Positions 1-64,000 of a DNA stretch of 64,000 nucleotides are shown in pieces; the stretch's first letter is position 1, and the number at the start of each line of letters is the position of its first letter. Position numbers and translations under genes: made by a program. The stretch is from Roseivivax sediminis (GTDB lineage: Bacteria > Pseudomonadota > Alphaproteobacteria > Rhodobacterales > Rhodobacteraceae), in the NCBI RefSeq assembly GCF_900112685.1, contig NZ_FOMS01000003.1, positions 186,001 to 250,000 of the forward strand, in the 5' to 3' direction. The notes beneath the pieces were generated by a model, which was not told the origin of the DNA, did not search any database, and saw only the letters and a list, made by a program, of their open reading frames with translations.

Positions 1-1
1 C

Positions 2-529
2 CCGTCGGCGACGCCGGCTCCCGATCCGGCCCCGGCGGGCGCGCCGGAAGCGGCGGAGCGCCGGGAAGACGCGCCGGCGGAGGAGCGGAAGGCCCCGCCG
101 CCCGCACCGGGGGCCGCCGTGGCCGACGCGGATTCCGAGACCGGACCACTCGTGAAGCCAACCAAGGAACTGCCCGGCCAGAAGGATCTGGCAGAGCGCA
201 AGGGCACCTGGCGCTACGAGGGGGACGGGTCCGTGACCGATGCCGGCGCCAAACCCGCCACGCTCGACGCGCCGCGGCCCGGCGGCGCCGACGATCTCAA
301 GCGGATCAAGGGGGTCGGTCCGAAGCTTGAGGATATGCTGCATCGCCTCGGCTTCTTTCATTTCGACCAGATCGCGGCCTGGACCGACGAGGAGGCGGCC
401 TGGGTCGACGCCAATCTCGATGGCTTCAACGGCCGCGTGACCCGCGACGACTGGGTCGCGCAAGCCAGGGCCCTCGCCGCCGGCGAGGACCCGACCGCAA
501 ACAAGGGCGCCGGCAGCGGCGCGACGTGA
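2..529 (+). CDS. nuoE: NADH-quinone oxidoreductase subunit E, C-terminal part (5' end outside window)
   Basis: The reading frame is open from the left edge to the stop at 527-529, so only the last 175 residues are visible. The thioredoxin-like [2Fe-2S] (N1a) core of NuoE lies upstream of the window. What remains is a long Pro/Ala/Glu-rich linker followed by a helix-hairpin-helix-like module (key residues LKRIKGVGPKLEDML) and an acidic Trp-containing tail. C-terminal extensions of this kind are known on NuoE of Rhodobacteraceae. The position directly before nuoF supports the assignment. The identity rests on the tail and context, because the catalytic part is not in view. A GTG at 119 is internal to the linker and is not the start. 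Confidence 0.85.
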   Translation, partial: PSATPAPDPAPAGAPEAAERREDAPAEERKAPPPAPGAAVADADSETGPLVKPTKELPGQKDLAERKGTWRYEGDGSVTDAGAKPATLDAPRPGGADDLKRIKGVGPKLEDMLHRLGFFHFDQIAAWTDEEAAWVDANLDGFNGRVTRDDWVAQARALAAGEDPTANKGAGSGAT

Positions 530-551
530 ACCAGGGGGCCGACGAAGCGGC

Positions 552-767
552 ATGACCAGTGAAGACCAGGCACGGCGGGGGCGCGTGATCGCGCTCGTGA
601 TCGCGGGCACGGGGCTTTTCTGGATCGCCGCGACGGCCCTCGGCGCCTGGCTCGGCTGGAGCCAGCGCGCAAGGGCCCTGTGCGATCTTGCCGCTCTGGC
701 GGGATTCGGCATGGCCATATACATGCTGTTTGACCTCTGGCGCGCGCGCCGGAACGACAAGGATTGA
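552..767 (+). CDS. small two-helix membrane protein of the nuo operon (DUF5337-like)
   Basis: A 71-residue protein between nuoE and nuoF. It has a charged N-terminus, two hydrophobic segments at about residues 13-37 and 46-64, and a basic C-terminus, so it is predicted to be an inner-membrane hairpin. It resembles the DUF5337 family, which from memory is found in the same operon position in Roseobacter-group bacteria. It starts 22 bases after the nuoE stop and ends 3 bases before nuoF, so it is almost certainly co-transcribed. No catalytic motif is visible. A role in complex I assembly or stability is inferred from position only. Confidence 0.8.
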   Translation: MTSEDQARRGRVIALVIAGTGLFWIAATALGAWLGWSQRARALCDLAALAGFGMAIYMLFDLWRARRNDKD

Positions 768-770
768 GCC

Positions 771-2054
<1,284 letters not shown>

Positions 2055-2255
2055 CCGGTGGGCGGTACAGCCGCTTGCAAGCACCGTCCTGACGGCGCGT
2101 CCGGCACCGAAGCTGCCGGGCGCGCGCCGCGCCACGAGCGCGGCGTGTCGTGAGCCGATTGCGCCGGATGACGTGGCGCCGCGGGCCTTTCCTTTGGTGG
2201 CTGTCGGAACACCTTGGCCCCGGTCCGAGACGCAATGCCCAAGGAACCCCGGCCC

Positions 2256-2516
2256 ATGTCCCGCAGCCAGCGCGCGCTTTTCATCTTCTTCGTCTGGCTC
2301 GCCGTCTATCCCGGCGTCCTGATCTTCGCGGAGGTGGTGGGCTGGCTGGCACCGGATGCGCCGGTCTGGCTGCGTATCCTTCTATCGACGCTGGTCACGG
2401 TGCCGACGATCTCGCTTGTCGTTCTGCCGCGTGTCACGCGGCTTGTCGCCGCCGCGAAGGGGCAGAGCGTGGCGGACCTCAAGCGCGCCGAGGCGGCGGC
2501 GGCCGAGGGCGTGTGA
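2256..2516 (+). CDS. small membrane protein between nuoF and nuoG
   Basis: An 86-residue protein with two predicted transmembrane helices, about residues 6-28 and 33-56, and a charged Ala-rich C-terminal tail. I chose the ATG at 2256 because AAGGA lies about 10 bases upstream. An in-frame ATG at 2235 would add seven residues and has no clear ribosome-binding site. The 200 bases between nuoF and this gene (2055-2255) show no convincing gene. The family was not recognised. Its location makes a role linked to complex I possible but unproven. Confidence 0.7.
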   Translation: MSRSQRALFIFFVWLAVYPGVLIFAEVVGWLAPDAPVWLRILLSTLVTVPTISLVVLPRVTRLVAAAKGQSVADLKRAEAAAAEGV

Positions 2517-2610
2517 GCCGAACGGGCTGGACGCGCGACGCGATTTCTTCGATACCTCTGCCGGACAGGGGCACGCCAGAGGCCCGACAGGATCCGAAGG
2601 GGACAGCGAC

Positions 2611-2973
2611 ATGCCGACCGCTCACCGCATCACCTGGCTGGGGCTCGCCGCCGCGTTGATCGTGCTCGGCGCCTGTAGCGAAACCTCCAAGCGCATCCGC
2701 TTCGAAGGCGAATACTACCGCGCCAGCGCCAAGGCGCCGCGCAGCGACCGGCACAATTTCGTCGTCAGCGCCGGTCCGATCGCCCGCGGCATCGAGGGCG
2801 CGCGGCAGGCGGCTTTCTACGAGGGCACGCTGCATTGCGTGACGCATTTCGGCAGCTCGGAGATCGCATGGAGCGTGCATCCTACGCAGGACGACCCGGG
2901 CCTGCTGACCGTGGATGGCAATCGCGTGTCGACCTCGGGGCGCTGCATCGAATGGCCCGAACGCGGATCGTGA
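2611..2973 (+). CDS. putative lipoprotein in the nuo operon
   Basis: A 120-residue protein with a basic N-terminus, a hydrophobic helix and a lipobox ending LGAC (Cys at about residue 22), so it is predicted to be lipid-anchored on the periplasmic side. Two further cysteines in the mature part (in LHCVTHF and RCIEWPE) could form a disulfide. AGGGGACA precedes the ATG at 2611. A longer open frame reaching upstream to 2356 is rejected because it would overlap the preceding gene and bury the signal peptide. The family is not recognised with certainty. Its conservation in this operon position should be checked. Confidence 0.72.
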   Translation: MPTAHRITWLGLAAALIVLGACSETSKRIRFEGEYYRASAKAPRSDRHNFVVSAGPIARGIEGARQAAFYEGTLHCVTHFGSSEIAWSVHPTQDDPGLLTVDGNRVSTSGRCIEWPERGS

Positions 2974-3080
2974 TCGGCGCGAAACAGCCGCGGTCATTGC
3001 ATATCCGACCCCTGCATACCCATCTTCCTGGCGATGCCGGTGTCCTTCGGAGGCACCCGCGCGAGCTGAAGGAGACCCGC

Positions 3081-3506
3081 ATGCGTACCATCGTCGCCCC
3101 GCTGATCGCGCCCCTCGTGGCCCTCTCGCTTGCCGCCGGCGCCGTACCCGCGGCCACTCAGGGCCAGACGCCGTTGCGCGACGTGGCCGAAATCGATGAC
3201 TCTCTCTTGATGGTCGCCATCGCCGACGACCTGCGCAAGACCTGCGACGATATCGACGCGCGCCTGATCCGAGCGTATTCGTATCTGCAAAAGCTCAAAG
3301 GCATGGCGCGCGACCGCGGCTATAGCGACGACGAGATCGAGGACTACGTCACCTCGAAAGCCGAGAAGAAGCGCATGGAGGCGCGCGGCAAGGCGTTTCT
3401 GGCCGCAAGAGGCGTGGACCGCAGCGACAAAGGCGCCTATTGCACCTTCGGCAAACAGGAAATAGCCAGAGGCAGCCAGATCGGCGTCCTGCTCAGAGCC
3501 AGGTAA
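3081..3506 (+). CDS. secreted DUF5333-like protein before nuoG
   Basis: A 141-residue protein with a Sec-type signal peptide: a short basic start, a hydrophobic segment at residues 5-20 and an AxA-like cleavage site near residues 20-25. The mature part is mostly helical and charged, with Cys pairs in RKTCDDID and AYCTFGK. The start at 3081 is set by GAAGGAG seven bases upstream. It resembles the DUF5333 proteins of Rhodobacteraceae (recalled, not searched). It ends nine bases before nuoG. The function is unknown. A periplasmic location next to complex I genes suggests an envelope or assembly role at most. Confidence 0.72.
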   Translation: MRTIVAPLIAPLVALSLAAGAVPAATQGQTPLRDVAEIDDSLLMVAIADDLRKTCDDIDARLIRAYSYLQKLKGMARDRGYSDDEIEDYVTSKAEKKRMEARGKAFLAARGVDRSDKGAYCTFGKQEIARGSQIGVLLRAR

Positions 3507-3515
3507 GGGGTCCTC

Positions 3516-5522
3516 ATGTCCGACCTTCGCAAAGTCAACATCGACGGGATGGAACTCGAAGTGGACGGGGCGATGACGCTCCTCCAGGCCTGTGAGGAGG
3601 CGGGGATCGAGATCCCGCGCTTCTGTTACCACGAACGGCTGTCCATCGCCGGCAATTGCCGGATGTGCCTTGTGGAGGTCGTCGGCGGCCCGCCGAAGCC
3701 GGCGGCGTCCTGCGCCGTCCAGATCCGTGACATGCGCCCCGGCAAGGACGGGGAGCCGCCGCAGGTCAAGACGAACTCGCCGATGGTCAAGAAAGCCCGC
3801 GAGGGGGTGATGGAGTTCCTGCTCATCAACCACCCGCTCGACTGCCCGATTTGCGACCAGGGCGGCGAATGCGACCTGCAGGACCAGGCGATGGCCTACG
3901 GCGTCGACTTCTCGCGGTACCGCGAGCCCAAGCGCGCCGTGGCGGACATGGATCTCGGGCCGCTCGTCGGCACGCACATGACGCGCTGCATCTCCTGTAC
4001 CCGCTGCGTGCGCTTCATCACCGAGGTCGCCGGCATGCCGGAGCTCGGCCAGACCGGCCGGGGCGAGGATGCGGAGATCACCGCCTATCTCGGCCAGACG
4101 CTCGAATCGGAACTTCAGGGCAACATCATCGACCTGTGCCCGGTCGGCGCGCTGACCTCCAAGCCCTACGCCTACACCGCGCGGCCGTGGGAGTTGTCGA
4201 AGACCGAATCCATCGACGTGATGGATGCGCTCGGCTCTTCGATTCGGGTCGACGCGAAGGGGCGCGAGGTCATGCGCTTCCTGCCCCGCAACCACGACGG
4301 CACGAACGAGGAATGGATCTCCGACAAGACCCGCTTCGTCTGGGACGGGCTGCGGCGCCAGCGGCTCGACAAGCCTTACGTGCGCGAGAACGGCAAGCTG
4401 CGCGCCGCGACATGGCCCGAGGCGCTGGAGAAGGCGGCCGGCGCGCTCAAGGGCGCGAAGCAGCCGGTCGGGCTGGTCGGTGACCTCGCCCCGACCGAGG
4501 CGATCTTCGCGATGAAGGAACTGATCGAGAGCTTTGGCGGTACGACAGAATGCCGCACCGACGGCGCGAAGCTGCCCGCCGGCAACCGGTCAGGTTATGT
4601 CGGCACAGCCGCGATCGAGGATCTGGACGACGCGAAATCTGTGCTGCTGGTCGGGACCAATCCGCGCATCGAGGCGCCGGTGCTGAACGCGCGCATCCGC
4701 AAGGGCTGGCTCAAGGGCGGGCAGGTGAGCGTGCTCGGCGCGCCGGTCGACCTGACCTACGAATACACGCATCTTGGCACTGGCCGTGACGGGCTGACCA
4801 AGGATATGGGCCACAAGGTCGGCTACGACGTGATCGTCGTGGGGCAGGGCGCGCTTCGGGGCGATGACGGCGCCGCGGTGCTTGGCGCCGTGATGAAGCA
4901 CGCCGAGGCGACGGGCGCGAAGCTCATGGTCCTGCATACCGCTGCAAGCCGGGTCGGCGCGCTGGATGTCGGTGCGGTGACCGAGGGCGGGTTGCCGGCG
5001 GCGATGGAAGGTGCGGACGTGGTCTACAATCTCGGCGCGGACGAGATCGACGTGCCGCAGGGCGCGTTCGTCATCTACCAAGGCAGCCATGGCGACCGAG
5101 GCGCGCACCGCGCCGACGTCATCCTGCCGGGCGCCGCCTATACCGAGGAACAGGGCCTGTTCGTCAACACCGAGGGGCGTCCGCAACTGGCGCTGCGCGC
5201 CAGCTTCGCGCCCGGCGAGGCGAAAGAGAACTGGGCAATCCTGCGTGCGCTGTCGGCCGAAGCGGGCAAGCAACTGCCATATGACAGCCTGGCGCAGCTC
5301 CGGCAGAAGATGGTGGAGTCCGTGCCGCACCTCGCGGAGCTCGACCGCGTGCCGCAGAACGACTGGCGTGCCGAGTCCGAGGGCGATCTCGGCTCAGGCG
5401 ACTTCGATGTCGCGATCCACGACTTCTACCTGACCAACCCGGTCGCGCGGGCGAGCGAGCTGATGGCGGAACTGTCGGCGCGGGCCAAGGCACGCTCGCA
5501 GACCAAGGTCGCCGCGGAGTAG
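3516..5522 (+). CDS. nuoG: NADH-quinone oxidoreductase subunit G
   Basis: This 668-residue Fe-S subunit of the complex I peripheral arm carries clusters N1b, N5 and N4. The N1b [2Fe-2S] ligands are Cys37, Cys48, Cys51 and Cys66. N5 uses His106, Cys110, Cys113 and Cys119. N4 uses Cys158, Cys161, Cys164 and Cys208. A molybdopterin oxidoreductase-like domain without catalytic function fills the C-terminal two thirds. The length matches the short mitochondrial-type/alphaproteobacterial form rather than the roughly 900-residue enterobacterial one. The gene is flanked on both sides by small exported-protein genes. Confidence 0.97.
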
Positions 5523-5526
5523 CAGA

Positions 5527-5919
5527 ATGCGCGCATTGCGCATTCTTCTGGCGCTGCCGGTGGTCGCCTGCGCGGCCGACGATCCCAAACCGCGCGAGGC
5601 GCAACCTTTCGATCCTAGCTACGAGGGGGTCGAGACGCGCCTCCTCGACGGCGATCTGGTGCAATTCATGGTGGCGATGCGCGGCGCGCGCGACGGGCTC
5701 GACGTCGCGGACTACGCCGAATGCGCCGCCGCGCAGTACGCATTGATCCGCGGCTACGGTTTTGCGCGGCATTTGCGCACAAATGTGGACGAAGAGGGTG
5801 GCTTATGGCGCGCAGATGCGGTTTACACCATTTCGCCAGCCCTTCCGCGCGGCCTGAAGACGATCGACGCCGAGGTCACCGTGTTCAACTGCGCGGAGAA
5901 CGGAATACCGACGGTGTGA
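5527..5919 (+). CDS. putative small lipoprotein between nuoG and nuoH
   Basis: A 130-residue protein with a short signal and a lipobox-like PVVAC (Cys15), followed by an acidic mature domain containing two further cysteines (in YAECAAAQ and VFNCAEN). It begins four bases after the nuoG stop and ends nine bases before nuoH, which implies co-transcription and translational coupling. No enzyme motif is visible and the family was not recognised. It is the second predicted lipoprotein in this operon. Confidence 0.72.
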   Translation: MRALRILLALPVVACAADDPKPREAQPFDPSYEGVETRLLDGDLVQFMVAMRGARDGLDVADYAECAAAQYALIRGYGFARHLRTNVDEEGGLWRADAVYTISPALPRGLKTIDAEVTVFNCAENGIPTV

Positions 5920-5928
5920 GGGACCTTC

Positions 5929-6963
5929 ATGTCTGACTTTCTGTCCACTGCCGGCGGCACCGCGCTGATCGTGACCATGCAGGTTCTCGCCATGGTCACC
6001 TTCGTGATGCTGTCGCTGCTGTTCCTCGTCTACGGCGATCGCAAGATCTGGGCGGCGGTGCAGCTGCGGCGCGGCCCGAACGTCGTGGGCGTGTTCGGCC
6101 TGCTGCAAACCATTGCCGATGCGGCGAAATACGTCTTCAAGGAAGTCGTCGTGCCCGCCGGCGCGGACCGTACGGTCTTCATCATGGCGCCGATGACGTC
6201 CTTCGTGCTGGCAATGATCGCCTGGGCGGTGATCCCCTTCAACGAGACCTGGGTGCTGTCGGACATCAACGTCGCCATCCTCTACGTCTTCGCGGTTTCC
6301 TCTCTGGAGGTTTACGGCGTGATCATGGGGGGCTGGGCGTCCAACTCCAAGTATCCGTTCCTCGGCTCGCTGCGCTCGGCGGCGCAGATGATCTCCTACG
6401 AGGTGTCGCTGGGCCTGATTATTATCGGGGTGATCATCTCCACCGGGTCGATGAACTTCGGAAACATCGTCGCGGCGCAGGACACGGGCTGGCACTTCCT
6501 CGGCTGGTACTGGCTGCCGCACTTCCCGATGGTTTTCCTGTTCTTCATCTCCGCGCTGGCCGAAACGAACCGCCCGCCCTTTGACCTGCCCGAGGCCGAA
6601 TCGGAGCTCGTGGCCGGCTACCAGGTGGAATATTCCTCGACGCCGTTCCTGCTGTTCATGGCCGGTGAATACATCGCCATGTTCCTGATGTGCGCGCTGA
6701 CCTCGCTGCTGTTCTTCGGCGGCTGGCTGTCACCGATCCCGGGCCTGCCGGACGGCGCGCTGTGGATGGTCGGGAAGATGGCGTTCTTCTTCTTCCTCTT
6801 CGCGATGGTGAAGGCCGTCACACCGCGCTTCCGCTACGACCAGCTGATGCGCATCGGCTGGAAGGTCTTCCTGCCCTTCAGTCTGGTCTGGGTCGTCTTC
6901 GTCGCCTTCGCCGCCAAGTTCGGCTGGTTCTGGGGCATCTTCGCCCGCTGGGCAGGAGCGTGA
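5929..6963 (+). CDS. nuoH: NADH-quinone oxidoreductase subunit H
   Basis: A 344-residue polytopic membrane protein (about eight helices) that forms the junction between the peripheral and membrane arms and part of the quinone chamber. The conserved acidic quinone-site loop is visible as [19 protein letters not shown] (around residue 215-235). The N-terminal [17 protein letters not shown] motif is also typical. It is followed by a short gene and nuoI. Confidence 0.97.
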
Positions 6964-6964
6964 C

Positions 6965-7282
6965 ATGAGCGAACTGAAATCCGCGATTCTCGACGCTAAA
7001 TACTTGGACATGATCGAGCTGGCGGATTTCGTTGTCCGCGATTGCGGCCTGCCGGACATGGACGAGAGCGGCGAGATGCTGCCGCAGCAGAACGAGATCG
7101 CTGCGGCGATCTTCCGCTGGGCCGCCGGCGCGCAGTTGGGCCGCCGGGGCACCCCGGCCGTGGCGAACGGCGCGGGGGACGGCGAACACGATCACCACGG
7201 TGACCCGAAGATCGGCGTCGCCGGGGCCGAGGCGCGCGTACACGCCGCCGAAGCGCAAGGCAAACCGGAGGACGCTGAATAA
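6965..7282 (+). CDS. small acidic protein between nuoH and nuoI, unknown function
   Basis: A 105-residue soluble protein. Residues 1-60 look folded (helical, with a single Cys in VRDCGLPD). Residues 62-105 are low-complexity, rich in Ala, Gly, Asp and His (GEHDHHGD), and could bind metal or be disordered. It begins two bases after nuoH (TGACATG) and its stop overlaps the nuoI ATG (TAATG), so it is tightly coupled to both. The family was not recognised. The coupling argues that it is a real protein. Confidence 0.65.
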
Positions 7283-7776
7283 TGGCGACCATGGATTACA
7301 CCCGCGCCGCGAAATACTTCCTACTTCAGGATGTGTGGAAGGGGCTGAGTCTGGGTCTGAAGTACTTCTTCAAGCCGAAGGCCACGCTGAACTACCCGCA
7401 CGAGAAGGGGCCGCTGAGCCCGCGCTTTCGCGGCGAACACGCGCTGCGTCGCTATCCCAACGGCGAAGAGCGCTGCATCGCCTGCAAGCTCTGCGAGGCG
7501 ATCTGCCCGGCGCAGGCGATCACCATCGACGCCGAACCGCGCGAGGACGGCTCCCGCCGGACGACGCGCTACGACATCGACATGACCAAGTGCATCTATT
7601 GCGGGTTCTGCCAGGAGGCGTGTCCGGTCGATGCCATCGTCGAGGGCCCGAATTTCGAGTTTTCCGCCGAGACCCGGGAAGAGCTGTTCTACGACAAGGA
7701 GAAGCTACTGGAGAACGGAGAGCGCTGGGAGGCGGAAATCGCCCGCAACCTCGAGATCGACGCGCCTTACAGATGA
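7282..7776 (+). CDS. nuoI: NADH-quinone oxidoreductase subunit I
   Basis: A 164-residue ferredoxin-type subunit carrying [4Fe-4S] clusters N6a and N6b. The two CxxCxxCxxxCP motifs are at Cys65/68/71/75 and Cys104/107/110/114. An amphipathic N-terminus with YFF-rich segments fits attachment to the membrane-arm interface. Its 3' end overlaps the next small gene through ATGA. Confidence 0.97.
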
Positions 7777-7982
7777 GCGACGGGGTCCTGAAGGAACTGA
7801 TGGCCGAGATCAGGCTGCTGCGCGAAGAGGTGTCCGACATGCACGACAGCCTCGATATCGCGCATCAGAAGATCGACGGCCTGTCGGTTCTTCTGACCAT
7901 GCTCGCCGGTGCCACCGTCGCGACCGAGGAGGACGAACTGGCCGCGATGATGGACGAGATCGGGGAGGATAACCCGCAATGA
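7773..7982 (+). CDS. small coiled-coil protein after nuoI
   Basis: A 69-residue acidic protein whose ATG overlaps the nuoI stop (ATGA at 7773-7776). The heptad-like pattern of residues 4-40 ([19 protein letters not shown]) suggests a short coiled coil, followed by a hydrophobic patch and an acidic tail. Its stop in turn overlaps the next ATG at 7979 (ATGA). This double overlap strongly supports expression. No family was recognised. It may act as a small partner or oligomerisation peptide, which is inference only. Confidence 0.6.
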
Positions 7983-8386
7983 CCTCCAAGACGCCGTTCG
8001 AGCTCTTCATGGAGCAGGCACAGGAGATGGCCCGGGCGTTCAATCCCGCACTCGAGAGCTTCGATCCGCGCGGCTTCGAGAAGATGTGGCCGACGATGCC
8101 CAAGGACGCCATGGAGATGTGGTTCGGCAAGGGCATCTCGAAGGACGGGCTCGACGCCAAGACCCGGCTTCTCTTGACGCTGGCGGGGCTGACGATGCAA
8201 GGCGCGCAGGCGGACACACAGGTGCGCATGAATGTGCGGCACCTTCTGGAGGCGGGCGCGACGAAGGACGAGATCGCCGAGACCATCGCGCAGATGTCGA
8301 TGTTCGCCGGCATCCCCGCGATGACCCGCGCGATGGAGCTCGCGCGCGAGGTGATGAACGACGACACGAAGGACGAGGACACATGA
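7979..8386 (+). CDS. carboxymuconolactone decarboxylase (CMD/AhpD-fold) family protein
   Basis: A 135-residue all-helical protein. The segment [20 protein letters not shown] followed by [18 protein letters not shown] and FAGIPA matches the CMD fold of gamma-carboxymuconolactone decarboxylase-like proteins. The redox CxxC of AhpD is absent, and the protein contains no cysteine at all. It is coupled on both sides by ATGA overlaps with the preceding small gene and with nuoJ. An enzymatic role in aromatic degradation is unlikely here. A structural or assembly role with complex I is possible but unproven. Confidence 0.75.
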
Positions 8387-8985
8387 GCGCGTTTGCCTTC
8401 TACCTCTTCGCGGTGAGCTGCCTGGCCGGCGGTCTCTTCACCGTGATCAGCCGCCACCCGGTGCATTCGGTCCTCTGGCTGATCCTCGCCTTCCTTTCGG
8501 CGGCGGGCCTGTTCGTGCTTCTGGGCGCGGAATTCGTCGCGATGCTGCTGATCATCGTCTATGTCGGCGCGGTCGCGGTTCTGTTCCTCTTCGTGGTGAT
8601 GATGCTCGACGTCGATTTCGCGGAGCTTAAGGCGGAGATGGCACGCTTCATGCCGCTGGCGCTATTGATCGGCGTCATCATCCTGATGCAGTTCGCGGTG
8701 GCGTACGGCGCTTGGGAGACCTCCGAGATGGCCGAGGGGCTGGCCGCGCAGCCGATCCCCGAGGGCCGGCACAATACCGAGGCGCTCGGGCTCATCCTCT
8801 ACGACCGCTACTTCCTGCTGTTCCAGCTGGCGGGCCTGATCCTGCTGGTGGCGATGATCGGGGCGATCGTGCTGACGCTGCGCCACCGCTCGGACGTGAA
8901 GCGGCAGGATGTGCTGGCGCAGATGTACCGCGATCCGAAGACCGCGATGGAGCTGCGCGACGTCAAGCCGGGGCAGGGCCTCTGA
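8383..8985 (+). CDS. nuoJ: NADH-quinone oxidoreductase subunit J
   Basis: A 200-residue membrane subunit with five predicted helices. The typical NuoJ/ND6 segment appears as [20 protein letters not shown] (residues about 46-65). The start at 8383 overlaps the upstream stop (ATGA). Its TGA overlaps the ATG of a possible 50-residue protein (TGATG at 8983-8987). Confidence 0.96.
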
Positions 8986-9137
8986 TGCCCTGGCAGAGTT
9001 GGACCGCGGTCGCGCTTGCATCATTCGTCCCGGCCGCCGGCATGATCGGGCGGCGCTCAGGGCTGCGCTCCTGGGCGCCGGCGCTCGTTCCGACCGTATC
9101 GGCGATCGGCTTCGGCCTCGCCGGAATATTCACATGA
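8985..9137 (+). CDS. possible 50-residue membrane peptide after nuoJ
   Basis: An ATG at 8985 overlapping the nuoJ stop opens a 50-codon frame. The peptide is hydrophobic at residues 7-20 and 33-49, with a basic patch between (GRRSGLRS), so it could be a membrane hairpin. The evidence is the stop-start overlap, which is the coupling used throughout this operon, plus the hydrophobic pattern. No family was recognised. It could be a chance frame. Confidence 0.4.
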   Translation: MPWQSWTAVALASFVPAAGMIGRRSGLRSWAPALVPTVSAIGFGLAGIFT

Positions 9138-9157
9138 ACCCTTCGAGGACCTGACCA

Positions 9158-9232
9158 ATGTCGCGCAACATGTTGATTATCGTCGTCGTTGTGGTGCTGA
9201 TCCTGGTGATCGGCGGCTACGTGAGCGTCTGA
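9158..9232 (+). CDS. 24-residue single-transmembrane microprotein of the nuo operon
   Basis: An ATG at 9158 is preceded by GAGGA (9145-9149) at good spacing and opens a 24-codon frame ending at TGA 9230-9232. The peptide begins MSRNM, continues with about 16 almost unbroken Ile/Val/Leu residues, and ends GGYVSV. This is a minimal single-span membrane peptide with a positive N-terminus. Its hydrophobicity, good ribosome-binding site and place between nuoJ and nuoK make it plausible as a real gene despite its length. Candidate roles are a supernumerary or assembly peptide of the membrane arm (inference). The gap 9233-9422 that follows shows no convincing gene. Confidence 0.6.
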
Positions 9233-9422
9233 CGACCGCGCCGGGCGCGCCAGGGGGGACATCCGGGATGAGGGCATCACCGACGGCCGGCATCGCCAGG
9301 GCGACCAATCGCGACGGGCGCGTTGCAAACCGAGACTCGGGCGGCTAAGCCGCTGCCAGGAACGCCGGGGGCCGCCGCGCGGCACCGTCCCCGCAACCCA
9401 GAAAGACGGACGAGGGACGACG

Positions 9423-9728
9423 ATGATCGGACTGGAACATTACCTCACGGTGGCGGCGGCGCTGTTCGTCATCGGCATCTTCGGGCTTTTCCTCAACCGC
9501 AAGAACGTGATCATCCTGCTCATGTCGATCGAGCTGATGCTGCTTGCGGTGAACATCAACCTCGTCGCGTTCTCTTCGTTCCTCGGCGATCTGGTCGGGC
9601 AGGTCTTCACACTCTTCGTGCTGACGGTTGCCGCGGCCGAGGCGGCGATCGGTCTTGCCATCCTGGTCTGCTTCTTCCGGAACCGCGGCACTATCGCCGT
9701 GGAAGACGTCAACGTGATGAAAGGCTGA
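9423..9728 (+). CDS. nuoK: NADH-quinone oxidoreductase subunit K
   Basis: A 101-residue subunit with three transmembrane helices, homologous to ND4L. The membrane glutamates of the proton path are seen in [14 protein letters not shown] and in the later [13 protein letters not shown] segment. The start at 9423 is preceded by GAGGGACGACG. It is followed four bases later by nuoL. Confidence 0.96.
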
Positions 9729-9732
9729 ACGC

Positions 9733-11844
9733 ATGGAGAGCATCATCCTCTTCGCCCCCCTGGTGGGCGCCATCATCGCGGGCTTCTTCTGGAAGCTGAC
9801 GGGCATCCGCGGCGCCCAGTGGATCACCACGGGCCTGCTCTTCGTGGCCTGCTTCTTCTCGTGGATCGTGTTCTTCAGCCATGGCCCCGACGCGCAGCAC
9901 ATCCAGGTGATGCGCTGGATCGAATCGGGCACGCTGTCGACCGACTGGTCGATCCGGCTCGACCGGCTGACCTCGATCATGCTCATCGTGGTGACGACGG
10001 TCTCCGCGCTCGTGCACCTCTACAGCTTTGGCTACATGGCGCATGACGAGAACTTCCGGGAGGGCGAGGAAAGCTACAAGCCGCGCTTCTTCGCCTACCT
10101 GTCGTTCTTCACCTTCGCGATGCTGATGCTGGTGACGTCCGACAACCTCGTGCAACTCTTCTTCGGCTGGGAAGGCGTGGGCGTCGCGTCCTACCTGCTG
10201 ATCGGTTTCTACTACCGCAAGCCGTCGGCGAACGCCGCGGCGATGAAGGCGTTCATCGTCAACCGTGTCGGCGATTTCGGCCTCGCGCTGGGGATCTTCG
10301 CGCTGTTCTTCCTGGTCGACTCGGTGCGTTTCGACGACATCTTCGCCGCCGCGCCGGAACTGGCCGAGACCCAGGTCAGCTTCCTGTGGGCAGAGGTGAA
10401 CGCCGCCAACCTGATCGCGGTGCTGCTGTTCATCGGCGCCATGGGCAAGTCGGCGCAGCTGATCCTGCACACGTGGCTGCCGGACGCGATGGAGGGCCCG
10501 ACACCGGTCTCGGCGCTGATCCACGCCGCGACGATGGTGACGGCGGGCGTGTTCCTCGTCTGCCGGATGTCGCCGCTGATGGAATTCGCGCCCGAGGCGC
10601 TGACCTTCGTGACCTTCCTGGGCGCGACCACGGCGTTCTTCGCGGCGACGGTCGGCCTCGTGCAGAACGACATCAAGCGCGTGATCGCATATTCGACCTG
10701 CTCGCAGCTCGGCTACATGTTCGTGGCCGCGGGCGTAGGCGTCTATTCCGTCGCCATGTTCCACCTGTTCACACACGCCTTCTTCAAGGCGATGCTGTTC
10801 CTCGGTGCCGGCTCGGTCATCCACGGCATGCACCACGAGCAGGACATGCGGAACTATGGCGGGCTGCGTCACAAGATGCCCTACACGTTCTGGGCGATGA
10901 TGATCGGTACGCTGGCGATCACCGGCGTCGGCATCCCGCTCACCCATATCGGTTTCGCGGGCTTCCTGTCTAAGGACGCGGTGATCGAGAGCGCCTGGGC
11001 CGGCACGGCGGGCGGCTACGCCTTCTGGATGCTCGTGATCGCGGCTCTGTTCACCTCGTTCTACTCTTGGCGGCTGATGTTTCTGACCTTCTTCGGCACG
11101 CCCCGGGGCGACAAGCACACCCATGACCACGCGCACGAGTCGCCGACCGTGATGGTGGCGCCGCTCGGCGTGCTGGCGCTAGGCGCGGTCTTCGCGGGCA
11201 TGATCTGGTACGGCTCGTTCTTCGGGGATCATTCCCAGGTGAACCGCTTCTTCGGCATCCCGGATTCCCACGCGGAGGCCTCCGAGGGCCACGGCGAGGA
11301 AGCCGGGCAGGGCCAAGAGGCGGCGGCCGATGGCCATGGCGATGAGGCTCCGGCCGGAGCCGAGGAGCATGCCGCGCTTGATCCCGCGCCGGGCGCCGGG
11401 GCGATCTACATGCATCCCGACAACCACGTCATGGACGAGGCGCACCACGCGCCGGTCTGGGTCAAGGTCTCGCCCTTCATCGCCATGCTGATCGGGTTCG
11501 GGACCGCGTACCTGTTCTACATCGTCAACCCGGCGCTGCCCGCTCGGCTGGCCGAGAGCCAGCGTCCATTGTACCTCTTCCTGCTCAACAAGTGGTATTT
11601 CGACGAGATCTACGACTTCCTCTTCGTGCAGCCGGCGAAGTCGGTCGGTCGGATCTTCTGGCGCCGCGGCGACGGTGACGTGATCGACGGAACGATCAAT
11701 GGCGTCTCCATGGGGATCGTGCCGTTCTTCACCCGCCTCGCTGGCCGGGCGCAATCGGGCTACATCTTCACCTACGCCTTCGCGATGGTGATCGGGATCG
11801 CGGTCCTCATCACCTGGATGACGCTTTCGGGAGGGGGCCAGTAA
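9733..11844 (+). CDS. nuoL: NADH-quinone oxidoreductase subunit L (antiporter-like)
   Basis: A 703-residue antiporter-like membrane subunit at the distal end of complex I, predicted to have about 16 helices and the long lateral helix. Typical segments include [19 protein letters not shown] (the Glu of TM5) and [21 protein letters not shown] hydrophilic insert rich in His, Glu, Gly and Ala lies at about residues 512-556, before the C-terminal lateral-helix part, making the protein longer than the roughly 610-residue E. coli subunit. The stop overlaps the nuoM start (TAATG). Confidence 0.97.
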
Positions 11845-13397
11845 TGGACAACCTGCTTTCCATCACCACCTTCCTTCCGGCCCTTGCGGCGCTGATCCTC
11901 GGCGTTTTTCTCAAGGGCGGGGATGCGGCCGCGGACCGCAACGCCAAGTGGCTGGCGCTGATCGCGACCACGGCGACCTTCCTGATCTCGCTCTTCATCC
12001 TTGCGCAGTTCGACGCCTCGAACCCCGACTTCCAGATGATCGAGGAGGGCGAGTGGCTGCTCGGTCTGAACTACAAGATGGGCGTCGACGGGATCTCGGT
12101 CCTGTTCGTGCTGCTGACCACGTTCATCATGCCGCTCGTCATCGCGGCGAGCTGGGAAGTGAAGGAGCGCGTGAAGGAATACATGATCGCGTTCCTGGTG
12201 CTCGAGACGCTGATGCTGGGTGTCTTCATGGCGCTCGACCTGGTGCTCTTCTACCTCTTCTTCGAGGGTGGCCTGATCCCGATGTTCCTTATCATCGGTA
12301 TCTGGGGCGGCAAGAACCGCATCTACGCGGCGTTCAAGTTCTTCCTTTACACCTTCCTCGGGTCGATCCTGATGCTGGTGGCGATGGTCGCGATGTACGC
12401 GGATGCCGGCACGACGGACATCCCGACGTTGCTGAACCACGAATTCGCGCATGGCAGCTTCAGCGTCCTCGGCATCACCGTCGTGGGCGGCCTGCAGACG
12501 ATGCTGTTCCTCGCCTTCTTCGCCTCCTTCGCGGTGAAGATGCCGATGTGGCCGGTGCACACCTGGCTGCCCGACGCGCACGTGCAGGCGCCGACGGCGG
12601 GTTCGGTGGTGCTGGCCTCGATCCTGCTGAAGCTCGGCGGCTACGGCTTCCTGCGATTCAATCTGCCGATGTTCCCCGTCGGATCCGAGGTGATCGGCCC
12701 GCTCATTCTGTGGCTGTCGGTGATCGCCATCGTCTACACCTCGCTCGTGGCGCTGGTGCAGGAGGACATGAAGAAGCTGATCGCCTATTCCTCGGTCGCG
12801 CATATGGGCTACGTCACCATGGGCATCTTCGCGGCCAACCAGCAGGGCGTGGATGGCGCGATCTTCCAGATGATCAGCCACGGCTTCATTTCCGGCGCGC
12901 TCTTTCTCTGCGTCGGGGTGATCTACGACCGGATGCACACGCGCGAGATCGACGCCTATGGCGGTCTGGTGAACCGGATGCCGGCCTACGCGATGATCTT
13001 CATGTTCTTCACCATGGCCAATGTCGGCCTGCCGGGCACCTCTGGCTTCATCGGCGAATTTCTGACGCTGATGGGGGTCTTCCAGGTCAACACCTGGGTC
13101 GCGCTCTTCGCGACGACGGGCGTGATCCTGTCGGCGGCCTATGCGCTCTGGCTCTACCGCCGGGTGGTGATGGGCGATCTCGTAAAGGAGGCACTGCGGT
13201 CCATCACCGACATGACCCGTCGAGAGAAGGCGATCTTTGCCCCGCTCGTTTTCATGACGATCTGGATGGGGGTGTACCCCGCGCCGATCCTCGATCGCAT
13301 CGGCCCCTCGGTCGAGGCGCTGGTCGAAACCTACGATTCCCGCGTCGCTGCGGCGGACCTCGGCGGTCCGCAGGTGGCCGCTGCCGAAGAACACTGA
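11844..13397 (+). CDS. nuoM: NADH-quinone oxidoreductase subunit M
   Basis: A 517-residue antiporter-like subunit (ND4 homologue) with about 14 helices. Signature segments are [20 protein letters not shown] (the conserved TM5 Glu) and [20 protein letters not shown]. The ATG overlaps the nuoL stop by one base. The C-terminal tail is slightly extended and charged. Confidence 0.97.
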
Positions 13398-13408
13398 GGA
13401 CCTGACCC

Positions 13409-14851
13409 ATGCTTTCTGCCGACCTCAGCCTCATCCTGCCCGAGATCGTGCTGTCGCTGTTCGCGATGGGCGCGCTGGTGGGCGCGGTCTATTCGGGCAA
13501 GGACGCGCTGGCCAAACCGCTGGTCTGGGCGACCTCGGCGCTTATGGTTGCGCTCGGTGTCTGGATCGCGACCCGCGGGCCGGGCACACGGGAGGCGTTC
13601 GACGGCATGTTCGTGTCGGACACCTTCGCGCGCTTCTCCAAGGTGATGATCCTCGTCTCCGCCGCCGCGGTGCTGGCGATGAGCCAGGACTACATGGCGC
13701 GGCGGGGGCTTCTGCGCTTCGAATACCCGGTGCTCGTGGCGCTTGCTGCGGTGGGCATGATGATGATGGTCTCCGCAGGCGATCTCATCGCGCTCTACAT
13801 GGGGCTCGAACTGCAATCTCTGGCGCTCTACGTCGTCGCATCCCTGCGGCGCGACAGCGTCCGGTCGACCGAGGCGGGACTTAAGTACTTCGTGCTGGGC
13901 GCGCTCAGTTCCGGCCTTTTGCTCTACGGGGCGTCGCTGACCTACGGCTACGCAGGCACGACGCTCTTCTCGGGGATCGTGCAGGCGGCCGGCGAGGGGC
14001 AGGCGCCGCTCGGGCTGCTGTTCGGGTTGGTGTTCGTGACGGCGGGTCTGGCCTTCAAGATCTCCGCCGTGCCGTTCCACATGTGGACGCCGGACGTCTA
14101 CGAAGGGGCGCCGACGCCGATCACCGCCTTCTTCGCCACCGCGCCCAAGATTGCGGCCATGGCGCTTTTCGCGCGCGTGCTGCACGACGCCTTCGGCGGT
14201 GTGGTGAGCGACTGGCAGCAGATCATCGCGCTTCTGTCGGTGCTGTCGATGATGCTCGGCGGGATCGCCGCGATCGGTCAAACCAACATCAAGCGGCTGA
14301 TGGCGTATTCCTCGATCGCGCATATGGGCTTTGCGCTGATGGGCCTGGCCGCGGGCACCGCGCTCGGCGTGGAGGCGATGCTGATCTACATGGCGATCTA
14401 CGTGACCATGAATGTCGGCACCTTCGCTTTCATCCTGTCCATGGAACGCGACGGCCAGCCAGTGACCGACATCGCCTCTCTGAGCCTTCTGTCGAAGAGC
14501 GACGGAGGCCGCGCGCTGGCGATGCTGGTGCTTCTGTTCAGCCTCGCTGGCGTGCCGCCGTTTCTGGGGTTCTTCGGCAAGTTCGGCGTCTTCCGCGCCG
14601 CGGTCGACGCGGATCTGTTCTGGCTCGCGATCCTGGGCGGCATCGCCTCGGTGATCGGCGCGTTCTACTATCTGCGCATCGTCTACCTGATGTATTTCGG
14701 GGCGGAGCGGGACGACCGGCTAGACGCCAACCGGTCCGGCGTGCTCTGGGGCATGATGGCGCTGTCGGCGCTGATCATGGTCGCGGGGGTCATCAACCTG
14801 TTCGGGATCGAGGGCGCAGCGGCCGCGGCGGCGGCGGCGTTGGTCAACTGA
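13409..14851 (+). CDS. nuoN: NADH-quinone oxidoreductase subunit N
   Basis: A 480-residue antiporter-like subunit (ND2 homologue) and the last core gene of the operon. The conserved [12 protein letters not shown] and [20 protein letters not shown] segments are present. It is preceded by GAGGACCTGACCC. A short GC-rich hairpin element follows about 50 bases downstream, which fits the end of the operon or an attenuating boundary before birA. Confidence 0.97.
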
Positions 14852-14899
14852 GCGCCGAGTCGCCCAGGAGTGAGGGCGGCGCCGGGTGGCCAGCGTTCG

Positions 14900-14940
14900 G
14901 CCGGCCTCCGGCGGAAGTACTTTCGACGAGAAGAAGCAGG
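14900..14940 (+). repeat. 3'-end element: GC hairpin plus GGAAGTACTTTCG, copy 1
   Basis: The stem GCCGG/CCGGC (14900-14904, 14908-14912) is followed directly by GGAAGTACTTTCG and then GAGAAGAAG. It lies 48 bases after the nuoN stop, in the direction of nuoN. Two similar elements occur at 18205-18246 and 23103-23148, each after a gene's stop and in that gene's direction. It is probably a terminator-like or transcript-end element, without the classic U-run. Confidence 0.6.
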
Positions 14941-14951
14941 GGCGCGGCGCG

Positions 14952-15689
14952 ATGACCTGGCCGCCCGGCCATGAAAGGCGCGTGCTCGCGAGTGTCGATA
15001 GCACGATGGCGGAGGCGGCGCGCCGGTCGGCAGTGCTGGCCGGTCCCGAATGGATCCTCGCAGAGCGGCAGCAGGCGGCTAGGGGGCGCCGCGGCCGCAC
15101 CTGGCGCATGCCGGAGGGCAATTTCGGCGCGACGCTTGCGATGCCCGTGAACGGTGCCGCGCCGGTCGTGGCGCTGCGCAGTTTCGTTGCCGCTCTGGCA
15201 CTCTTCGACACCTTCGTCGCGGTGACCGGGCGGGCCGAGCCCTTCGCGTTGAAATGGCCGAACGACGTGCTGCTGAACGGCGGCAAGGTCGCGGGCATCC
15301 TTCTGGAGACGCATCAGGGCGGCCGTGTGCTGGCGATCGGCTTCGGGGTGAATCTTGTCGAGACGCCCGCGCCTGGCGAGGTGGAAGAGGGCGCGCTCGC
15401 TCCGGTGTCGCTGGCGTCCGAGACTGGGGCGGCGGTGGCGCCGGAGGTGTTTCTCGATCATCTCGCCGCGGCCTATGCGCGGCGCGAGGCCGATTTCCGA
15501 ACCTACGGTTTCGCCCCTGTACGCGAGGCCTGGTTGGCCGGAGCTGCCCGTCTCGGGCAGAGCATCACCGCGCGCACCGGCACGTCCGAGACCACAGGCA
15601 CCTTCGAGACGGTAGATCCCTCCGGCAATCTCGTGATTCTGACCTCCAAGGGCCGCGTCGCGATCGCCGCGGCCGACGTGTTCTTCTGA
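14952..15689 (+). CDS. birA: biotin--[acetyl-CoA-carboxylase] ligase
   Basis: This 245-residue enzyme activates biotin with ATP and attaches it to the biotin carboxyl carrier protein. The biotinyl-AMP loop is visible as GRRGRTW and the active-site lysine segment as KWPNDVLLNGGKVAGIL. There is no N-terminal winged helix, so it should be a ligase only and not the biotin repressor. I prefer the ATG at 14952; an in-frame ATG at 14886 would add 22 residues translated from the 3'-end element. It is followed 14 bases later by coaX. Confidence 0.93.
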   Translation: MTWPPGHERRVLASVDSTMAEAARRSAVLAGPEWILAERQQAARGRRGRTWRMPEGNFGATLAMPVNGAAPVVALRSFVAALALFDTFVAVTGRAEPFALKWPNDVLLNGGKVAGILLETHQGGRVLAIGFGVNLVETPAPGEVEEGALAPVSLASETGAAVAPEVFLDHLAAAYARREADFRTYGFAPVREAWLAGAARLGQSITARTGTSETTGTFETVDPSGNLVILTSKGRVAIAAADVFF

Positions 15690-15703
15690 AAGCGGGGCCG
15701 GCC

Positions 15704-16471
15704 ATGCTCCTTGCCATCGACTGCGGCAACACCAACACCGTCTTCTCGATCTGGGACGGGACAGAGTTCATAGCGACCTGGCGTACGGCCACGGAGCATC
15801 AGCGCACTGCCGACCAGTATTACGTCTGGCTGTCGACGCTGTTGAACCTGACGGGAATCGATGCGGACATCACCGATGTCATCATCTCCTCGACGGTGCC
15901 GCGCGTGGTCTTCAACCTGCGGGTTCTCGCAGACCGGTATTTCGGGACCCGTCCGCTGGTCGTCGGCAAGCCCGACTGCCCGCTGCCCGTGGACGTGCGC
16001 GTCGATGCCGGCACGCAGGTGGGCTCCGACCGCCTTGTAAATACCGTGGCGGGCTACGATCTCTACGGAGGCGACCTGATCGTCGTCGACTTCGGTACCG
16101 CGACCACCTTCGATGTGGTCGATCATGACGGCGCCTATGTCGGCGGAGTGATCGCGCCCGGGGTGAACCTGTCGCTCCAGGCGCTGCACGAGGCCGCCGC
16201 GGCATTGCCGCATGTGGACATTTCAAGACCCCAGGCCGTGGTGGGCACCAATACGGTGGCCTGCATGCAGTCGGGGATCTTCTGGGGATATGTGGGTCTC
16301 ATCCGCGAGATCTGCGCACGGATAAAGGCCGAACGGGAACGGCCCATGAAAATCATCTCGACCGGCGGGCTGGCGCCGCTCTTCCAGCAATCCGAGGAGC
16401 TCTTCGACGACTTCAAGGACGATCTGACGATGCACGGGCTGACCGTCATCTACCGACACAACACGACATAA
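15704..16471 (+). CDS. coaX: type III pantothenate kinase
   Basis: This 255-residue kinase phosphorylates pantothenate, the first step of coenzyme A synthesis. The ASKHA-type N-terminus (AIDCGNTNTVFSIWDG), the catalytic-Asp segment (VDFGTATTFD) and GTNTVACMQSG identify the CoaX type, which does not respond to CoA feedback. Start 15704 is chosen because the protein begins directly with the phosphate-binding strand. Upstream codons in this frame overlap birA. The order birA-coaX-RNase J after nuo is common in related bacteria. Confidence 0.95.
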   Translation: MLLAIDCGNTNTVFSIWDGTEFIATWRTATEHQRTADQYYVWLSTLLNLTGIDADITDVIISSTVPRVVFNLRVLADRYFGTRPLVVGKPDCPLPVDVRVDAGTQVGSDRLVNTVAGYDLYGGDLIVVDFGTATTFDVVDHDGAYVGGVIAPGVNLSLQALHEAAAALPHVDISRPQAVVGTNTVACMQSGIFWGYVGLIREICARIKAERERPMKIISTGGLAPLFQQSEELFDDFKDDLTMHGLTVIYRHNTT

Positions 16472-16487
16472 AGAGAACAACGACCAA

Positions 16488-18155
16488 ATGAACGAAAACC
16501 GCATCATCTACCTGCCCCTCGGCGGGGCGGGCGAAATTGGCATGAACGCCTACGTGTACGGCTACGGCAAGCCCGGTGAGGAGGAGCTGATCCTCGTCGA
16601 TCTTGGCGTGACCTTCCCGGATATGGACGGCACGCCCGGCGTGGACCTGATCTTCCCCGACATCGCCTGGCTGGCGGAGCGGCGCGATCGACTGAAAGCC
16701 ATCTTCGTCACCCACGCGCACGAGGACCATGTCGGTGCCGTCGCGCATTTCTGGGAACGGCTGGGCGCGCCGGTCTACGCGCGCGCCTTCACCGCCAACA
16801 TCGCCCGGCGCAAGTTCGAGGAGCAGGGCCTGAAGCCGGAGACGGTGCTGACCGCTTCGCCCTGGCCCGAGACGGTGAAGGCCGGCGCCTTCGGGGTGAG
16901 TTTCCTGCCGATCTCGCACTCGATCCCCGAAAGCTCCGCGCTGGTGATCGACATACCCGAGGAGCGGCTGATCCATACCGGCGACTTCAAGATCGACCTG
17001 ACGCCGGTGGTGGGCGAACCCTTCGAGCGCGCCGCTTGGGAAGAGGTCGCCAAACCCGGCGTGAAGGCGCTGATCTGCGATTCGACCAACGTCTTCTCGA
17101 CCCACGAGGGCCGGTCCGAGGCGACCGTCGGCCCGGAGATCGAGCGGCTTCTCTCCGAGGCGCGTGGCATGGTCGTCGCGACGACCTTCGCGTCCAACGT
17201 GGCGCGACTCAAGACTCTGGCGGAGGCGGGCGAGAAGGCCGGCCGCTCCATCGTTCTGATGGGGCGCGCGATGCGCCGGATGATCGAGGCGGCAGTGGAG
17301 ACAGGCGTTCTGCGCGGTTTCCCGTCGACCGTGCCGGTGGAGGAGGCGGGCCAGATCCCGCGCGAGAACCTCATGCTGATCGTGACCGGCAGCCAGGGCG
17401 AGCGGCGCGCCGCGTCGGCGCAGCTCGCGCGTGGCAAGCATCACGGGATGGAACTGAAGGAGGGCGATCTCTTCCTTTTCTCCTCCAAGACCATTCCGGG
17501 GAATGAAAAGGGCGTGATCCGGATCATGAACCAGCTCTCCGAGAAGGGCGTGGACGTCGTGGATGACAATGCCGGGCGCTATCACGTCTCGGGCCACGCC
17601 AACCGGCCGGACCTCGAGGCGATGCACGACATCGTCAAGCCGCAGATCGTGGTGCCGATGCACGGCGAACACCGGCACCTGCGCGAGCATGTCAAGCTGG
17701 CAGAGCGGCGCGGCCTGCAGGGCGTTCTGGCGGTGAACGGCACGATGGTGGAACTGTCGGGCAACGCGCCGAAGGTGGTTGACTACGTCGAGACCGGGCG
17801 CACTTATCTTGACGGGTCGGTGAAGGTGGGCGCGCTCGACGGCGTTGTGCGCGACCGGATCCGCATGGCGCTGAACGGGCACGCGACGGTGACGCTGGTC
17901 GTTGACGAGGACGACGAGGCGCTCGGCGATCCCTGGGTCGACCTGATGGGCCTGCCCGAGACCGGGCGCTCGCGCCAGCCGCTCGTGGAGGTCCTGGAAG
18001 AGGAACTTGCTGCGGTGGTCGCGCGGGCGGGCAAGAAGACGCTGGCAGACGACGACAAGCTCGAAGAGACGCTGCGCCGCGCGATTCGCAACGGCGCGCA
18101 GGACGAGATCGGCAAGAAGCCCGAAGTGACCGTGGTGATCAGCCGGCTGTCCTGA
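16488..18155 (+). CDS. rnj: ribonuclease J
   Basis: This 555-residue metallo-beta-lactamase/beta-CASP nuclease degrades and matures RNA by 5'-3' exo- and endonuclease activity. The metal site HAHEDH is at residues 76-81. The beta-CASP domain follows (for example FSTHEGR and VTGSQGE), then SGHANRPD and the motif VPMHGEHRHL, and a C-terminal domain of about 100 residues. Length and motifs match RNase J1-type proteins of alphaproteobacteria. A weak hairpin plus TTTTT at 18163-18198 may terminate the transcript. Confidence 0.95.
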   Translation: MNENRIIYLPLGGAGEIGMNAYVYGYGKPGEEELILVDLGVTFPDMDGTPGVDLIFPDIAWLAERRDRLKAIFVTHAHEDHVGAVAHFWERLGAPVYARAFTANIARRKFEEQGLKPETVLTASPWPETVKAGAFGVSFLPISHSIPESSALVIDIPEERLIHTGDFKIDLTPVVGEPFERAAWEEVAKPGVKALICDSTNVFSTHEGRSEATVGPEIERLLSEARGMVVATTFASNVARLKTLAEAGEKAGRSIVLMGRAMRRMIEAAVETGVLRGFPSTVPVEEAGQIPRENLMLIVTGSQGERRAASAQLARGKHHGMELKEGDLFLFSSKTIPGNEKGVIRIMNQLSEKGVDVVDDNAGRYHVSGHANRPDLEAMHDIVKPQIVVPMHGEHRHLREHVKLAERRGLQGVLAVNGTMVELSGNAPKVVDYVETGRTYLDGSVKVGALDGVVRDRIRMALNGHATVTLVVDEDDEALGDPWVDLMGLPETGRSRQPLVEVLEEELAAVVARAGKKTLADDDKLEETLRRAIRNGAQDEIGKKPEVTVVISRLS

Positions 18156-18204
18156 GCCGGGGAGGGCGCATGCGCAGGTTCCCGACGCTGCCCTTTTTCT
18201 CGTT

Positions 18205-18246
18205 GCAAGTACTTTCGGGGAGCGCGAGGGGCGGATAGCCCCTCGC
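18205..18246 (-). repeat. 3'-end element, copy 2 (minus strand)
   Basis: Read on the minus strand, a perfect 9-bp stem GCGAGGGGC/GCCCCTCGC (18238-18246 with 18224-18232, 5-base loop) is followed by GAAAGTACTTGCAACGAG. It starts 25 bases after the stop of the tautomerase gene and points in that gene's direction, like copies 1 and 3. It lies in the convergent gap to rnj and could end both transcripts. Confidence 0.6.
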
Positions 18247-18271
18247 TCGTCGGTAGCCAGCCCCGTGCGCG

Positions 18272-18502
18272 TCAGTCGGCCGCGTCGCCTCCGATGCGCA
18301 TCCGCCGCGCGTCCTCTGTGGTCAGCACGGCGCCGCCATATCCCCAGGCACCGCTCTGGATCTCGTGGATCCGGACGGAGGTGTTGGCCTGCAGCGTTTC
18401 GCCGGCCACCGATCCGAACCCTTCGGTCACCGCTGTGATGATCCGTGCCTTTTCCTCCGCGGAGAAGACCCCCGTCATGACCTGAATGTCGATCGCCGGC
18501 AT
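18272..18502 (-). CDS. 4-oxalocrotonate tautomerase family protein
   Basis: This 76-residue protein begins Met-Pro, so the catalytic Pro becomes the N-terminus once Met is removed. The beta-alpha-beta layout is that of the tautomerase superfamily, with the segment VFSAEEKARIITAVTEGF. It is slightly longer than the classic 62-residue 4-OT. The natural substrate cannot be told from sequence. It stands alone between convergent rnj and the downstream helicase gene. Translation likely starts at 18502, where GGGAGG lies shortly upstream. Confidence 0.85.
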   Translation of the reverse strand: MPAIDIQVMTGVFSAEEKARIITAVTEGFGSVAGETLQANTSVRIHEIQSGAWGYGGAVLTTEDARRMRIGGDAAD

Positions 18503-18561
18503 CGCTCCCTCCCTTGACCGCCTCCGATTCGGCGAAAGTGTGGGCGGCTTGGCGGCTCAGA

Positions 18562-18595
18562 CAAAGAAAAAAGCCGTGCGGTGGACCGCACGGCT
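18562..18595 (-). terminator. rho-independent terminator of the DEAD-box helicase gene
   Basis: On the minus strand a perfect 10-bp stem (AGCCGTGCGG/CCGCACGGCT; 18586-18595 with 18572-18581) with a 4-base loop is followed by TTTTTTCTTTG. It begins about 30 bases after the helicase stop. It is the cleanest intrinsic terminator in the window together with the one at 30294-30333. Confidence 0.92.
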
Positions 18596-18623
18596 GCATC
18601 TTTCTCAGCGCTGCTGCTACGGA

Positions 18624-20063
18624 TCAGCTTGCGCGGCGCTCCTCGAAGCTCATCGCGATGAAGGAGGGCAGGTGGTCGCCCATGCCGACGACTTTGTTGT
18701 CGTCCTTGTCGGACTTGCCCCGGTCCTTCGATCCGCCGCGCGACCGGCTGCGGCCGCCCGAGCCCTTCTCGGGTTTTGCAGATGTGGCCGGTTTCTCTGC
18801 AGTCTTGGGCGTCTGCGCGGGCTTCTCCACAGTCTTGGAGGGCTCCGCGGCGGTTTCCTCGGTCTTCTGGGGTGCCGCTTCGGCGTCGCTCTTGGTTTCG
18901 GCCGATTTCTTGGGCTTGCCCGGGTCGTCGAGGCGCGCGATCTCCTTCTGGAGCAGCTTCTCGACATCCTCGAGGTTCTTTTCGTCCTTGGGCGCGCAGA
19001 TCGTGATCGCCTTGCCCTCGCGCCCGGCACGCCCGGTGCGACCGATGCGGTGTACGTAATCTTCCGCATGCGAGGGGACGTCGAAGTTGATCACGTGGCT
19101 GACCGACGGCACGTCGAGCCCGCGCGCGGCCACGTCAGACGCGACGAGAATCTTGAGCTCCCCCTGGCGGAAGCCTTCCAGCGTGCGGGTCCGCGTCGAC
19201 TGGTCGAGATCGCCATGGATCGGCGCGGCGTCTACGCCGTATTTCTTCAGCGACTTCGCGACCACGTCGACATCGACCTTGCGGTTGCAGAAGACGATGG
19301 CGTTGGTCAGCTTCTCGCCTTCCTCCTCGATGATCTTGCGCAGGGTGCGGCGCTTCTCGCTGTCGGCGCGGTCGCGGCGCGAGCCCTTGAACATGACGAC
19401 ATGCTGGTCGATCGTCTCGGACGCGGTCGCCTGACGGGCAACCTCGATCCGCACAGGCGCCTGCAGGAAAGTGTTGGTGATGCGCTCGATCTCGGGTGCC
19501 ATGGTCGCCGAGAAGAACAGCGTCTGCCGGGTGAACGGCGTGAGCGAGAAGATCCGCTCGATATCCGGTATGAAGCCCATGTCGAGCATCCGGTCGGCCT
19601 CGTCCACGACCATCACCTCGATCCCGGTCAGCAGGAGCTTGCCGCGCTCGAAATGGTCGAGGAGCCGCCCCGGCGTCGCGATCAGCACGTCGACGCCCTT
19701 GTCGATCAGGAGATCCTGCTCCTTGAACGACACGCCGCCGATCAGGAGCGCCTTGGTCAGCTTCACGTTCTTGGAATAGGTGTCGAAGTTCTCCGCCACC
19801 TGGGCGGCAAGTTCGCGCGTGGGGCAAAGCACCAGGCTGCGCGGCATTCGCGCGCGCGCCCGTCCTCGGGCGAGCTTGGTGATCATCGGCAGCGTGAAGG
19901 AGGCCGTCTTGCCGGTACCGGTCTGCGCGATGCCGAGGACGTCCTTGCCCTCGAGCGCCGGCGGGATCGCGCCCGCCTGGATCGGGGTGGGGATGGTGTA
20001 GCCGGCCTCTTCGACCGCCTGCAGCACCTTGGGGCTGAGATTGAGTTCGTTGAACTGTGTCAT
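18624..20063 (-). CDS. DEAD-box ATP-dependent RNA helicase (RhlE-like)
   Basis: A 479-residue helicase. The Q motif (FNELNLSPKVLQAV ... TPIQ), Walker A AQTGTGKTA, DEAD box (VVDEADRMLDMG), SAT motif and C-terminal HRIGRTGRAG are all present. The last 90 residues are a Lys/Glu/Ser/Pro-rich tail ending in an RG-containing basic region, typical of RNA-tethering tails. The start at 20063 places the Q motif at the N-terminus. The open frame reaching to 20315 is leader sequence, not protein. It has its own promoter, a long leader and a strong terminator, so it is monocistronic. A role in RNA remodelling or cold adaptation is likely. Confidence 0.92.
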   Translation of the reverse strand: MTQFNELNLSPKVLQAVEEAGYTIPTPIQAGAIPPALEGKDVLGIAQTGTGKTASFTLPMITKLARGRARARMPRSLVLCPTRELAAQVAENFDTYSKNVKLTKALLIGGVSFKEQDLLIDKGVDVLIATPGRLLDHFERGKLLLTGIEVMVVDEADRMLDMGFIPDIERIFSLTPFTRQTLFFSATMAPEIERITNTFLQAPVRIEVARQATASETIDQHVVMFKGSRRDRADSEKRRTLRKIIEEEGEKLTNAIVFCNRKVDVDVVAKSLKKYGVDAAPIHGDLDQSTRTRTLEGFRQGELKILVASDVAARGLDVPSVSHVINFDVPSHAEDYVHRIGRTGRAGREGKAITICAPKDEKNLEDVEKLLQKEIARLDDPGKPKKSAETKSDAEAAPQKTEETAAEPSKTVEKPAQTPKTAEKPATSAKPEKGSGGRSRSRGGSKDRGKSDKDDNKVVGMGDHLPSFIAMSFEERRAS

Positions 20064-20280
20064 ATGTATCCGCTTGCTGCGGACAATTTCCTCTGCCCGC
20101 GCGTCTGATCGTCGTGAGGCCCGTAGCGACCCCGGATGGCGACGGGCGGTCCCGTCTCTTGCGGCCCTCTGAGGCCTTCCTGTCGGCGCCCGCCGGGCGC
20201 CGCGTCTTTGGCGCGCCTGGGACGCTCCGTCCGTCCTGATGGGGCACGTAGCCCGCAAGCGGCCAACGTCAGCCACTCCG
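20064..20280 (-). other. long 5' leader of the helicase mRNA
   Basis: About 217 untranslated bases separate the predicted promoter from the helicase start. A stable hairpin GGCGCCC-GCC-GGGCGCC sits at 20185-20201 (7-bp stem, extendable to 8). Long structured leaders are known on cold-shock and RNA-helicase mRNAs in other bacteria. A regulatory role here is inferred. Confidence 0.45.
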
Positions 20281-20286
20281 CGCGGG

Positions 20287-20315
20287 TCTGTAAACAAAAG
20301 AGGCTGTTGCGTCAA
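20287..20315 (-). promoter_or_regulatory. sigma-70-type promoter for the helicase gene
   Basis: On the minus strand, TTGACG (20310-20315), a 17-base spacer and TACAGA (20287-20292) form a good housekeeping promoter. Transcription would start near 20280 and give a leader of about 217 bases. Confidence 0.6.
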
Positions 20316-20333
20316 CGCGATCTGCCTTCGAGG

Positions 20334-21290
20334 TCAGACTTCGGCGTCCACGATGCCGGGAAAGTGTGTCCTGCGCAGCGCGGTGGGCGCGAAGGGCAGG
20401 CGCCGCAGCAGCCCCTCGCGCTCCAGTGCGGCGCAGAGCGTCGGAGTCGCGGTGGCGACATCCTCGAAGAAACGGCGCAACGCGGCCTCGCCGCCCTCGG
20501 CTTCGATGCGGCGGAAAAGATCGTGCAGCGACAGCGCGTCGGGGCCGCGCACCTGCGGCTTCAGTTCCGCGCGGTAGGACCCGCGGGCCAGGCGAAAGCG
20601 GTAGGCGGCGAGGAAATGGTCCCAGCTTTCGGCGTGCAGATGCGCCAGCGCGATCTGCGGCAGTTCCACCATGCCGGGATTCTGCTCGCCCGCGCGAAAG
20701 ACATTGTGGATGCGGATCTGCACACCCTCCGCCCCTGTGCGGAAGAACAGCTTGCCGGCGACGTGGCTGAGGAAGCCCCCCGAAAGATGATCGGCCCAGT
20801 CCGGGAAGCAGGCCCGAGCCGCCGCCGCGCGCCGCGTCTGATCGAGATGCAGCGCCTTGAACGAGCGGGTGCCTGGCATGTCTCCGGCACCGGGGGCGAG
20901 CGCCTCCATGGGCCGGACCCGGGTGCAGAAGACATCTCCTGGCAGGGCCGACAGCACCTCTTCGACAGGCCGTTCCGGCACGAGGAACTCGTCCACGTCG
21001 ATATGGGTCAGCCAGTCGACTTCCGTCCGCCGGCTGTAGGCGTGGCGCGCGTTCCGCGATTGCCGCGCCTGGTGCGCCTCGGGGCGGCCGCCGCGTTTCT
21101 TCCAATAGGCGTCATCGGTGCGGACGACGCGCAGCCTGGGATGGGCCGACAGCGTGGCCTCCGTCTCCGGGTCGGGCTCGTCGAGATAAAGGTAGATCCG
21201 CTGCGCCCCGAGCTCCAGGTGCCAGGCGGCGAAGTCGAGCACCGCTTCCAGCGCCGCGTTGGTGGTGCAGACCGCGCCCCAGCGGTTCAT
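20334..21290 (-). CDS. glycosyltransferase family 2/92-like protein, short paralogue
   Basis: A 318-residue protein with the pattern of Rhodobacteraceae proteins annotated as glycosyltransferase family 2 (Glyco_tranf_2_4 type). It has an N-terminal strand with WGAVCTTNA, AAWHLELGAQRIYLYLDEPD, the presumed metal/sugar-nucleotide motif THIDVDEFL (a DxD), and a C-terminal RARGSYR-like and FPGIVD region. No signal or membrane helix is visible. Its ATG overlaps the stop of the upstream paralogue (TCAT at 21287-21290), so the two are translated together. The acceptor is unknown. Confidence 0.75.
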   Translation of the reverse strand: MNRWGAVCTTNAALEAVLDFAAWHLELGAQRIYLYLDEPDPETEATLSAHPRLRVVRTDDAYWKKRGGRPEAHQARQSRNARHAYSRRTEVDWLTHIDVDEFLVPERPVEEVLSALPGDVFCTRVRPMEALAPGAGDMPGTRSFKALHLDQTRRAAAARACFPDWADHLSGGFLSHVAGKLFFRTGAEGVQIRIHNVFRAGEQNPGMVELPQIALAHLHAESWDHFLAAYRFRLARGSYRAELKPQVRGPDALSLHDLFRRIEAEGGEAALRRFFEDVATATPTLCAALEREGLLRRLPFAPTALRRTHFPGIVDAEV

Positions 21291-23020
21291 GCCGGCACCG
21301 TTCCGAAGACCCGTGCCACCGCGGCGTCGAGGTCGAGCGGATGGTCGAGCAGCATCCCGTGCGCCGCGAGCCGCGCGCGCAGCTCAGGCGTGTCGCGGCA
21401 AACCTCCTCGAAGAAAGCGCGCAGGCCGTCCTCGCCTTCTGTCTCGTCGAGGAATGCGAGGATATCGGCGAGGCCCATATCGGCGGGATCCTCGTTGCGC
21501 TTGCGGTAGGACCCGTGGCTGCGTCGGAACTCGAGGTGGTCCCGGAAATGCGCCCAGCTCGGCGCGTGAAGGTGGCCCAGGTGCACGCCCGACAGCTGTG
21601 TCTTCGTCTTCAGATGCACGCCGTCGCGGCGCAGCGCATGGATGCCGAAGCGGATGTCGCCCGGCTGCCCGGTGCGGACGAAGACCTTGCCGGTGACGTG
21701 GCTCAGGAAACCGCCATAGAGGTGCAGCCCGAAGGTCGGGTAGATGTCCTGAACGACGGCCTTGGGCTGTCCGGCGCCCTTGTGGGTGAGCTTGAAGTGC
21801 CTTGCCGGTCCCCCCGCTTCGAGCGCCAGCAGTTCTGCCGGCACGATGCGGGCGAAATCGGTGTCCTCGTGCAGCTCCGACAACGCCTCCGCCACCGGAC
21901 GGCGAGGCAGCAGGAACTCGTCCACGTCGATATGGCCCAGCCAGTCGAGCCCGGCGCCGGCGCCGTGCAGCACCTGCGTCGCCACCCAGGCCTGGCGCAG
22001 CTGATGCGGCCCGGGTCGAGGCTTGCCGGCCCGTTCCCAGTATGCCGTGTCACAAACGGTAACCCGGATCTTCGGATGATCGCCCAGCCGCGCGACGACC
22101 TCCGGCTCCGGCGCGTCGAGGAAGATGTGCAGCTCCGTTGCCCCAAGCTCCAGGTGATGCGCGGCAAATCGCAGCACGTCACGTGAGGGCGCCTTGACCA
22201 GCGACACCAGCCCCCAGCGCAGCCGCGCCGCATCGGGCGCCGGGCGCGCCGACGCGGGCCGCGTGTCCTTGCGCGCCTTGCGCTGGCGCATCACCTGCAA
22301 CCGGCCGAAAAGCGTTCCGGGATCGTGGATCAGCATGTCGAGGAGCCGCATCGCCGGGGGGCCGATCACCGGATCGGCCTCCGCCTCGCGCCAGAGCCGG
22401 CCGATCAGGTTGACGTCGAGTCCGCCCGAGGTGAGCGAATAGGGTGCCATCTCCATCGGAAGCGGTGCCGCGACGCGCCGGTCGAGCGGGTGGGGCGTCT
22501 CGGGCGTCGTGCCGGAATGCAGCCGCTCGAACTCGTAGAGCTTCATCGCCCCCATCAGCGTCGACAGCGCCAGCCCGAGGCTGCGCTGCGCCGTCGTCGC
22601 CCCGTGATCGCCGAAGGTGGAGAGGGACGACACCAGCCACCGCGGATCGAGCGTCTCGGTCAGGTCCGCGCCCTGTTCGGTCCAGATCCGCTGGAACAGC
22701 GCCGGCGCATGGTCCGGCCAGTCGCGCTTGCGCAGATGCGCGATCACCAGCCCGTTGAGGCAGGCAAGTTCACTCTGCCCGGTGAACTCCTTCCGCAGGG
22801 CGTGCCGCTTGCGGTGGTGGTCCGAGCGGAAGGGCGGCGCCTCCCCCGGATCGGTATCGGGGTCGCACACGACCGCGTCCGCGAGGGCCGCGAGGTCCGT
22901 CTCCAGCGATCCCAGCGCCTCGCCCGGCGCAAAGGAGAGCGGCGCCCGCCGCTCTTCCATCCGGGACAGCAAGACCGGCATGCCGCCGGGATAGACCGGG
23001 GAACGATCATCATGGCTCAT
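21287..23020 (-). CDS. glycosyltransferase family 2/92-like protein with long N-terminal extension
   Basis: A protein of about 577 residues. The C-terminal 300 residues parallel the downstream 318-residue protein: AAHHLELGATELHIFLDAP, GHIDVDEFL, GGFLSHVTGKVFVRTG and SHGSYRKRN. The N-terminal 270 residues form a separate, mostly helical region I did not recognise (key stretch DHHRKRHALRKEF). The start is uncertain: ATG 23020 or ATG 23083, neither with a good ribosome-binding site. The pair looks like a tandem duplication in which one copy carries an added domain. Confidence 0.7.
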   Translation of the reverse strand: MSHDDRSPVYPGGMPVLLSRMEERRAPLSFAPGEALGSLETDLAALADAVVCDPDTDPGEAPPFRSDHHRKRHALRKEFTGQSELACLNGLVIAHLRKRDWPDHAPALFQRIWTEQGADLTETLDPRWLVSSLSTFGDHGATTAQRSLGLALSTLMGAMKLYEFERLHSGTTPETPHPLDRRVAAPLPMEMAPYSLTSGGLDVNLIGRLWREAEADPVIGPPAMRLLDMLIHDPGTLFGRLQVMRQRKARKDTRPASARPAPDAARLRWGLVSLVKAPSRDVLRFAAHHLELGATELHIFLDAPEPEVVARLGDHPKIRVTVCDTAYWERAGKPRPGPHQLRQAWVATQVLHGAGAGLDWLGHIDVDEFLLPRRPVAEALSELHEDTDFARIVPAELLALEAGGPARHFKLTHKGAGQPKAVVQDIYPTFGLHLYGGFLSHVTGKVFVRTGQPGDIRFGIHALRRDGVHLKTKTQLSGVHLGHLHAPSWAHFRDHLEFRRSHGSYRKRNEDPADMGLADILAFLDETEGEDGLRAFFEEVCRDTPELRARLAAHGMLLDHPLDLDAAVARVFGTVPA

Positions 23021-23102
23021 GCCGCAAAATCTGCGCGACCCACGCGGCCGAAACAAGGAAAGACAGGGATCAAACCGCGGCATTCCGCGCCGGCATCCCG
23101 GC

Positions 23103-23148
23103 TTCTTCGGGCCGCAAATACTCCGGGGGTGCAGGGGGCGGAGCCCCC
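23103..23148 (-). repeat. 3'-end element, copy 3 (minus strand)
   Basis: Read on the minus strand, a 6-bp stem GGGGGC/GCCCCC (23143-23148 with 23134-23139) is followed by TGCACCCCCGGAGTATTTGC and GAAGAAG. It starts about 35 bases after the mnmA stop in the mnmA direction. Compare the copies at 14900 and 18205. Confidence 0.6.
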
Positions 23149-23182
23149 GCCGGCGGGGCGCCGGGGCTCGCGCGGCGCCGCG

Positions 23183-24325
23183 TCAGTTCCCGCGCCAGAT
23201 CCACCCGCCGCCGAAGATGCGCGTGCTGTCGGTGTCGTAGAAGACACAGGCCTGTCCCGGGGAGACGCCTTCTTCGGGCGTGACCAGCTCCACCTCTGCC
23301 TCGGTTTCCGAGACCGGCCGGATCACCGCCTCGCGCGGGGGACGGGTGGAGCGGACCTTGACCGCCACATGCCATTCGGCGCGCGAGGTCAGGGGCGCGT
23401 CGCCCAGCCAGTTGATCTCGCGCACCGGCACGGTGCGGGTGGCCAGCATGTCCTTCGGCCCGACGATCACGCGGGCATTGTCCACGTCCAGTTTCACGAC
23501 GTAGAGCGGCTCCGAGAGACCGCCGATGCCGAGCCCGCGGCGCTGGCCGATCGTGTAGTGGATCACACCGTCGTGCCGGCCGAGGAGACGTCCGTCGGCA
23601 TGCACGATCTCGCCCGGATCGGCAGCTCCGGGGCGCAGTTTCTCGATCACGCTGGCATAGTCGCCGTTCGGCACGAAGCAGATATCCTGGCTGTCGGGCT
23701 TGTCGGCCACCGGCAGCCCGTAGCGCTCTGCCAGCGCCCGGGTGTCCGCTTTGGAGGCCAGGTGCCCGAGCGGGAAGCGCAGGTAATCGAGCTGCTCGCG
23801 CGTCGTCGAGAACAGGAAATAGGATTGATCGCGCTGCGGATCGGCGGCGGAGTGCAGCTCCGCCCCCGTCGGCCCGGTCTTGCGCTGGATGTAGTGCCCC
23901 GTGGCCATGCAATCGGCGTCAAGGTCCCGGGCCGTCTCCAGCAGGTCCTTGAACTTCACCCGTTCGTTGCAGCGGATGCAGGGCACTGGTGTTGCGCCGG
24001 CAAGGTAGCTGTCGGCGAACTCGTCGATCACCGCGTCGCGAAAGACGTTCTCGTAGTCGAGGACGTAATGCGGAAAGCCCATGGTTTCCGCCACGCGCCG
24101 CGCGTCGTGAATGTCGAGACCCGCACAGCACGCGCCCTTTTTTGCCAGCGCCGCCCCGTGATCGTAGAGCTGGAGGGTCACGCCCACGACGTCATAGCCC
24201 TCTTCCGCCAGTTGCGCGGCCACGACCGAACTGTCGACACCGCCGGACATGGCGACGACGACGCGCGTGTCGGACGGCGGCTTGGGCAGGCCCAGCGAAT
24301 TCAGCGGGGCGCGGTCGAGGGGCAT
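23183..24325 (-). CDS. mnmA: tRNA-specific 2-thiouridylase MnmA
   Basis: This 380-residue enzyme makes 2-thiouridine at the wobble position of tRNA-Lys/Glu/Gln. The PP-loop SGGVDSS binds ATP. One catalytic Cys lies in [10 protein letters not shown] and the second in [10 protein letters not shown]. The start at 24325 is fixed by AAGGAG seven bases upstream. A longer frame to 24391 would overlap the promoter region shared with sciP. It is transcribed divergently from sciP. Confidence 0.95.
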
Positions 24326-24446
24326 GGCGGTCTCCTTGGAATGCGGCGGAAATATAGGAAAATCCAAGGCAATCTCAAGGGTGTGGTTCATCGCGAATTA
24401 AGCGTCTGGCGCCATTCATTTCCGCGCAGCCAAGGGTAATGCCGCC

Positions 24447-24725
24447 ATGTACCTGAAAAAAATAGACGGGCCGCGTGCCGTGACCCTCCCGAACGGAACG
24501 GTAATGACGCGCGCCGACTTGCCGCCGCCCAGCACGAAGCGCTGGGTCGCCTCGCGCAAGGCGGCCGTGGTGCGCGCGGTCGTGCACGGATTGCTGACCG
24601 AAGCGCAGGCGCAGGACCGGTACCAGCTCAGCGAGGAGGAGCTGGCTTGCTGGATCCGCGCGATGGCCGATCACGGGGAACGCGGATTGAAGGCGACGAG
24701 TGTCCAGAAATTGCGACAAGGGTAA
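24447..24725 (+). CDS. sciP: CtrA inhibitor SciP (DUF1153)
   Basis: A 92-residue helix-turn-helix protein. The N-terminus MYLKKIDGPRAVTLPNGTVM and the segment RWVASRKAAVVRAV are the hallmarks of the SciP/DUF1153 family. In Caulobacter, SciP binds CtrA and blocks CtrA-activated transcription. Here it lies 114 bases upstream of ctrA on the same strand, which suggests linked control. In the Rhodobacteraceae the CtrA system mainly controls motility and gene-transfer-agent functions. Confidence 0.92.
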   Translation: MYLKKIDGPRAVTLPNGTVMTRADLPPPSTKRWVASRKAAVVRAVVHGLLTEAQAQDRYQLSEEELACWIRAMADHGERGLKATSVQKLRQG

Positions 24726-24748
24726 ATTGTTTACACCTCTAGGGAACT

Positions 24749-24791
24749 TTGACTACGCTCATGCAACGGGAGGTAATAGGAAGTTAACCAT
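24749..24791 (+). promoter_or_regulatory. candidate ctrA promoter with CtrA half-site
   Basis: TTGACT (24749-24754), 17 bases and GGTAAT (24772-24777) form a candidate promoter. TTAACCAT, a CtrA half-site of the type found in CtrA targets, lies at 24784-24791 next to the predicted transcription start. This fits autoregulation of ctrA. Only one half-site is clear. Confidence 0.45.
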
Positions 24792-24839
24792 TAGACGTCA
24801 TTGAAGTGCCCTAGGTTACCTGTACACGGAGTTTGGACA

Positions 24840-25559
24840 ATGCGCGTCCTCTTGATTGAAGATGACCCCACAACGTCCCGCAGCATCGAGTTGATGCTGA
24901 CCCGGTCGAACCTGAACGTATATGCCACGGATATGGGTGAAGAGGGGGTCGATCTTGCCAAGCTCTACGATTACGACCTGATCCTGCTCGACATCACGCT
25001 ACCGGACATCACCGGTCACGAAGTGCTGCGCCAGCTGCGCACGTCCCGGATCTCCACGCCTATCCTGATCCTGTCGGGCAACGACGATACCGAAAGCAAG
25101 CTCAAGGGGTTCGGTTTCGGCGCCGACGACTATCTCACCAAGCCGTTCCATGCCGACGAGCTGGTCGCGCGCATCCACGCGATCATCCGCCGATCCAAGG
25201 GGCATGCGCAATCGGTCATTCGCACCGGCAAGATCAATGTGAACCTTGACGCAAAGACGGTGGACGTCGCCGGCCAACCGGTGCACCTGACGGGCAAGGA
25301 ATACCAGATGCTGGAGCTTCTGAGCCTGCGCAAGGGCACGACGCTGACCAAGGAGATGTTCCTGAACCACCTCTACGGCGGCATGGACGAGCCCGAACTC
25401 AAGATCATCGACGTCTTCATCTGCAAACTGCGCAAGAAGCTGTCCGAGGCCACGGGCGATCCCAGTTACATCGAGACCGTGTGGGGCCGCGGTTACGTAC
25501 TGCGCGATCCCGAACAGGACGGCGAAAGTGCGGACGACCCGGTCGCCATTCGGGCCTGA
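24840..25559 (+). CDS. ctrA: cell-cycle response regulator CtrA
   Basis: A 239-residue OmpR-type response regulator. The receiver domain (residues 1-120) has the acidic pocket EDD and the phospho-acceptor Asp in [10 protein letters not shown] (about Asp51). The DNA-binding winged helix (130-230) has [12 protein letters not shown] and [10 protein letters not shown], nearly invariant in CtrA. The start at 24840 has GGAG upstream. It is a global regulator, and together with the adjacent sciP it forms an activator-inhibitor pair. Confidence 0.97.
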
Positions 25560-25649
25560 CCGCGCCTTATACTTGCCGACGAACCCGATCTCTCGGCACA
25601 GTAGAGCGGAGCCACGCCATCGGCTGCGGATCTTCCGGCGGTGACCTGA

Positions 25650-29947
<4,298 letters not shown>

Positions 29948-29978
29948 GCCGATCCGCCGGCTGCCATTATGCACGGAT

Positions 29979-29993
29979 GTTCTTAAAAAGTTC
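29979..29993 (+). promoter_or_regulatory. LexA (SOS) box, GTTC-N7-GTTC
   Basis: The sequence is GTTC TTAAAAA GTTC, an exact match to the direct-repeat LexA operator known for alphaproteobacteria. It lies 32 bases after the recG stop and 58 bases before the start of a 36-residue membrane protein. TTTACA directly after it (29994-29999) could be a -35 element. A good -10 is not obvious. Confidence 0.75.
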
Positions 29994-30051
29994 TTTACAT
30001 GGCGTGGAGTGATGTGAGAACAAAGTGGCAACAGATATGTTGGAGGTTGTA

Positions 30052-30162
30052 ATGCACAGCAGGATCAAGTTCGCGCTTCGTCAACCCGAGGCCCTGATCG
30101 TACAGGACGCGTTCGGAGCTTTGGCGCTTGTCGTCATGCTCTTTGCCGGCCTCCATCTCTGA
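30052..30162 (+). CDS. 36-residue membrane microprotein under a LexA box
   Basis: An ATG at 30052 follows GGAGG (30042-30046) at ideal spacing. The peptide has a basic N-terminal part (HSRIKFALRQPE) and a hydrophobic C-terminal helix (about residues 22-36), so it is predicted to be a single-span inner-membrane protein. A perfect LexA box sits upstream and an intrinsic terminator downstream, making it a self-contained SOS-type unit. In Caulobacter the SOS-induced division inhibitor SidA is also a tiny single-span protein. I see no sequence proof of homology, so a SidA-like role is inference. Confidence 0.75.
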   Translation: MHSRIKFALRQPEALIVQDAFGALALVVMLFAGLHL

Positions 30163-30293
30163 TGCGGTTTTCTGCCTGCGTCGCTCGTCCCTGAGCCTTT
30201 TATCCGTGTGTCCCCAACGCGCGGGTTCGGCCGATACGGTCTGTCCCCCGTTACGCCTCTTGCCGGCCCGGGTTTCACGAGAGACGCCCCTGA

Positions 30294-30333
30294 CCGCCGC
30301 CGTCGCGCTGAACGCGACGCGCGGCGGTTTTTT
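30294..30333 (+). terminator. rho-independent terminator after the SOS microprotein
   Basis: A long GC stem (CCGCCGC-CGTCGCG, loop CTGAA, CGCGACGCGCGGCGG with one bulge) is followed by TTTTTT at 30328-30333. It terminates the plus-strand transcript, and its U-run overlaps the stop of the convergent chemoreceptor gene. The 131 bases between the microprotein and this hairpin hold no other gene that I can support. Confidence 0.85.
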
Positions 30334-31750
30334 ACATCCGATAGGCCAGTCGAAGTCCGCCCCAATGGCGCCCCTGCACGCGGATCGGCGCGGAGAGATC
30401 CTTCATCATCACGAATTGCCCGCCGCCCATGTCGCGGCGATAGATCTGCAGTAGGAACGGTTCCGTGTTGCGCCCAGCCTTCAGCCCGACACGATCGTCA
30501 AAGATCCGTCGGTTCCTGCAATTGGCCGCGTTCCAGACGGGATCGGTCGATTGCGGCTGCGAGAACTTGCGGTTGTGGGTGGGCAGGTAGCCGTTGCGAT
30601 CGACCGCGGCGCAGAACACCACCTTGGAATGGCGGGCGAGAACGGGTTCCTGGATGTCTGGCAGAATGGCGTCGGTCAGTTCGGTGAATGCGGTTGTCAC
30701 CTGCTGCGGATCGGTCTTTGGAACGGGGCGATAGTCTGTGTCGAACAAGCGAGCGAGGCTGATGCGGCCCCGGGCGAGGGCCGCTTCGAAAGCCTCCGAG
30801 ATCTGGCCGGCAAGGTCCTGCACGAGCGTGATCATCGGGCCGTCAGCGCCTTCGGACCCCAGTTGCACGGCCTTTTGCATCACTCCTTCCGATACGTCGA
30901 TCAGCGTGTCGCTGCGCTGCTTGGCCTCCTTGACGCCGGTCGACACCCCCGAGATCGACCGCGCCACCTCCGAGATCGCGGGCGAGAGCCGCTCCACCGT
31001 CGTTTCCGTCTTGCCCACATGCGTGCCGATCTCCTCGGTCTCGCGCTTCATGGCGCTCATCCGCATCTCGATCTCCGACAGCGCCGCGTCGGTGTCTTCG
31101 CCGCGATTCAGCAGCTCCGACGCCACTTCGGAGGTGTCGACCGCTCCCTTCCGCAATTCGTTCATCCAGTCGGTCATGCGGCCGATGGTCGTGGAGATAT
31201 CCGCCGCGGCGGTGCTGGTCTTCTGACTCAGTTCGTTGATCGCCTCCGCCACGATGGCAAAGCCCATTCCCGCCTGTCCGGCGCGCGCCGCCTCGATCTT
31301 GGCGTTCATCGCGAGAATGTTGACCTGGGAGGCGATGGAGGCGATCTGCGCGTTCGAGTTGCGCACGGCCACGAGCATGTCGTCGACCGCGTCCGAACCG
31401 GAGCGTACGGATTGCACCCATTCGGCGAGCGCGCGGGACGAACCGCTGGTAGCCGACAGGATCGCGATGGAGTCCTTCACGCCGCCTTGAGCGGCATCCA
31501 TATCCTCGATCACGCGGCGCGTGGTCTGGCCGACCCGTCGCGCGGAGTCGCGGAGATCGTCCGTCTGTTCCTGCAGGGATTGCAACCGATGCATCTGTTC
31601 CGAGCCGCTGGCGTCGAGGTCGGTCAGGAAGCCCGCTATGTCCACCAGTTCGCGCCCCAGCGAGGTCGCGTCGTCCGACAGCCCCTTGAGAATGTTCGCC
31701 GTGACGTGGGGTTTGCCGAGATCGGTGTCGTGCTGCATCCGGGCGCTCAC
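30332..31750 (-). CDS. soluble methyl-accepting chemotaxis-type protein
   Basis: A 472-residue protein without transmembrane helices. Residues about 30-330 form the long signalling coiled coil, with the hairpin tip ILAMNAKIEAARAGQAGMGF. The C-terminal 110 residues are a separate sensor-like domain (NRRIFDDRVGLKAGRN, then FLLQIYRRDMGGG). The tip differs from the canonical ALNAAIEAARAGE..GRGF. The start is GTG 31750 or ATG 31738, neither with a strong ribosome-binding site. It is probably a cytoplasmic receptor or a non-chemotaxis MCP-like signalling protein. Confidence 0.85.
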   Translation of the reverse strand: MSARMQHDTDLGKPHVTANILKGLSDDATSLGRELVDIAGFLTDLDASGSEQMHRLQSLQEQTDDLRDSARRVGQTTRRVIEDMDAAQGGVKDSIAILSATSGSSRALAEWVQSVRSGSDAVDDMLVAVRNSNAQIASIASQVNILAMNAKIEAARAGQAGMGFAIVAEAINELSQKTSTAAADISTTIGRMTDWMNELRKGAVDTSEVASELLNRGEDTDAALSEIEMRMSAMKRETEEIGTHVGKTETTVERLSPAISEVARSISGVSTGVKEAKQRSDTLIDVSEGVMQKAVQLGSEGADGPMITLVQDLAGQISEAFEAALARGRISLARLFDTDYRPVPKTDPQQVTTAFTELTDAILPDIQEPVLARHSKVVFCAAVDRNGYLPTHNRKFSQPQSTDPVWNAANCRNRRIFDDRVGLKAGRNTEPFLLQIYRRDMGGGQFVMMKDLSAPIRVQGRHWGGLRLAYRM

Positions 31751-31793
31751 ATGAAGACTGCGACCGTCCTAAACGCAAGATGCTGACGAAGGA

Positions 31794-32246
31794 TTAAGCC
31801 GTCTGCCGCGCCTGCGCCATTTCCGCCGCATCGACCGCGGCATCGAGCGCCAGCATGATCGAGGCATGGCGGTTCTTGTAGGCCTGCGCCGGGCGCAGCA
31901 CCTCGAGATTGTCGAACGGGGCGGGCGGAGTCGGGCCATCCGACTTCAACATGGCCTGCAGCGCATCGCGCGCGGCCGCGACCTGAGCAGGGGTCTGGCC
32001 CACGATGGCGCCGCCGACGACCGATGCAGCCGCCTGACCGAGCGCACAGGCCTTCACGTCCTGGCCGAACGCGCTGATGCGGCCGTCTTCCAGCGACAAG
32101 TCGACCGTGACCGTCGATCCGCAAAGCGGCGAGCGTTTCTTGACACTTGCGTCCGGATCCTCGAGCCGCTGCGTGTTCGGAATGTCGGCAGCGAGCGCAA
32201 GGATGCGCTGCGAGTAGAGCTTGATCAGATCGCTGTCGCCGGGCAT
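31794..32246 (-). CDS. NifU/IscU-like iron-sulfur scaffold family protein
   Basis: A 150-residue protein of the NifU N-terminal fold. Cys42 (SPLCGSTV) and Cys67 (KACALGQAA) match the first two scaffold cysteines, but the third conserved Cys near the C-terminus is not seen (the segment reads NRHASIML). The start at 32246 is set by GAAGGGA upstream, and a longer frame to 32300 is rejected. It is divergent from hisI. It could be a scaffold variant or a repurposed paralogue. Confidence 0.8.
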   Translation of the reverse strand: MPGDSDLIKLYSQRILALAADIPNTQRLEDPDASVKKRSPLCGSTVTVDLSLEDGRISAFGQDVKACALGQAAASVVGGAIVGQTPAQVAAARDALQAMLKSDGPTPPAPFDNLEVLRPAQAYKNRHASIMLALDAAVDAAEMAQARQTA

Positions 32247-32314
32247 GGCTTTCCCTTCGCTGTGCTCCCCCCTAGATAGGCGCGACCGTGCCGCATGCAA
32301 AAGGAAAACACTCC

Positions 32315-32677
32315 ATGAGCTTCGATCCCGCTACCTTGGTCTATGATGTGAACGGCCTGATTCCCGCGGTCGCGCAGGATGCAGCGGACGGGACCGTGCT
32401 GATGGTGGCGTGGATGAATCGCGAAGCGGTTGCACGGACGCTCGAAACCGGCCGGGTAACGTACTGGTCGCGCTCCAGACAGAACTTCTGGATCAAGGGC
32501 GAGACGTCGGGGCACGTGCAGCAACTGGTAGAAATGCGGGTCGATTGCGACCGCGACTGCCTGCTGGCGCTGGTGAACCAGACTGGACCGGCCTGTCACA
32601 CGGGGCGGCGCAGTTGCTTCTACACCGCGATCCGCGATGGCGAGGAAACGGAGATCATGACGCCGCTCGAGGGGTAG
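32315..32677 (+). CDS. hisI: phosphoribosyl-AMP cyclohydrolase
   Basis: A 120-residue enzyme of histidine synthesis (third step) acting on phosphoribosyl-AMP. The zinc/magnesium site is seen in [12 protein letters not shown] and [11 protein letters not shown], and [18 protein letters not shown] is the family signature. There is no HisE fusion. The start at 32315 follows AAAGGAAA at proper spacing. It is isolated from other his genes here. It converges with gluQ with only 15 bases between them. Confidence 0.95.
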
Positions 32678-32692
32678 GGGTCGGGCGGCAAG

Positions 32693-33553
32693 TCATTGAT
32701 GCCGTGGCGTAAGATCGACGAGTTGGCGAATGTCGGCCGGGCTTAGCCCGTCTTCGCGGTACCGGGCGATGGACCGGGCGTCGTCGCGCTTGGCCAGACG
32801 CTTGCCCTCCGCGTCCCGGATCAGTCGGTGATGCTGGTAGATCGGTGAAGGCATGTCCATAAGCCGTTGCAGAACGACGTGGACCGCGGTTGCCTCGAAC
32901 AGGTCCTCGCCGCGTGTGACATGCGTGATGCCCTGCGCTGCGTCGTCGACCACCACGGACAGATGATAGGAGGTTCCCATGTCGCGCCGGGCGAGCACGA
33001 CGTCGCCGACACCGTCGATCAGCTCACAAGGGCTCAGCGAGATCCGTCCCTTGCCGGTTGTTTCTTCGAACCACAGGGAAGCGGGATCAAGGGATTGCAG
33101 CGCACGGCGCATGTCGAGCCGCAGGGCGGTTTCGTGTGGCGGGCTCCCGGCCGGCGGTGCGGCGGGGCGGCAGGTGCCGGGATAGACCGGACCGTCGGGC
33201 CCGTAGACGGGCGCACCCTCCTGCGGCGCGGCAAGCGCGTCGCGGATATCGCGGCGACGGCACGAGCAGGGATAGAGAAAGCCGCGACGCCACAGGGTTT
33301 CAAGGGCCTGCCGGTAAGCGTCCATGCGTTCCGACTGCCGCAGGACGGGGTGTTCCCAACGGAGGCCCAGCCAGGCAAGATCGGTGTAGATCTGCGCCTC
33401 CCAATGGTCGCGGGCGCGGGAGCGGTCGATATCCTCGATCCGCAGATGGAACGTGCCGCCGATATCGCGGGCCAAGTCACTGGCCAGCATGGCGGAATAG
33501 GCGTGGCCGAGATGCAGGGGGCCGGTCGGCGACGGCGCGAACCTCGTGCGCAC
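32693..33553 (-). CDS. gluQ: glutamyl-Q tRNA(Asp) synthetase
   Basis: This 286-residue paralogue of GluRS lacks the anticodon-binding domain and glutamylates queuosine on tRNA-Asp. The HIGH-like motif appears in SPTGPLHLGHAYSA, the zinc Cys cluster in YPCSCRRRDI and YPGTCR, and the KMSKS-like loop as KRLAKRD. The start is GTG (33553), seven bases after the stop of the small membrane-protein gene, so it is probably co-transcribed with it and trmFO. Confidence 0.93.
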   Translation of the reverse strand: MRTRFAPSPTGPLHLGHAYSAMLASDLARDIGGTFHLRIEDIDRSRARDHWEAQIYTDLAWLGLRWEHPVLRQSERMDAYRQALETLWRRGFLYPCSCRRRDIRDALAAPQEGAPVYGPDGPVYPGTCRPAAPPAGSPPHETALRLDMRRALQSLDPASLWFEETTGKGRISLSPCELIDGVGDVVLARRDMGTSYHLSVVVDDAAQGITHVTRGEDLFEATAVHVVLQRLMDMPSPIYQHHRLIRDAEGKRLAKRDDARSIARYREDGLSPADIRQLVDLTPRHQ

Positions 33554-33559
33554 GCGGCG

Positions 33560-33766
33560 TCAGTCGTCGCGGAAGCGGCGCATGCGGCGCTCCTCGCCGG
33601 ACTGATAGATCAGGATCCAGGCGAGCAGGATGAACATCGGATGCGTCAGGCCGCCGGAGAACAGGATCGCGGGGATCCAGATCACGAAGACGACGATGGA
33701 GGTGAGGATCCGGCCGGTGAGCAGGATCGACAGGGGCGGAAGGAAGAGGGCGAGGACGTAGTTCAT
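33560..33766 (-). CDS. small YqaE/Pmp3-like membrane protein
   Basis: A 68-residue protein with two hydrophobic helices. It begins MNYVLALFLPPLSILLTGR and ends in a charged cytoplasmic tail rich in Arg/Glu. The LPPL motif and size resemble the Pmp3/UPF0057 stress-linked membrane proteolipids. The start at 33766 is four bases from the trmFO stop. A longer frame to 33892 is antisense noise within trmFO. Confidence 0.75.
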   Translation of the reverse strand: MNYVLALFLPPLSILLTGRILTSIVVFVIWIPAILFSGGLTHPMFILLAWILIYQSGEERRMRRFRDD

Positions 33767-33770
33767 CGGG

Positions 33771-35132
33771 TTACTCCGCGGCTTCGGCCGGGCTCTGCGC
33801 CGCGAGCCAGTCGGACCAGCAGGCCTTGGCCCGGTCGGTATAGGCCTTGTAGCGGTCGCGGCGACCCTTGCGACCCGAGCGCAGGCCCTCAAGCGGTTGA
33901 AACAGACCGAAATTCACGTTCATCGGCTGAAACGTCCTGGCGTCCGCGCCGCCGGTGATGTGGTGCACCAGCGCGCCGTGGGCGCTGTCCTGCGGCACCT
34001 CGGGGAGCGGATGGCCGGCGGCCTCGGCGGCGGCAAGGCGGCCGGCGAGCAGGCCCATGGCGGCGGATTCGACGTAGCCCTCGACGCCTGTGATCTGGCC
34101 GGCGAAGCGGATGTTGGGTTTGGAGCGCAGGCGCATGCCGGAATCGAGAAGCGTCGGCGAGTTCAGGAAGGTGTTCCGGTGGATGCCGCCGAGGCGGGCG
34201 AAGCGGGCATTCTCCAGACCTGGAATTATACGAAAAACATCGGCTTGCGCGCCGTATTTCATCTTCGTCTGGAAGCCGACGATGTTGTAGAGCGTGCCGA
34301 GCGCGTTGTCGCGGCGGAGCTGCACGACCGCGTGGGGCTTCACGTCGGGCTGGTGCGGGTTGGTGAGGCCCACGGGTTTCATCGGGCCGTGGCGCAGGGT
34401 CTCGCGGCCGCGCGCGGCCATGACCTCGATCGGCAGGCAGCCGTCGAAGTAGCCTGCGGTCTCCCCGTCGTGGAACTCGGTGACGTCCGCGGCCAGGAGC
34501 GCGTCGATGAACGCCTCGTAAGTATCCTTGTCCATTGGACAATTGATGTAGGCGCGGCGCTCTTCCTCGGTCTCGCCCTTGTCGTAGCGCGATTGCAGCC
34601 AGGCGCGGTCCATGTCGATGGATTCGGCGTGCACGATGGGGGCGATGGCGTCGAAGAAGGCGAGCGCGGTGGTCCCTGTCTCGCGCGCGATGGCTTGGCC
34701 GAGCGCGTCGGAGGTCAACGGGCCGGTCGCGACGATCCACTGGCCATCGTCCGGAAGGGTCGAGACTTCCTCGTTCGATATCAGGATGTTGGGATGCGAC
34801 CTTAATGCGTCCGTGATATCTTCGGCAAAGCGCTCGCGGTCGACTGCGAGCGCGCCGCCCGCGGGTAGGCGGTGCTTGTAAGCCGTTGATATCACGAGCC
34901 CGCCGGCCTGCTTCATCTCCCAATGGAGCAATCCGACCGCGTTCTGTTCGTGATCGTCCGAGCGGAAGGAGTTGGAACACACCATCTCGCCCAGGTTGCC
35001 GGTCTTGTGAGCGAATGTGCCGCGCTCGGGCCGCATCTCGTGGATGACCACGCGGCAGCCGCGATTTGCGGCCTGCCATGCAGCCTCGGACCCGGCCATG
35101 CCGCCGCCAACGATGTGAATCTCTTCCGTCAT
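33771..35132 (-). CDS. trmFO: methylenetetrahydrofolate--tRNA-(uracil-5-)-methyltransferase
   Basis: A 453-residue FAD enzyme that makes ribothymidine-54 in tRNA using methylenetetrahydrofolate. The N-terminal dinucleotide-binding motif is [15 protein letters not shown], and SNSFRSDD and the C-terminal [18 protein letters not shown] are typical. The start is ATG 35132. The open frame running on to 36581 is read-through antisense to the next genes. Confidence 0.95.
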
Positions 35133-35233
35133 GGGGCGGAGATAGGGGCTCGGGCCGCGCTTGTCACGGGGGCAGCTTGCACGGGTATGGACCCGGTATG
35201 GCAAGCGTATGGCCCGGAGCCGGCAGGCGCAGC

Positions 35234-36019
35234 CTATTGCGGCCAGTCGGGCTCGCGCTTTTCGAGGAAGGCGGCGATGCCTTCTTCGGTGCCGACATCG
35301 AGCATGTTCTGCACCATCACTTCCCCGGTATAGGCGTAGGCTTGGGCGAGGGTCAGTTCGCGCTGGCGGTAGAAGGCCTGCTTGCCGATCCGCACCGCGC
35401 TGCCGAGTTTCGCGGCGACGGTGTCGGCGAGATCCTCGGCGGCGGTGTAGAGGTCGCCCTCGGGCACGACGCGGTTGACAAGGCCGAGCTCGCGCGCGCG
35501 GGGCGCATCCACGAATTCGCCGGTCACGAGCATTTCGAAGACGTGCTTGGCCGGCGCGTTGCGCGACAGCGCCACCATGGGCGTGGAGCAGAAGAGGCCG
35601 AGGTTCACGCCATTGACGCCAAAGCGCGCGCTGTCGGCCGCGACGGCCATGTCGCAGGTCGCGACGAGCTGGCAGCCGGCGGCGGCGGCCACCCCGTGGA
35701 CGCGGGCGATCACCGGCTGGGGCAGGCCCTGCAGCCGCTGCATCAGCGCCGAGCACCGCGCGAAGAGATCGGCGAAGGCAGCGCGCCCGGCATCCTCGGC
35801 CTGGCGGGCGGCCTGCATTTCCGCGAGGTCGTGCCCGGCGCAGAAGGCGCGGCCCGCACCGCCGAGCGTGACGACGCGGATGGACCGGTCCTGTTCCAGT
35901 TCGGCGCATTCGGCGTCGAGCGCGGCGAGCATCGCGTCCGACAGCGCATTGAGCCGGTCGGGCGCATTCAGCGTGAGATGGCGCACGGCGCCGGCATCGC
36001 GTCGCAGGATCAGTGTCAT
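35234..36019 (-). CDS. enoyl-CoA hydratase/isomerase family protein
   Basis: A 261-residue crotonase-fold protein. The oxyanion-hole segments [14 protein letters not shown] and [16 protein letters not shown] are visible. [18 protein letters not shown] resembles the ECHDC3/EchA3-type subgroup, in which the usual catalytic glutamates are partly absent. The start 36019 follows GGGAGGAC. It is divergent from the thioesterase gene. The substrate is uncertain. Confidence 0.85.
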
Positions 36020-36080
36020 CTTGTCCTCCCTCGCCTGTCGGGGCAGCGTAGCGGCGATGAGGGAGAGGGGACAAGCGCAC

Positions 36081-36509
36081 ATGACGATCCGCATCGGCGC
36101 CGACGAGATGATGCCGTTTCTCGAAGAGGTCTTCCCGCAGGTCGCGGGCATGTTCGGGATCGACCGTCTGGACGAGGATCTGCTCATCATGCGGCTGTAT
36201 TCGCACGAACGACACCTGCGTCCCGGCGGCACGGTGTCGGGGCCGGCGATGTTCGGGCTGGCAGACGTGTCGGCCTACGTGGCGACCATGGCGCGGATCG
36301 GGCGCGAGGCGCTGGCGGTGACCACCAATTGCTCGATCGATTTCATGCGCAAGCCGGTGGCGGGGGCGGACGTGCTGGCCAAATGCCGGGTGCTCAAGCT
36401 GGGCCGGTCGCTGTCGGTGTGCGACGTGCTGCTGTATTCCGAGGGCATGGCGGAGCCGGTGGCGCGGGCTTCGCTGACCTATTCGCTGCCGCCGGTGGCG
36501 GCGGGGTAG
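36081..36509 (+). CDS. PaaI-family hotdog thioesterase
   Basis: A 142-residue hotdog-fold protein. The pattern [21 protein letters not shown] followed by [18 protein letters not shown] is that of PaaI/YdiI acyl-CoA thioesterases. AGGGGA lies upstream of ATG 36081. It is divergent from the crotonase-family gene (61 bases apart), so the two may share control in acyl-CoA metabolism. Confidence 0.85.
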
Positions 36510-36530
36510 GCGCGGGGATAGGCCCCGCGC
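36510..36530. terminator. hairpin between convergent paaI-like gene and bhcD
   Basis: A perfect 8-bp stem GCGCGGGG/CCCCGCGC (36510-36517 with 36523-36530, loop ATAGG) lies immediately after the thioesterase stop, 11 bases from the bhcD stop. There is no U-run, so it may act as a bidirectional barrier or need Rho. Confidence 0.45.
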
Positions 36531-36540
36531 CGGCCGGTCT

Positions 36541-37506
36541 TCAGAAATCGACCTCGATGGCGATGCCCTTCTCCACGGCAAGTTCCACCACCGCGTTGGC
36601 GACGGCGAGGTCCTGAAGGCCGACGCCGGTGCCGTCGAAGAGCGTGATCTCCTCGTCCGAGGCGCGGCCCTTGTGGCTGCCGTTGATGACCGCGCCGAGC
36701 TGGGCGATGTCGCCCTCTGCGATCAGCCCCTGCGCGACGGCGTGCTGCGCCTCGCCGATGCTGACCGATTGCGCGACCTCGTCGGTGAAGACGGTGGCCT
36801 TTGCCAGAAGCTGCGGGTCGACCTCCTGCTTGCCCTTGGTGTCGGTGCCCATGCAGGCGATGTGCGTGCCGGGCGCGACCTGGCCGGCCGAGAGGATCGC
36901 GTCGAAGGACGAGGTGATGGAGATCATCACGTCCGCCTCCTGCATGCCGTCCAGCTCGACCGCCTCGAAGGGCAGGCCGGCCTCGGCCGCGACTTCCTCG
37001 AGGTTGGGCAGCATGTCGGGGTGGAGGTTCCAGCCGATGACCTTGTCGAAGTCGCGCTGTTCGAGCGCCGCGCGCAGCTGGAACTTCGCCTGATGCCCGG
37101 CGCCGATCATGCCTATCACCTTGGCATCCTTGCGCGCGAGATGCCGGATCGACACCGAGGAGGCGGCGGCGGTGCGCAGCGCGGTCAGGAGGTTGCCGCC
37201 GACCATCGCCTTGGCCTTGCCGGTGTCGGGGTCGAACAGGAAGACCGTCGACTGGTGGTTGATGATGCCACGCTTGTCGAGGTTGTTGGGCCAGTAACCC
37301 CCGGCCTTGAGGCCGAGCGTCAGGCCCGCGCGGTCGAAGCCGCCCTTGAAACCGTAGAGCGCGTCCTCGTGGCCGATCGCCTCGCGCACCACGGGGAAGT
37401 TGTAGGCATCGCCCGAGGCCATGGCGGCAAAGACCTTTTCCACCGCGGCGAAGGCGGCCTCGCGGGTCATCAGGTCGGCGATTTCTCGTTCGGGCACGAT
37501 CAGCAT
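36541..37506 (-). CDS. bhcD: iminosuccinate reductase of the beta-hydroxyaspartate cycle
   Basis: A 321-residue protein of the ornithine cyclodeaminase/mu-crystallin family. The NAD(P)-binding motif is [13 protein letters not shown] (around residue 130). In the cycle it reduces iminosuccinate to aspartate with NADH. The assignment as BhcD rather than ornithine cyclodeaminase rests on its place behind bhcA-B-C. AAGGA lies seven bases before ATG 37506. It is the last gene of the operon and is separated from bhcC by two strong hairpins. Confidence 0.9.
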
Positions 37507-37534
37507 GGGTCGTCCTTTTGTCGTTGTGTCGTGC

Positions 37535-37594
37535 GCCCGCGCGGCCGGGGGCGCCGGGCCGCGCGGGCGATGCCCCGGCCCGCTCGGGGCCGGG
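37535..37594 (-). repeat. two tandem GC hairpins between bhcC and bhcD
   Basis: Hairpin one has a perfect 12-bp stem (37535-37546 with 37557-37568). Hairpin two has an 8-bp stem CCCGGCCC/GGGCCGGG (37574-37581 with 37587-37594). Together they fill most of the 104-base gap. They lack U-runs, so attenuation or protection of the upstream mRNA end is more likely than full termination. Confidence 0.7.
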
Positions 37595-37610
37595 TCGTCC
37601 GGTCAGCGGA

Positions 37611-38774
37611 TCAGTACGCCTTGCCGCGCGCGGAGACGGGCCAGATCGTTTCGACCTTGCCGCCCCGGACGCCGACGTACCAGTCGTGGACGTTGGCGGT
37701 CGGATCGCAGTGGCCGGGCACGAGGCGCAGCTTCTCGCCGACCTTCAGCACACCCTTGGGATCGGCGATCACGCCGTGCTCGTCCGAGCACTTGACGTAT
37801 TCTACGTCATCGCGCCCGAAGATCACCGGCAGGCCGCTGTCGACCGATTGCGCCTTGAGGCCAGCGTCGCAGATCGCCTTTTCCTCTTTGGCATGGCTCA
37901 TCACCTGGGTGAGCAGGAAGAACGCGTTCTCCCATTCGCCGCGGTCGATGCGGTTGCCGTTCTCGTCGAGGATACGGCCGTAATCGGCGTCCATGAAGGC
38001 GTAGGAGCCGCACTGAAGCTCGTTGTAGACGCCCGAGGCGCTCTCGAAATAATACGACCCGGTGCCGCCGCCGCCGACGATGTCGCATTCCAGCCCCTCG
38101 GCCTTCAGCCCGTCGACGGCGTCAGCCACCATGGCGACGGCGATGTCGATCTTGGCCTTGCGGTCCTCGTACTTGTCCATGTGCTGCATCGCGCCCTGGT
38201 AGGCCTGGATGCCGCCGAACTTGAGGCCCGGCGCGGCGTCGATTGCCTTGGCGATCTCGACCACCGCCTCGGTGGTGGTCACGCCGCAGCGCCCGGCGCC
38301 GCAGTCGATCTCCACCAGGCACTCGATCTCCGTGCCGTGCTTCTGCGCGCCGGCCGACAGGTCCGCGACGTTGGCCACGTCGTCGACGCAGCAGATGGTG
38401 CGCGCACCGAGGTTGGGCATGCGCGCGAGCCGGTCGATCTTCTGCGGGTCGCGCACCTGGTTGGAGACCAGCACATCCTTGATGCCGCCGCGGGCGAAGA
38501 CCTCGGCCTCGGACACCTTCTGGCAGCAGATTCCACAGGCGCCGCCGAGGTCCATCTGCAGCTTCGCCACGTCGACGGACTTGTGCATCTTGCCGTGCAC
38601 GCGGTGGCGCATGCCGTGCTCGCGGGCATAGTCGCCCATCTTGCGGATGTTGCGCTCGAGCGCATCGAGGTCGAGCACGAGGCAGGGCGTCTGGATCTCG
38701 GCCTCGTCCATGCCGGGCAGGGCAGGGACGTCGTAGCCGACTTCCAGGGCATCGAGATTGACGGGAGCGTTCAT
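37611..38774 (-). CDS. bhcC: 3-hydroxy-D-aspartate aldolase
   Basis: A 387-residue PLP enzyme of the alanine racemase N-terminal/D-threonine aldolase type. The PLP Lys is in HGKMHKS, and the C-terminal metal site contains EHGV and PGHCDPTANVHDWY. In the cycle it condenses glycine with glyoxylate to (2R,3S)-beta-hydroxyaspartate. I chose ATG 38774 because AAGGAG then sits seven bases upstream; the ATG at 38780 would be only one base from it. Confidence 0.92.
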   Translation of the reverse strand: MNAPVNLDALEVGYDVPALPGMDEAEIQTPCLVLDLDALERNIRKMGDYAREHGMRHRVHGKMHKSVDVAKLQMDLGGACGICCQKVSEAEVFARGGIKDVLVSNQVRDPQKIDRLARMPNLGARTICCVDDVANVADLSAGAQKHGTEIECLVEIDCGAGRCGVTTTEAVVEIAKAIDAAPGLKFGGIQAYQGAMQHMDKYEDRKAKIDIAVAMVADAVDGLKAEGLECDIVGGGGTGSYYFESASGVYNELQCGSYAFMDADYGRILDENGNRIDRGEWENAFFLLTQVMSHAKEEKAICDAGLKAQSVDSGLPVIFGRDDVEYVKCSDEHGVIADPKGVLKVGEKLRLVPGHCDPTANVHDWYVGVRGGKVETIWPVSARGKAY

Positions 38775-38798
38775 GGTCATTCTCCTTCGGCGTTTGGG

Positions 38799-38868
38799 GG
38801 GCTGAAGCCCGCCCTGCGGCCACGATGTGGGGCCGGGACGGGACGTGTGGTAGGGCGGGCTTCAGCCC
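38799..38868. repeat. inverted pair of 17-bp REP-like palindromes between bhcB and bhcC
   Basis: GGGCTGAAGCCCGCCCT at 38799-38815 recurs as its exact reverse complement at 38852-38868. Each arm is itself a small hairpin (GGGCT-GA-AGCCC), and the pair flanks 36 bases. The right arm overlaps the bhcB stop codon. The layout resembles paired REP (REPIN-like) elements. Confidence 0.7.
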
Positions 38869-39830
38869 GCCATCCAGGGCAGACGGTCGAGGTCCACGTT
38901 GCCGCCGGTGACGACGACACCGACGCGCTTGCCGGCGAACCTCTCCTTGTTCTTGAGGATCACGGCCAGCGGCACGGCACAGGACGGCTCCATCACCACG
39001 CGCAGGTATTTCCAGGTGATCTTCATCGCCTCGACGATCTCCTCCTCCGAGGCGGTGAGGATGTCGCTGACGTGGTTCGACACGAAGTGCCAGGTGAGAT
39101 CCTTCAGCGGCACCTTGAGCCCGTCGGCGATGGTGTCGGGGGCGTCGTCGGCGATGATGTGACCGGCCTTGAAGCTGCGCATGGCGTCGTCGGCCTGCTC
39201 GGGCTCCGCGGCGATGATCTGCGTCTCGGGCGCCAGCGTCGACAGCGTCAGGCAGGTGCCCGAGATCATGCCGCCGCCGCCGATGGGCGCTGTGACGATG
39301 TCGAGCCCGCCGCCGTCGCGTTCGGCCATTTGCTCCATCAGCTCCTTCGAACACGTCCCCTGACCCGCGATCACGCGGGGGTCGTTGTAGGGGTGCACGA
39401 ACTCGCCCCCCGTCTCGGCCTGGACCTTGGCGAAAACCTCCTCGCGCGAAGAGGTGGAGGGCTCGCATTCGGTCACGCGGCCGCCGTAGCGGCGCACCGC
39501 GTCCTTCTTGGCCTGCGGCGCGGTGCGCGGCATGACCACGTTGCAAGGGATGCCGCGCCGGCCGGCGGCGTAGCTGAGGCACAGCGCGTGGTTGCCCGAG
39601 GAATGCGTCGCCACGCCCAGCTTCGCCTGTTCGTCATCGAGCCCGAACACCGCGTTGGAGGCGCCGCGCACCTTGAAGGCGCCCGGCTCCTGCAGGTTCT
39701 CGCACTTGAAGAAGAGCTGCGCGCCGGTGATCTCGTCCAGGTAATCCGAGGTCAGCACCGGCGTGCGCCGGATATGCGGGCGGATGCGGTCGTGCGCCGC
39801 CAGCATGTCCTCGTAGGTGGGGATCTGCAT
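38862..39830 (-). CDS. bhcB: beta-hydroxyaspartate dehydratase
   Basis: A 322-residue PLP enzyme of the serine/threonine dehydratase fold II type. The PLP-Lys motif is GAFKVRGA and the phosphate loop is APIGGGGMISG. In the cycle it converts beta-hydroxyaspartate to iminosuccinate. AAGGA precedes ATG 39830 at good spacing, so I prefer it to the ATG at 39845, which overlaps the bhcA stop. Its stop lies inside a REP-like element. Confidence 0.92.
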   Translation of the reverse strand: MQIPTYEDMLAAHDRIRPHIRRTPVLTSDYLDEITGAQLFFKCENLQEPGAFKVRGASNAVFGLDDEQAKLGVATHSSGNHALCLSYAAGRRGIPCNVVMPRTAPQAKKDAVRRYGGRVTECEPSTSSREEVFAKVQAETGGEFVHPYNDPRVIAGQGTCSKELMEQMAERDGGGLDIVTAPIGGGGMISGTCLTLSTLAPETQIIAAEPEQADDAMRSFKAGHIIADDAPDTIADGLKVPLKDLTWHFVSNHVSDILTASEEEIVEAMKITWKYLRVVMEPSCAVPLAVILKNKERFAGKRVGVVVTGGNVDLDRLPWMAG

Positions 39831-39844
39831 CGCGCTGTCCTTCA

Positions 39845-41035
39845 TCACGCGGCGTCCTTGCGGGCGAGCGCGGCATCCGCGCGGTAGATCCGCTGCGCCG
39901 CCGCCACGCCGGAGCCGAGTTCGATGTCGAGCCCCAAGTCTACCATGCACATCTCGGCCGTGGCGATCCCCGAGAGCGTCATCACGTCGGTGAGGCTGCC
40001 CAGGTGGCCGATGCGGAACACCTTGCCGGCGACCTCGCCGAGGCCGACGCCGAAGGCGACGCCGTAGACGTCTGCCGCATGGGTGACGACGCGCGTGGCA
40101 TCGAAGCCCTCGGGCGTGCGGATCGCGCTGACGGTGTCGGAGTAGAACTCCGGCGCGGTGGCGCAGAGGTCCAGGCCCCAGGCGCCGACCGCCGCGCGCA
40201 CGCCTTCGGCGATGCGGGTGTGGCGGGCGAAGACATTGTCGAGCCCTTCGGACAGCAGCATCCCGCAGGCCTCGTTCAGCCCGTTCAGAAGCCCCACGGC
40301 GGGCGTGTAGGGATAGGCGCTGTTGGCGTAGCCCTTGGCCATGTCGTGCACGTCGAAGAAGGTGCGCGGCAGCCTGGCGGTCTTGGTCGCCTGCATCGCC
40401 TTGTCGCTGAAGCCGACGATGGCGAGGCCCGCGCTCAGCATGAAGCCCTTCTGCGAGCCGGTCACGGCGACGTCGACGCCCCATTCATCGAAGCGGAAGT
40501 CCATCGAGCCGATGGAGCTGACGCCGTCGACGAAGAGCATCGCGGGATGGCCCGCGGTATCAAGCGCGCGGCGCACCGCGGCGATGTCGGATTTCACGCC
40601 GGTCGCGGTCTCGTTGTGCGTGGCCAGGACCGCCTTGATCTCGTGGCCCGTGTCGGCGGCCAGGACCTCTTCGTAGCGGGCGGCGGGCAGGCCTTCGCCC
40701 CACGGCGTCTCGACGATGGTCACGTCGAGGTCATGGCGCTGGCACATGTCGATCCAGCGGTGCGAGAACATGCCGTTGCGCGCGGCCAGCACCTTGTCGC
40801 CGGGCGACAGCGTGTTGGAGAGCGCCGTTTCCCAGCCGCCGGTGCCGGTGGACGGGAAGATGAAGACCTCGGCACTGTCGCTCTTGAGGACCTTCTGAAC
40901 GCCTTCGCGCGCGGGGTGCAGGATCTGCCCGAAGAGCGGCGAGCGGTGGTCGATCGTCGGCATGTCGCACGCCTTGCGCAGGCGTTCGGGGATGTTGGTC
41001 GGCCCCGGGATGAAAACCGGATTCTGAAAGCTCAT
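39845..41035 (-). CDS. bhcA: L-aspartate--glyoxylate aminotransferase
   Basis: A 396-residue class V PLP aminotransferase. Key segments are FIPGPTNIPERLR, FVDGVSSIGSMDFRFDEWGVD and the Lys in GSQKGFM. In the beta-hydroxyaspartate cycle it transfers the amino group from aspartate to glyoxylate, giving glycine and oxaloacetate. First gene of bhcABCD, with GAGGAGA before ATG 41035. Its promoter region is shared with divergent bhcR. Confidence 0.93.
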   Translation of the reverse strand: MSFQNPVFIPGPTNIPERLRKACDMPTIDHRSPLFGQILHPAREGVQKVLKSDSAEVFIFPSTGTGGWETALSNTLSPGDKVLAARNGMFSHRWIDMCQRHDLDVTIVETPWGEGLPAARYEEVLAADTGHEIKAVLATHNETATGVKSDIAAVRRALDTAGHPAMLFVDGVSSIGSMDFRFDEWGVDVAVTGSQKGFMLSAGLAIVGFSDKAMQATKTARLPRTFFDVHDMAKGYANSAYPYTPAVGLLNGLNEACGMLLSEGLDNVFARHTRIAEGVRAAVGAWGLDLCATAPEFYSDTVSAIRTPEGFDATRVVTHAADVYGVAFGVGLGEVAGKVFRIGHLGSLTDVMTLSGIATAEMCMVDLGLDIELGSGVAAAQRIYRADAALARKDAA

Positions 41036-41093
41036 CGGTGTCTCCTCAGTCTGTGACGCGGACCATAGAGCAGTCGCGCGGCAGAGTGGATTA

Positions 41094-41169
41094 TTTTAAA
41101 ACCTTTTTTCAGATTGGGGGTGTGGCCGGAAAATGCATCATTGTCAGGTGCTTGTAATTTTCATATCGT
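41094..41169. promoter_or_regulatory. bhcA-bhcR divergent control region
   Basis: For bhcR, TTGTCA (41141-41146), 17 bases and TATCGT (41164-41169) form a fair sigma-70 promoter. The AT-rich palindrome TTTTAAAA at 41094-41101 lies nearer bhcA. In Paracoccus, BhcR binds this intergenic region and responds to glyoxylate. The exact operator here is not certain. Confidence 0.5.
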
Positions 41170-41203
41170 GGGGGTGTTTTTCAATTCTACGCGAAGGGGT
41201 CTT

Positions 41204-42049
41204 ATGGAAAGTCCGGAGAATGGCGGGCGCGGCCCGCGGCGCGCCCGTGGCCGCCCCCGCGGCTGGGACGACAAGACCGAGCAGAACACCATCAAGTCGC
41301 TCGATCGCGCGATGGAGGTGTTCGAGTTCCTGAGCGAGGCGCAGGGCAAGGCGTTGACCGCCATCGCCGGGGAAATGGGCCAGTCGCCGGCGACGGTCTA
41401 CCGCATCCTCGTGACGCTGGAGGGGCGGGGGCTGGTGGAGTTCGATGCCGAGGAGCAGCTTTGGCATATCGGCCCGCGCGCCTTCGTCATCGGCGCGCGC
41501 TTCCTGCGCCGCACGAGCCTGGTGGAGCGCGCGCGCCCGGTGCTGCGGCGGCTGATGGAGGCGACGGGCGAGACGGCGAATCTCGGGGTGGGGCGGGACG
41601 CCTCGGTGTTGTTTCTGAGCCAGGTGGAGACGGAGGCGAGCATCCGCGCGTTCTTTCCGCCGGGCACGCTATCGCCGATGCACGCCTCGGGCATCGGCAA
41701 GGCGCTGCTCGCGCATATGGACGAGGATCGGCTCGCGCGCGTGCTGAAGGTGGCGGTCCTGACCGCGTTCACCGATCACACTCTGACCGATGCGGAGGCG
41801 CTGCGGCAGGACCTCGGCGTGATCCGGACGCGCGGCTATTCCATCGACAACGAGGAGAAGAACGCCGGGATGCGGTGCATCGCGGCGCCGATCTTCGACA
41901 TGCACGGCGAGGTGACGGCGGGGCTGTCGGTTTCGGGCCCGACGAGCCGGATCGGCCTCGATCAGGTGGCGCCGCTGAGCGGTCACGTGCTGGCGGCGGC
42001 GCATGACCTGACGGCGGCGATCGGCGGGGTCACTCCGCCGCGGAACTGA
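41204..42049 (+). CDS. bhcR: IclR-family regulator of the beta-hydroxyaspartate cycle
   Basis: A 281-residue IclR-type regulator: winged helix at about residues 30-90 (DRAMEVFEFLSEAQG, QSPATVYRILVTLEGRGL) and effector domain to the end (MHASGIGKALLAHM, GMRCIAAPIFD). Start 41204 follows AAGGGG; an upstream ATG would add 30 residues from promoter DNA. It is divergent from bhcA, matching BhcR of Paracoccus, which senses glyoxylate. Its 3' end overlaps that of the convergent gene by 20 bases. Confidence 0.9.
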   Translation: MESPENGGRGPRRARGRPRGWDDKTEQNTIKSLDRAMEVFEFLSEAQGKALTAIAGEMGQSPATVYRILVTLEGRGLVEFDAEEQLWHIGPRAFVIGARFLRRTSLVERARPVLRRLMEATGETANLGVGRDASVLFLSQVETEASIRAFFPPGTLSPMHASGIGKALLAHMDEDRLARVLKVAVLTAFTDHTLTDAEALRQDLGVIRTRGYSIDNEEKNAGMRCIAAPIFDMHGEVTAGLSVSGPTSRIGLDQVAPLSGHVLAAAHDLTAAIGGVTPPRN

Positions 42050-42893
42050 AGCGTCGCGGACGGGCGAGGGCACCGGGCCGGAGCGCCGCGTGCCGGTTCA
42101 CGTCCTTGTAGAGCAGGTAGCGGAAGCGCCCCGGCCCCCCGGCATAGCAGGCCTGTGGGCAGAAGGCGCGCAGCCACATGAAATCGCCCGCCTCGACCTC
42201 CACCCAGTCGGTGTTGAGCCGGTAGGCGGCCTTGCCCTCGAGGACGTAGAGCCCGTGCTCCATCACGTGCGTCTCGAGGAAGGGGATGACGGCGCCGGGC
42301 TCGAACGTGACGACGGTGACGTGCATGTCGTGGCGCAGGTCAGCGGGGTCGACGAAACGGGTGGTGGCCCATTTGCCGTCGGTTCCGGGCATCGGCGTCG
42401 GCGCGATGTCGGCCTCGTTGAGGACCAGCGGATCGGGCTCGTCCAGCCCCTCCACCGGCTCGTAGGCCTTGCGGATCCAGTGGAAGCGCAGGGGCGCGTC
42501 GCCGGGATTGCGCAGGGTCCAGTCGGCCGACGGCGGCAGGTAGGCGTAGCCGCCGGGGACCATGTCGTGCGCCTTGCCGTTCACGGTCAGGGTGGCGGTG
42601 CCTTCGACGACGAAGAGCACGCCCTCGGCCTCGGGGTCGGTCTCGGGCCGGTCGGAGCCGCCGCCGGGCGCGACCTCCATGATGTATTGCGAAAAGGTCT
42701 CGGCGAAGCCGGTCATGGGGCGGGCGAGGACCCACAGGCGCGTGCCCTCCCAGCCGGGCAGGAAGCTGGTGACGATGTCGCGCATGGTGCCGCGGGGTAT
42801 CACCGCGTAGGCGTCGGTAAAGACGGCGCGGTCGGTCAGCAGGGTCTCCTGACCCGGGTGGCCGCCGTGCGGCGCGTAGTATTTGGCGGTCAT
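42030..42893 (-). CDS. (S)-ureidoglycine aminohydrolase
   Basis: A 287-residue bicupin. Segments typical of the family are YYAPHGGHPGQ, AVIPRGTMRDIVTSFLPGWE, a central cupin (VVEGTATLTVNGKAHDM) and a C-terminal cupin (ETHVMEHGLYVLEGKAAYRL) with the metal-binding His/Glu pattern. It releases ammonia from ureidoglycine to give ureidoglycolate in allantoin breakdown, whose end product is glyoxylate. AAGGAG is 11 bases before ATG 42893. Convergent with bhcR, which suggests a metabolic link. Confidence 0.9.
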   Translation of the reverse strand: MTAKYYAPHGGHPGQETLLTDRAVFTDAYAVIPRGTMRDIVTSFLPGWEGTRLWVLARPMTGFAETFSQYIMEVAPGGGSDRPETDPEAEGVLFVVEGTATLTVNGKAHDMVPGGYAYLPPSADWTLRNPGDAPLRFHWIRKAYEPVEGLDEPDPLVLNEADIAPTPMPGTDGKWATTRFVDPADLRHDMHVTVVTFEPGAVIPFLETHVMEHGLYVLEGKAAYRLNTDWVEVEAGDFMWLRAFCPQACYAGGPGRFRYLLYKDVNRHAALRPGALARPRRFSSAAE

Positions 42894-43768
42894 GGCGGCG
42901 CGGGCTCCTTGCGTGTCGTGGGGCAAGTATGGCGCGCGCGGGGCGGATCGGCCACCCGGCGCGGTCCGACAGGTCCGTTCGGTTTTTCTTGAAAGTCGCG
43001 TCGTGCTTGCTGGAACGGTTTGAAACAGGCGGTGTTCGACCCTGGCGGCGCCGACGAGGGGCCGCCGGGGGCAGGCCGCTCGACGACGACGATTTCCTGT
43101 CGCCGACGCGCGCGATCCCGAGGACAACAGGCCGTGTTGCCTGCCCTGCGAGGCGTTCGGACGTTCCGTTGCATGATCCGGTCTCCTCCGTTCGTTCGGT
43201 GATCGGAAGGGCTGGTCGGGCCGCTGCCGGATGCGGCACTCTGTCCGTCCGGCCCACGTGGCGCCGGTCACGAAGAGCTGCCTTTCGAGCGGAAAGACAT
43301 CGTCTGACACACAGAGTGGCGAAATCTCAGTGCGAGGTCGGGATTGCTTCTCTTGTGAGACGGTTTGACACTTGCGGAGCGCGTGACGCTCGCCCCCGCC
43401 GAAGCCGCCGTTCAGGCAGCGCGCGGCGAAGGGCCGCAAGGAGCCCATTCGGAAATGCCAAATTCTCGCTGCGCGTGCTCGCGGCAGAACCGCTGCTGCG
43501 TTCCGGCCGAAACCGACGCGGCACTGCAGCCAAGGCTCAGGCCATTCGCGCCGAGCGCAGCAAGAGCATGAGGAGTGATGTCCGGACTGCGGGACGTTGC
43601 GAACACGCTAAATCCGATGTGCAAGCCGACGTTCTTGGATGAACCGTAATCTCGCAGCCGGCCGAAACCTATCCTGGGACAAGGATGACGGTGCGGGTCC
43701 AGTCTTGCAGGACATATGTGCCGGGCGCGGCACGGAGCGGGGTCAAACCGCGGCTCGGGTCGCCCATG
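42894..43768. other. 875-base stretch without a supportable gene
   Basis: Open frames here (for example 42929-43642 on plus and 43412-43828 on minus) translate into Arg/Pro/Cys-rich sequence without motifs, good start sites or family resemblance. It probably contains the promoter of the ureidoglycine aminohydrolase gene near 42900-43030, and otherwise decayed sequence continuous with the pseudogenes to the right. Confidence 0.5.
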
Positions 43769-43800
43769 GTCGGACACTACCCATTCGAGTGGTGTCCGAC
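43769..43800. repeat. imperfect 12-bp inverted repeat at the broken end of the PHA synthase remnant
   Basis: GTCGGACACTAC (43769-43780) and GTGGTGTCCGAC (43789-43800) pair with one G-T mismatch around an 8-base loop. The recognisable PHA synthase sequence stops exactly here. It could be the scar of an insertion element or deletion, though one arm is also normal coding sequence. Confidence 0.4.
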
Positions 43801-44791
43801 AGCCAGACGCCGAGGTCGGTGGGCACATCCTGGCGGCCGAGGAAGTATCGCCGGACGGCGCGGGTCCAGATCAGGTCCTCGGCTCGGTTGGTGGCGAAGG
43901 CACGCGCCATCTGCGGGCGGTCGAGATAGCCTTGTTCCCACATCAGATCCTCGAGAAAGGCGACCTGGCTCTCGTCGAGGAACAGCAGCAGCTCGCACGC
44001 CTCGGCGAAATCCACCTGCGCCGCCATCAACATGACTGAGGCCAGCCTCCGGTCGCCGTCACGCGCCATGGTGGAGGCCACGATGGCGAGGATGGTGCCT
44101 CCGAGGCAAGAGCCGACGGCGTGGATCGGCACATCGGGCACGATGGCCTGCACGGCATCCAGCGCCGCCATCACTCCGCGTCTCCGGTAGTCCTCCAACG
44201 ACGGGTCGCGCTGCTCGGCGGTCAGGTTCGACCAGGAGATCATGAAGACGGTGAAGCCTTGGCCGGCCAGGTAGCGCACCATCGCGTTTTCGGGCGAGAG
44301 GTCGAGAACCTAATGTTTCATGATGCAGGCTGGAGCGATCAGGATCGGCCGCGTCTGCACCTGCGGTGTCTGGGGCGCGTACTGGATCAGTTCCATCAGG
44401 TCGTTGCGGAAGATCACCTGTCCTGGCGTGCAAGCCGGATCCTCGCCGATCCGATAGCCTTCGGGTGCCGGATCGCGCTGGCCGGTCATCGTCTTCAGCG
44501 CGTCATGGGCGAAATGCGCCGCTTGCCCGGTCAGGTTGCGGCCCAAGATCCTTACGGTCTCTTCGATGATCTCGGGATTGAGTAGTGGAGAGTTCGACGG
44601 CGACAGCACGTCGAGCGTCTGACGGGCCAGGAAGCGCGTGCGGTCGGCATCCTCGGGCCGCAGGCCTCGCGTCGGTTCGGTGGCATGATCCACCAATCAT
44701 GTACGGAGGAACCCTGTTGCCAGAGCTGGAACGGAAAGGTCCGACAGCCGCGATGGGTGAAGCGCTTGTCATATGGTTTCGGCGGGAAGGA
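43782..44791 (-). pseudogene. PHA/PHB synthase remnant (class I PhaC-like)
   Basis: The minus strand encodes PhaC-like sequence in three pieces. The piece PPKPYDKRFTH to DWW is in one frame. After a one-base loss near 44691 the frame shifts to DHATEPTRGLRPEDA and continues to ACIMKH. An in-frame TAG at 44310-44312 follows, then the same frame runs on as VLDLSPENAMVRYL, through the lipase-like box GSCLGGT that holds the catalytic Cys, to SDTTRM at 43782. The C-terminal part with the catalytic Asp and His is missing. Frameshift, nonsense codon and truncation make it non-functional. Confidence 0.88.
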
Positions 44792-44880
44792 CGAGACCGA
44801 GGAAATCGAGGCCGCCGTCCGGTCCAGGCCGGTCGATGTGATCGCCGCTCTGGGGTCCTTCGGCCAGCGCCAGCACCCGC

Positions 44881-45086
44881 AAGCCGCGCCGATAAGGACG
44901 TGGATCAGCAGGTTGTGGACCTGTCGCGCGAAGCGCAGCAGCAGACCGCGCGTTTGCCGGGCAGCCGATTGGCTCCGTGGTCCGCCAGCCGGCGCGCAGC
45001 TTTGTCCGTTGTCAGTCCGGCAGCCGTTGGGTTCAACGCGGCAAGGCATCGTCGGCTGGTCTTGCATGGGCGTCGGTCAGGCGCAT
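44881..45086 (-). pseudogene. N-terminal remnant of a P-type cation ATPase
   Basis: From an ATG at 45086 the minus strand gives a cation-ATPase N-terminal pattern in three frames: MRLTDAHARPADDAL, then (shift near 45040) AALNPTAAGLTTDKAARRLA to HGANRLP, then (shift near 44950) RGLLLRFARQVHNLLIHVLI. The match stops near 44881 and is followed by PHA synthase-like sequence. Only about 70 of the expected 800-900 residues remain. The start overlaps the stop of the upstream dehydrogenase remnant, suggesting an old operon. Confidence 0.75.
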
Positions 45087-45346
45087 GTCATACGCGCCGT
45101 ATAGCCGCCGTCGATGACAATCTCAGCACCGGTGACGAACTTCGCCTCGCCCCTGACATCCACCGCCCAGAAGGCAGCCTTGTGCCCTGCGGTCGTCGGC
45201 TCGGCAGCCAGGTCTCGGCCCTCGGTCTCCAGCATGTCGAGGATGGCGACCTTCGCGCCCTACTCGGCCATCCGCTGCACGCAGGCGCGGCCGATGCCGA
45301 CGGCGCCTCCGGTCACGATGGCGGTCTTGCCTGCAAGTCGGTTCGT
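45077..45346 (-). pseudogene. short-chain dehydrogenase/reductase remnant
   Basis: Only 90 codons remain of an expected 250. The Rossmann start reads AGKTAIVTGGAVGIGRACVQRMAE, in pieces of one frame, then an in-frame TAG (45260-45262), then GAKVAILDMLETEGRDL, and it jumps to the C-terminal signature TGAEIVIDGGYTAR. About 150 central residues, including the catalytic Tyr-x3-Lys, are missing. The likely original ATG (45346) is now ACG, although GGAGG is still present upstream. Confidence 0.85.
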
Positions 45347-45382
45347 TGGGTTCGTCCTCCGGTTATCACGTGGTTGATCGGT

Positions 45383-47110
45383 TCACCATGTCGCCCGGCC
45401 TTCGGCCGCAATCTCGGGGAACTCGGTGCGTTCTTCTCCGGCGGCGCCGCAGAGCAGCTCCACCGCGCGGTCGGCGGCATCCTGGAACGGCTCAAGCACC
45501 AGATCGGCGCCCGCGCCGAGCATTACCTCGGTGTCGCCCACGCTGTGCGAGGCCGTCGCGATCTGGCCCGTGAACCCAGCGGCGCGCACCAGCTGGATCA
45601 GCGTTCTGCGGGTGTCCTCGTGGCTCAGGCCGGTGGGATGAATCGGCACGGTCGACACCATCCACTCCGCTCCTCGAAACGGCAGCTCGGCCACGAGTTC
45701 CGGATCACTCGCATCACCGAAATCCGCGTCGAGCCCGAGAGCGCGCCAGCGCCGTACTGCCTCCGGGTTGAAATCTACGCCAAGTACAGGGATCCCCCGT
45801 TTCTTCAGCCGCAGGCCGACGGCGGTCCCGAAGCGACCCAGGCCGAAGAGGATGACCTTGTAGCCGCTCGCCGCGTGCGCGCCGGCTTCGGAGGGCTCCC
45901 GCGGCGTACCCTTACGCTCGAAAACGCCGAGCAGCGGCTCGAAGAGCACATACAGCCGTTGCGAGTAGGTGATCATGTAGGTCGAGGCCGCGATGGTCAC
46001 GAGGCCGACCATCGCGACGAGCCCGAGCGCATCGTCGGTCACATGCCCCAGCGACACGCCCATGGCGACAAAGATCAAGGAAAACTCACTGATCTGCGCC
46101 ACCGTGAGCCCGGCCAGAAACGAGGTGCGCTTGCGGTAACCCATTGAGCCCATGATCGCGAGTACGATCAGCGGGTTCCCGACCAGTACGAAGAGCGAGA
46201 AGACCACGGCGCCGATCACATGTGTGCCCAGAAGCGACAGGTCCAGCGTCGCACCAAGCGCGATGAAAAAGAACAGGAGGAGGAAATCGCGCAGCGGCGC
46301 CAGCCGGGCGGCGATGGTTTCGCGGTAGGGGGTCGAGGCGAGCGCCACACCCGCCATCAGGCCTCCCACCTCCTTGCCCAGACCGACGACATCGCCGATG
46401 GCGGCGAACATCGAGGCCAGTGCGATCGCGAATATCACCAGAAGCTCGGGTGCGCGGGCTAACCGCTCGGTCAGCGGAGTAGCGAGATAGCGTACGAAGA
46501 GGACCACCGCCGCGACCATCGCGACGCCCGACGCCAGCACCGTAACGATTGAGCCACCCCCCCGGCCGCCATGATCGGGCGCGCCAATGCCGATGGCGGA
46601 CAGAACGATCATCGCCAGCACCACTACGAGATCCTGCACGATCAGAAACCCCAGGGCGATTTGGCCATGTAGCGCGTCGATCTCGCGCTTGTCTGATAGG
46701 AGCTTGACGATGATGATCGTGGAGGAAAACGTCAGCGCCACCGTGACATAGATGCTGGTGACGTGCTCAAGCCCGAGGCTGAGGCCGATGAGATAGCCGA
46801 AGAACGCGGTGAACGCGACCTGACCGAGCCCGGTGATTACAGAGACCACACCCAGCGATCGGATCAGTTTCACGTCCAGCTTGATGCCGACAAGAAACAG
46901 CAGCACGGCGATCCCGAGTTCCGACAGCAGAGCGATCTGGGCATCCGAGCGCACGACGTCCAGCGCCGACGGTCCGGCGAATAGCCCGACCACGATGAAG
47001 CTGACAATCAGAGGCTGTCGCAACAGAACGCCGAACAGACCGAATACAGCGGCCATGACAAGCAGCGTGGCGATCTCCGCGAACGGCGAATGAAGCAAGG
47101 TTTCGATCAT
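45383..47110 (-). CDS. monovalent cation:proton antiporter with TrkA-N domain (CPA2, Kef-like)
   Basis: A 575-residue protein. About twelve transmembrane helices (residues 1-400) form a CPA2 Na+/H+-exchanger domain (for example FLVGIKLDVKLIRSLG, TFSSTIIIVKLLSDKREI, GKEVGGLMAGVALAS). A cytosolic Rossmann RCK/TrkA-N domain follows (VILFGLGRFGTAVGLRL, about 425-540). This layout is that of K+ or Na+/H+ antiporters gated by ligands. Its start overlaps the stop of the small HTH gene upstream (ATGA 47107-47110). Intact, unlike its downstream neighbours. Confidence 0.88.
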   Translation of the reverse strand: MIETLLHSPFAEIATLLVMAAVFGLFGVLLRQPLIVSFIVVGLFAGPSALDVVRSDAQIALLSELGIAVLLFLVGIKLDVKLIRSLGVVSVITGLGQVAFTAFFGYLIGLSLGLEHVTSIYVTVALTFSSTIIIVKLLSDKREIDALHGQIALGFLIVQDLVVVLAMIVLSAIGIGAPDHGGRGGGSIVTVLASGVAMVAAVVLFVRYLATPLTERLARAPELLVIFAIALASMFAAIGDVVGLGKEVGGLMAGVALASTPYRETIAARLAPLRDFLLLFFFIALGATLDLSLLGTHVIGAVVFSLFVLVGNPLIVLAIMGSMGYRKRTSFLAGLTVAQISEFSLIFVAMGVSLGHVTDDALGLVAMVGLVTIAASTYMITYSQRLYVLFEPLLGVFERKGTPREPSEAGAHAASGYKVILFGLGRFGTAVGLRLKKRGIPVLGVDFNPEAVRRWRALGLDADFGDASDPELVAELPFRGAEWMVSTVPIHPTGLSHEDTRRTLIQLVRAAGFTGQIATASHSVGDTEVMLGAGADLVLEPFQDAADRAVELLCGAAGEERTEFPEIAAEGRATW

Positions 47111-47352
47111 TCCCCGTGCTCTTCGTCGAGGTCATCCTTCTTACGGGACGCGCTGGCCTCCGGTACTGACGCTCGCGTACGAGTTTCATGACGGCACAAG
47201 AAGCGGCTCAGGTCGCTATCGGCCACCCGCCAGCCCTTACCTATGGTGATCGCACGTAGCTCACCGGTTTTGATCCAGCCGCGGACAGTAGCCTCGCTGA
47301 CCATAAGTCGATCGGCGATCTCCTTGACTGTTTGGTATTGCTCGCGCGCCAT
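47107..47352 (-). CDS. excisionase-like helix-turn-helix protein
   Basis: An 81-residue DNA-binding protein. Residues 5-52 form a MerR/excisionase-type HTH (YQTVKEIADRLMVSEATVRG, then WIKTGELRAITIGKGWRV), followed by a charged disordered tail. It is co-translated with the antiporter gene through ATGA. It is not linked to any visible integrase, so it is more likely a local regulator of the antiporter/stress group than an excision factor. Confidence 0.8.
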   Translation of the reverse strand: MAREQYQTVKEIADRLMVSEATVRGWIKTGELRAITIGKGWRVADSDLSRFLCRHETRTRASVPEASASRKKDDLDEEHGE

Positions 47353-47409
47353 CGTGAATGATCGTTCAGCTTGGTTTGGTGCAGAATACCGGAAATCGCC
47401 TCAGTTCAC

Positions 47410-47423
47410 TTGATACAGATCAA
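47410..47423. promoter_or_regulatory. FNR/CRP-family box, TTGAT-ACAG-ATCAA
   Basis: The 14-base palindrome matches the FNR-type consensus TTGAT-N4-ATCAA exactly. It lies in the divergent gap between the HTH-antiporter genes (minus) and the first universal stress protein gene (plus, ATG 47490). A -10-like TATGCT/TTGTAT around 47441-47451 would place the box near -37 to -41 for the plus-strand gene, fitting class II activation. Confidence 0.8.
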
Positions 47424-47489
47424 GTCGAAGATGTTTGTTCTATGCTTGTATCAGGTACGCGATCGCCTGCTGGCGAAGAAGGGAACGAC

Positions 47490-48365
47490 ATGAAGCGGAT
47501 CATGCTGGCCACCGATTTCTCCGAAAGATCGGACCGTGCGCTTCGGCGTGCGACACTGCTCGCCCATCGGTCTGGCGCCTCGGTATTGATCCTCAATGTC
47601 GTCGACGATGATCAACCGTCTCGGGTCATCAACAGCGAGCGTAAGGTGGCGGCGGCCCTCCTGGGGGAATTGCAGGGGACAATGCGAAGCGTCGATGGCG
47701 TTTCGTGCGAGACCCGTGTTGAAATTGCCGATCCATTTGTCGGGATCGCGCAGGTCGCCGAGGAGGAACGCCCGGACCTTCTCGTTCTTGGGCCGCATCG
47801 ACGGCAAACACTACGGGATGTTTTCGTGGGAACGACGGCGGAACGAACGATCCGATCCGTCAGCTGCCCGGTACTCATGGTAAATGCGCCGCCGATGGGG
47901 AGCTATCGTCACGTTCTGGTCGCGACGGACCTGTCCGATGCAGCGATGAAGATGGCCAAGAGTTTTATCGCGTTGGGCATAACCGGCACGGCGCTCACGT
48001 CCTTCGGACATGTCTACCAGACGCCCGGCGAACGTCTGGCCATGAGCCATACCGTGCCGGTGGACGACCGAGAGGCTTATCTCGAAGAGATGCGGAAGGA
48101 GGCCGAAAGTGATCTCGCAGGCTTCGTGAAGACACTCGGCTCTAGCTCGGAGCGCCAATACGTCCGTCGCGGATTGCATGCGCCGGCAGAGGAGATCTTG
48201 ACCCTCGCGAGAGAGGAAGCGGCTGATCTCGTTGTTGTCGGAACACTCGGTAGAAGCGGCCTTGCGAAATTCTTCCTTGGCAGCGTGGCAGAGGCCGTAC
48301 TCCGTGCCGCTGATCGGGATATACTCGCGATTCCGCCAGAATCTACAGCTGGAATGGCCACCTAA
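47490..48365 (+). CDS. tandem-domain universal stress protein
   Basis: A 291-residue protein with two UspA domains, residues about 1-145 (begins MKRIMLATDFSERSDRAL) and 150-290. The second keeps the ATP-binding pattern (VVVGTLGRSGLAKFFLGSV). The start at 47490 follows AAGGGA, and a frame reaching to 47358 runs through the FNR box and is rejected. The upstream FNR-type box suggests induction at low oxygen. Confidence 0.9.
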   Translation: MKRIMLATDFSERSDRALRRATLLAHRSGASVLILNVVDDDQPSRVINSERKVAAALLGELQGTMRSVDGVSCETRVEIADPFVGIAQVAEEERPDLLVLGPHRRQTLRDVFVGTTAERTIRSVSCPVLMVNAPPMGSYRHVLVATDLSDAAMKMAKSFIALGITGTALTSFGHVYQTPGERLAMSHTVPVDDREAYLEEMRKEAESDLAGFVKTLGSSSERQYVRRGLHAPAEEILTLAREEAADLVVVGTLGRSGLAKFFLGSVAEAVLRAADRDILAIPPESTAGMAT

Positions 48366-48547
48366 CCGCCTTGCGGCCATGTGAGGCACACCGATTGGCG
48401 GCGTCAATAATGTGGGGCGGGCAAGCGCTCTGACGTATGTGCCATAGCCGCAGACCGGAGGGCGTTGCCTCGCAAATGCCTGGAGGAGGACGCCATATCG
48501 GTCCGGTGCTCGGCGCAAACGACACTTCCAAACAGGAGAAACAAGCG

Positions 48548-49369
48548 ATGCGAAAGATTCTTGTGTGTTCCGACCTTTCCGACCGCTCGCACCATGCGCT
48601 CGTGCGGGCTGCTCAGCTGGTGCGGAACCACTCTGCATCGCTAATAATCTGCTCAATCGTGGATGATGACTTGCCGCCAAAGATGGTCGACACGTTAAAG
48701 CGTGAGACCGCTGAAGGCTTGACCCAGGCATGTAGATCTCTTGGGCATGACGATGCCGAAATCGTTGTGGAGGTTGGAGAGCCGGTCGCCGCCATTATGG
48801 CCATCGCGTCCCGGGTCGATGCTGACATGCTCGTGCTCGGCACACACCGTCATCGCCCGCTCTGGGACCTCATCTACGGAACAACAATGGAGAGACTCGT
48901 GCATGCAAGCCGCCTGCCGGTTCTCCTCGTACCCAATCCTGTAACAGCAGCATATTCGCGTGTTTTGGCAGGGGTCGATTTCTCTCCGGCAAGCGAAGCC
49001 GCGTTGAGGTTGGCCAACCTCATCGCTGCGTCTGCAAAATTTACGACGTTCCATGCCGTGAATGTCCCCGCGCCGGGCTGGTTCGGGGGAGCGAGCGATT
49101 CCGATGAAATCCGATCGTTGACAAAGGAAGCCGAGAATCAGCTTTCGGCTTGGTGGCAGGAGCGGGAACTCCCCGAAGAGATAGCTCGTCCTGTTGTCAT
49201 CCCGAAATCGTTGCCCGAAGCCTTTCGAGAGATGAGATACGAGGTGAAGCCGGATTTGGTTGCGATCGGCGCGCATGGGCGTTCCGGATTCATGCAAGGC
49301 TCGCTGGGGAGCTTCACCGAGGCGATCATCCGCTGGCAGTTCTGCGACGTCTTGGTCGTCAGAGCTTGA
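48548..49369 (+). CDS. tandem-domain universal stress protein
   Basis: A 273-residue double UspA protein, beginning MRKILVCSDLSDRSHHAL. The C-terminal domain contains VAIGAHGRSGFMQGSLGS, the nucleotide-binding pattern. AGGAG precedes ATG 48548. It is a paralogue of the gene 180 bases upstream. The gap holds no clear FNR box (TTGGCGGCGTCAA at about 48393 is one base short of the spacing), so it may depend on the upstream promoter. Confidence 0.9.
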   Translation: MRKILVCSDLSDRSHHALVRAAQLVRNHSASLIICSIVDDDLPPKMVDTLKRETAEGLTQACRSLGHDDAEIVVEVGEPVAAIMAIASRVDADMLVLGTHRHRPLWDLIYGTTMERLVHASRLPVLLVPNPVTAAYSRVLAGVDFSPASEAALRLANLIAASAKFTTFHAVNVPAPGWFGGASDSDEIRSLTKEAENQLSAWWQERELPEEIARPVVIPKSLPEAFREMRYEVKPDLVAIGAHGRSGFMQGSLGSFTEAIIRWQFCDVLVVRA

Positions 49370-49700
49370 TATATGGCCCGGACGGTCCTGCCGCGGCGTC
49401 ATTGCGCCTGAGTGCGGGAATGGTCGGAATGTATTTCTGTTGTTGGTCCTGTCTTGAACGACCGGTTCGGCGATCCGCGCTGCCACGCAGAACGTGGGAT
49501 GCCGTAGCCGCGAACGCGCCATCAAACATTCTGCACTGGCATTGGAAGAACTTCTAACGACCGAAAGGTCCCGCACTGCGGACGCTTGCGACCGTCGCAC
49601 CGAGAGATCGTGTCGGTACGGACAGCCCGACGCGGGCCGCGGCATCGCACGGGAAGGGCGCACACGAAGGGTGCTGTCGACCAAGGCGGGCAGGACCAGG
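49370..49700. other. 331-base gap without a supportable gene
   Basis: It lies between convergent stress-protein and LysR genes. Possible frames on either strand have no start site, motif or hydrophobic pattern that supports a gene. No clear terminator hairpin with a U-run is visible. Confidence 0.5.
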
Positions 49701-50606
49701 TCAGGGAGAGAGCCGCTTGCGCGCCGCCTCCACCGCGAAGTCGATGAAGAGCCGCACCTTGGTGTCCTGCAGCCGCCGGTGCGGGTAGAGGCAACCGAAG
49801 AGCGCGGGGGGCGGGGGCGTGTCGGGCAGCACCTCCACCAGCGCGCCGCTGGCGAGGTGGGCGGCGACGTCGAAACGGGGCTTCATGGCGATGCCGTGGC
49901 CGGAGAGCGCCCAGTCGGTGAGGATGTCGCCGTCGTCGGCGTCGAAGCGTCCCGACACCTCCAGCTTGCGCGGTCCCTCCGGCGTGTCCAGCACCCAGAA
50001 GTACTCGGGCGAGCGCGGGTAGCGCAGGAGGAGGCAATTGTGCCGGCTGGAGAGCAGGTCGTCCGGCGCGTGCGGCGTGCCGTGCGCGGCGAGGTAGGAG
50101 GGCGCGGCGACCAGCACGCGGGGGCAATCCGCGATCTTGCGCATGGTCAGCGTCGAATCGCGTGGATTGCCGAGGAAGAAGGCGACGTCCAGTTCCTCGC
50201 CCAGGATGTCGACGCGCCGGTCCGACAGGCGCATGCGCACCTCGGTCTGCGGGTAGGCGTCGGTGAAGTCCGGCACCATGGGGCCGATCAGGCGCCGCCC
50301 GATGCCGAGGGGCGCGGTCACCCGGATCGCGCCGCGCGGCGCGTTCGAGAAATTCGCCACCGCCGCCTCGGCCCGGTCGAGCCGGTCGAGCACCGCCTTG
50401 GTTTCCTCGTAGAACACGCGCCCGACCTCCGTCGGGGTGAGCGAGCGCGTGGTACGGTTGAAGAGCCGCACGCCGAGTTTCTGTTCGAGCTCCTTGATCC
50501 GCTTGCTGGCCACCGCCGGGGTCAGCCGCAGGTCGCGGCCGCCCGAGGTGATGCTACCAAGCTCCACCACGCGGGCGAAGACGCGCAGGCTTTCGACATA
50601 CGGCAT
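49701..50606 (-). CDS. LysR-family transcriptional regulator
   Basis: A 301-residue LysR regulator. The N-terminal HTH spans residues 1-60 (VFARVVELGSITSGGRDLRL, then TPAVASKRIKELEQKLGVRL), followed by the substrate-binding domain. The start 50606 is set by AGGAGG eight bases upstream. It is divergent from xdhABC, so it likely controls xanthine dehydrogenase genes. The effector is not deducible from sequence. Confidence 0.9.
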   Translation of the reverse strand: MPYVESLRVFARVVELGSITSGGRDLRLTPAVASKRIKELEQKLGVRLFNRTTRSLTPTEVGRVFYEETKAVLDRLDRAEAAVANFSNAPRGAIRVTAPLGIGRRLIGPMVPDFTDAYPQTEVRMRLSDRRVDILGEELDVAFFLGNPRDSTLTMRKIADCPRVLVAAPSYLAAHGTPHAPDDLLSSRHNCLLLRYPRSPEYFWVLDTPEGPRKLEVSGRFDADDGDILTDWALSGHGIAMKPRFDVAAHLASGALVEVLPDTPPPPALFGCLYPHRRLQDTKVRLFIDFAVEAARKRLSP

Positions 50607-50650
50607 CGGCGATCCTCCTGTGCAGAAGAGAGCAGGGACCGGCGGGATTA

Positions 50651-50665
50651 TCAACGTCCCGTTGA
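50651..50665. promoter_or_regulatory. inverted repeat in the LysR-xdhA divergent promoter
   Basis: TCAACGTCCCGTTGA has 6-bp arms TCAACG/CGTTGA around three bases. It sits 45 bases upstream of the LysR start and 85 bases upstream of xdhA. It is a plausible binding site for the LysR protein, although the T-N11-A core spacing is not exact. Confidence 0.45.
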
Positions 50666-50749
50666 AAGTATTTGCCGACTGGCGCTGTTATCGGAAGGGG
50701 TCGTTCGCCGCTAGGGTGGCTGGCAGATCACAACGCGATGGGGAGAGCC

Positions 50750-52204
50750 ATGGAGCATCGCACAGCCATCCGTTTCCTGCTGAACGATCAGGAGATGACG
50801 CTCGACGGGGTCGGCGCGTCCGACACGCTGCTCGATCACTTGCGCCTTGCGCGGCGCCTGACCGGGACCAAGGAGGGTTGCGCCGAGGGCGATTGCGGCG
50901 CCTGCACGGTGCTGGTGGGCCGGCTTCAGGACGGCGCGCTGCGCTACGAGACGGTGAACGCCTGCATCCGCTTCCTGGCCACGCTCGACGGTTGCCACGT
51001 GGTGACGGTGGAGCACCTGTCGCCGCGCGGCGGGGCACTTCACCCGGTTCAGCAGGCGATGGTGGATCATCACGGCAGCCAGTGCGGGTTCTGCACGCCG
51101 GGCATCGTCATGTCGCTCTACGCGCTCTGGATGCAGTCGCCGCGCCCGACGGCCGAGGAGGTGGAAACTGCGCTTCAGGGCAACCTTTGCCGCTGCACCG
51201 GCTACGCGCCGATCCTGCGCGCGGCGCAGGCGATCCAGTCCTACGGCACGCCCCAGAACGATCCGATCGCGACCGAGCGGACCCGGATCGTCGAGCGGCT
51301 GCGCGCCATGCGCGACGGCCGGCGGGTCGTGAGCGGGCCTGAGGGCAACCGCGCGATCCTGCCGGCGGACGTGGACGACCTCGCCGACGTGCTGGCGGAG
51401 GCGCCCGGGGCGACTGTGGTCGCGGGGGCGACGGATGTCGGGCTGTGGGTGACGAAGTTCCTGCGGCCCATCAGCCACGGGGTGTTCATCGGCCATCTGG
51501 ACGGGCTGAAGCGCGTCGAGATCACCGAGGACGCCGTGGAGATCGGCGCCGGAGTCAGTTATTCCGGGCTGGAGCCGGTGATCGCGGAGCATTTCCCGCA
51601 TCTGGCGCCCTATTGGCGGCGCATCGCCGGTTGGCAGGTGCGCAACATGGGCACGATCGGCGGCAACATCGCCAACGGCTCGCCGATCGGGGACACGCCC
51701 TGTGTGCTGATCGCGCTGGGCGCCACGGTGACGCTGCGGCGCGGAGCGGCGCGTCGGACGATCCCGCTCCGGGATTTCTTCATCGACTACGGAGAGCAGG
51801 ACCGCGCGCCGGGAGAGTTCGTGGAAGGGGTCCGCGTGCCGCGCCCCGAAGCGGGGCAGATCGACGCCGCCTACAAGGTGTCCAAGCGGCGCGACGAGGA
51901 CATTTCCGCGCTCGCCGCCGGGATCAGCGTAACGGTCCGCGACGGGGTGATCGCCTCGGCCCGCATCGCCTTCGGCGGCATGGCGGCGACGCCGCGCCGG
52001 GCGCAAGCGGCCGAGGCCGCGCTGATCGGCCAGCCCTTCGGGGAGGCCGCCTTCGAGGCGGCGGCGCGGGCGCTGGCGGGCGATTACGACCCGCTCACCG
52101 ACTGGCGTGCCTCGGCGGAGTACCGGCGGCTTGCGGCGCAGAATCTACTCCGCCGCTTCCATCTCGAACATGCGGGCGTGGCCCGCGTGCGGCTCAGCGC
52201 CTGA
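50750..52204 (+). CDS. xdhA: xanthine dehydrogenase small subunit (2x[2Fe-2S], FAD)
   Basis: A 484-residue subunit. Plant-type [2Fe-2S] ligands lie in CAEGDCGACTVL (Cys44, 49, 52), the second [2Fe-2S] domain in QCGFCTPGIVMSL and NLCRCTGYAPI, and the FAD domain in VVAGATDVGLW and GGNIANGSPIGD. It carries electrons from the molybdenum centre to FAD and NAD. The start 50750 follows GGGAGAG, and upstream in-frame starts are poor. It is followed by xdhB and xdhC, like the Rhodobacter capsulatus xdhABC order. Confidence 0.95.
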   Translation: MEHRTAIRFLLNDQEMTLDGVGASDTLLDHLRLARRLTGTKEGCAEGDCGACTVLVGRLQDGALRYETVNACIRFLATLDGCHVVTVEHLSPRGGALHPVQQAMVDHHGSQCGFCTPGIVMSLYALWMQSPRPTAEEVETALQGNLCRCTGYAPILRAAQAIQSYGTPQNDPIATERTRIVERLRAMRDGRRVVSGPEGNRAILPADVDDLADVLAEAPGATVVAGATDVGLWVTKFLRPISHGVFIGHLDGLKRVEITEDAVEIGAGVSYSGLEPVIAEHFPHLAPYWRRIAGWQVRNMGTIGGNIANGSPIGDTPCVLIALGATVTLRRGAARRTIPLRDFFIDYGEQDRAPGEFVEGVRVPRPEAGQIDAAYKVSKRRDEDISALAAGISVTVRDGVIASARIAFGGMAATPRRAQAAEAALIGQPFGEAAFEAAARALAGDYDPLTDWRASAEYRRLAAQNLLRRFHLEHAGVARVRLSA

Positions 52205-52216
52205 AGGGAGGGAACG

Positions 52217-54547
52217 ATGACCGACATGAAGACCATCCGCGCGCCGATCCGCGGCGCCGTCCACACCGGGCTCGCCCATGACAGCGCGGCGAACCACGTC
52301 ACCGGCCGGGCGAGCTATACCGACGACATCCCCGAGCCCGTGGGCACGCTGCACGCCTATCTCGGGGTGTCGAACATCGCGCACGGGCGCATCCTGTCGA
52401 TGGATCTCGCGGCGGTGCGCGCGGCGCCGGGCGTCGTCGCGGTGCTGACAGCGGACGACATCCCCGGAGAGAACGACGTGAGCCCGACGGGCAAGCGCGA
52501 CGACCCGGTCTTTCCCGCGGATCTGATCGAGTACCACGGTCAGCCGCTCTTCGCCGTGGTGGCCGAAAGCCGCGACTTTGCCCGCCGCGCCGCCGCGAAG
52601 GCGGAGGTGGAGGTGGCGCCGCTCGCCCATGCGCTCGACCCCGAGGCGGCGATCGCGGCCGGCTATCCGCATGTGACGGCGCCGTTGACGCTGGCGCGCG
52701 GCGAGGTGGAGACCGGGCGCGACGGGGCCCCTCACCGGATCGCCGGCAAGGTGAGGATCGGTGGGCAGGATCACATGTACCTCGAGGGGCAGATCTCCTT
52801 CGCGGTGCCGGGGGAGGACGAGACGGTTACCGTTCATTGTTCCACCCAGCATCCGAGCGAGGCGCAGCACATGGTCGCTCATGTGCTCGGGGTGCCGTCG
52901 AACGCGGTCAACGTCCAGGTGCGGCGCATGGGCGGGGGGTTCGGCGGCAAGGAAAGCCAGATGAACCTGTTCGCGGCGGTGGCGGCGCTGGCGGCGAAAA
53001 AGCTCGACCGGCCGGTGAAGATCCGCCCCGATCGCGACCAGGACATGACCGCGACCGGCAAGCGGCACGATTTCGTCGTCGATTACGACGTGGCCTTCGA
53101 CGAGGCGGGCGTGATCGCGGCGGTCGAGGGCAGTTTCGCGGCGCGCTGCGGCTTTTCGGCGGACCTGTCTGGGCCGGTCACCGACCGCGCGCTGTTCCAT
53201 GCCGACAACGCCTATTTCTATCCCCATGTGCGGCTGCAAAGCCGGCCGATGAAGACCAACACGGTGTCGAATACCGCCTTCCGGGGCTTCGGCGGCCCGC
53301 AGGGCGTCGTTGCCGCCGAGCGCATGATCGAGGAGATCGCCTATGCGCTGGGGCGCGACCCGCTCGATATCCGCAAGGCCAACTTCTATCGCGAGGGGCG
53401 CGACCTGACGCCGTACCATCAGCAGGTCACCGACAACGTGATCCTGCGGCTGGTGGAAGAGCTGGAAGAGCGGTCGGAGTACCGCGCGCGCCGGAAGCAG
53501 ATCGAGGCGTTCAACCGCGACAGCCCGGTGATCCGGCGCGGTATCGCGCTGACGCCGGTGAAGTTCGGCATCTCCTTCACCGCGACGCATTTCAACCAGG
53601 CCGGCGCGCTGATTCATGTCTATAACGACGGGTCGATCCACCTGAACCACGGCGGCACGGAGATGGGGCAGGGCCTCAACACCAAGGTCGCGCAGGTGGT
53701 GGCGGATGCCTTCCAGGTGGATATCGACACCATCCGCATCACCGCCACGACGACCGAGAAGGTGCCGAACACCTCGGCCACGGCGGCGTCCTCGGGGTCG
53801 GACCTCAACGGTATGGCGGCGCTTGACGCGGCCGAGCAGATCAAGGCGCGGCTCGTCGCCTTCGCCTGCGAGAGCCGCGGCGTTGCGGCGGACGCGGTGC
53901 GGTTCCTGCCGAACGCCGTGGCGGTCGGCGAAGAGGTGATCCCCTTCGCCGAATTCGTGAAATCGGCCTACATGGCGCGGGTGCAGCTGTCGGCGGCGGG
54001 GTTCTACAAGACGCCCGACATCCACTGGGATCGCTCCAGCGGCACCGGGCGGCCGTTCTACTACTACGCCTACGGCGCGGCGTGCTCGGAGGTGGAGATC
54101 GACACGCTGACCGGCGAATACCGGGTGCTGCGCGCGGATCTTCTGCACGACGTGGGCCGGTCGCTGAACCCTGATATTGATCGCGGGCAGGTGGAGGGCG
54201 CGTTCATCCAAGGGATGGGCTGGCTCACCACCGAGGAGCTGTGGTGGGATGAAAAGGGGCGCCTCCGGACGCACGCGCCGTCGACCTACAAGATCCCGCT
54301 CGCCTCGGATGCGCCGCGCGTCTTCAACGTCGATCTGGTGAGCTGGAACGCCAATGCCGAGCGCACCATCAAGCGGTCGAAGGCGGTGGGCGAGCCGCCC
54401 TTCATGCTCGGAATCTCGGTGCTGGAGGCGCTGTCTATGGCGGTGGCGAGCGTGGACGACTACCGCACCTGCCCGCGCCTCGACACCCCGGCGACGCCGG
54501 AGCGCGTGCTGATGGCGGTCGACCGGCTGCAGCGGGGGGCGGTATGA
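52217..54547 (+). CDS. xdhB: xanthine dehydrogenase molybdenum subunit
   Basis: A 776-residue catalytic subunit that hydroxylates hypoxanthine and xanthine to urate. The molybdopterin loop RMGGGFGGKESQ, the substrate-binding Arg in NTAFRGFGGPQG and the catalytic Glu in VGEPPFMLG near the C-terminus are all present. GGAGGG lies before ATG 52217. Its stop overlaps the xdhC start by four bases. Confidence 0.96.
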   Translation: MTDMKTIRAPIRGAVHTGLAHDSAANHVTGRASYTDDIPEPVGTLHAYLGVSNIAHGRILSMDLAAVRAAPGVVAVLTADDIPGENDVSPTGKRDDPVFPADLIEYHGQPLFAVVAESRDFARRAAAKAEVEVAPLAHALDPEAAIAAGYPHVTAPLTLARGEVETGRDGAPHRIAGKVRIGGQDHMYLEGQISFAVPGEDETVTVHCSTQHPSEAQHMVAHVLGVPSNAVNVQVRRMGGGFGGKESQMNLFAAVAALAAKKLDRPVKIRPDRDQDMTATGKRHDFVVDYDVAFDEAGVIAAVEGSFAARCGFSADLSGPVTDRALFHADNAYFYPHVRLQSRPMKTNTVSNTAFRGFGGPQGVVAAERMIEEIAYALGRDPLDIRKANFYREGRDLTPYHQQVTDNVILRLVEELEERSEYRARRKQIEAFNRDSPVIRRGIALTPVKFGISFTATHFNQAGALIHVYNDGSIHLNHGGTEMGQGLNTKVAQVVADAFQVDIDTIRITATTTEKVPNTSATAASSGSDLNGMAALDAAEQIKARLVAFACESRGVAADAVRFLPNAVAVGEEVIPFAEFVKSAYMARVQLSAAGFYKTPDIHWDRSSGTGRPFYYYAYGAACSEVEIDTLTGEYRVLRADLLHDVGRSLNPDIDRGQVEGAFIQGMGWLTTEELWWDEKGRLRTHAPSTYKIPLASDAPRVFNVDLVSWNANAERTIKRSKAVGEPPFMLGISVLEALSMAVASVDDYRTCPRLDTPATPERVLMAVDRLQRGAV

Positions 54548-55419
54548 CCGGCCTCGGCGCCTTTCTCGACCGGCACGGCGCGGTGATCCGCGTGGCGCTG
54601 AGCCGCGTGCGCGGCTCGTCCCCGCGCGAGGCGGGGGCGGAGATGTTCGTCGCCGCGGAGGGGATGCACGGCACCATCGGCGGCGGTCGGCTGGAATACA
54701 TGGCCGTCGCGCGGGCGCGCGAGATGCTGACCGAGGGCACCCTGCGCGAGGTCATGGACCTGCCGCTCGGCCCCGAGATCGGCCAGTGCTGCGGCGGGCG
54801 CGTGGAGGTGACGCTGGCCCGGATGGGCCGGACGGACCGCCGTGCGGCGCTGGAGCGGGCCGGCGCCGCCGAGGCCGCGCTGCCCGAGGTGCTGATCTTC
54901 GGCGCGGGTCATGTCGGCCGGGCCCTCGCGGACCTCATGCAGCACATGCCGGTTCGCGCGGTGCTGATCGACCCGCGCGGCGAGGAGTTGGGCCGCTGCG
55001 CCGCGCGCGTGGAAACCCGCCTTGCCGCGATCCCCGAGGCCGACGTCGCGACCGCCGCGCCCGGCGCTGCCTTCATCGTTGCCACGCACGACCACGGGCT
55101 CGATTTCCTGGTGACCGACGCGGCGCTGGCGCGCGGGGATGCCGCCTATGTGGGCCTGATCGGATCGAAGACCAAGCGCGCGAAGCTGGATCGCTTCGTG
55201 CGCGATCACGGCGCGGCCGCGGATACGACAAGGCTGACCTGTCCGATCGCCGCCGGCCCCAGCCGCGACAAGCGCCCCGAGATCATTGCCGCCTGCGTCA
55301 CAGCCGAGGTGATGACGGCGCTCACCACCCACGACGCGGCCCGCGCGCCGCGCGCCCACACCCCATGCGCCCGCATGGACACGCAAGGCGCTGAGGTCCG
55401 GGAGGGCCCGCGCGGCTGA
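54544..55419 (+). CDS. xdhC: xanthine dehydrogenase accessory protein XdhC
   Basis: A 291-residue chaperone that binds sulfurated molybdenum cofactor and inserts it into XdhB. The N-terminal XdhC/CoxI part has GSSPREAGAEM and GTIGGGRLEYMA, and the Rossmann part has IFGAGHVGRALADLM. The ATG overlaps the xdhB stop (ATGA), ensuring matched synthesis. Confidence 0.95.
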   Translation: MTGLGAFLDRHGAVIRVALSRVRGSSPREAGAEMFVAAEGMHGTIGGGRLEYMAVARAREMLTEGTLREVMDLPLGPEIGQCCGGRVEVTLARMGRTDRRAALERAGAAEAALPEVLIFGAGHVGRALADLMQHMPVRAVLIDPRGEELGRCAARVETRLAAIPEADVATAAPGAAFIVATHDHGLDFLVTDAALARGDAAYVGLIGSKTKRAKLDRFVRDHGAAADTTRLTCPIAAGPSRDKRPEIIAACVTAEVMTALTTHDAARAPRAHTPCARMDTQGAEVREGPRG

Positions 55420-55472
55420 GACGCCGCCGGGAAGGGACCGCACGCGCCGTCACCCAAGGGAGGAACCCCGAC

Positions 55473-57047
55473 ATGGAGACGGGACACTACACCTACCGGC
55501 TGTTTTCACGCAGCGACTTCAGCGCCTTCTGGGCGCTCTTCACAGACAACCTCGTCAACCTGATCGTGTTGTCGGGGATCTGCCGTTTCGTCTTCGGCAT
55601 GCCGGGCGAGATCGTTTTCGGCCGCATCCTGCCGGGCGCGGCGGTGGCGATCATCGCCGGCGTCGCGGTCTATGTCTGGCTAGCCCGCCGCACCGCCGAG
55701 CACACGGGCCGCGACGTGACGGCGCTGCCCTACGGCATCTCGACGCCGGTGATGTTCGTCTACCTCTTCGGGGTGATCGGACCGATCTACTGGGCGACCG
55801 AGGATCCGGTGCTGGCCTGGCAGGTCGGTATCGGCGCGGGCTTCATCGGCGGCATCGTCGCCGGGCTGGGCGCGCTGGTGGGTCCGTGGCTGAAGCGCGT
55901 GACGCCGCGAGCGGGGATGCTCGGCACGCTCTGCGGTATCGCGCTGGTGTTCATCGGGACGGTGCCGCTCGCCACGGTTTTCGAGGACCCGTATGTCGGT
56001 TTCGCCTCGATGATCATCATCCTCTGGGGCCTCGTTGGGCGCTTCCGGTTGCCGGGCAACGTGCCGGCGGGCCTTCTGGCGCTGGTCGCGGGCACGGCGG
56101 TCGCGCTGGCGCTCGGCAAGGCGGAGATCGACACGTCGAACGTGGGCCTCTACCTGCCGATGCCGTATCTCGGCGACCTCGTTGCCGGCATTCAGCACCT
56201 CTTTGCCAATCCCGAGTTGTTCCTCGTGCTGGTGCCGGTGCAGATCTACAACTTCATCGAGACCATGAACAACGTGGAGAGCGCCGAGGCCGTGGGCGAC
56301 AGCTACCCGGTGGGGCTCTGCCAGGTGACGGACGGGGCGGGGACGATGATCGGCGCGCTCTTCGGCTCGCCCTTCCCGACGACCGCCTATATCGGCCATC
56401 CGGCCTACAAGCGGATGGGGGCGCATGCGGGCTACGTGATCGGCATGGGCACCGTCATCCCGCTGGCGGCCTTCACCGGGCTCCTGGCCTTCCTCAACGG
56501 GCTGATCCCGGCGGCGGCGGCCGCGCCGGTGCTCGTATTCGTGGCGCTCAGCCTCATCACCAACACCGCGCAATCGGTGAAGCCGGCGCATATCGCCGCC
56601 GTGACCATCGCGATGATGCCGCATATCTCGAGCTTCCTCGTCACCAAGTGGAACTCGATGATGGCCGCGCTGGGGGCGAGCGGGGTGGAGGGTCTGCCGG
56701 CGCTGGGCGATGCCGGCCTGACGGCGGAGCTGCTGACGCAGGGCGCGCATTACCAGGGGCATCTGCTGCTGAGCCAGGGGGCGATCCTGACAGGCCTGAT
56801 CTGGGGTGCGATCGTCGCCGACGTGATCGACGGGCGGTTCCGCGCCGCGGCGGGCTTTGCCTTCGCCGCCTCGGTGATGTCGGCCTTCGGAGTGATCCAT
56901 GCCGCCAGCCTGCAATGGCCGACGCCGACGCCGGTGGCGCTGGGCTACCTGATGGCGGCGGCGTTCCTGGCGATCTACCCGGTCCTGCACCGCGACGAGA
57001 CGCGCGGGCGCGAGGCCGAGCCGGCCGGCCTGCAACCCGGCGAGTGA
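55473..57047 (+). CDS. NCS2-like purine/xanthine permease
   Basis: A 524-residue membrane protein with about 12-14 helices. Segments such as RTAEHTGRDVTALPYGISTP, RAGMLGTLCGIALVFIGT and AYIGHPAYKRMGAHAGY resemble the NCS2/AzgA-like nucleobase permeases, though the match is distant. Clear GGAGG before ATG 55473. Between xdhC and guaD, its cargo is most likely guanine, hypoxanthine or xanthine (context inference). Confidence 0.78.
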   Translation: METGHYTYRLFSRSDFSAFWALFTDNLVNLIVLSGICRFVFGMPGEIVFGRILPGAAVAIIAGVAVYVWLARRTAEHTGRDVTALPYGISTPVMFVYLFGVIGPIYWATEDPVLAWQVGIGAGFIGGIVAGLGALVGPWLKRVTPRAGMLGTLCGIALVFIGTVPLATVFEDPYVGFASMIIILWGLVGRFRLPGNVPAGLLALVAGTAVALALGKAEIDTSNVGLYLPMPYLGDLVAGIQHLFANPELFLVLVPVQIYNFIETMNNVESAEAVGDSYPVGLCQVTDGAGTMIGALFGSPFPTTAYIGHPAYKRMGAHAGYVIGMGTVIPLAAFTGLLAFLNGLIPAAAAAPVLVFVALSLITNTAQSVKPAHIAAVTIAMMPHISSFLVTKWNSMMAALGASGVEGLPALGDAGLTAELLTQGAHYQGHLLLSQGAILTGLIWGAIVADVIDGRFRAAAGFAFAASVMSAFGVIHAASLQWPTPTPVALGYLMAAAFLAIYPVLHRDETRGREAEPAGLQPGE

Positions 57048-57097
57048 GCAAACGCGCGGGGGATGTCTGCCCCCGCGCCAACCCCGAGGCAAGAGAC

Positions 57098-58447
57098 ATG
57101 ATGACCCCGACCGACCAGATCATCCGAGGCCGCATCCTGAGCTTCCGGCACCGGCCCGAGGGCCCCGAGGATACCGGCGCCTATACCTATCTCGAGGACG
57201 GCGCGCTGGCGCTGGCGGGCGGGCACATCTCTGCCTGCGGGACATGGGACGAGGTGCGCGCCGGGGCGCCGGCCGCCCCTGTCACCGACCACCGGCCGCA
57301 CCTGATCCTGCCGGGCTTCGTCGACACGCATATCCATTTCCCGCAGATCGAGATGATCGCGTCCTGGGGCGCGCAGCTGCTCGACTGGCTGAACAGCTAC
57401 ACGTTTCCGGCCGAGCTGCGATACGACGATTCCGAGCACGCGGCGGCGATGGCGCGGGCGTTCCACGATCTGCTGCTGTCGCACGGCACGACCACGGCAG
57501 TCGCCTTCTGCTCGGTCCATCCCGGCTCGGCCGAGGCGTATTTCGCGGAAGCCGCGCGGCGCAACATGCGGATGCTCGGCGGCAAGGTGATGATGGACCG
57601 GAACGCGCCGGAGGGTCTGACCGACACCGCGCAGCGGGGCTACGACGAGAGCCGCGCGCTGATCGAGCGCTGGCACGGGACGGGTCGGGTCGGCTATGCC
57701 ATCTCGCCGCGCTTCGCGCTGACCTCGACGCCGGCGCAGCTGGAGGCGGCGGGGGCGCTGGCGGCGGAGTTCCCGGACTGCCCGATCCAGACGCACCTGT
57801 CGGAGAATCACGGCGAGATCGAAGCGACCCGCGCGCTGTTTCCCGAGGCGCCCGATTACCTTGGCGTTTACGAACGCTACGGGCTCGTGCGGGAGAATAC
57901 TTTGCTGGGTCACGCGATCCACCTGGAGCCGCGCGAGATCGGCGCGATGGCCGAGCGGAGGGCCAAGCCGGTTTTCTGCCCGACCTCGAACCTCTTTCTG
58001 GGCAGCGGGCTCTTCGATGACGCGGGGCTGCGGGGGTGCGGGATCGTGCCGGGGATCGCCACGGATGTCGGCGCGGGCACGAGCTATTCGATGCTGGCGA
58101 CGCTGGCGGAGGCGTACAAGATCCTGCAGCTTCGGGGCCAGGCGCTGCACCCGCTCGCCGCGTTCGACTGGATCACCCGCGGCAATGCCGAGGTGCTGGG
58201 CCTCTCGGACCGGATCGGCACGCTGGCGCCCGGGAGCGAGGCGGATCTCGTCGTGCTCGATTCCACCGCGACGCCGGCGATGGCCTTGCGCGTGTCGCGG
58301 GCGGAGACGTTGGCGGAAGAGCTCTTCGCGCTGCAGATCCTCGGCGACGACCGTGCGGTCGCAGAGGTCTACGTCGCCGGTGCGGCGCAGCTTGACCGTG
58401 CGGCGGCGCAGGGCCGGGACGAGACCCGCGCCCTGCAACCGGCCTGA
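57098..58447 (+). CDS. guaD: guanine deaminase
   Basis: A 449-residue amidohydrolase that converts guanine to xanthine, feeding XdhAB. The zinc site starts with GFVDTHIHFPQ. QTHLSENHGEI, LLGHAIHLEP and ATDVGAGTSYSML are GuaD signatures. Starts at ATG 57098 or 57101. A frame open from 55886 is shadow of the permease gene. The stop lies seven bases from the convergent FAH-family gene. Confidence 0.93.
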   Translation: MMTPTDQIIRGRILSFRHRPEGPEDTGAYTYLEDGALALAGGHISACGTWDEVRAGAPAAPVTDHRPHLILPGFVDTHIHFPQIEMIASWGAQLLDWLNSYTFPAELRYDDSEHAAAMARAFHDLLLSHGTTTAVAFCSVHPGSAEAYFAEAARRNMRMLGGKVMMDRNAPEGLTDTAQRGYDESRALIERWHGTGRVGYAISPRFALTSTPAQLEAAGALAAEFPDCPIQTHLSENHGEIEATRALFPEAPDYLGVYERYGLVRENTLLGHAIHLEPREIGAMAERRAKPVFCPTSNLFLGSGLFDDAGLRGCGIVPGIATDVGAGTSYSMLATLAEAYKILQLRGQALHPLAAFDWITRGNAEVLGLSDRIGTLAPGSEADLVVLDSTATPAMALRVSRAETLAEELFALQILGDDRAVAEVYVAGAAQLDRAAAQGRDETRALQPA

Positions 58448-58454
58448 GACGCTC

Positions 58455-59597
58455 TCAGGACAGCAGCCCGCGCGCGGCGAGGTTCTTCATCAGCGCGCGG
58501 GTTCCGAAGGTCCATTCCGGCGCTTCGGTCGACAGGCGCACGACGTTGCGCAGTGCGCCGAGGCCGGGCGCGGAGATCGTCACCACGTCGCCCTGCTTGT
58601 GGGTGAAGCCTTCGCCGGGGACGTCGCGATCCTCCGTCGGGGCGAAGAGCGTGCCGAGATAGAGCACCACGCCGTCGGGATACTGGTGGTGCCGCCCGAG
58701 GGTCTGGGCGACAAGATCCTCGGGATCGCGGCTTATCTCGGACATGGAGGAATGGCCGGTGAGGGTGTAGCCGTCCTCCCCTTCCACCAGCAGCGTCAGC
58801 TCGGCCCGGCGCACGTCGTCGAGGCCCCATCCGTCGTCGAACAACCGGATCATCGGGCCGATGGCGCTGGAGGCGTTGTTGTCCTTGGCCTTGCTGAGCA
58901 GGAGCGCCGAGCGCCCTTCTAGGTCGCGCAGGTTCACGTCGTTGCCGAGCGTCGCGCCGAGGATGCGGCCGGCCGACGAGACTGCGAGCACGATCTCGGG
59001 CTCGGGGTTGTTCCAGGTGGAGACGGGCAGGAGACCGATATCGGCGCCCGGCCCGACAGAGGCCATCGGGGGGCACTTGGAGAAGACCTCCGCATCCGGG
59101 CCGATGCCGACCTCCAGGTATTGCGACCAGAGTCCCTCGGCCTGGAGCGCGCGCTTGACCTCTGCCGCCTCGGGCGATCCGGCGCGCAGATCGCGCAGGC
59201 TGTCGCCGATCGCCGCGCCGATGCGGGCGCGGACGGCTTCGGCGCGGGTCGGATCGCCGGCGGCCTGTTCCTCGATCACACGTTCCACCATGGAGCGCGC
59301 GAAGGTGACGCCGGCCGCCTTGACCGCCTGCAGATCGCAGGGGGCCAGAAGGTGCAGGTTCCGCCGATCGCAGGGATTGGCTGCGATCTCGTCCAGCGGG
59401 CCGAGCGCCTCGCCCGGGGCGCCGCGTACATGCGCGGCCGGGTCCGGCAGGTCGAGCACGTCGCTTACCGTGGGTGCCGTGGCGCTGGTGATGTCGGTCA
59501 GGGTGCCGTCCCGCAGCGTGACCACGGCGGGCCCCGCAACATCCGGCCGCCAGCAGCGGCCCAGCCAGAGCCCCTCGGGCGCGTCGATCAAATCCAT
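58455..59597 (-). CDS. fumarylacetoacetate hydrolase-family protein of the sugar cluster
   Basis: A 380-residue protein with a C-terminal FAH fold: EVFSKCPPMASVG, WNNPEPEIVLAVSS, GNDVNLRDLEGRSALLLSKAKD. In non-phosphorylative sugar pathways, related FAH-family enzymes dehydrate 2-keto-3-deoxy sugar acids or cleave diketo acids. The exact reaction here is not certain. It is the last gene of the minus-strand run that begins at 62130. Confidence 0.8.
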   Translation of the reverse strand: MDLIDAPEGLWLGRCWRPDVAGPAVVTLRDGTLTDITSATAPTVSDVLDLPDPAAHVRGAPGEALGPLDEIAANPCDRRNLHLLAPCDLQAVKAAGVTFARSMVERVIEEQAAGDPTRAEAVRARIGAAIGDSLRDLRAGSPEAAEVKRALQAEGLWSQYLEVGIGPDAEVFSKCPPMASVGPGADIGLLPVSTWNNPEPEIVLAVSSAGRILGATLGNDVNLRDLEGRSALLLSKAKDNNASSAIGPMIRLFDDGWGLDDVRRAELTLLVEGEDGYTLTGHSSMSEISRDPEDLVAQTLGRHHQYPDGVVLYLGTLFAPTEDRDVPGEGFTHKQGDVVTISAPGLGALRNVVRLSTEAPEWTFGTRALMKNLAARGLLS

Positions 59598-59625
59598 GTC
59601 TGCTCCTTTTTTCGGCCCCGTGCCG

Positions 59626-60876
59626 TCATTCCGCCGCCGCGGCGCCGCGGCCGATCTCTTGATGATGGCGCGACAGGCCCGTCGTCAGCGGAAACAGCGT
59701 GGCCTGCAGCGCGTGGTAGATGTCGGGCTTGCCCGCGAACTGGTGCGCGACGGGCTGGCATGTCGCGTCGATCTCCGGGTGCCAGCCGCCGTGGACGGGA
59801 TCGACGAAGCAGCTCTCGGCAAAACGCCAGAGGCGGCGATACCAGAGCTCGTCCGTCGTTCCGTCGCCGAGCTTGATCAGCGCGGCGAGCGCGCCGATGC
59901 CTTCGGTCACGGGCCACCAGTAGCGGTCGGCGATCGCCACGTCGTTGCCGCCCAGATGCAGGGTGTAGACCATCCCGCCATCGGTGCGCCAGCCGTCCCA
60001 GAGCGCGGTCTCGATCAGCTTGCGCGCCCGGTCCGGCGCGCCGTTGTCGGGGCGGCCCTCAAGGTCCCAGTGCTCGAGGATCAGCCGGCCGAGTTCGAGG
60101 CTGTGGCCCGGCGTGGTGCCGGCGGGGCGGAACATCGGATCGCCCGAATAGTCCGGGTCGACCTGCCAGTCGGCATCGTAGTGTTCCGGCAGGCGCCAGT
60201 CGTGATCCGGGGCGATTTCCTCGGTGAAGAAGCTGAGGATGCGGCCGGCGCGGTCGAGCCAGCAGCGCTCTCCCGTCGCGATATGGGCGGCGAGCATCGC
60301 CTCCACCCCGTGCATGTTGGCGTTCATGCCGCGGTAGTCCGACAGAGAGGACCAGTCGCGGGAGTATTCCTCGCAAAGGAGGCCGCGCGCGTCGTCCCAA
60401 AAGCGGGTGTCGAGCACTTCGGCGATGTCTGCCAGAAGCGCGTCGGCATCGGGGTGATCGGCGGCCTTCGCGCTCGAGGCCGCCAGCAGCACGAACACGT
60501 GGCCGTAGGCGAGTTTCGGGCCGTCGCGCGGCCCCTCCGCATCGGCCCACCAGACATAGCCGCCGTGGGCGTCGTCGCGGTGCCAGGTGCGCAGCGCGGA
60601 CATGCCGGCGTCGATCATCCGGTCCGCCTCGTCGTGGCCGAAGGCCTGGCCGAGCGCGTAGGAATGGACGAGTCGCGCGGTCGTGTGCAGCTCCTGCCCG
60701 TTCCGGGGCAGGGGGGAGCCGTCGGTGTCGAGCGCGTCGAAGCCGCCATCCGCGCGCAGGCTCTGGTCGAATAACGCCAGTTGGCGTTCGGCATCGGCGG
60801 CGAGCCAGGCCCGGTGCGCCCGGTCGCGCAGCCAGGAAACGGAATTGTCGGTCGTGCCGAGCGGCAGGTCGGTCAT
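59626..60876 (-). CDS. AGE-family aldose-ketose isomerase/epimerase
   Basis: A 416-residue (alpha/alpha)6-barrel protein of the N-acylglucosamine 2-epimerase superfamily. Segments GGYVWWADAEGP, KLAYGHVFVLLAAS, YRGMNANMHGVEAMLAA and TTPGHSLELGRLIL hold the conserved catalytic histidines. The pattern is closer to the mannose/sulfoquinovose isomerase (YihS-like) branch than to true N-acylglucosamine epimerases. Start 60876 after GAAGGAGG. Its place in a deoxysugar oxidation cluster is unusual. Confidence 0.85.
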   Translation of the reverse strand: MTDLPLGTTDNSVSWLRDRAHRAWLAADAERQLALFDQSLRADGGFDALDTDGSPLPRNGQELHTTARLVHSYALGQAFGHDEADRMIDAGMSALRTWHRDDAHGGYVWWADAEGPRDGPKLAYGHVFVLLAASSAKAADHPDADALLADIAEVLDTRFWDDARGLLCEEYSRDWSSLSDYRGMNANMHGVEAMLAAHIATGERCWLDRAGRILSFFTEEIAPDHDWRLPEHYDADWQVDPDYSGDPMFRPAGTTPGHSLELGRLILEHWDLEGRPDNGAPDRARKLIETALWDGWRTDGGMVYTLHLGGNDVAIADRYWWPVTEGIGALAALIKLGDGTTDELWYRRLWRFAESCFVDPVHGGWHPEIDATCQPVAHQFAGKPDIYHALQATLFPLTTGLSRHHQEIGRGAAAAE

Positions 60877-60948
60877 GCGGGACCTCCTTCGGATCGGGAG
60901 CGATGGCCGTGACGTAGCCCGTCCCCGGCGCAATGCACAGGGGGGCGG

Positions 60949-61278
60949 TCAGGGCAGATGGAACACCTCTTCCATCGGCGCCCACCATTCGCCCTCCGCC
61001 CGGCTGTCGAGCGGGCGCTGCATCGGCCCGCAAATCGCCCACCATTCCCGCGTGACGGGATCGGCGGCGATGGCGGCGCTGTCGGCCTCGAAATCGCTCC
61101 CGAGATATTCCCAGTAGGAGAAAAGGAGGTTCTCCGGCTCGCGCAGGAAGATCGAGTAATTGGTGATATTGGAGGCGCGCAGCCGGTTCAGAACGCCATC
61201 CCACGCCGCGGCGTGGAGGCGCTTGTATTCTGGGATGGACTCGGGGTCGATGCCGATGACGAGGCCCATGCGCTGCAT
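60949..61278 (-). CDS. L-rhamnose mutarotase-family protein
   Basis: A 109-residue protein of the RhaM/DUF718 family. Key residues lie in EYKRLHAAAW (His), NYSIFLREPENLLF, and WWAICGPMQ. It interconverts alpha and beta anomers of a 6-deoxyhexose such as L-rhamnose or L-fucose. AAAGGA lies upstream of ATG 61278. It is co-directional with the lactonase and isomerase genes. Confidence 0.9.
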   Translation of the reverse strand: MQRMGLVIGIDPESIPEYKRLHAAAWDGVLNRLRASNITNYSIFLREPENLLFSYWEYLGSDFEADSAAIAADPVTREWWAICGPMQRPLDSRAEGEWWAPMEEVFHLP

Positions 61279-61302
61279 GTTTTTGCTGTCCTTTCTAGGG
61301 TG

Positions 61303-62130
61303 TCAGGCGCCGAGGCCGTAGAACCGGGCGGCGGCGCCGCCGAAGAGCGCGGTGCGTTCGGGCCCCGAAAGCGGCTCGGCCAGCGTCTGCGCGGCGGCGA
61401 GCCAGCCGGCGTAATCGCCTGCAAGCTCCAGCACCGGCCAGTCGCTGCCCCACATCACCCGGCCCGTGCCGAAGGTGCCGACGACATGCTCGAAGACCGG
61501 GCGCAACGTGTCCGCCGACCAGCCGGGGCCGTATTCGTTGGCAAGGCCCGACAGCTTGCAGGCGATCTGGCCATGCGCGGCGAGCGCGGTCATGCCCTGC
61601 CGCCAGTCGCCCCCGGGATCGGTGCCGTCGAAAACCGGCTTGGCGCAATGGTCGATCACCAGTGGAAGATCGGGGATCTCGCGCGCGAGCCGGTCGATGA
61701 CCGGCAGGTGCCGTGGGGTGATGAGGGCGTCCATGCGGAGGCCCGCGGCGGCAAGTTTGCGCAGGCCGTCCAGCACCGCGGGGCGCAGGACCCATTCGGT
61801 CTCTTCGATATCCTGGAGCATGGGGCGGATGCCGCGCAAGGCCGGGTGGGCGATGCGCTCAAGCTGTGCGTCCACGTCGCCTTCGAGGTCGATCCAGCCG
61901 ACGACGCCCTTCACCAGCGGGGTTTCCTCGGCGAGGCCCAGCATGAACAGCGTCTCGTCGGTGGTCGGCGCGGCCTGCACGAGGATGGTGCCGCCGACAC
62001 CCGCAGCCTCGGTCAGCGGCGCAAGGTCGGCGGGCAGGATGTCCCGGCGGATTTCGGCGACGCTGTCGTTCATCCACGAATAGTCGCCGCGCGAGATGCG
62101 CCAGAAGTGCTGATGCGCGTCGATGATCAC
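61303..62130 (-). CDS. amidohydrolase 2-family sugar lactonase (L-fuconolactonase-like)
   Basis: A 275-residue TIM-barrel hydrolase of COG3618 type. IDAHQHFWRIS, PLVIDHCAKP and VMWGSDWPVL carry the metal-site His and Asp residues. Family members open L-fucono- or L-rhamnono-lactones. The first gene of the minus-strand run, it shares the promoter region with the divergent aldo/keto reductase, which would supply its lactone substrate. Confidence 0.88.
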   Translation of the reverse strand: MIIDAHQHFWRISRGDYSWMNDSVAEIRRDILPADLAPLTEAAGVGGTILVQAAPTTDETLFMLGLAEETPLVKGVVGWIDLEGDVDAQLERIAHPALRGIRPMLQDIEETEWVLRPAVLDGLRKLAAAGLRMDALITPRHLPVIDRLAREIPDLPLVIDHCAKPVFDGTDPGGDWRQGMTALAAHGQIACKLSGLANEYGPGWSADTLRPVFEHVVGTFGTGRVMWGSDWPVLELAGDYAGWLAAAQTLAEPLSGPERTALFGGAAARFYGLGA

Positions 62131-62155
62131 TGCTTGCCCCCTCTCAGGTGGATGT

Positions 62156-62174
62156 GTTCTTTATGATAGTGAAC
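62156..62174. promoter_or_regulatory. 19-bp palindrome, candidate operator of the sugar cluster
   Basis: GTTCTTTATGATAGTGAAC has 7 of 9 base pairs symmetric around 62165 (GTTC..TAT-G-ATA..GAAC). It lies in the 124-base divergent gap between the lactonase and aldo/keto reductase genes, in an AT-rich spot. A GntR-type regulator gene is close by, making this its likely operator. Confidence 0.6.
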
Positions 62175-62254
62175 TGTAGGGAGAGGGTCGAACGCATGTC
62201 AACCACACCGATCCGGCGGGCGGAGCGTGCCCGCGCATCGCAGGGAGGGGCCGC

Positions 62255-63217
62255 ATGAAAACGCGCACGATCGGCCGCACCGGCGTCGAAGTGACAGAGG
62301 TCGCCTTCGGCTGCGCGAGCATCGGCAACCTTTATCGCGCGGTGGACGAGGCGGACGCGCAGGCGGTGCTTCAGGCCGCCTGGGACGCCGGCATCCGCTA
62401 TTTCGACACCGCGCCGCATTACGGGCGCGGGCTGTCCGAGGCGCGGCTCGGCCGGTTCCTGTCGGGGCGGACGGGCTACGCGCTGTCGACCAAGGTCGGG
62501 CGCGTCCTGTCGCCAGCCGCCGCGCCCATCGAAGAGGCCGACGGCTACGTCCAGCCGGCGCAGAACGATGTGCGCTACGACTACTCAGGCGACGGCATCG
62601 AAGAGAGCCTGGAGCAGAGCTTCGAGCGGGTCGGCGCGACGCGCGCGGACATCGTCTATGTCCATGACATCGGCGAATACACCCACGGCGCGGACAATGC
62701 CGGTCACATGGAGGCGTTCTTCGGCTCGGGCTACGAGCGGCTCGTGCGGCTGAAGGAAGAGGGGCGGATCGGCGCCTTCGGGCTGGGTGTGAACGAATGC
62801 CAGGTGTGCCTCGACGTTATGGACCACGGGGCCATCGACGCGATCCTGCTGGCCGGGCGGCTGACGCTGCTGGACCGCTCGGCAGAGGCCGAACTGGTGC
62901 CGCGCTGCCTGTCGGAGGGCACGAGCCTGGTGCTCGGCGGGGTGTTCAACTCCGGCATCCTCGCGACCGGGCCGGTCGAGGGCGCGACCTACGATTACGG
63001 ACCCGCGCCCGAGGACGTGCGCGCCCGCGTGGCGGAGCTGCAATCGCGCGCCGAGGCGCACGGGCTGAAGCTGCCGACCGCCGCGCTGCACTTCGCGCGG
63101 GACCATCCGGCGGCGGCCTCGGTGCTGCTGGGCACCGCCAAAGCGTCGAGCCTGACCCGTAACCTGTCTGCTTTGGCTGAGGAAATCCCCGGAGAGGCGC
63201 GCGCCGCGCTAGCCTAG
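62255..63217 (+). CDS. aldo/keto reductase, L-fucose (aldose) 1-dehydrogenase-like
   Basis: A 320-residue AKR. Catalytic tetrad residues are visible as Asp51 and Tyr56 (FDTAPHYGRG), Lys80 (LSTKVGR) and His137 (VYVHDIG). It is of the D-threo-aldose 1-dehydrogenase/L-fucose dehydrogenase type, oxidising the sugar to its lactone. GGGAGGGG lies before ATG 62255. Its 3' end overlaps the convergent regulator gene by nine bases. Confidence 0.88.
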   Translation: MKTRTIGRTGVEVTEVAFGCASIGNLYRAVDEADAQAVLQAAWDAGIRYFDTAPHYGRGLSEARLGRFLSGRTGYALSTKVGRVLSPAAAPIEEADGYVQPAQNDVRYDYSGDGIEESLEQSFERVGATRADIVYVHDIGEYTHGADNAGHMEAFFGSGYERLVRLKEEGRIGAFGLGVNECQVCLDVMDHGAIDAILLAGRLTLLDRSAEAELVPRCLSEGTSLVLGGVFNSGILATGPVEGATYDYGPAPEDVRARVAELQSRAEAHGLKLPTAALHFARDHPAAASVLLGTAKASSLTRNLSALAEEIPGEARAALA

Positions 63218-64000
63218 CTCGTGGTGGCGCAGGGACGACAGCAGCGTCGTCTTGGAGGTCCTGAGATGGCGGCGCGCGGCCTCGCGCGCCGCGTCTGCAT
63301 CGCGCGCCTCGAGCGCGTCGATGATGGCCAGATGCTCGGCGATGGCGGCGGCGTTGCGGTCCTTCTCCTCGGTCTTGTCCCACAGGTAGTGGTAGTGGAA
63401 GATCAGCGAGATGACCTTCTGGAATTCCTCGATGAAGCGGTTGCGGACGACCGAGTTGATCGTCTTGTGAAAGGTCTCGTCGAGCTTGGAGAAGGCGTGA
63501 AAGTCGCTGTCGATCCGGGCCGCGAGGTCGAGATGCTCGGCCCGGAGCGCTTCCAGCCGGGGCCAGATCGGGTGATCGACGGGGGCCTCGGCGGCCTGTT
63601 CGACGGCGTTCAGCTCGAGCACCGCGCGGAAATCCGACAGCTCCACCGCGAAGTCGCGGGTGAAGCCGCGCAGCATCCAGCCCCCCTGCCGCCGCCGCGC
63701 CACGAGGCCGAAGCGGCTGAGCCCGGCGAGGAATTCCTTCAGCTCGTGCTGCGGCACGCCGAAGGTGCGCGACAGCTCGGCCACCGATAGCGGCGTGTCC
63801 GCCGGCACGTCGAAGCGCAGCACCCAGTCGAGGAAGCGCTGTTCGAGGTCGGCGGTCGATACGCGGCTGTCGGCAAGCTCCACCCGGTCGGCGTCTGTGG
63901 GCCGGCGCAGCAGCCGCTTCTCGCGCCCGTCCCACGAGATGACCTTGCGTTCTTCGAGGCGGGAGAGGCAGCGGCGGATCACCGTGCGGCTGACATTGGC
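63209..64000 (-). CDS. GntR/FCD-family transcriptional regulator (5' end outside window)
   Basis: The frame is open to the right edge (reading ANVSRTVIRRCLSRLEERKV at the edge), so the N-terminus is missing. The visible part has the end of a first winged helix, then a second winged-helix-like segment (FGVPQHELKEFLAGLSRFGL, WMLRGFT), then an FCD effector domain (ELSDFRAVLELNAVEQ, FHKTINSVVRNRFIEE, and metal-site His in FHYHYLW and HLAIIDAL). It probably represses the adjacent sugar genes. The two consecutive winged helices are unusual. Confidence 0.88.
   Translation of the reverse strand, partial: ANVSRTVIRRCLSRLEERKVISWDGREKRLLRRPTDADRVELADSRVSTADLEQRFLDWVLRFDVPADTPLSVAELSRTFGVPQHELKEFLAGLSRFGLVARRRQGGWMLRGFTRDFAVELSDFRAVLELNAVEQAAEAPVDHPIWPRLEALRAEHLDLAARIDSDFHAFSKLDETFHKTINSVVRNRFIEEFQKVISLIFHYHYLWDKTEEKDRNAAAIAEHLAIIDALEARDADAAREAARRHLRTSKTTLLSSLRHHELG

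What the first reader, a model, noticed from the sequence alone, without database searches (positions are those of the whole stretch)
29979..30333. SOS-controlled 36-residue membrane protein as a self-contained unit after recG
Seen: an exact alphaproteobacterial LexA box (GTTC-N7-GTTC), a strong GGAGG site, a 36-codon frame with a basic start and one C-terminal hydrophobic helix, and an intrinsic terminator with six T's. Known: LexA direct repeats regulate SOS genes in alphaproteobacteria, and Caulobacter uses the tiny membrane protein SidA as an SOS division inhibitor. Inference: this is a Rhodobacteraceae SOS microprotein that may pause division. It is too short for normal gene calling and so easily missed.
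Basis: partly seen in the sequence, partly recalled or inferred. Interest (0 to 1): 0.85.

Follow-up and report, generated by a model that had tools for sequence, protein, structure and literature searches.

The report
DNA-damage microprotein with conserved RNA tail
Behind the recG gene, many bacteria of one large, mostly aquatic family keep a tiny membrane-protein gene that looks switched on by DNA damage and whose message ends in a conserved folded RNA; it may slow cell division during repair, but nothing has been tested at the bench.

Summary
The 36-codon frame is a real gene: a profile finds it in 249 of 296 genomes of the family, and the 5 matches in a class-wide sample of 289 are all same-family. 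Of 75 loci opened, 72 have recG directly upstream. Codon changes are mostly synonymous.

An exact LexA box precedes 59 of the 66 copies found by protein alone, against 0.07% of control windows; a second, inverted operator-like site lies about 38 bp on. In this genome the box also precedes recA, lexA and an error-prone polymerase. Searching 84,980 species by promoter pattern alone leads back to this gene in 78 of 80 held loci; the other two are cut by the locus edge.

New: the ~130-nt 3' UTR is a covarying RNA fold with C-rich loops without an Rfam match.

Best reading: a LexA-repressed message with two outputs, a microprotein that probably brakes division (SidA-like in action, homology untested) and an RNA that probably acts in trans. 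Induction, division arrest and RNA function are inference.

The parts
29979..29993 (+). LexA box GTTCTTAAAAAGTTC, overlapping a possible -35 (CTTTAC, 29993-29998; inference)
   Evidence: Exact match. Exact box within 160 nt upstream of the start in 68 of 75 loci (59 of the 66 found by protein alone), 73 of 75 with one mismatch; 0.07% of 2710 control windows.
30018..30032 (-). Second, inverted operator-like site GAACAAAGTGGCAAC (one mismatch to GAAC-N7-GAAC), near the expected -10/start region
   Evidence: Present with at most one mismatch in 73 of 75 loci, 4.6% of control windows; start-to-start spacing 38 bp in 52 of 64 loci measured. LexA binding not tested.
30042..30046 (+). Shine-Dalgarno GGAGG
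   Evidence: Sequence; an SD-like string at -16..-4 in 71 of 75 loci.
30052..30162 (+). Microprotein gene, 36 codons plus stop
   Evidence: Profile matches in 249 of 296 family genomes; codon-position differences 538/335/1036 and synonymous to non-synonymous single-change codons 716:275 over 60 close pairs; helix 12-35 in the AlphaFold2 model.
30163..30293 (+). Structured 3' UTR RNA domain: unpaired CUGCCU before a closing stem (GCGUC 30178-30182 with GACGC 30283-30287), inner arms, C-rich loops and linker
   Evidence: Fold below shuffles and covariation of two helices, replicated on other genomes, controls flat; no Rfam match at E up to 5. The window's own core: z -2.29.
30294..30333 (+). Intrinsic terminator, hairpin plus six T's
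   Evidence: Sequence; terminator by my rule in 67 of 75 loci.

Best explanation
A LexA-repressed, single-transcript SOS gene with two products, fixed behind recG in Rhodobacteraceae. LexA covers the promoter at two oppositely oriented sites. When RecA triggers LexA self-cleavage, an RNA of about 310 nt is made. It encodes a 36-40-residue protein, probably N-terminus inside, whose short start and D-x-x-G turn lead into one mostly uncharged membrane helix, in most relatives ending LxLP. I think it binds a late division or septal cell-wall protein through that helix and delays division until repair is done, as SidA does in Caulobacter. The same RNA ends in a conserved folded domain showing C-rich UGUCCC/CUGCCUG segments, most likely a regulatory RNA that acts in trans, perhaps after cleavage from the message. 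Shown by sequence: operator-like sites, coding, hydrophobic helix, synteny, RNA fold and covariation. Inferred: LexA binding and induction, transcript ends, topology, division target, RNA function.
For: Coding. Operators. Promoter-first search of named genomes returns this gene. The same box precedes recA, lexA, an error-prone DNA polymerase and a PcrA/UvrD-like helicase in this genome. recG synteny. RNA covariation: P2 z -10.1 (n=43), P3 z -6.65 (n=39), and on other genomes -7.7 (n=28) and -4.7 (n=26), controls near 0. Helix with a charged residue in or after it in only 9 of 147 proteins, D/E-x-x-G in 147 of 147. SidA is a 29-residue SOS-induced inner-membrane protein acting on FtsW: PMC4211646 passages. 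An SOS RNA from a 3' UTR that blocks division is known: PMC10907235.
Against: No expression, binding or phenotype data. The division role rests on analogy. No RNA target found: the linker's complement is not in excess (79 places against 118 for the reversed control in 31 genomes); ftsZ leaders gave no conserved site, though 10 of 10 leaned to stronger pairing by 0.02-2.2 SD over composition shuffles. The N-side net charge is only +0.33 on average, so topology is weakly supported. The exact CUGCC[UA]GCG anchor is in 33 of 66 named-locus cores, so the RNA is less strictly kept than the protein. RNAalifold on MAFFT alignments supports little beyond the terminator and closing stem.
Confidence: 0.45

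Rival explanations
1. The microprotein is a TisB/DinQ-like membrane-active peptide: SOS-induced, it depolarises the membrane and causes dormancy instead of acting on the division machine.
For: Small size, one hydrophobic helix, SOS-type promoter, long structured message; TisB (29 aa) and DinQ (27 aa) are SOS-induced inner-membrane peptides (PMC8309996 passages).
Against: TisB carries charges spaced along its helix (D5, K12, D22, K26); here only 9 of 147 proteins have a charged residue in or after the helix. The gene is single copy at one chromosomal place in the family with no plasmid or phage match. An antisense antitoxin was not specifically searched for.
Confidence: 0.2
2. The RNA domain is the main product and the frame is secondary, for instance keeping the message stable or guarding it by translation.
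For: Covarying fold and C-rich motifs.
Against: The frame is under clear protein-level constraint and is more widely recognisable than the RNA anchor: 78 of 80 named loci against 41 of 78 with CTGCC[TA]GCG within 90 nt of the stop.
Confidence: 0.12
3. The 3' UTR acts only in cis: it stabilises the message or folds back on its own leader to tune translation, as in hok.
For: It lies in the same transcript next to the terminator; a stable fold could protect the 3' end.
Against: The ribosome-site region and the 3' UTR show no own-species pairing preference (z -0.81, and +2.51 for the unpaired 5' segment). The unpaired C-rich parts are conserved, which plain stability would not need (inference). 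A pure stability role is not excluded.
Confidence: 0.2
4. Chance alignment of a LexA-like box and a short hydrophobic frame in a GC-rich genome.
For: The box alone is expected 1.38 times per window, and this genome has 95 exact boxes against 47 for the reversed pattern.
Against: Conservation across genera, codon pattern, fixed spacing and synteny.
Confidence: 0.01

Closest known systems
SidA of Caulobacter crescentus (PMC4211646, passages)
   Same: Very small SOS-controlled inner-membrane protein in an alphaproteobacterium (29 residues against 36-40)
   Different: Sequence relation untested (SidA sequence not on hand); division effect unknown here; here there is also a structured 3' RNA and a fixed place behind recG (SidA's surroundings were not looked at)
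TisB and DinQ of E. coli, SOS type I toxins (PMC8309996, passages)
   Same: SOS-induced single-helix peptides from regulated messages
   Different: Helix here nearly always without charges, unlike TisB; no antisense antitoxin seen, though not specifically searched; near-universal and vertically kept in one family
DinR, sRNA from the 3' end of LexA-controlled dinI mRNA in Klebsiella (PMC10907235, abstract and one section)
   Same: Conserved or functional RNA in the 3' UTR of a LexA-controlled message for a small protein
   Different: There the ftsZ-pairing stretch is in a part variable and specific to Klebsiella; here the fold covaries across genera and no target is known; processing unknown
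dicBF operon, small protein DicB plus sRNA DicF (PMC10448788, search listing only)
   Same: One operon with a small protein and an sRNA, both acting on division
   Different: Cryptic-prophage operon of E. coli; no sequence relation tested; LexA control not known to me

Membership tests
LexA (SOS) regulon, alphaproteobacterial type | GTTC-N7-GTTC operator over the promoter | tested here: met
   Exact at 29979-29993 and upstream of 68 of 75 copies
LexA (SOS) regulon, alphaproteobacterial type | Genome encodes LexA and uses the same box on known SOS genes | tested here: met
   LexA match in G000 with an exact box 32 bp before it; boxes before recA, an error-prone polymerase and a PcrA/UvrD-like helicase (the last two frames cut by the stretch edge and below curated cut-offs)
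LexA (SOS) regulon, alphaproteobacterial type | LexA-dependent induction by DNA damage | not testable with these tools
   Needs RNA-seq or a reporter
SidA-type SOS division inhibitor | Small SOS-controlled protein with one membrane helix | tested here: met
   (membrane insertion itself not measured)
SidA-type SOS division inhibitor | Sequence homology to SidA | not tested
   SidA sequence not on hand; no Pfam hit and one chance-level NCBIfam hit (PurR, E 0.0048) among 66 members
SidA-type SOS division inhibitor | Blocks division through FtsW/FtsI/FtsN | not testable with these tools
   Needs expression and two-hybrid or suppressors
TisB-like type I toxin | Charged residues along the membrane helix | tested here: not met
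   Charged residue in or after the helix in only 9 of 147 proteins; TisB feature
TisB-like type I toxin | Antisense RNA antitoxin | not tested
   No dedicated search was made
3' UTR-derived trans-acting sRNA (DinR-like) | Conserved RNA element ending in an intrinsic terminator | tested here: met
3' UTR-derived trans-acting sRNA (DinR-like) | Base-pairing target such as ftsZ | tested here: inconclusive
   ftsZ leaders in 10 genomes: no conserved site, 0.02-2.2 SD over composition shuffles; linker complement not in excess
hok-like fold-back message | 3' end pairs with its own ribosome-site region | tested here: not met
   Own-species preference z -0.81 and +2.51 (n=45)

The most novel reading that the evidence does not exclude
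A family-wide, LexA-controlled dual-function RNA: one SOS transcript that stops division at two levels, by a membrane microprotein acting on the septal cell-wall machine and by a conserved multi-loop 3' RNA domain acting in trans on messages or on an RNA-binding protein. It would be the main SOS checkpoint of Rhodobacteraceae and an RNA under direct LexA control conserved across a bacterial family.
Probability: 0.35. Interest if true: 0.88.

Novelty: new variant of a known kind. Interest (0 to 1): 0.75.

Why it matters
I know of no described SOS division inhibitor for Rhodobacteraceae (recall plus the searches named below, not proof), a very common marine bacterial family. This gene was found in most genomes of the family searched, is short enough to escape usual gene calling, and matched no Pfam, PHROGs or Rfam family and no meaningful NCBIfam one. 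[quoted passage not shown] a conserved, covarying RNA in a LexA-type message would make RNA-level control of the SOS response testable in easily grown, harmless strains. Start codon, 3' UTR and the two operator sites can be altered separately, so the genetics is clean.

Tried and rejected
Single-sequence tblastn found only 12 of 61 relatives; a profile was needed. ftsZ as RNA target: 10 genome pairs, all leaning to stronger pairing by 0.02-2.2 SD over composition shuffles, no conserved site; a blunt test, taken as inconclusive. Complement of the linker (GGGACAGGCAG) in 31 genomes: 79 places against 118 for the reversed control, so no excess. Fold-back on the ribosome site: none. recG loci across the class (30 held of 57 genomes searched): box plus hydrophobic frame behind recG only in the one same-family locus L138; L132 starts near a contig end, so its reading is unreliable. 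RNAalifold on MAFFT alignments gave the terminator only or, on 9 close rows, the closing stem and three short helices, because the arms vary in length; no covariance model was built, and the own-versus-cross-species pairing test was used. That test ignores phylogeny; four control tests were flat. My first 'independent' repeat (66 cores) still held genomes of the first set; after removing all 5 shared genomes the numbers are those. No fold search was run, since a lone helix gives meaningless matches.

Papers: passages seen of PMC6473078 (names lexA, pde2, flagellar genes, dprA, recA, the GTA cluster and pilus among Dinoroseobacter LexA sites; its full table, a supplement, was not seen), PMC4211646, PMC8309996, PMC4809877 (recG, LexA and SOS do not occur in its main text). 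Outline with abstract and one section: PMC10907235. Search listing only: PMC10448788 and the other listed papers. That this unit is not in print rests on searches of an open-access library; subscription papers (for example the Rhodobacter capsulatus LexA study, recalled) were not seen.

Full report
What is in the window. Behind recG (27857-29947; NCBIfam NF008164) lie an exact GTTC-N7-GTTC box (29979-29993), a GGAGG site, a 36-codon frame (30052-30162) and a terminator with six T's ending at 30333. The box alone means little: 1.38 are expected per window. The next gene (30332-31750, minus) resembles methyl-accepting chemotaxis proteins. Its same-genus genome G002 has a contig of 99,490 bases, as has the named record of Roseivivax marinus, and both carry the same microprotein; so the window is probably from Roseivivax, and family f1 is Rhodobacteraceae (inference from such shared contigs and proteins; family names of the genera are recalled).

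The frame is a gene. tblastn with the 36 residues found 12 of 61 genomes. A 12-row profile found 249 of 296 family genomes, one match each except two matches in G077 and G116. A class-wide sample gave 5 of 289, all same-family, with this profile and with a 66-row one (264 non-matching genomes are not listed by family). Of the 47 family genomes without a match, 20 were searched again with the wider profile and 8 matched. A promoter pattern, sought in those 20 and 3 same-genus genomes, hit 11 of 23, and 9 of the 11 loci carry a related frame. Among 60 close pairs, differences fall 538/335/1036 on codon positions 1/2/3, and single-change codons are synonymous 716 to 275; among 42 members of equal length the frame scores 2.03 against 0.40 and 0.06 in the other forward frames and 0.26-1.06 on the other strand. 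Of 148 distinct proteins (147 scored) the median length is 40, all scored have D/E-x-x-G, and 9 have a charged residue in or after the helix (the filter for the named loci had itself asked for hydrophobicity and a loose form of the motif). AlphaFold2 gives helices 3-10 and 12-35, block pLDDT 58, 74, 96, 94, pTM 0.41.

SOS control. I opened 75 loci of different genomes: 36 from tblastn or the best profile scores, 30 chosen for weak scores, 9 found by the box pattern; the mid-scoring family genomes were not opened. An exact box lies within 160 nt upstream of the start in 68 of 75 (59 of the 66 found by protein alone), with one mismatch in 73 (64 of 66); L045 and L063 have none. Control windows: 0.07% of 2710. 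A second, oppositely oriented site GAAC-N7-GAAC with at most one mismatch is in 73 of 75, controls 4.6%; it starts 38 bp after the first in 52 of 64 loci measured. This genome has LexA, with an exact box 32 bp before its match; recA, an error-prone polymerase and a PcrA/UvrD-like helicase carry the box too (the last two frames are cut by the stretch edge and score below the curated cut-offs). Two more boxes precede frames I take for ImuB-like and MmcB-like proteins by recall; NCBIfam gave nothing for them at 1e-20. The genome holds 95 exact boxes against 47 for the reversed pattern, so many are chance.

Promoter-first check. 78 of 80 carry the microprotein frame and 78 of 80 recG within 400 nt upstream of the box. 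Both loci without a frame are cut by the locus edge, and so is one of the two without recG; L235 has none there. Five of the 78 are genomes already in my first set. Behind recG, in 30 loci of a class-wide sample of 57 genomes, box plus hydrophobic frame occurs only in the one same-family locus, L138 (L132 unreliable).

The 3' UTR is a structured RNA. Between stop and terminator CTGCCTG occurs in 53 of 67 UTRs and CTGTCCC in 47, expected 3.3 and 2.4 from first-order resampling (8 of 75 loci without a terminator by my rule were dropped). Without the terminator hairpin the 67 cores fold below shuffles (mean z -2.10; 33 of 67 below -2); in 42 of 44 cores with CUGCCUGCG its GCG pairs with the end of the core; a hairpin loop holds GUCC or UGCC in 56 of 67. 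The window's core has z -2.29 and its whole transcript -2.43. Covariation: pairing of the two P2 strands within a species against strands of different species is -15.6 against -11.15 kcal/mol, z -10.1, n=43; P3 z -6.65, n=39; 0 of 2000 permutations reach either; controls z 0.21, -0.58, -0.17 (24 of 67 cores lacked an anchor and were not tested). On other genomes (62 of 78 named loci kept: 5 shared genomes, 8 without terminator, 2 short, 1 with N dropped): mean fold z -2.76, 42 of 62 below -2, against -0.21 and 5 of 62 for equal lengths downstream; P2 z -7.7 (n=28), P3 z -4.7 (n=26), 0 of 2000 each; control 0.61. The earlier run with some shared genomes gave -8.0 and -5.5. No Rfam family matches at E up to 5. 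Conserved unpaired C-rich parts suggest a constant partner, RNA or protein.

How it probably works. Shown by sequence: SOS-type operator sites, a translated short frame with one hydrophobic, mostly uncharged helix, a folded 3' RNA, a terminator. Inferred: LexA holds the promoter at two sites; damage frees it; the protein inserts N-in (charges lie almost only before the helix, though their mean net value is just +0.33) and touches a division or septal cell-wall protein; the RNA acts in trans. The nearest functional analogue is SidA, for the RNA DinR. I file it under neither: SidA homology is untested and no RNA target was found. TisB-like action is the main rival and fits the helix badly. Fold-back on its own ribosome site is not supported; a plain stabilising role of the fold is not excluded.

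Verdict. Chance is excluded. It is a new variant of a known kind: an SOS-type membrane microprotein joined in one transcription unit to a conserved structured RNA, family-wide and, as far as my searches of an open library reach, undescribed.

Noticed in passing
window 30332-31750 (minus): Next gene resembles methyl-accepting chemotaxis proteins without a clear full-length match (NCBIfam, all below cut-off); a similar gene follows the unit in 17 of 75 loci.
   Followed up: partly
loci L001, L002, L003, L005, L007, L080 (window's genus): In several same-genus copies the protein ends at LHL or LHV (36 aa), lacking the LPxxx end of most relatives.
   Followed up: no
L118, G000:C11:14709-14723: An exact box 51 nt before a 147-aa frame that I take, by recall, for an MmcB-like DNA-repair protein; NCBIfam gave no match at 1e-20.
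   Followed up: partly
L120 and L122 (G000:C5 and C10): Exact boxes 28 and 17 nt before two frames that look, by recall, like radical-SAM proteins; possible further SOS genes.
   Followed up: no
window 47358-49369 (plus): Two neighbouring frames that look, by recall, like universal stress proteins; the window's second exact LexA-type box (47830-47844) lies inside the first.
   Followed up: partly
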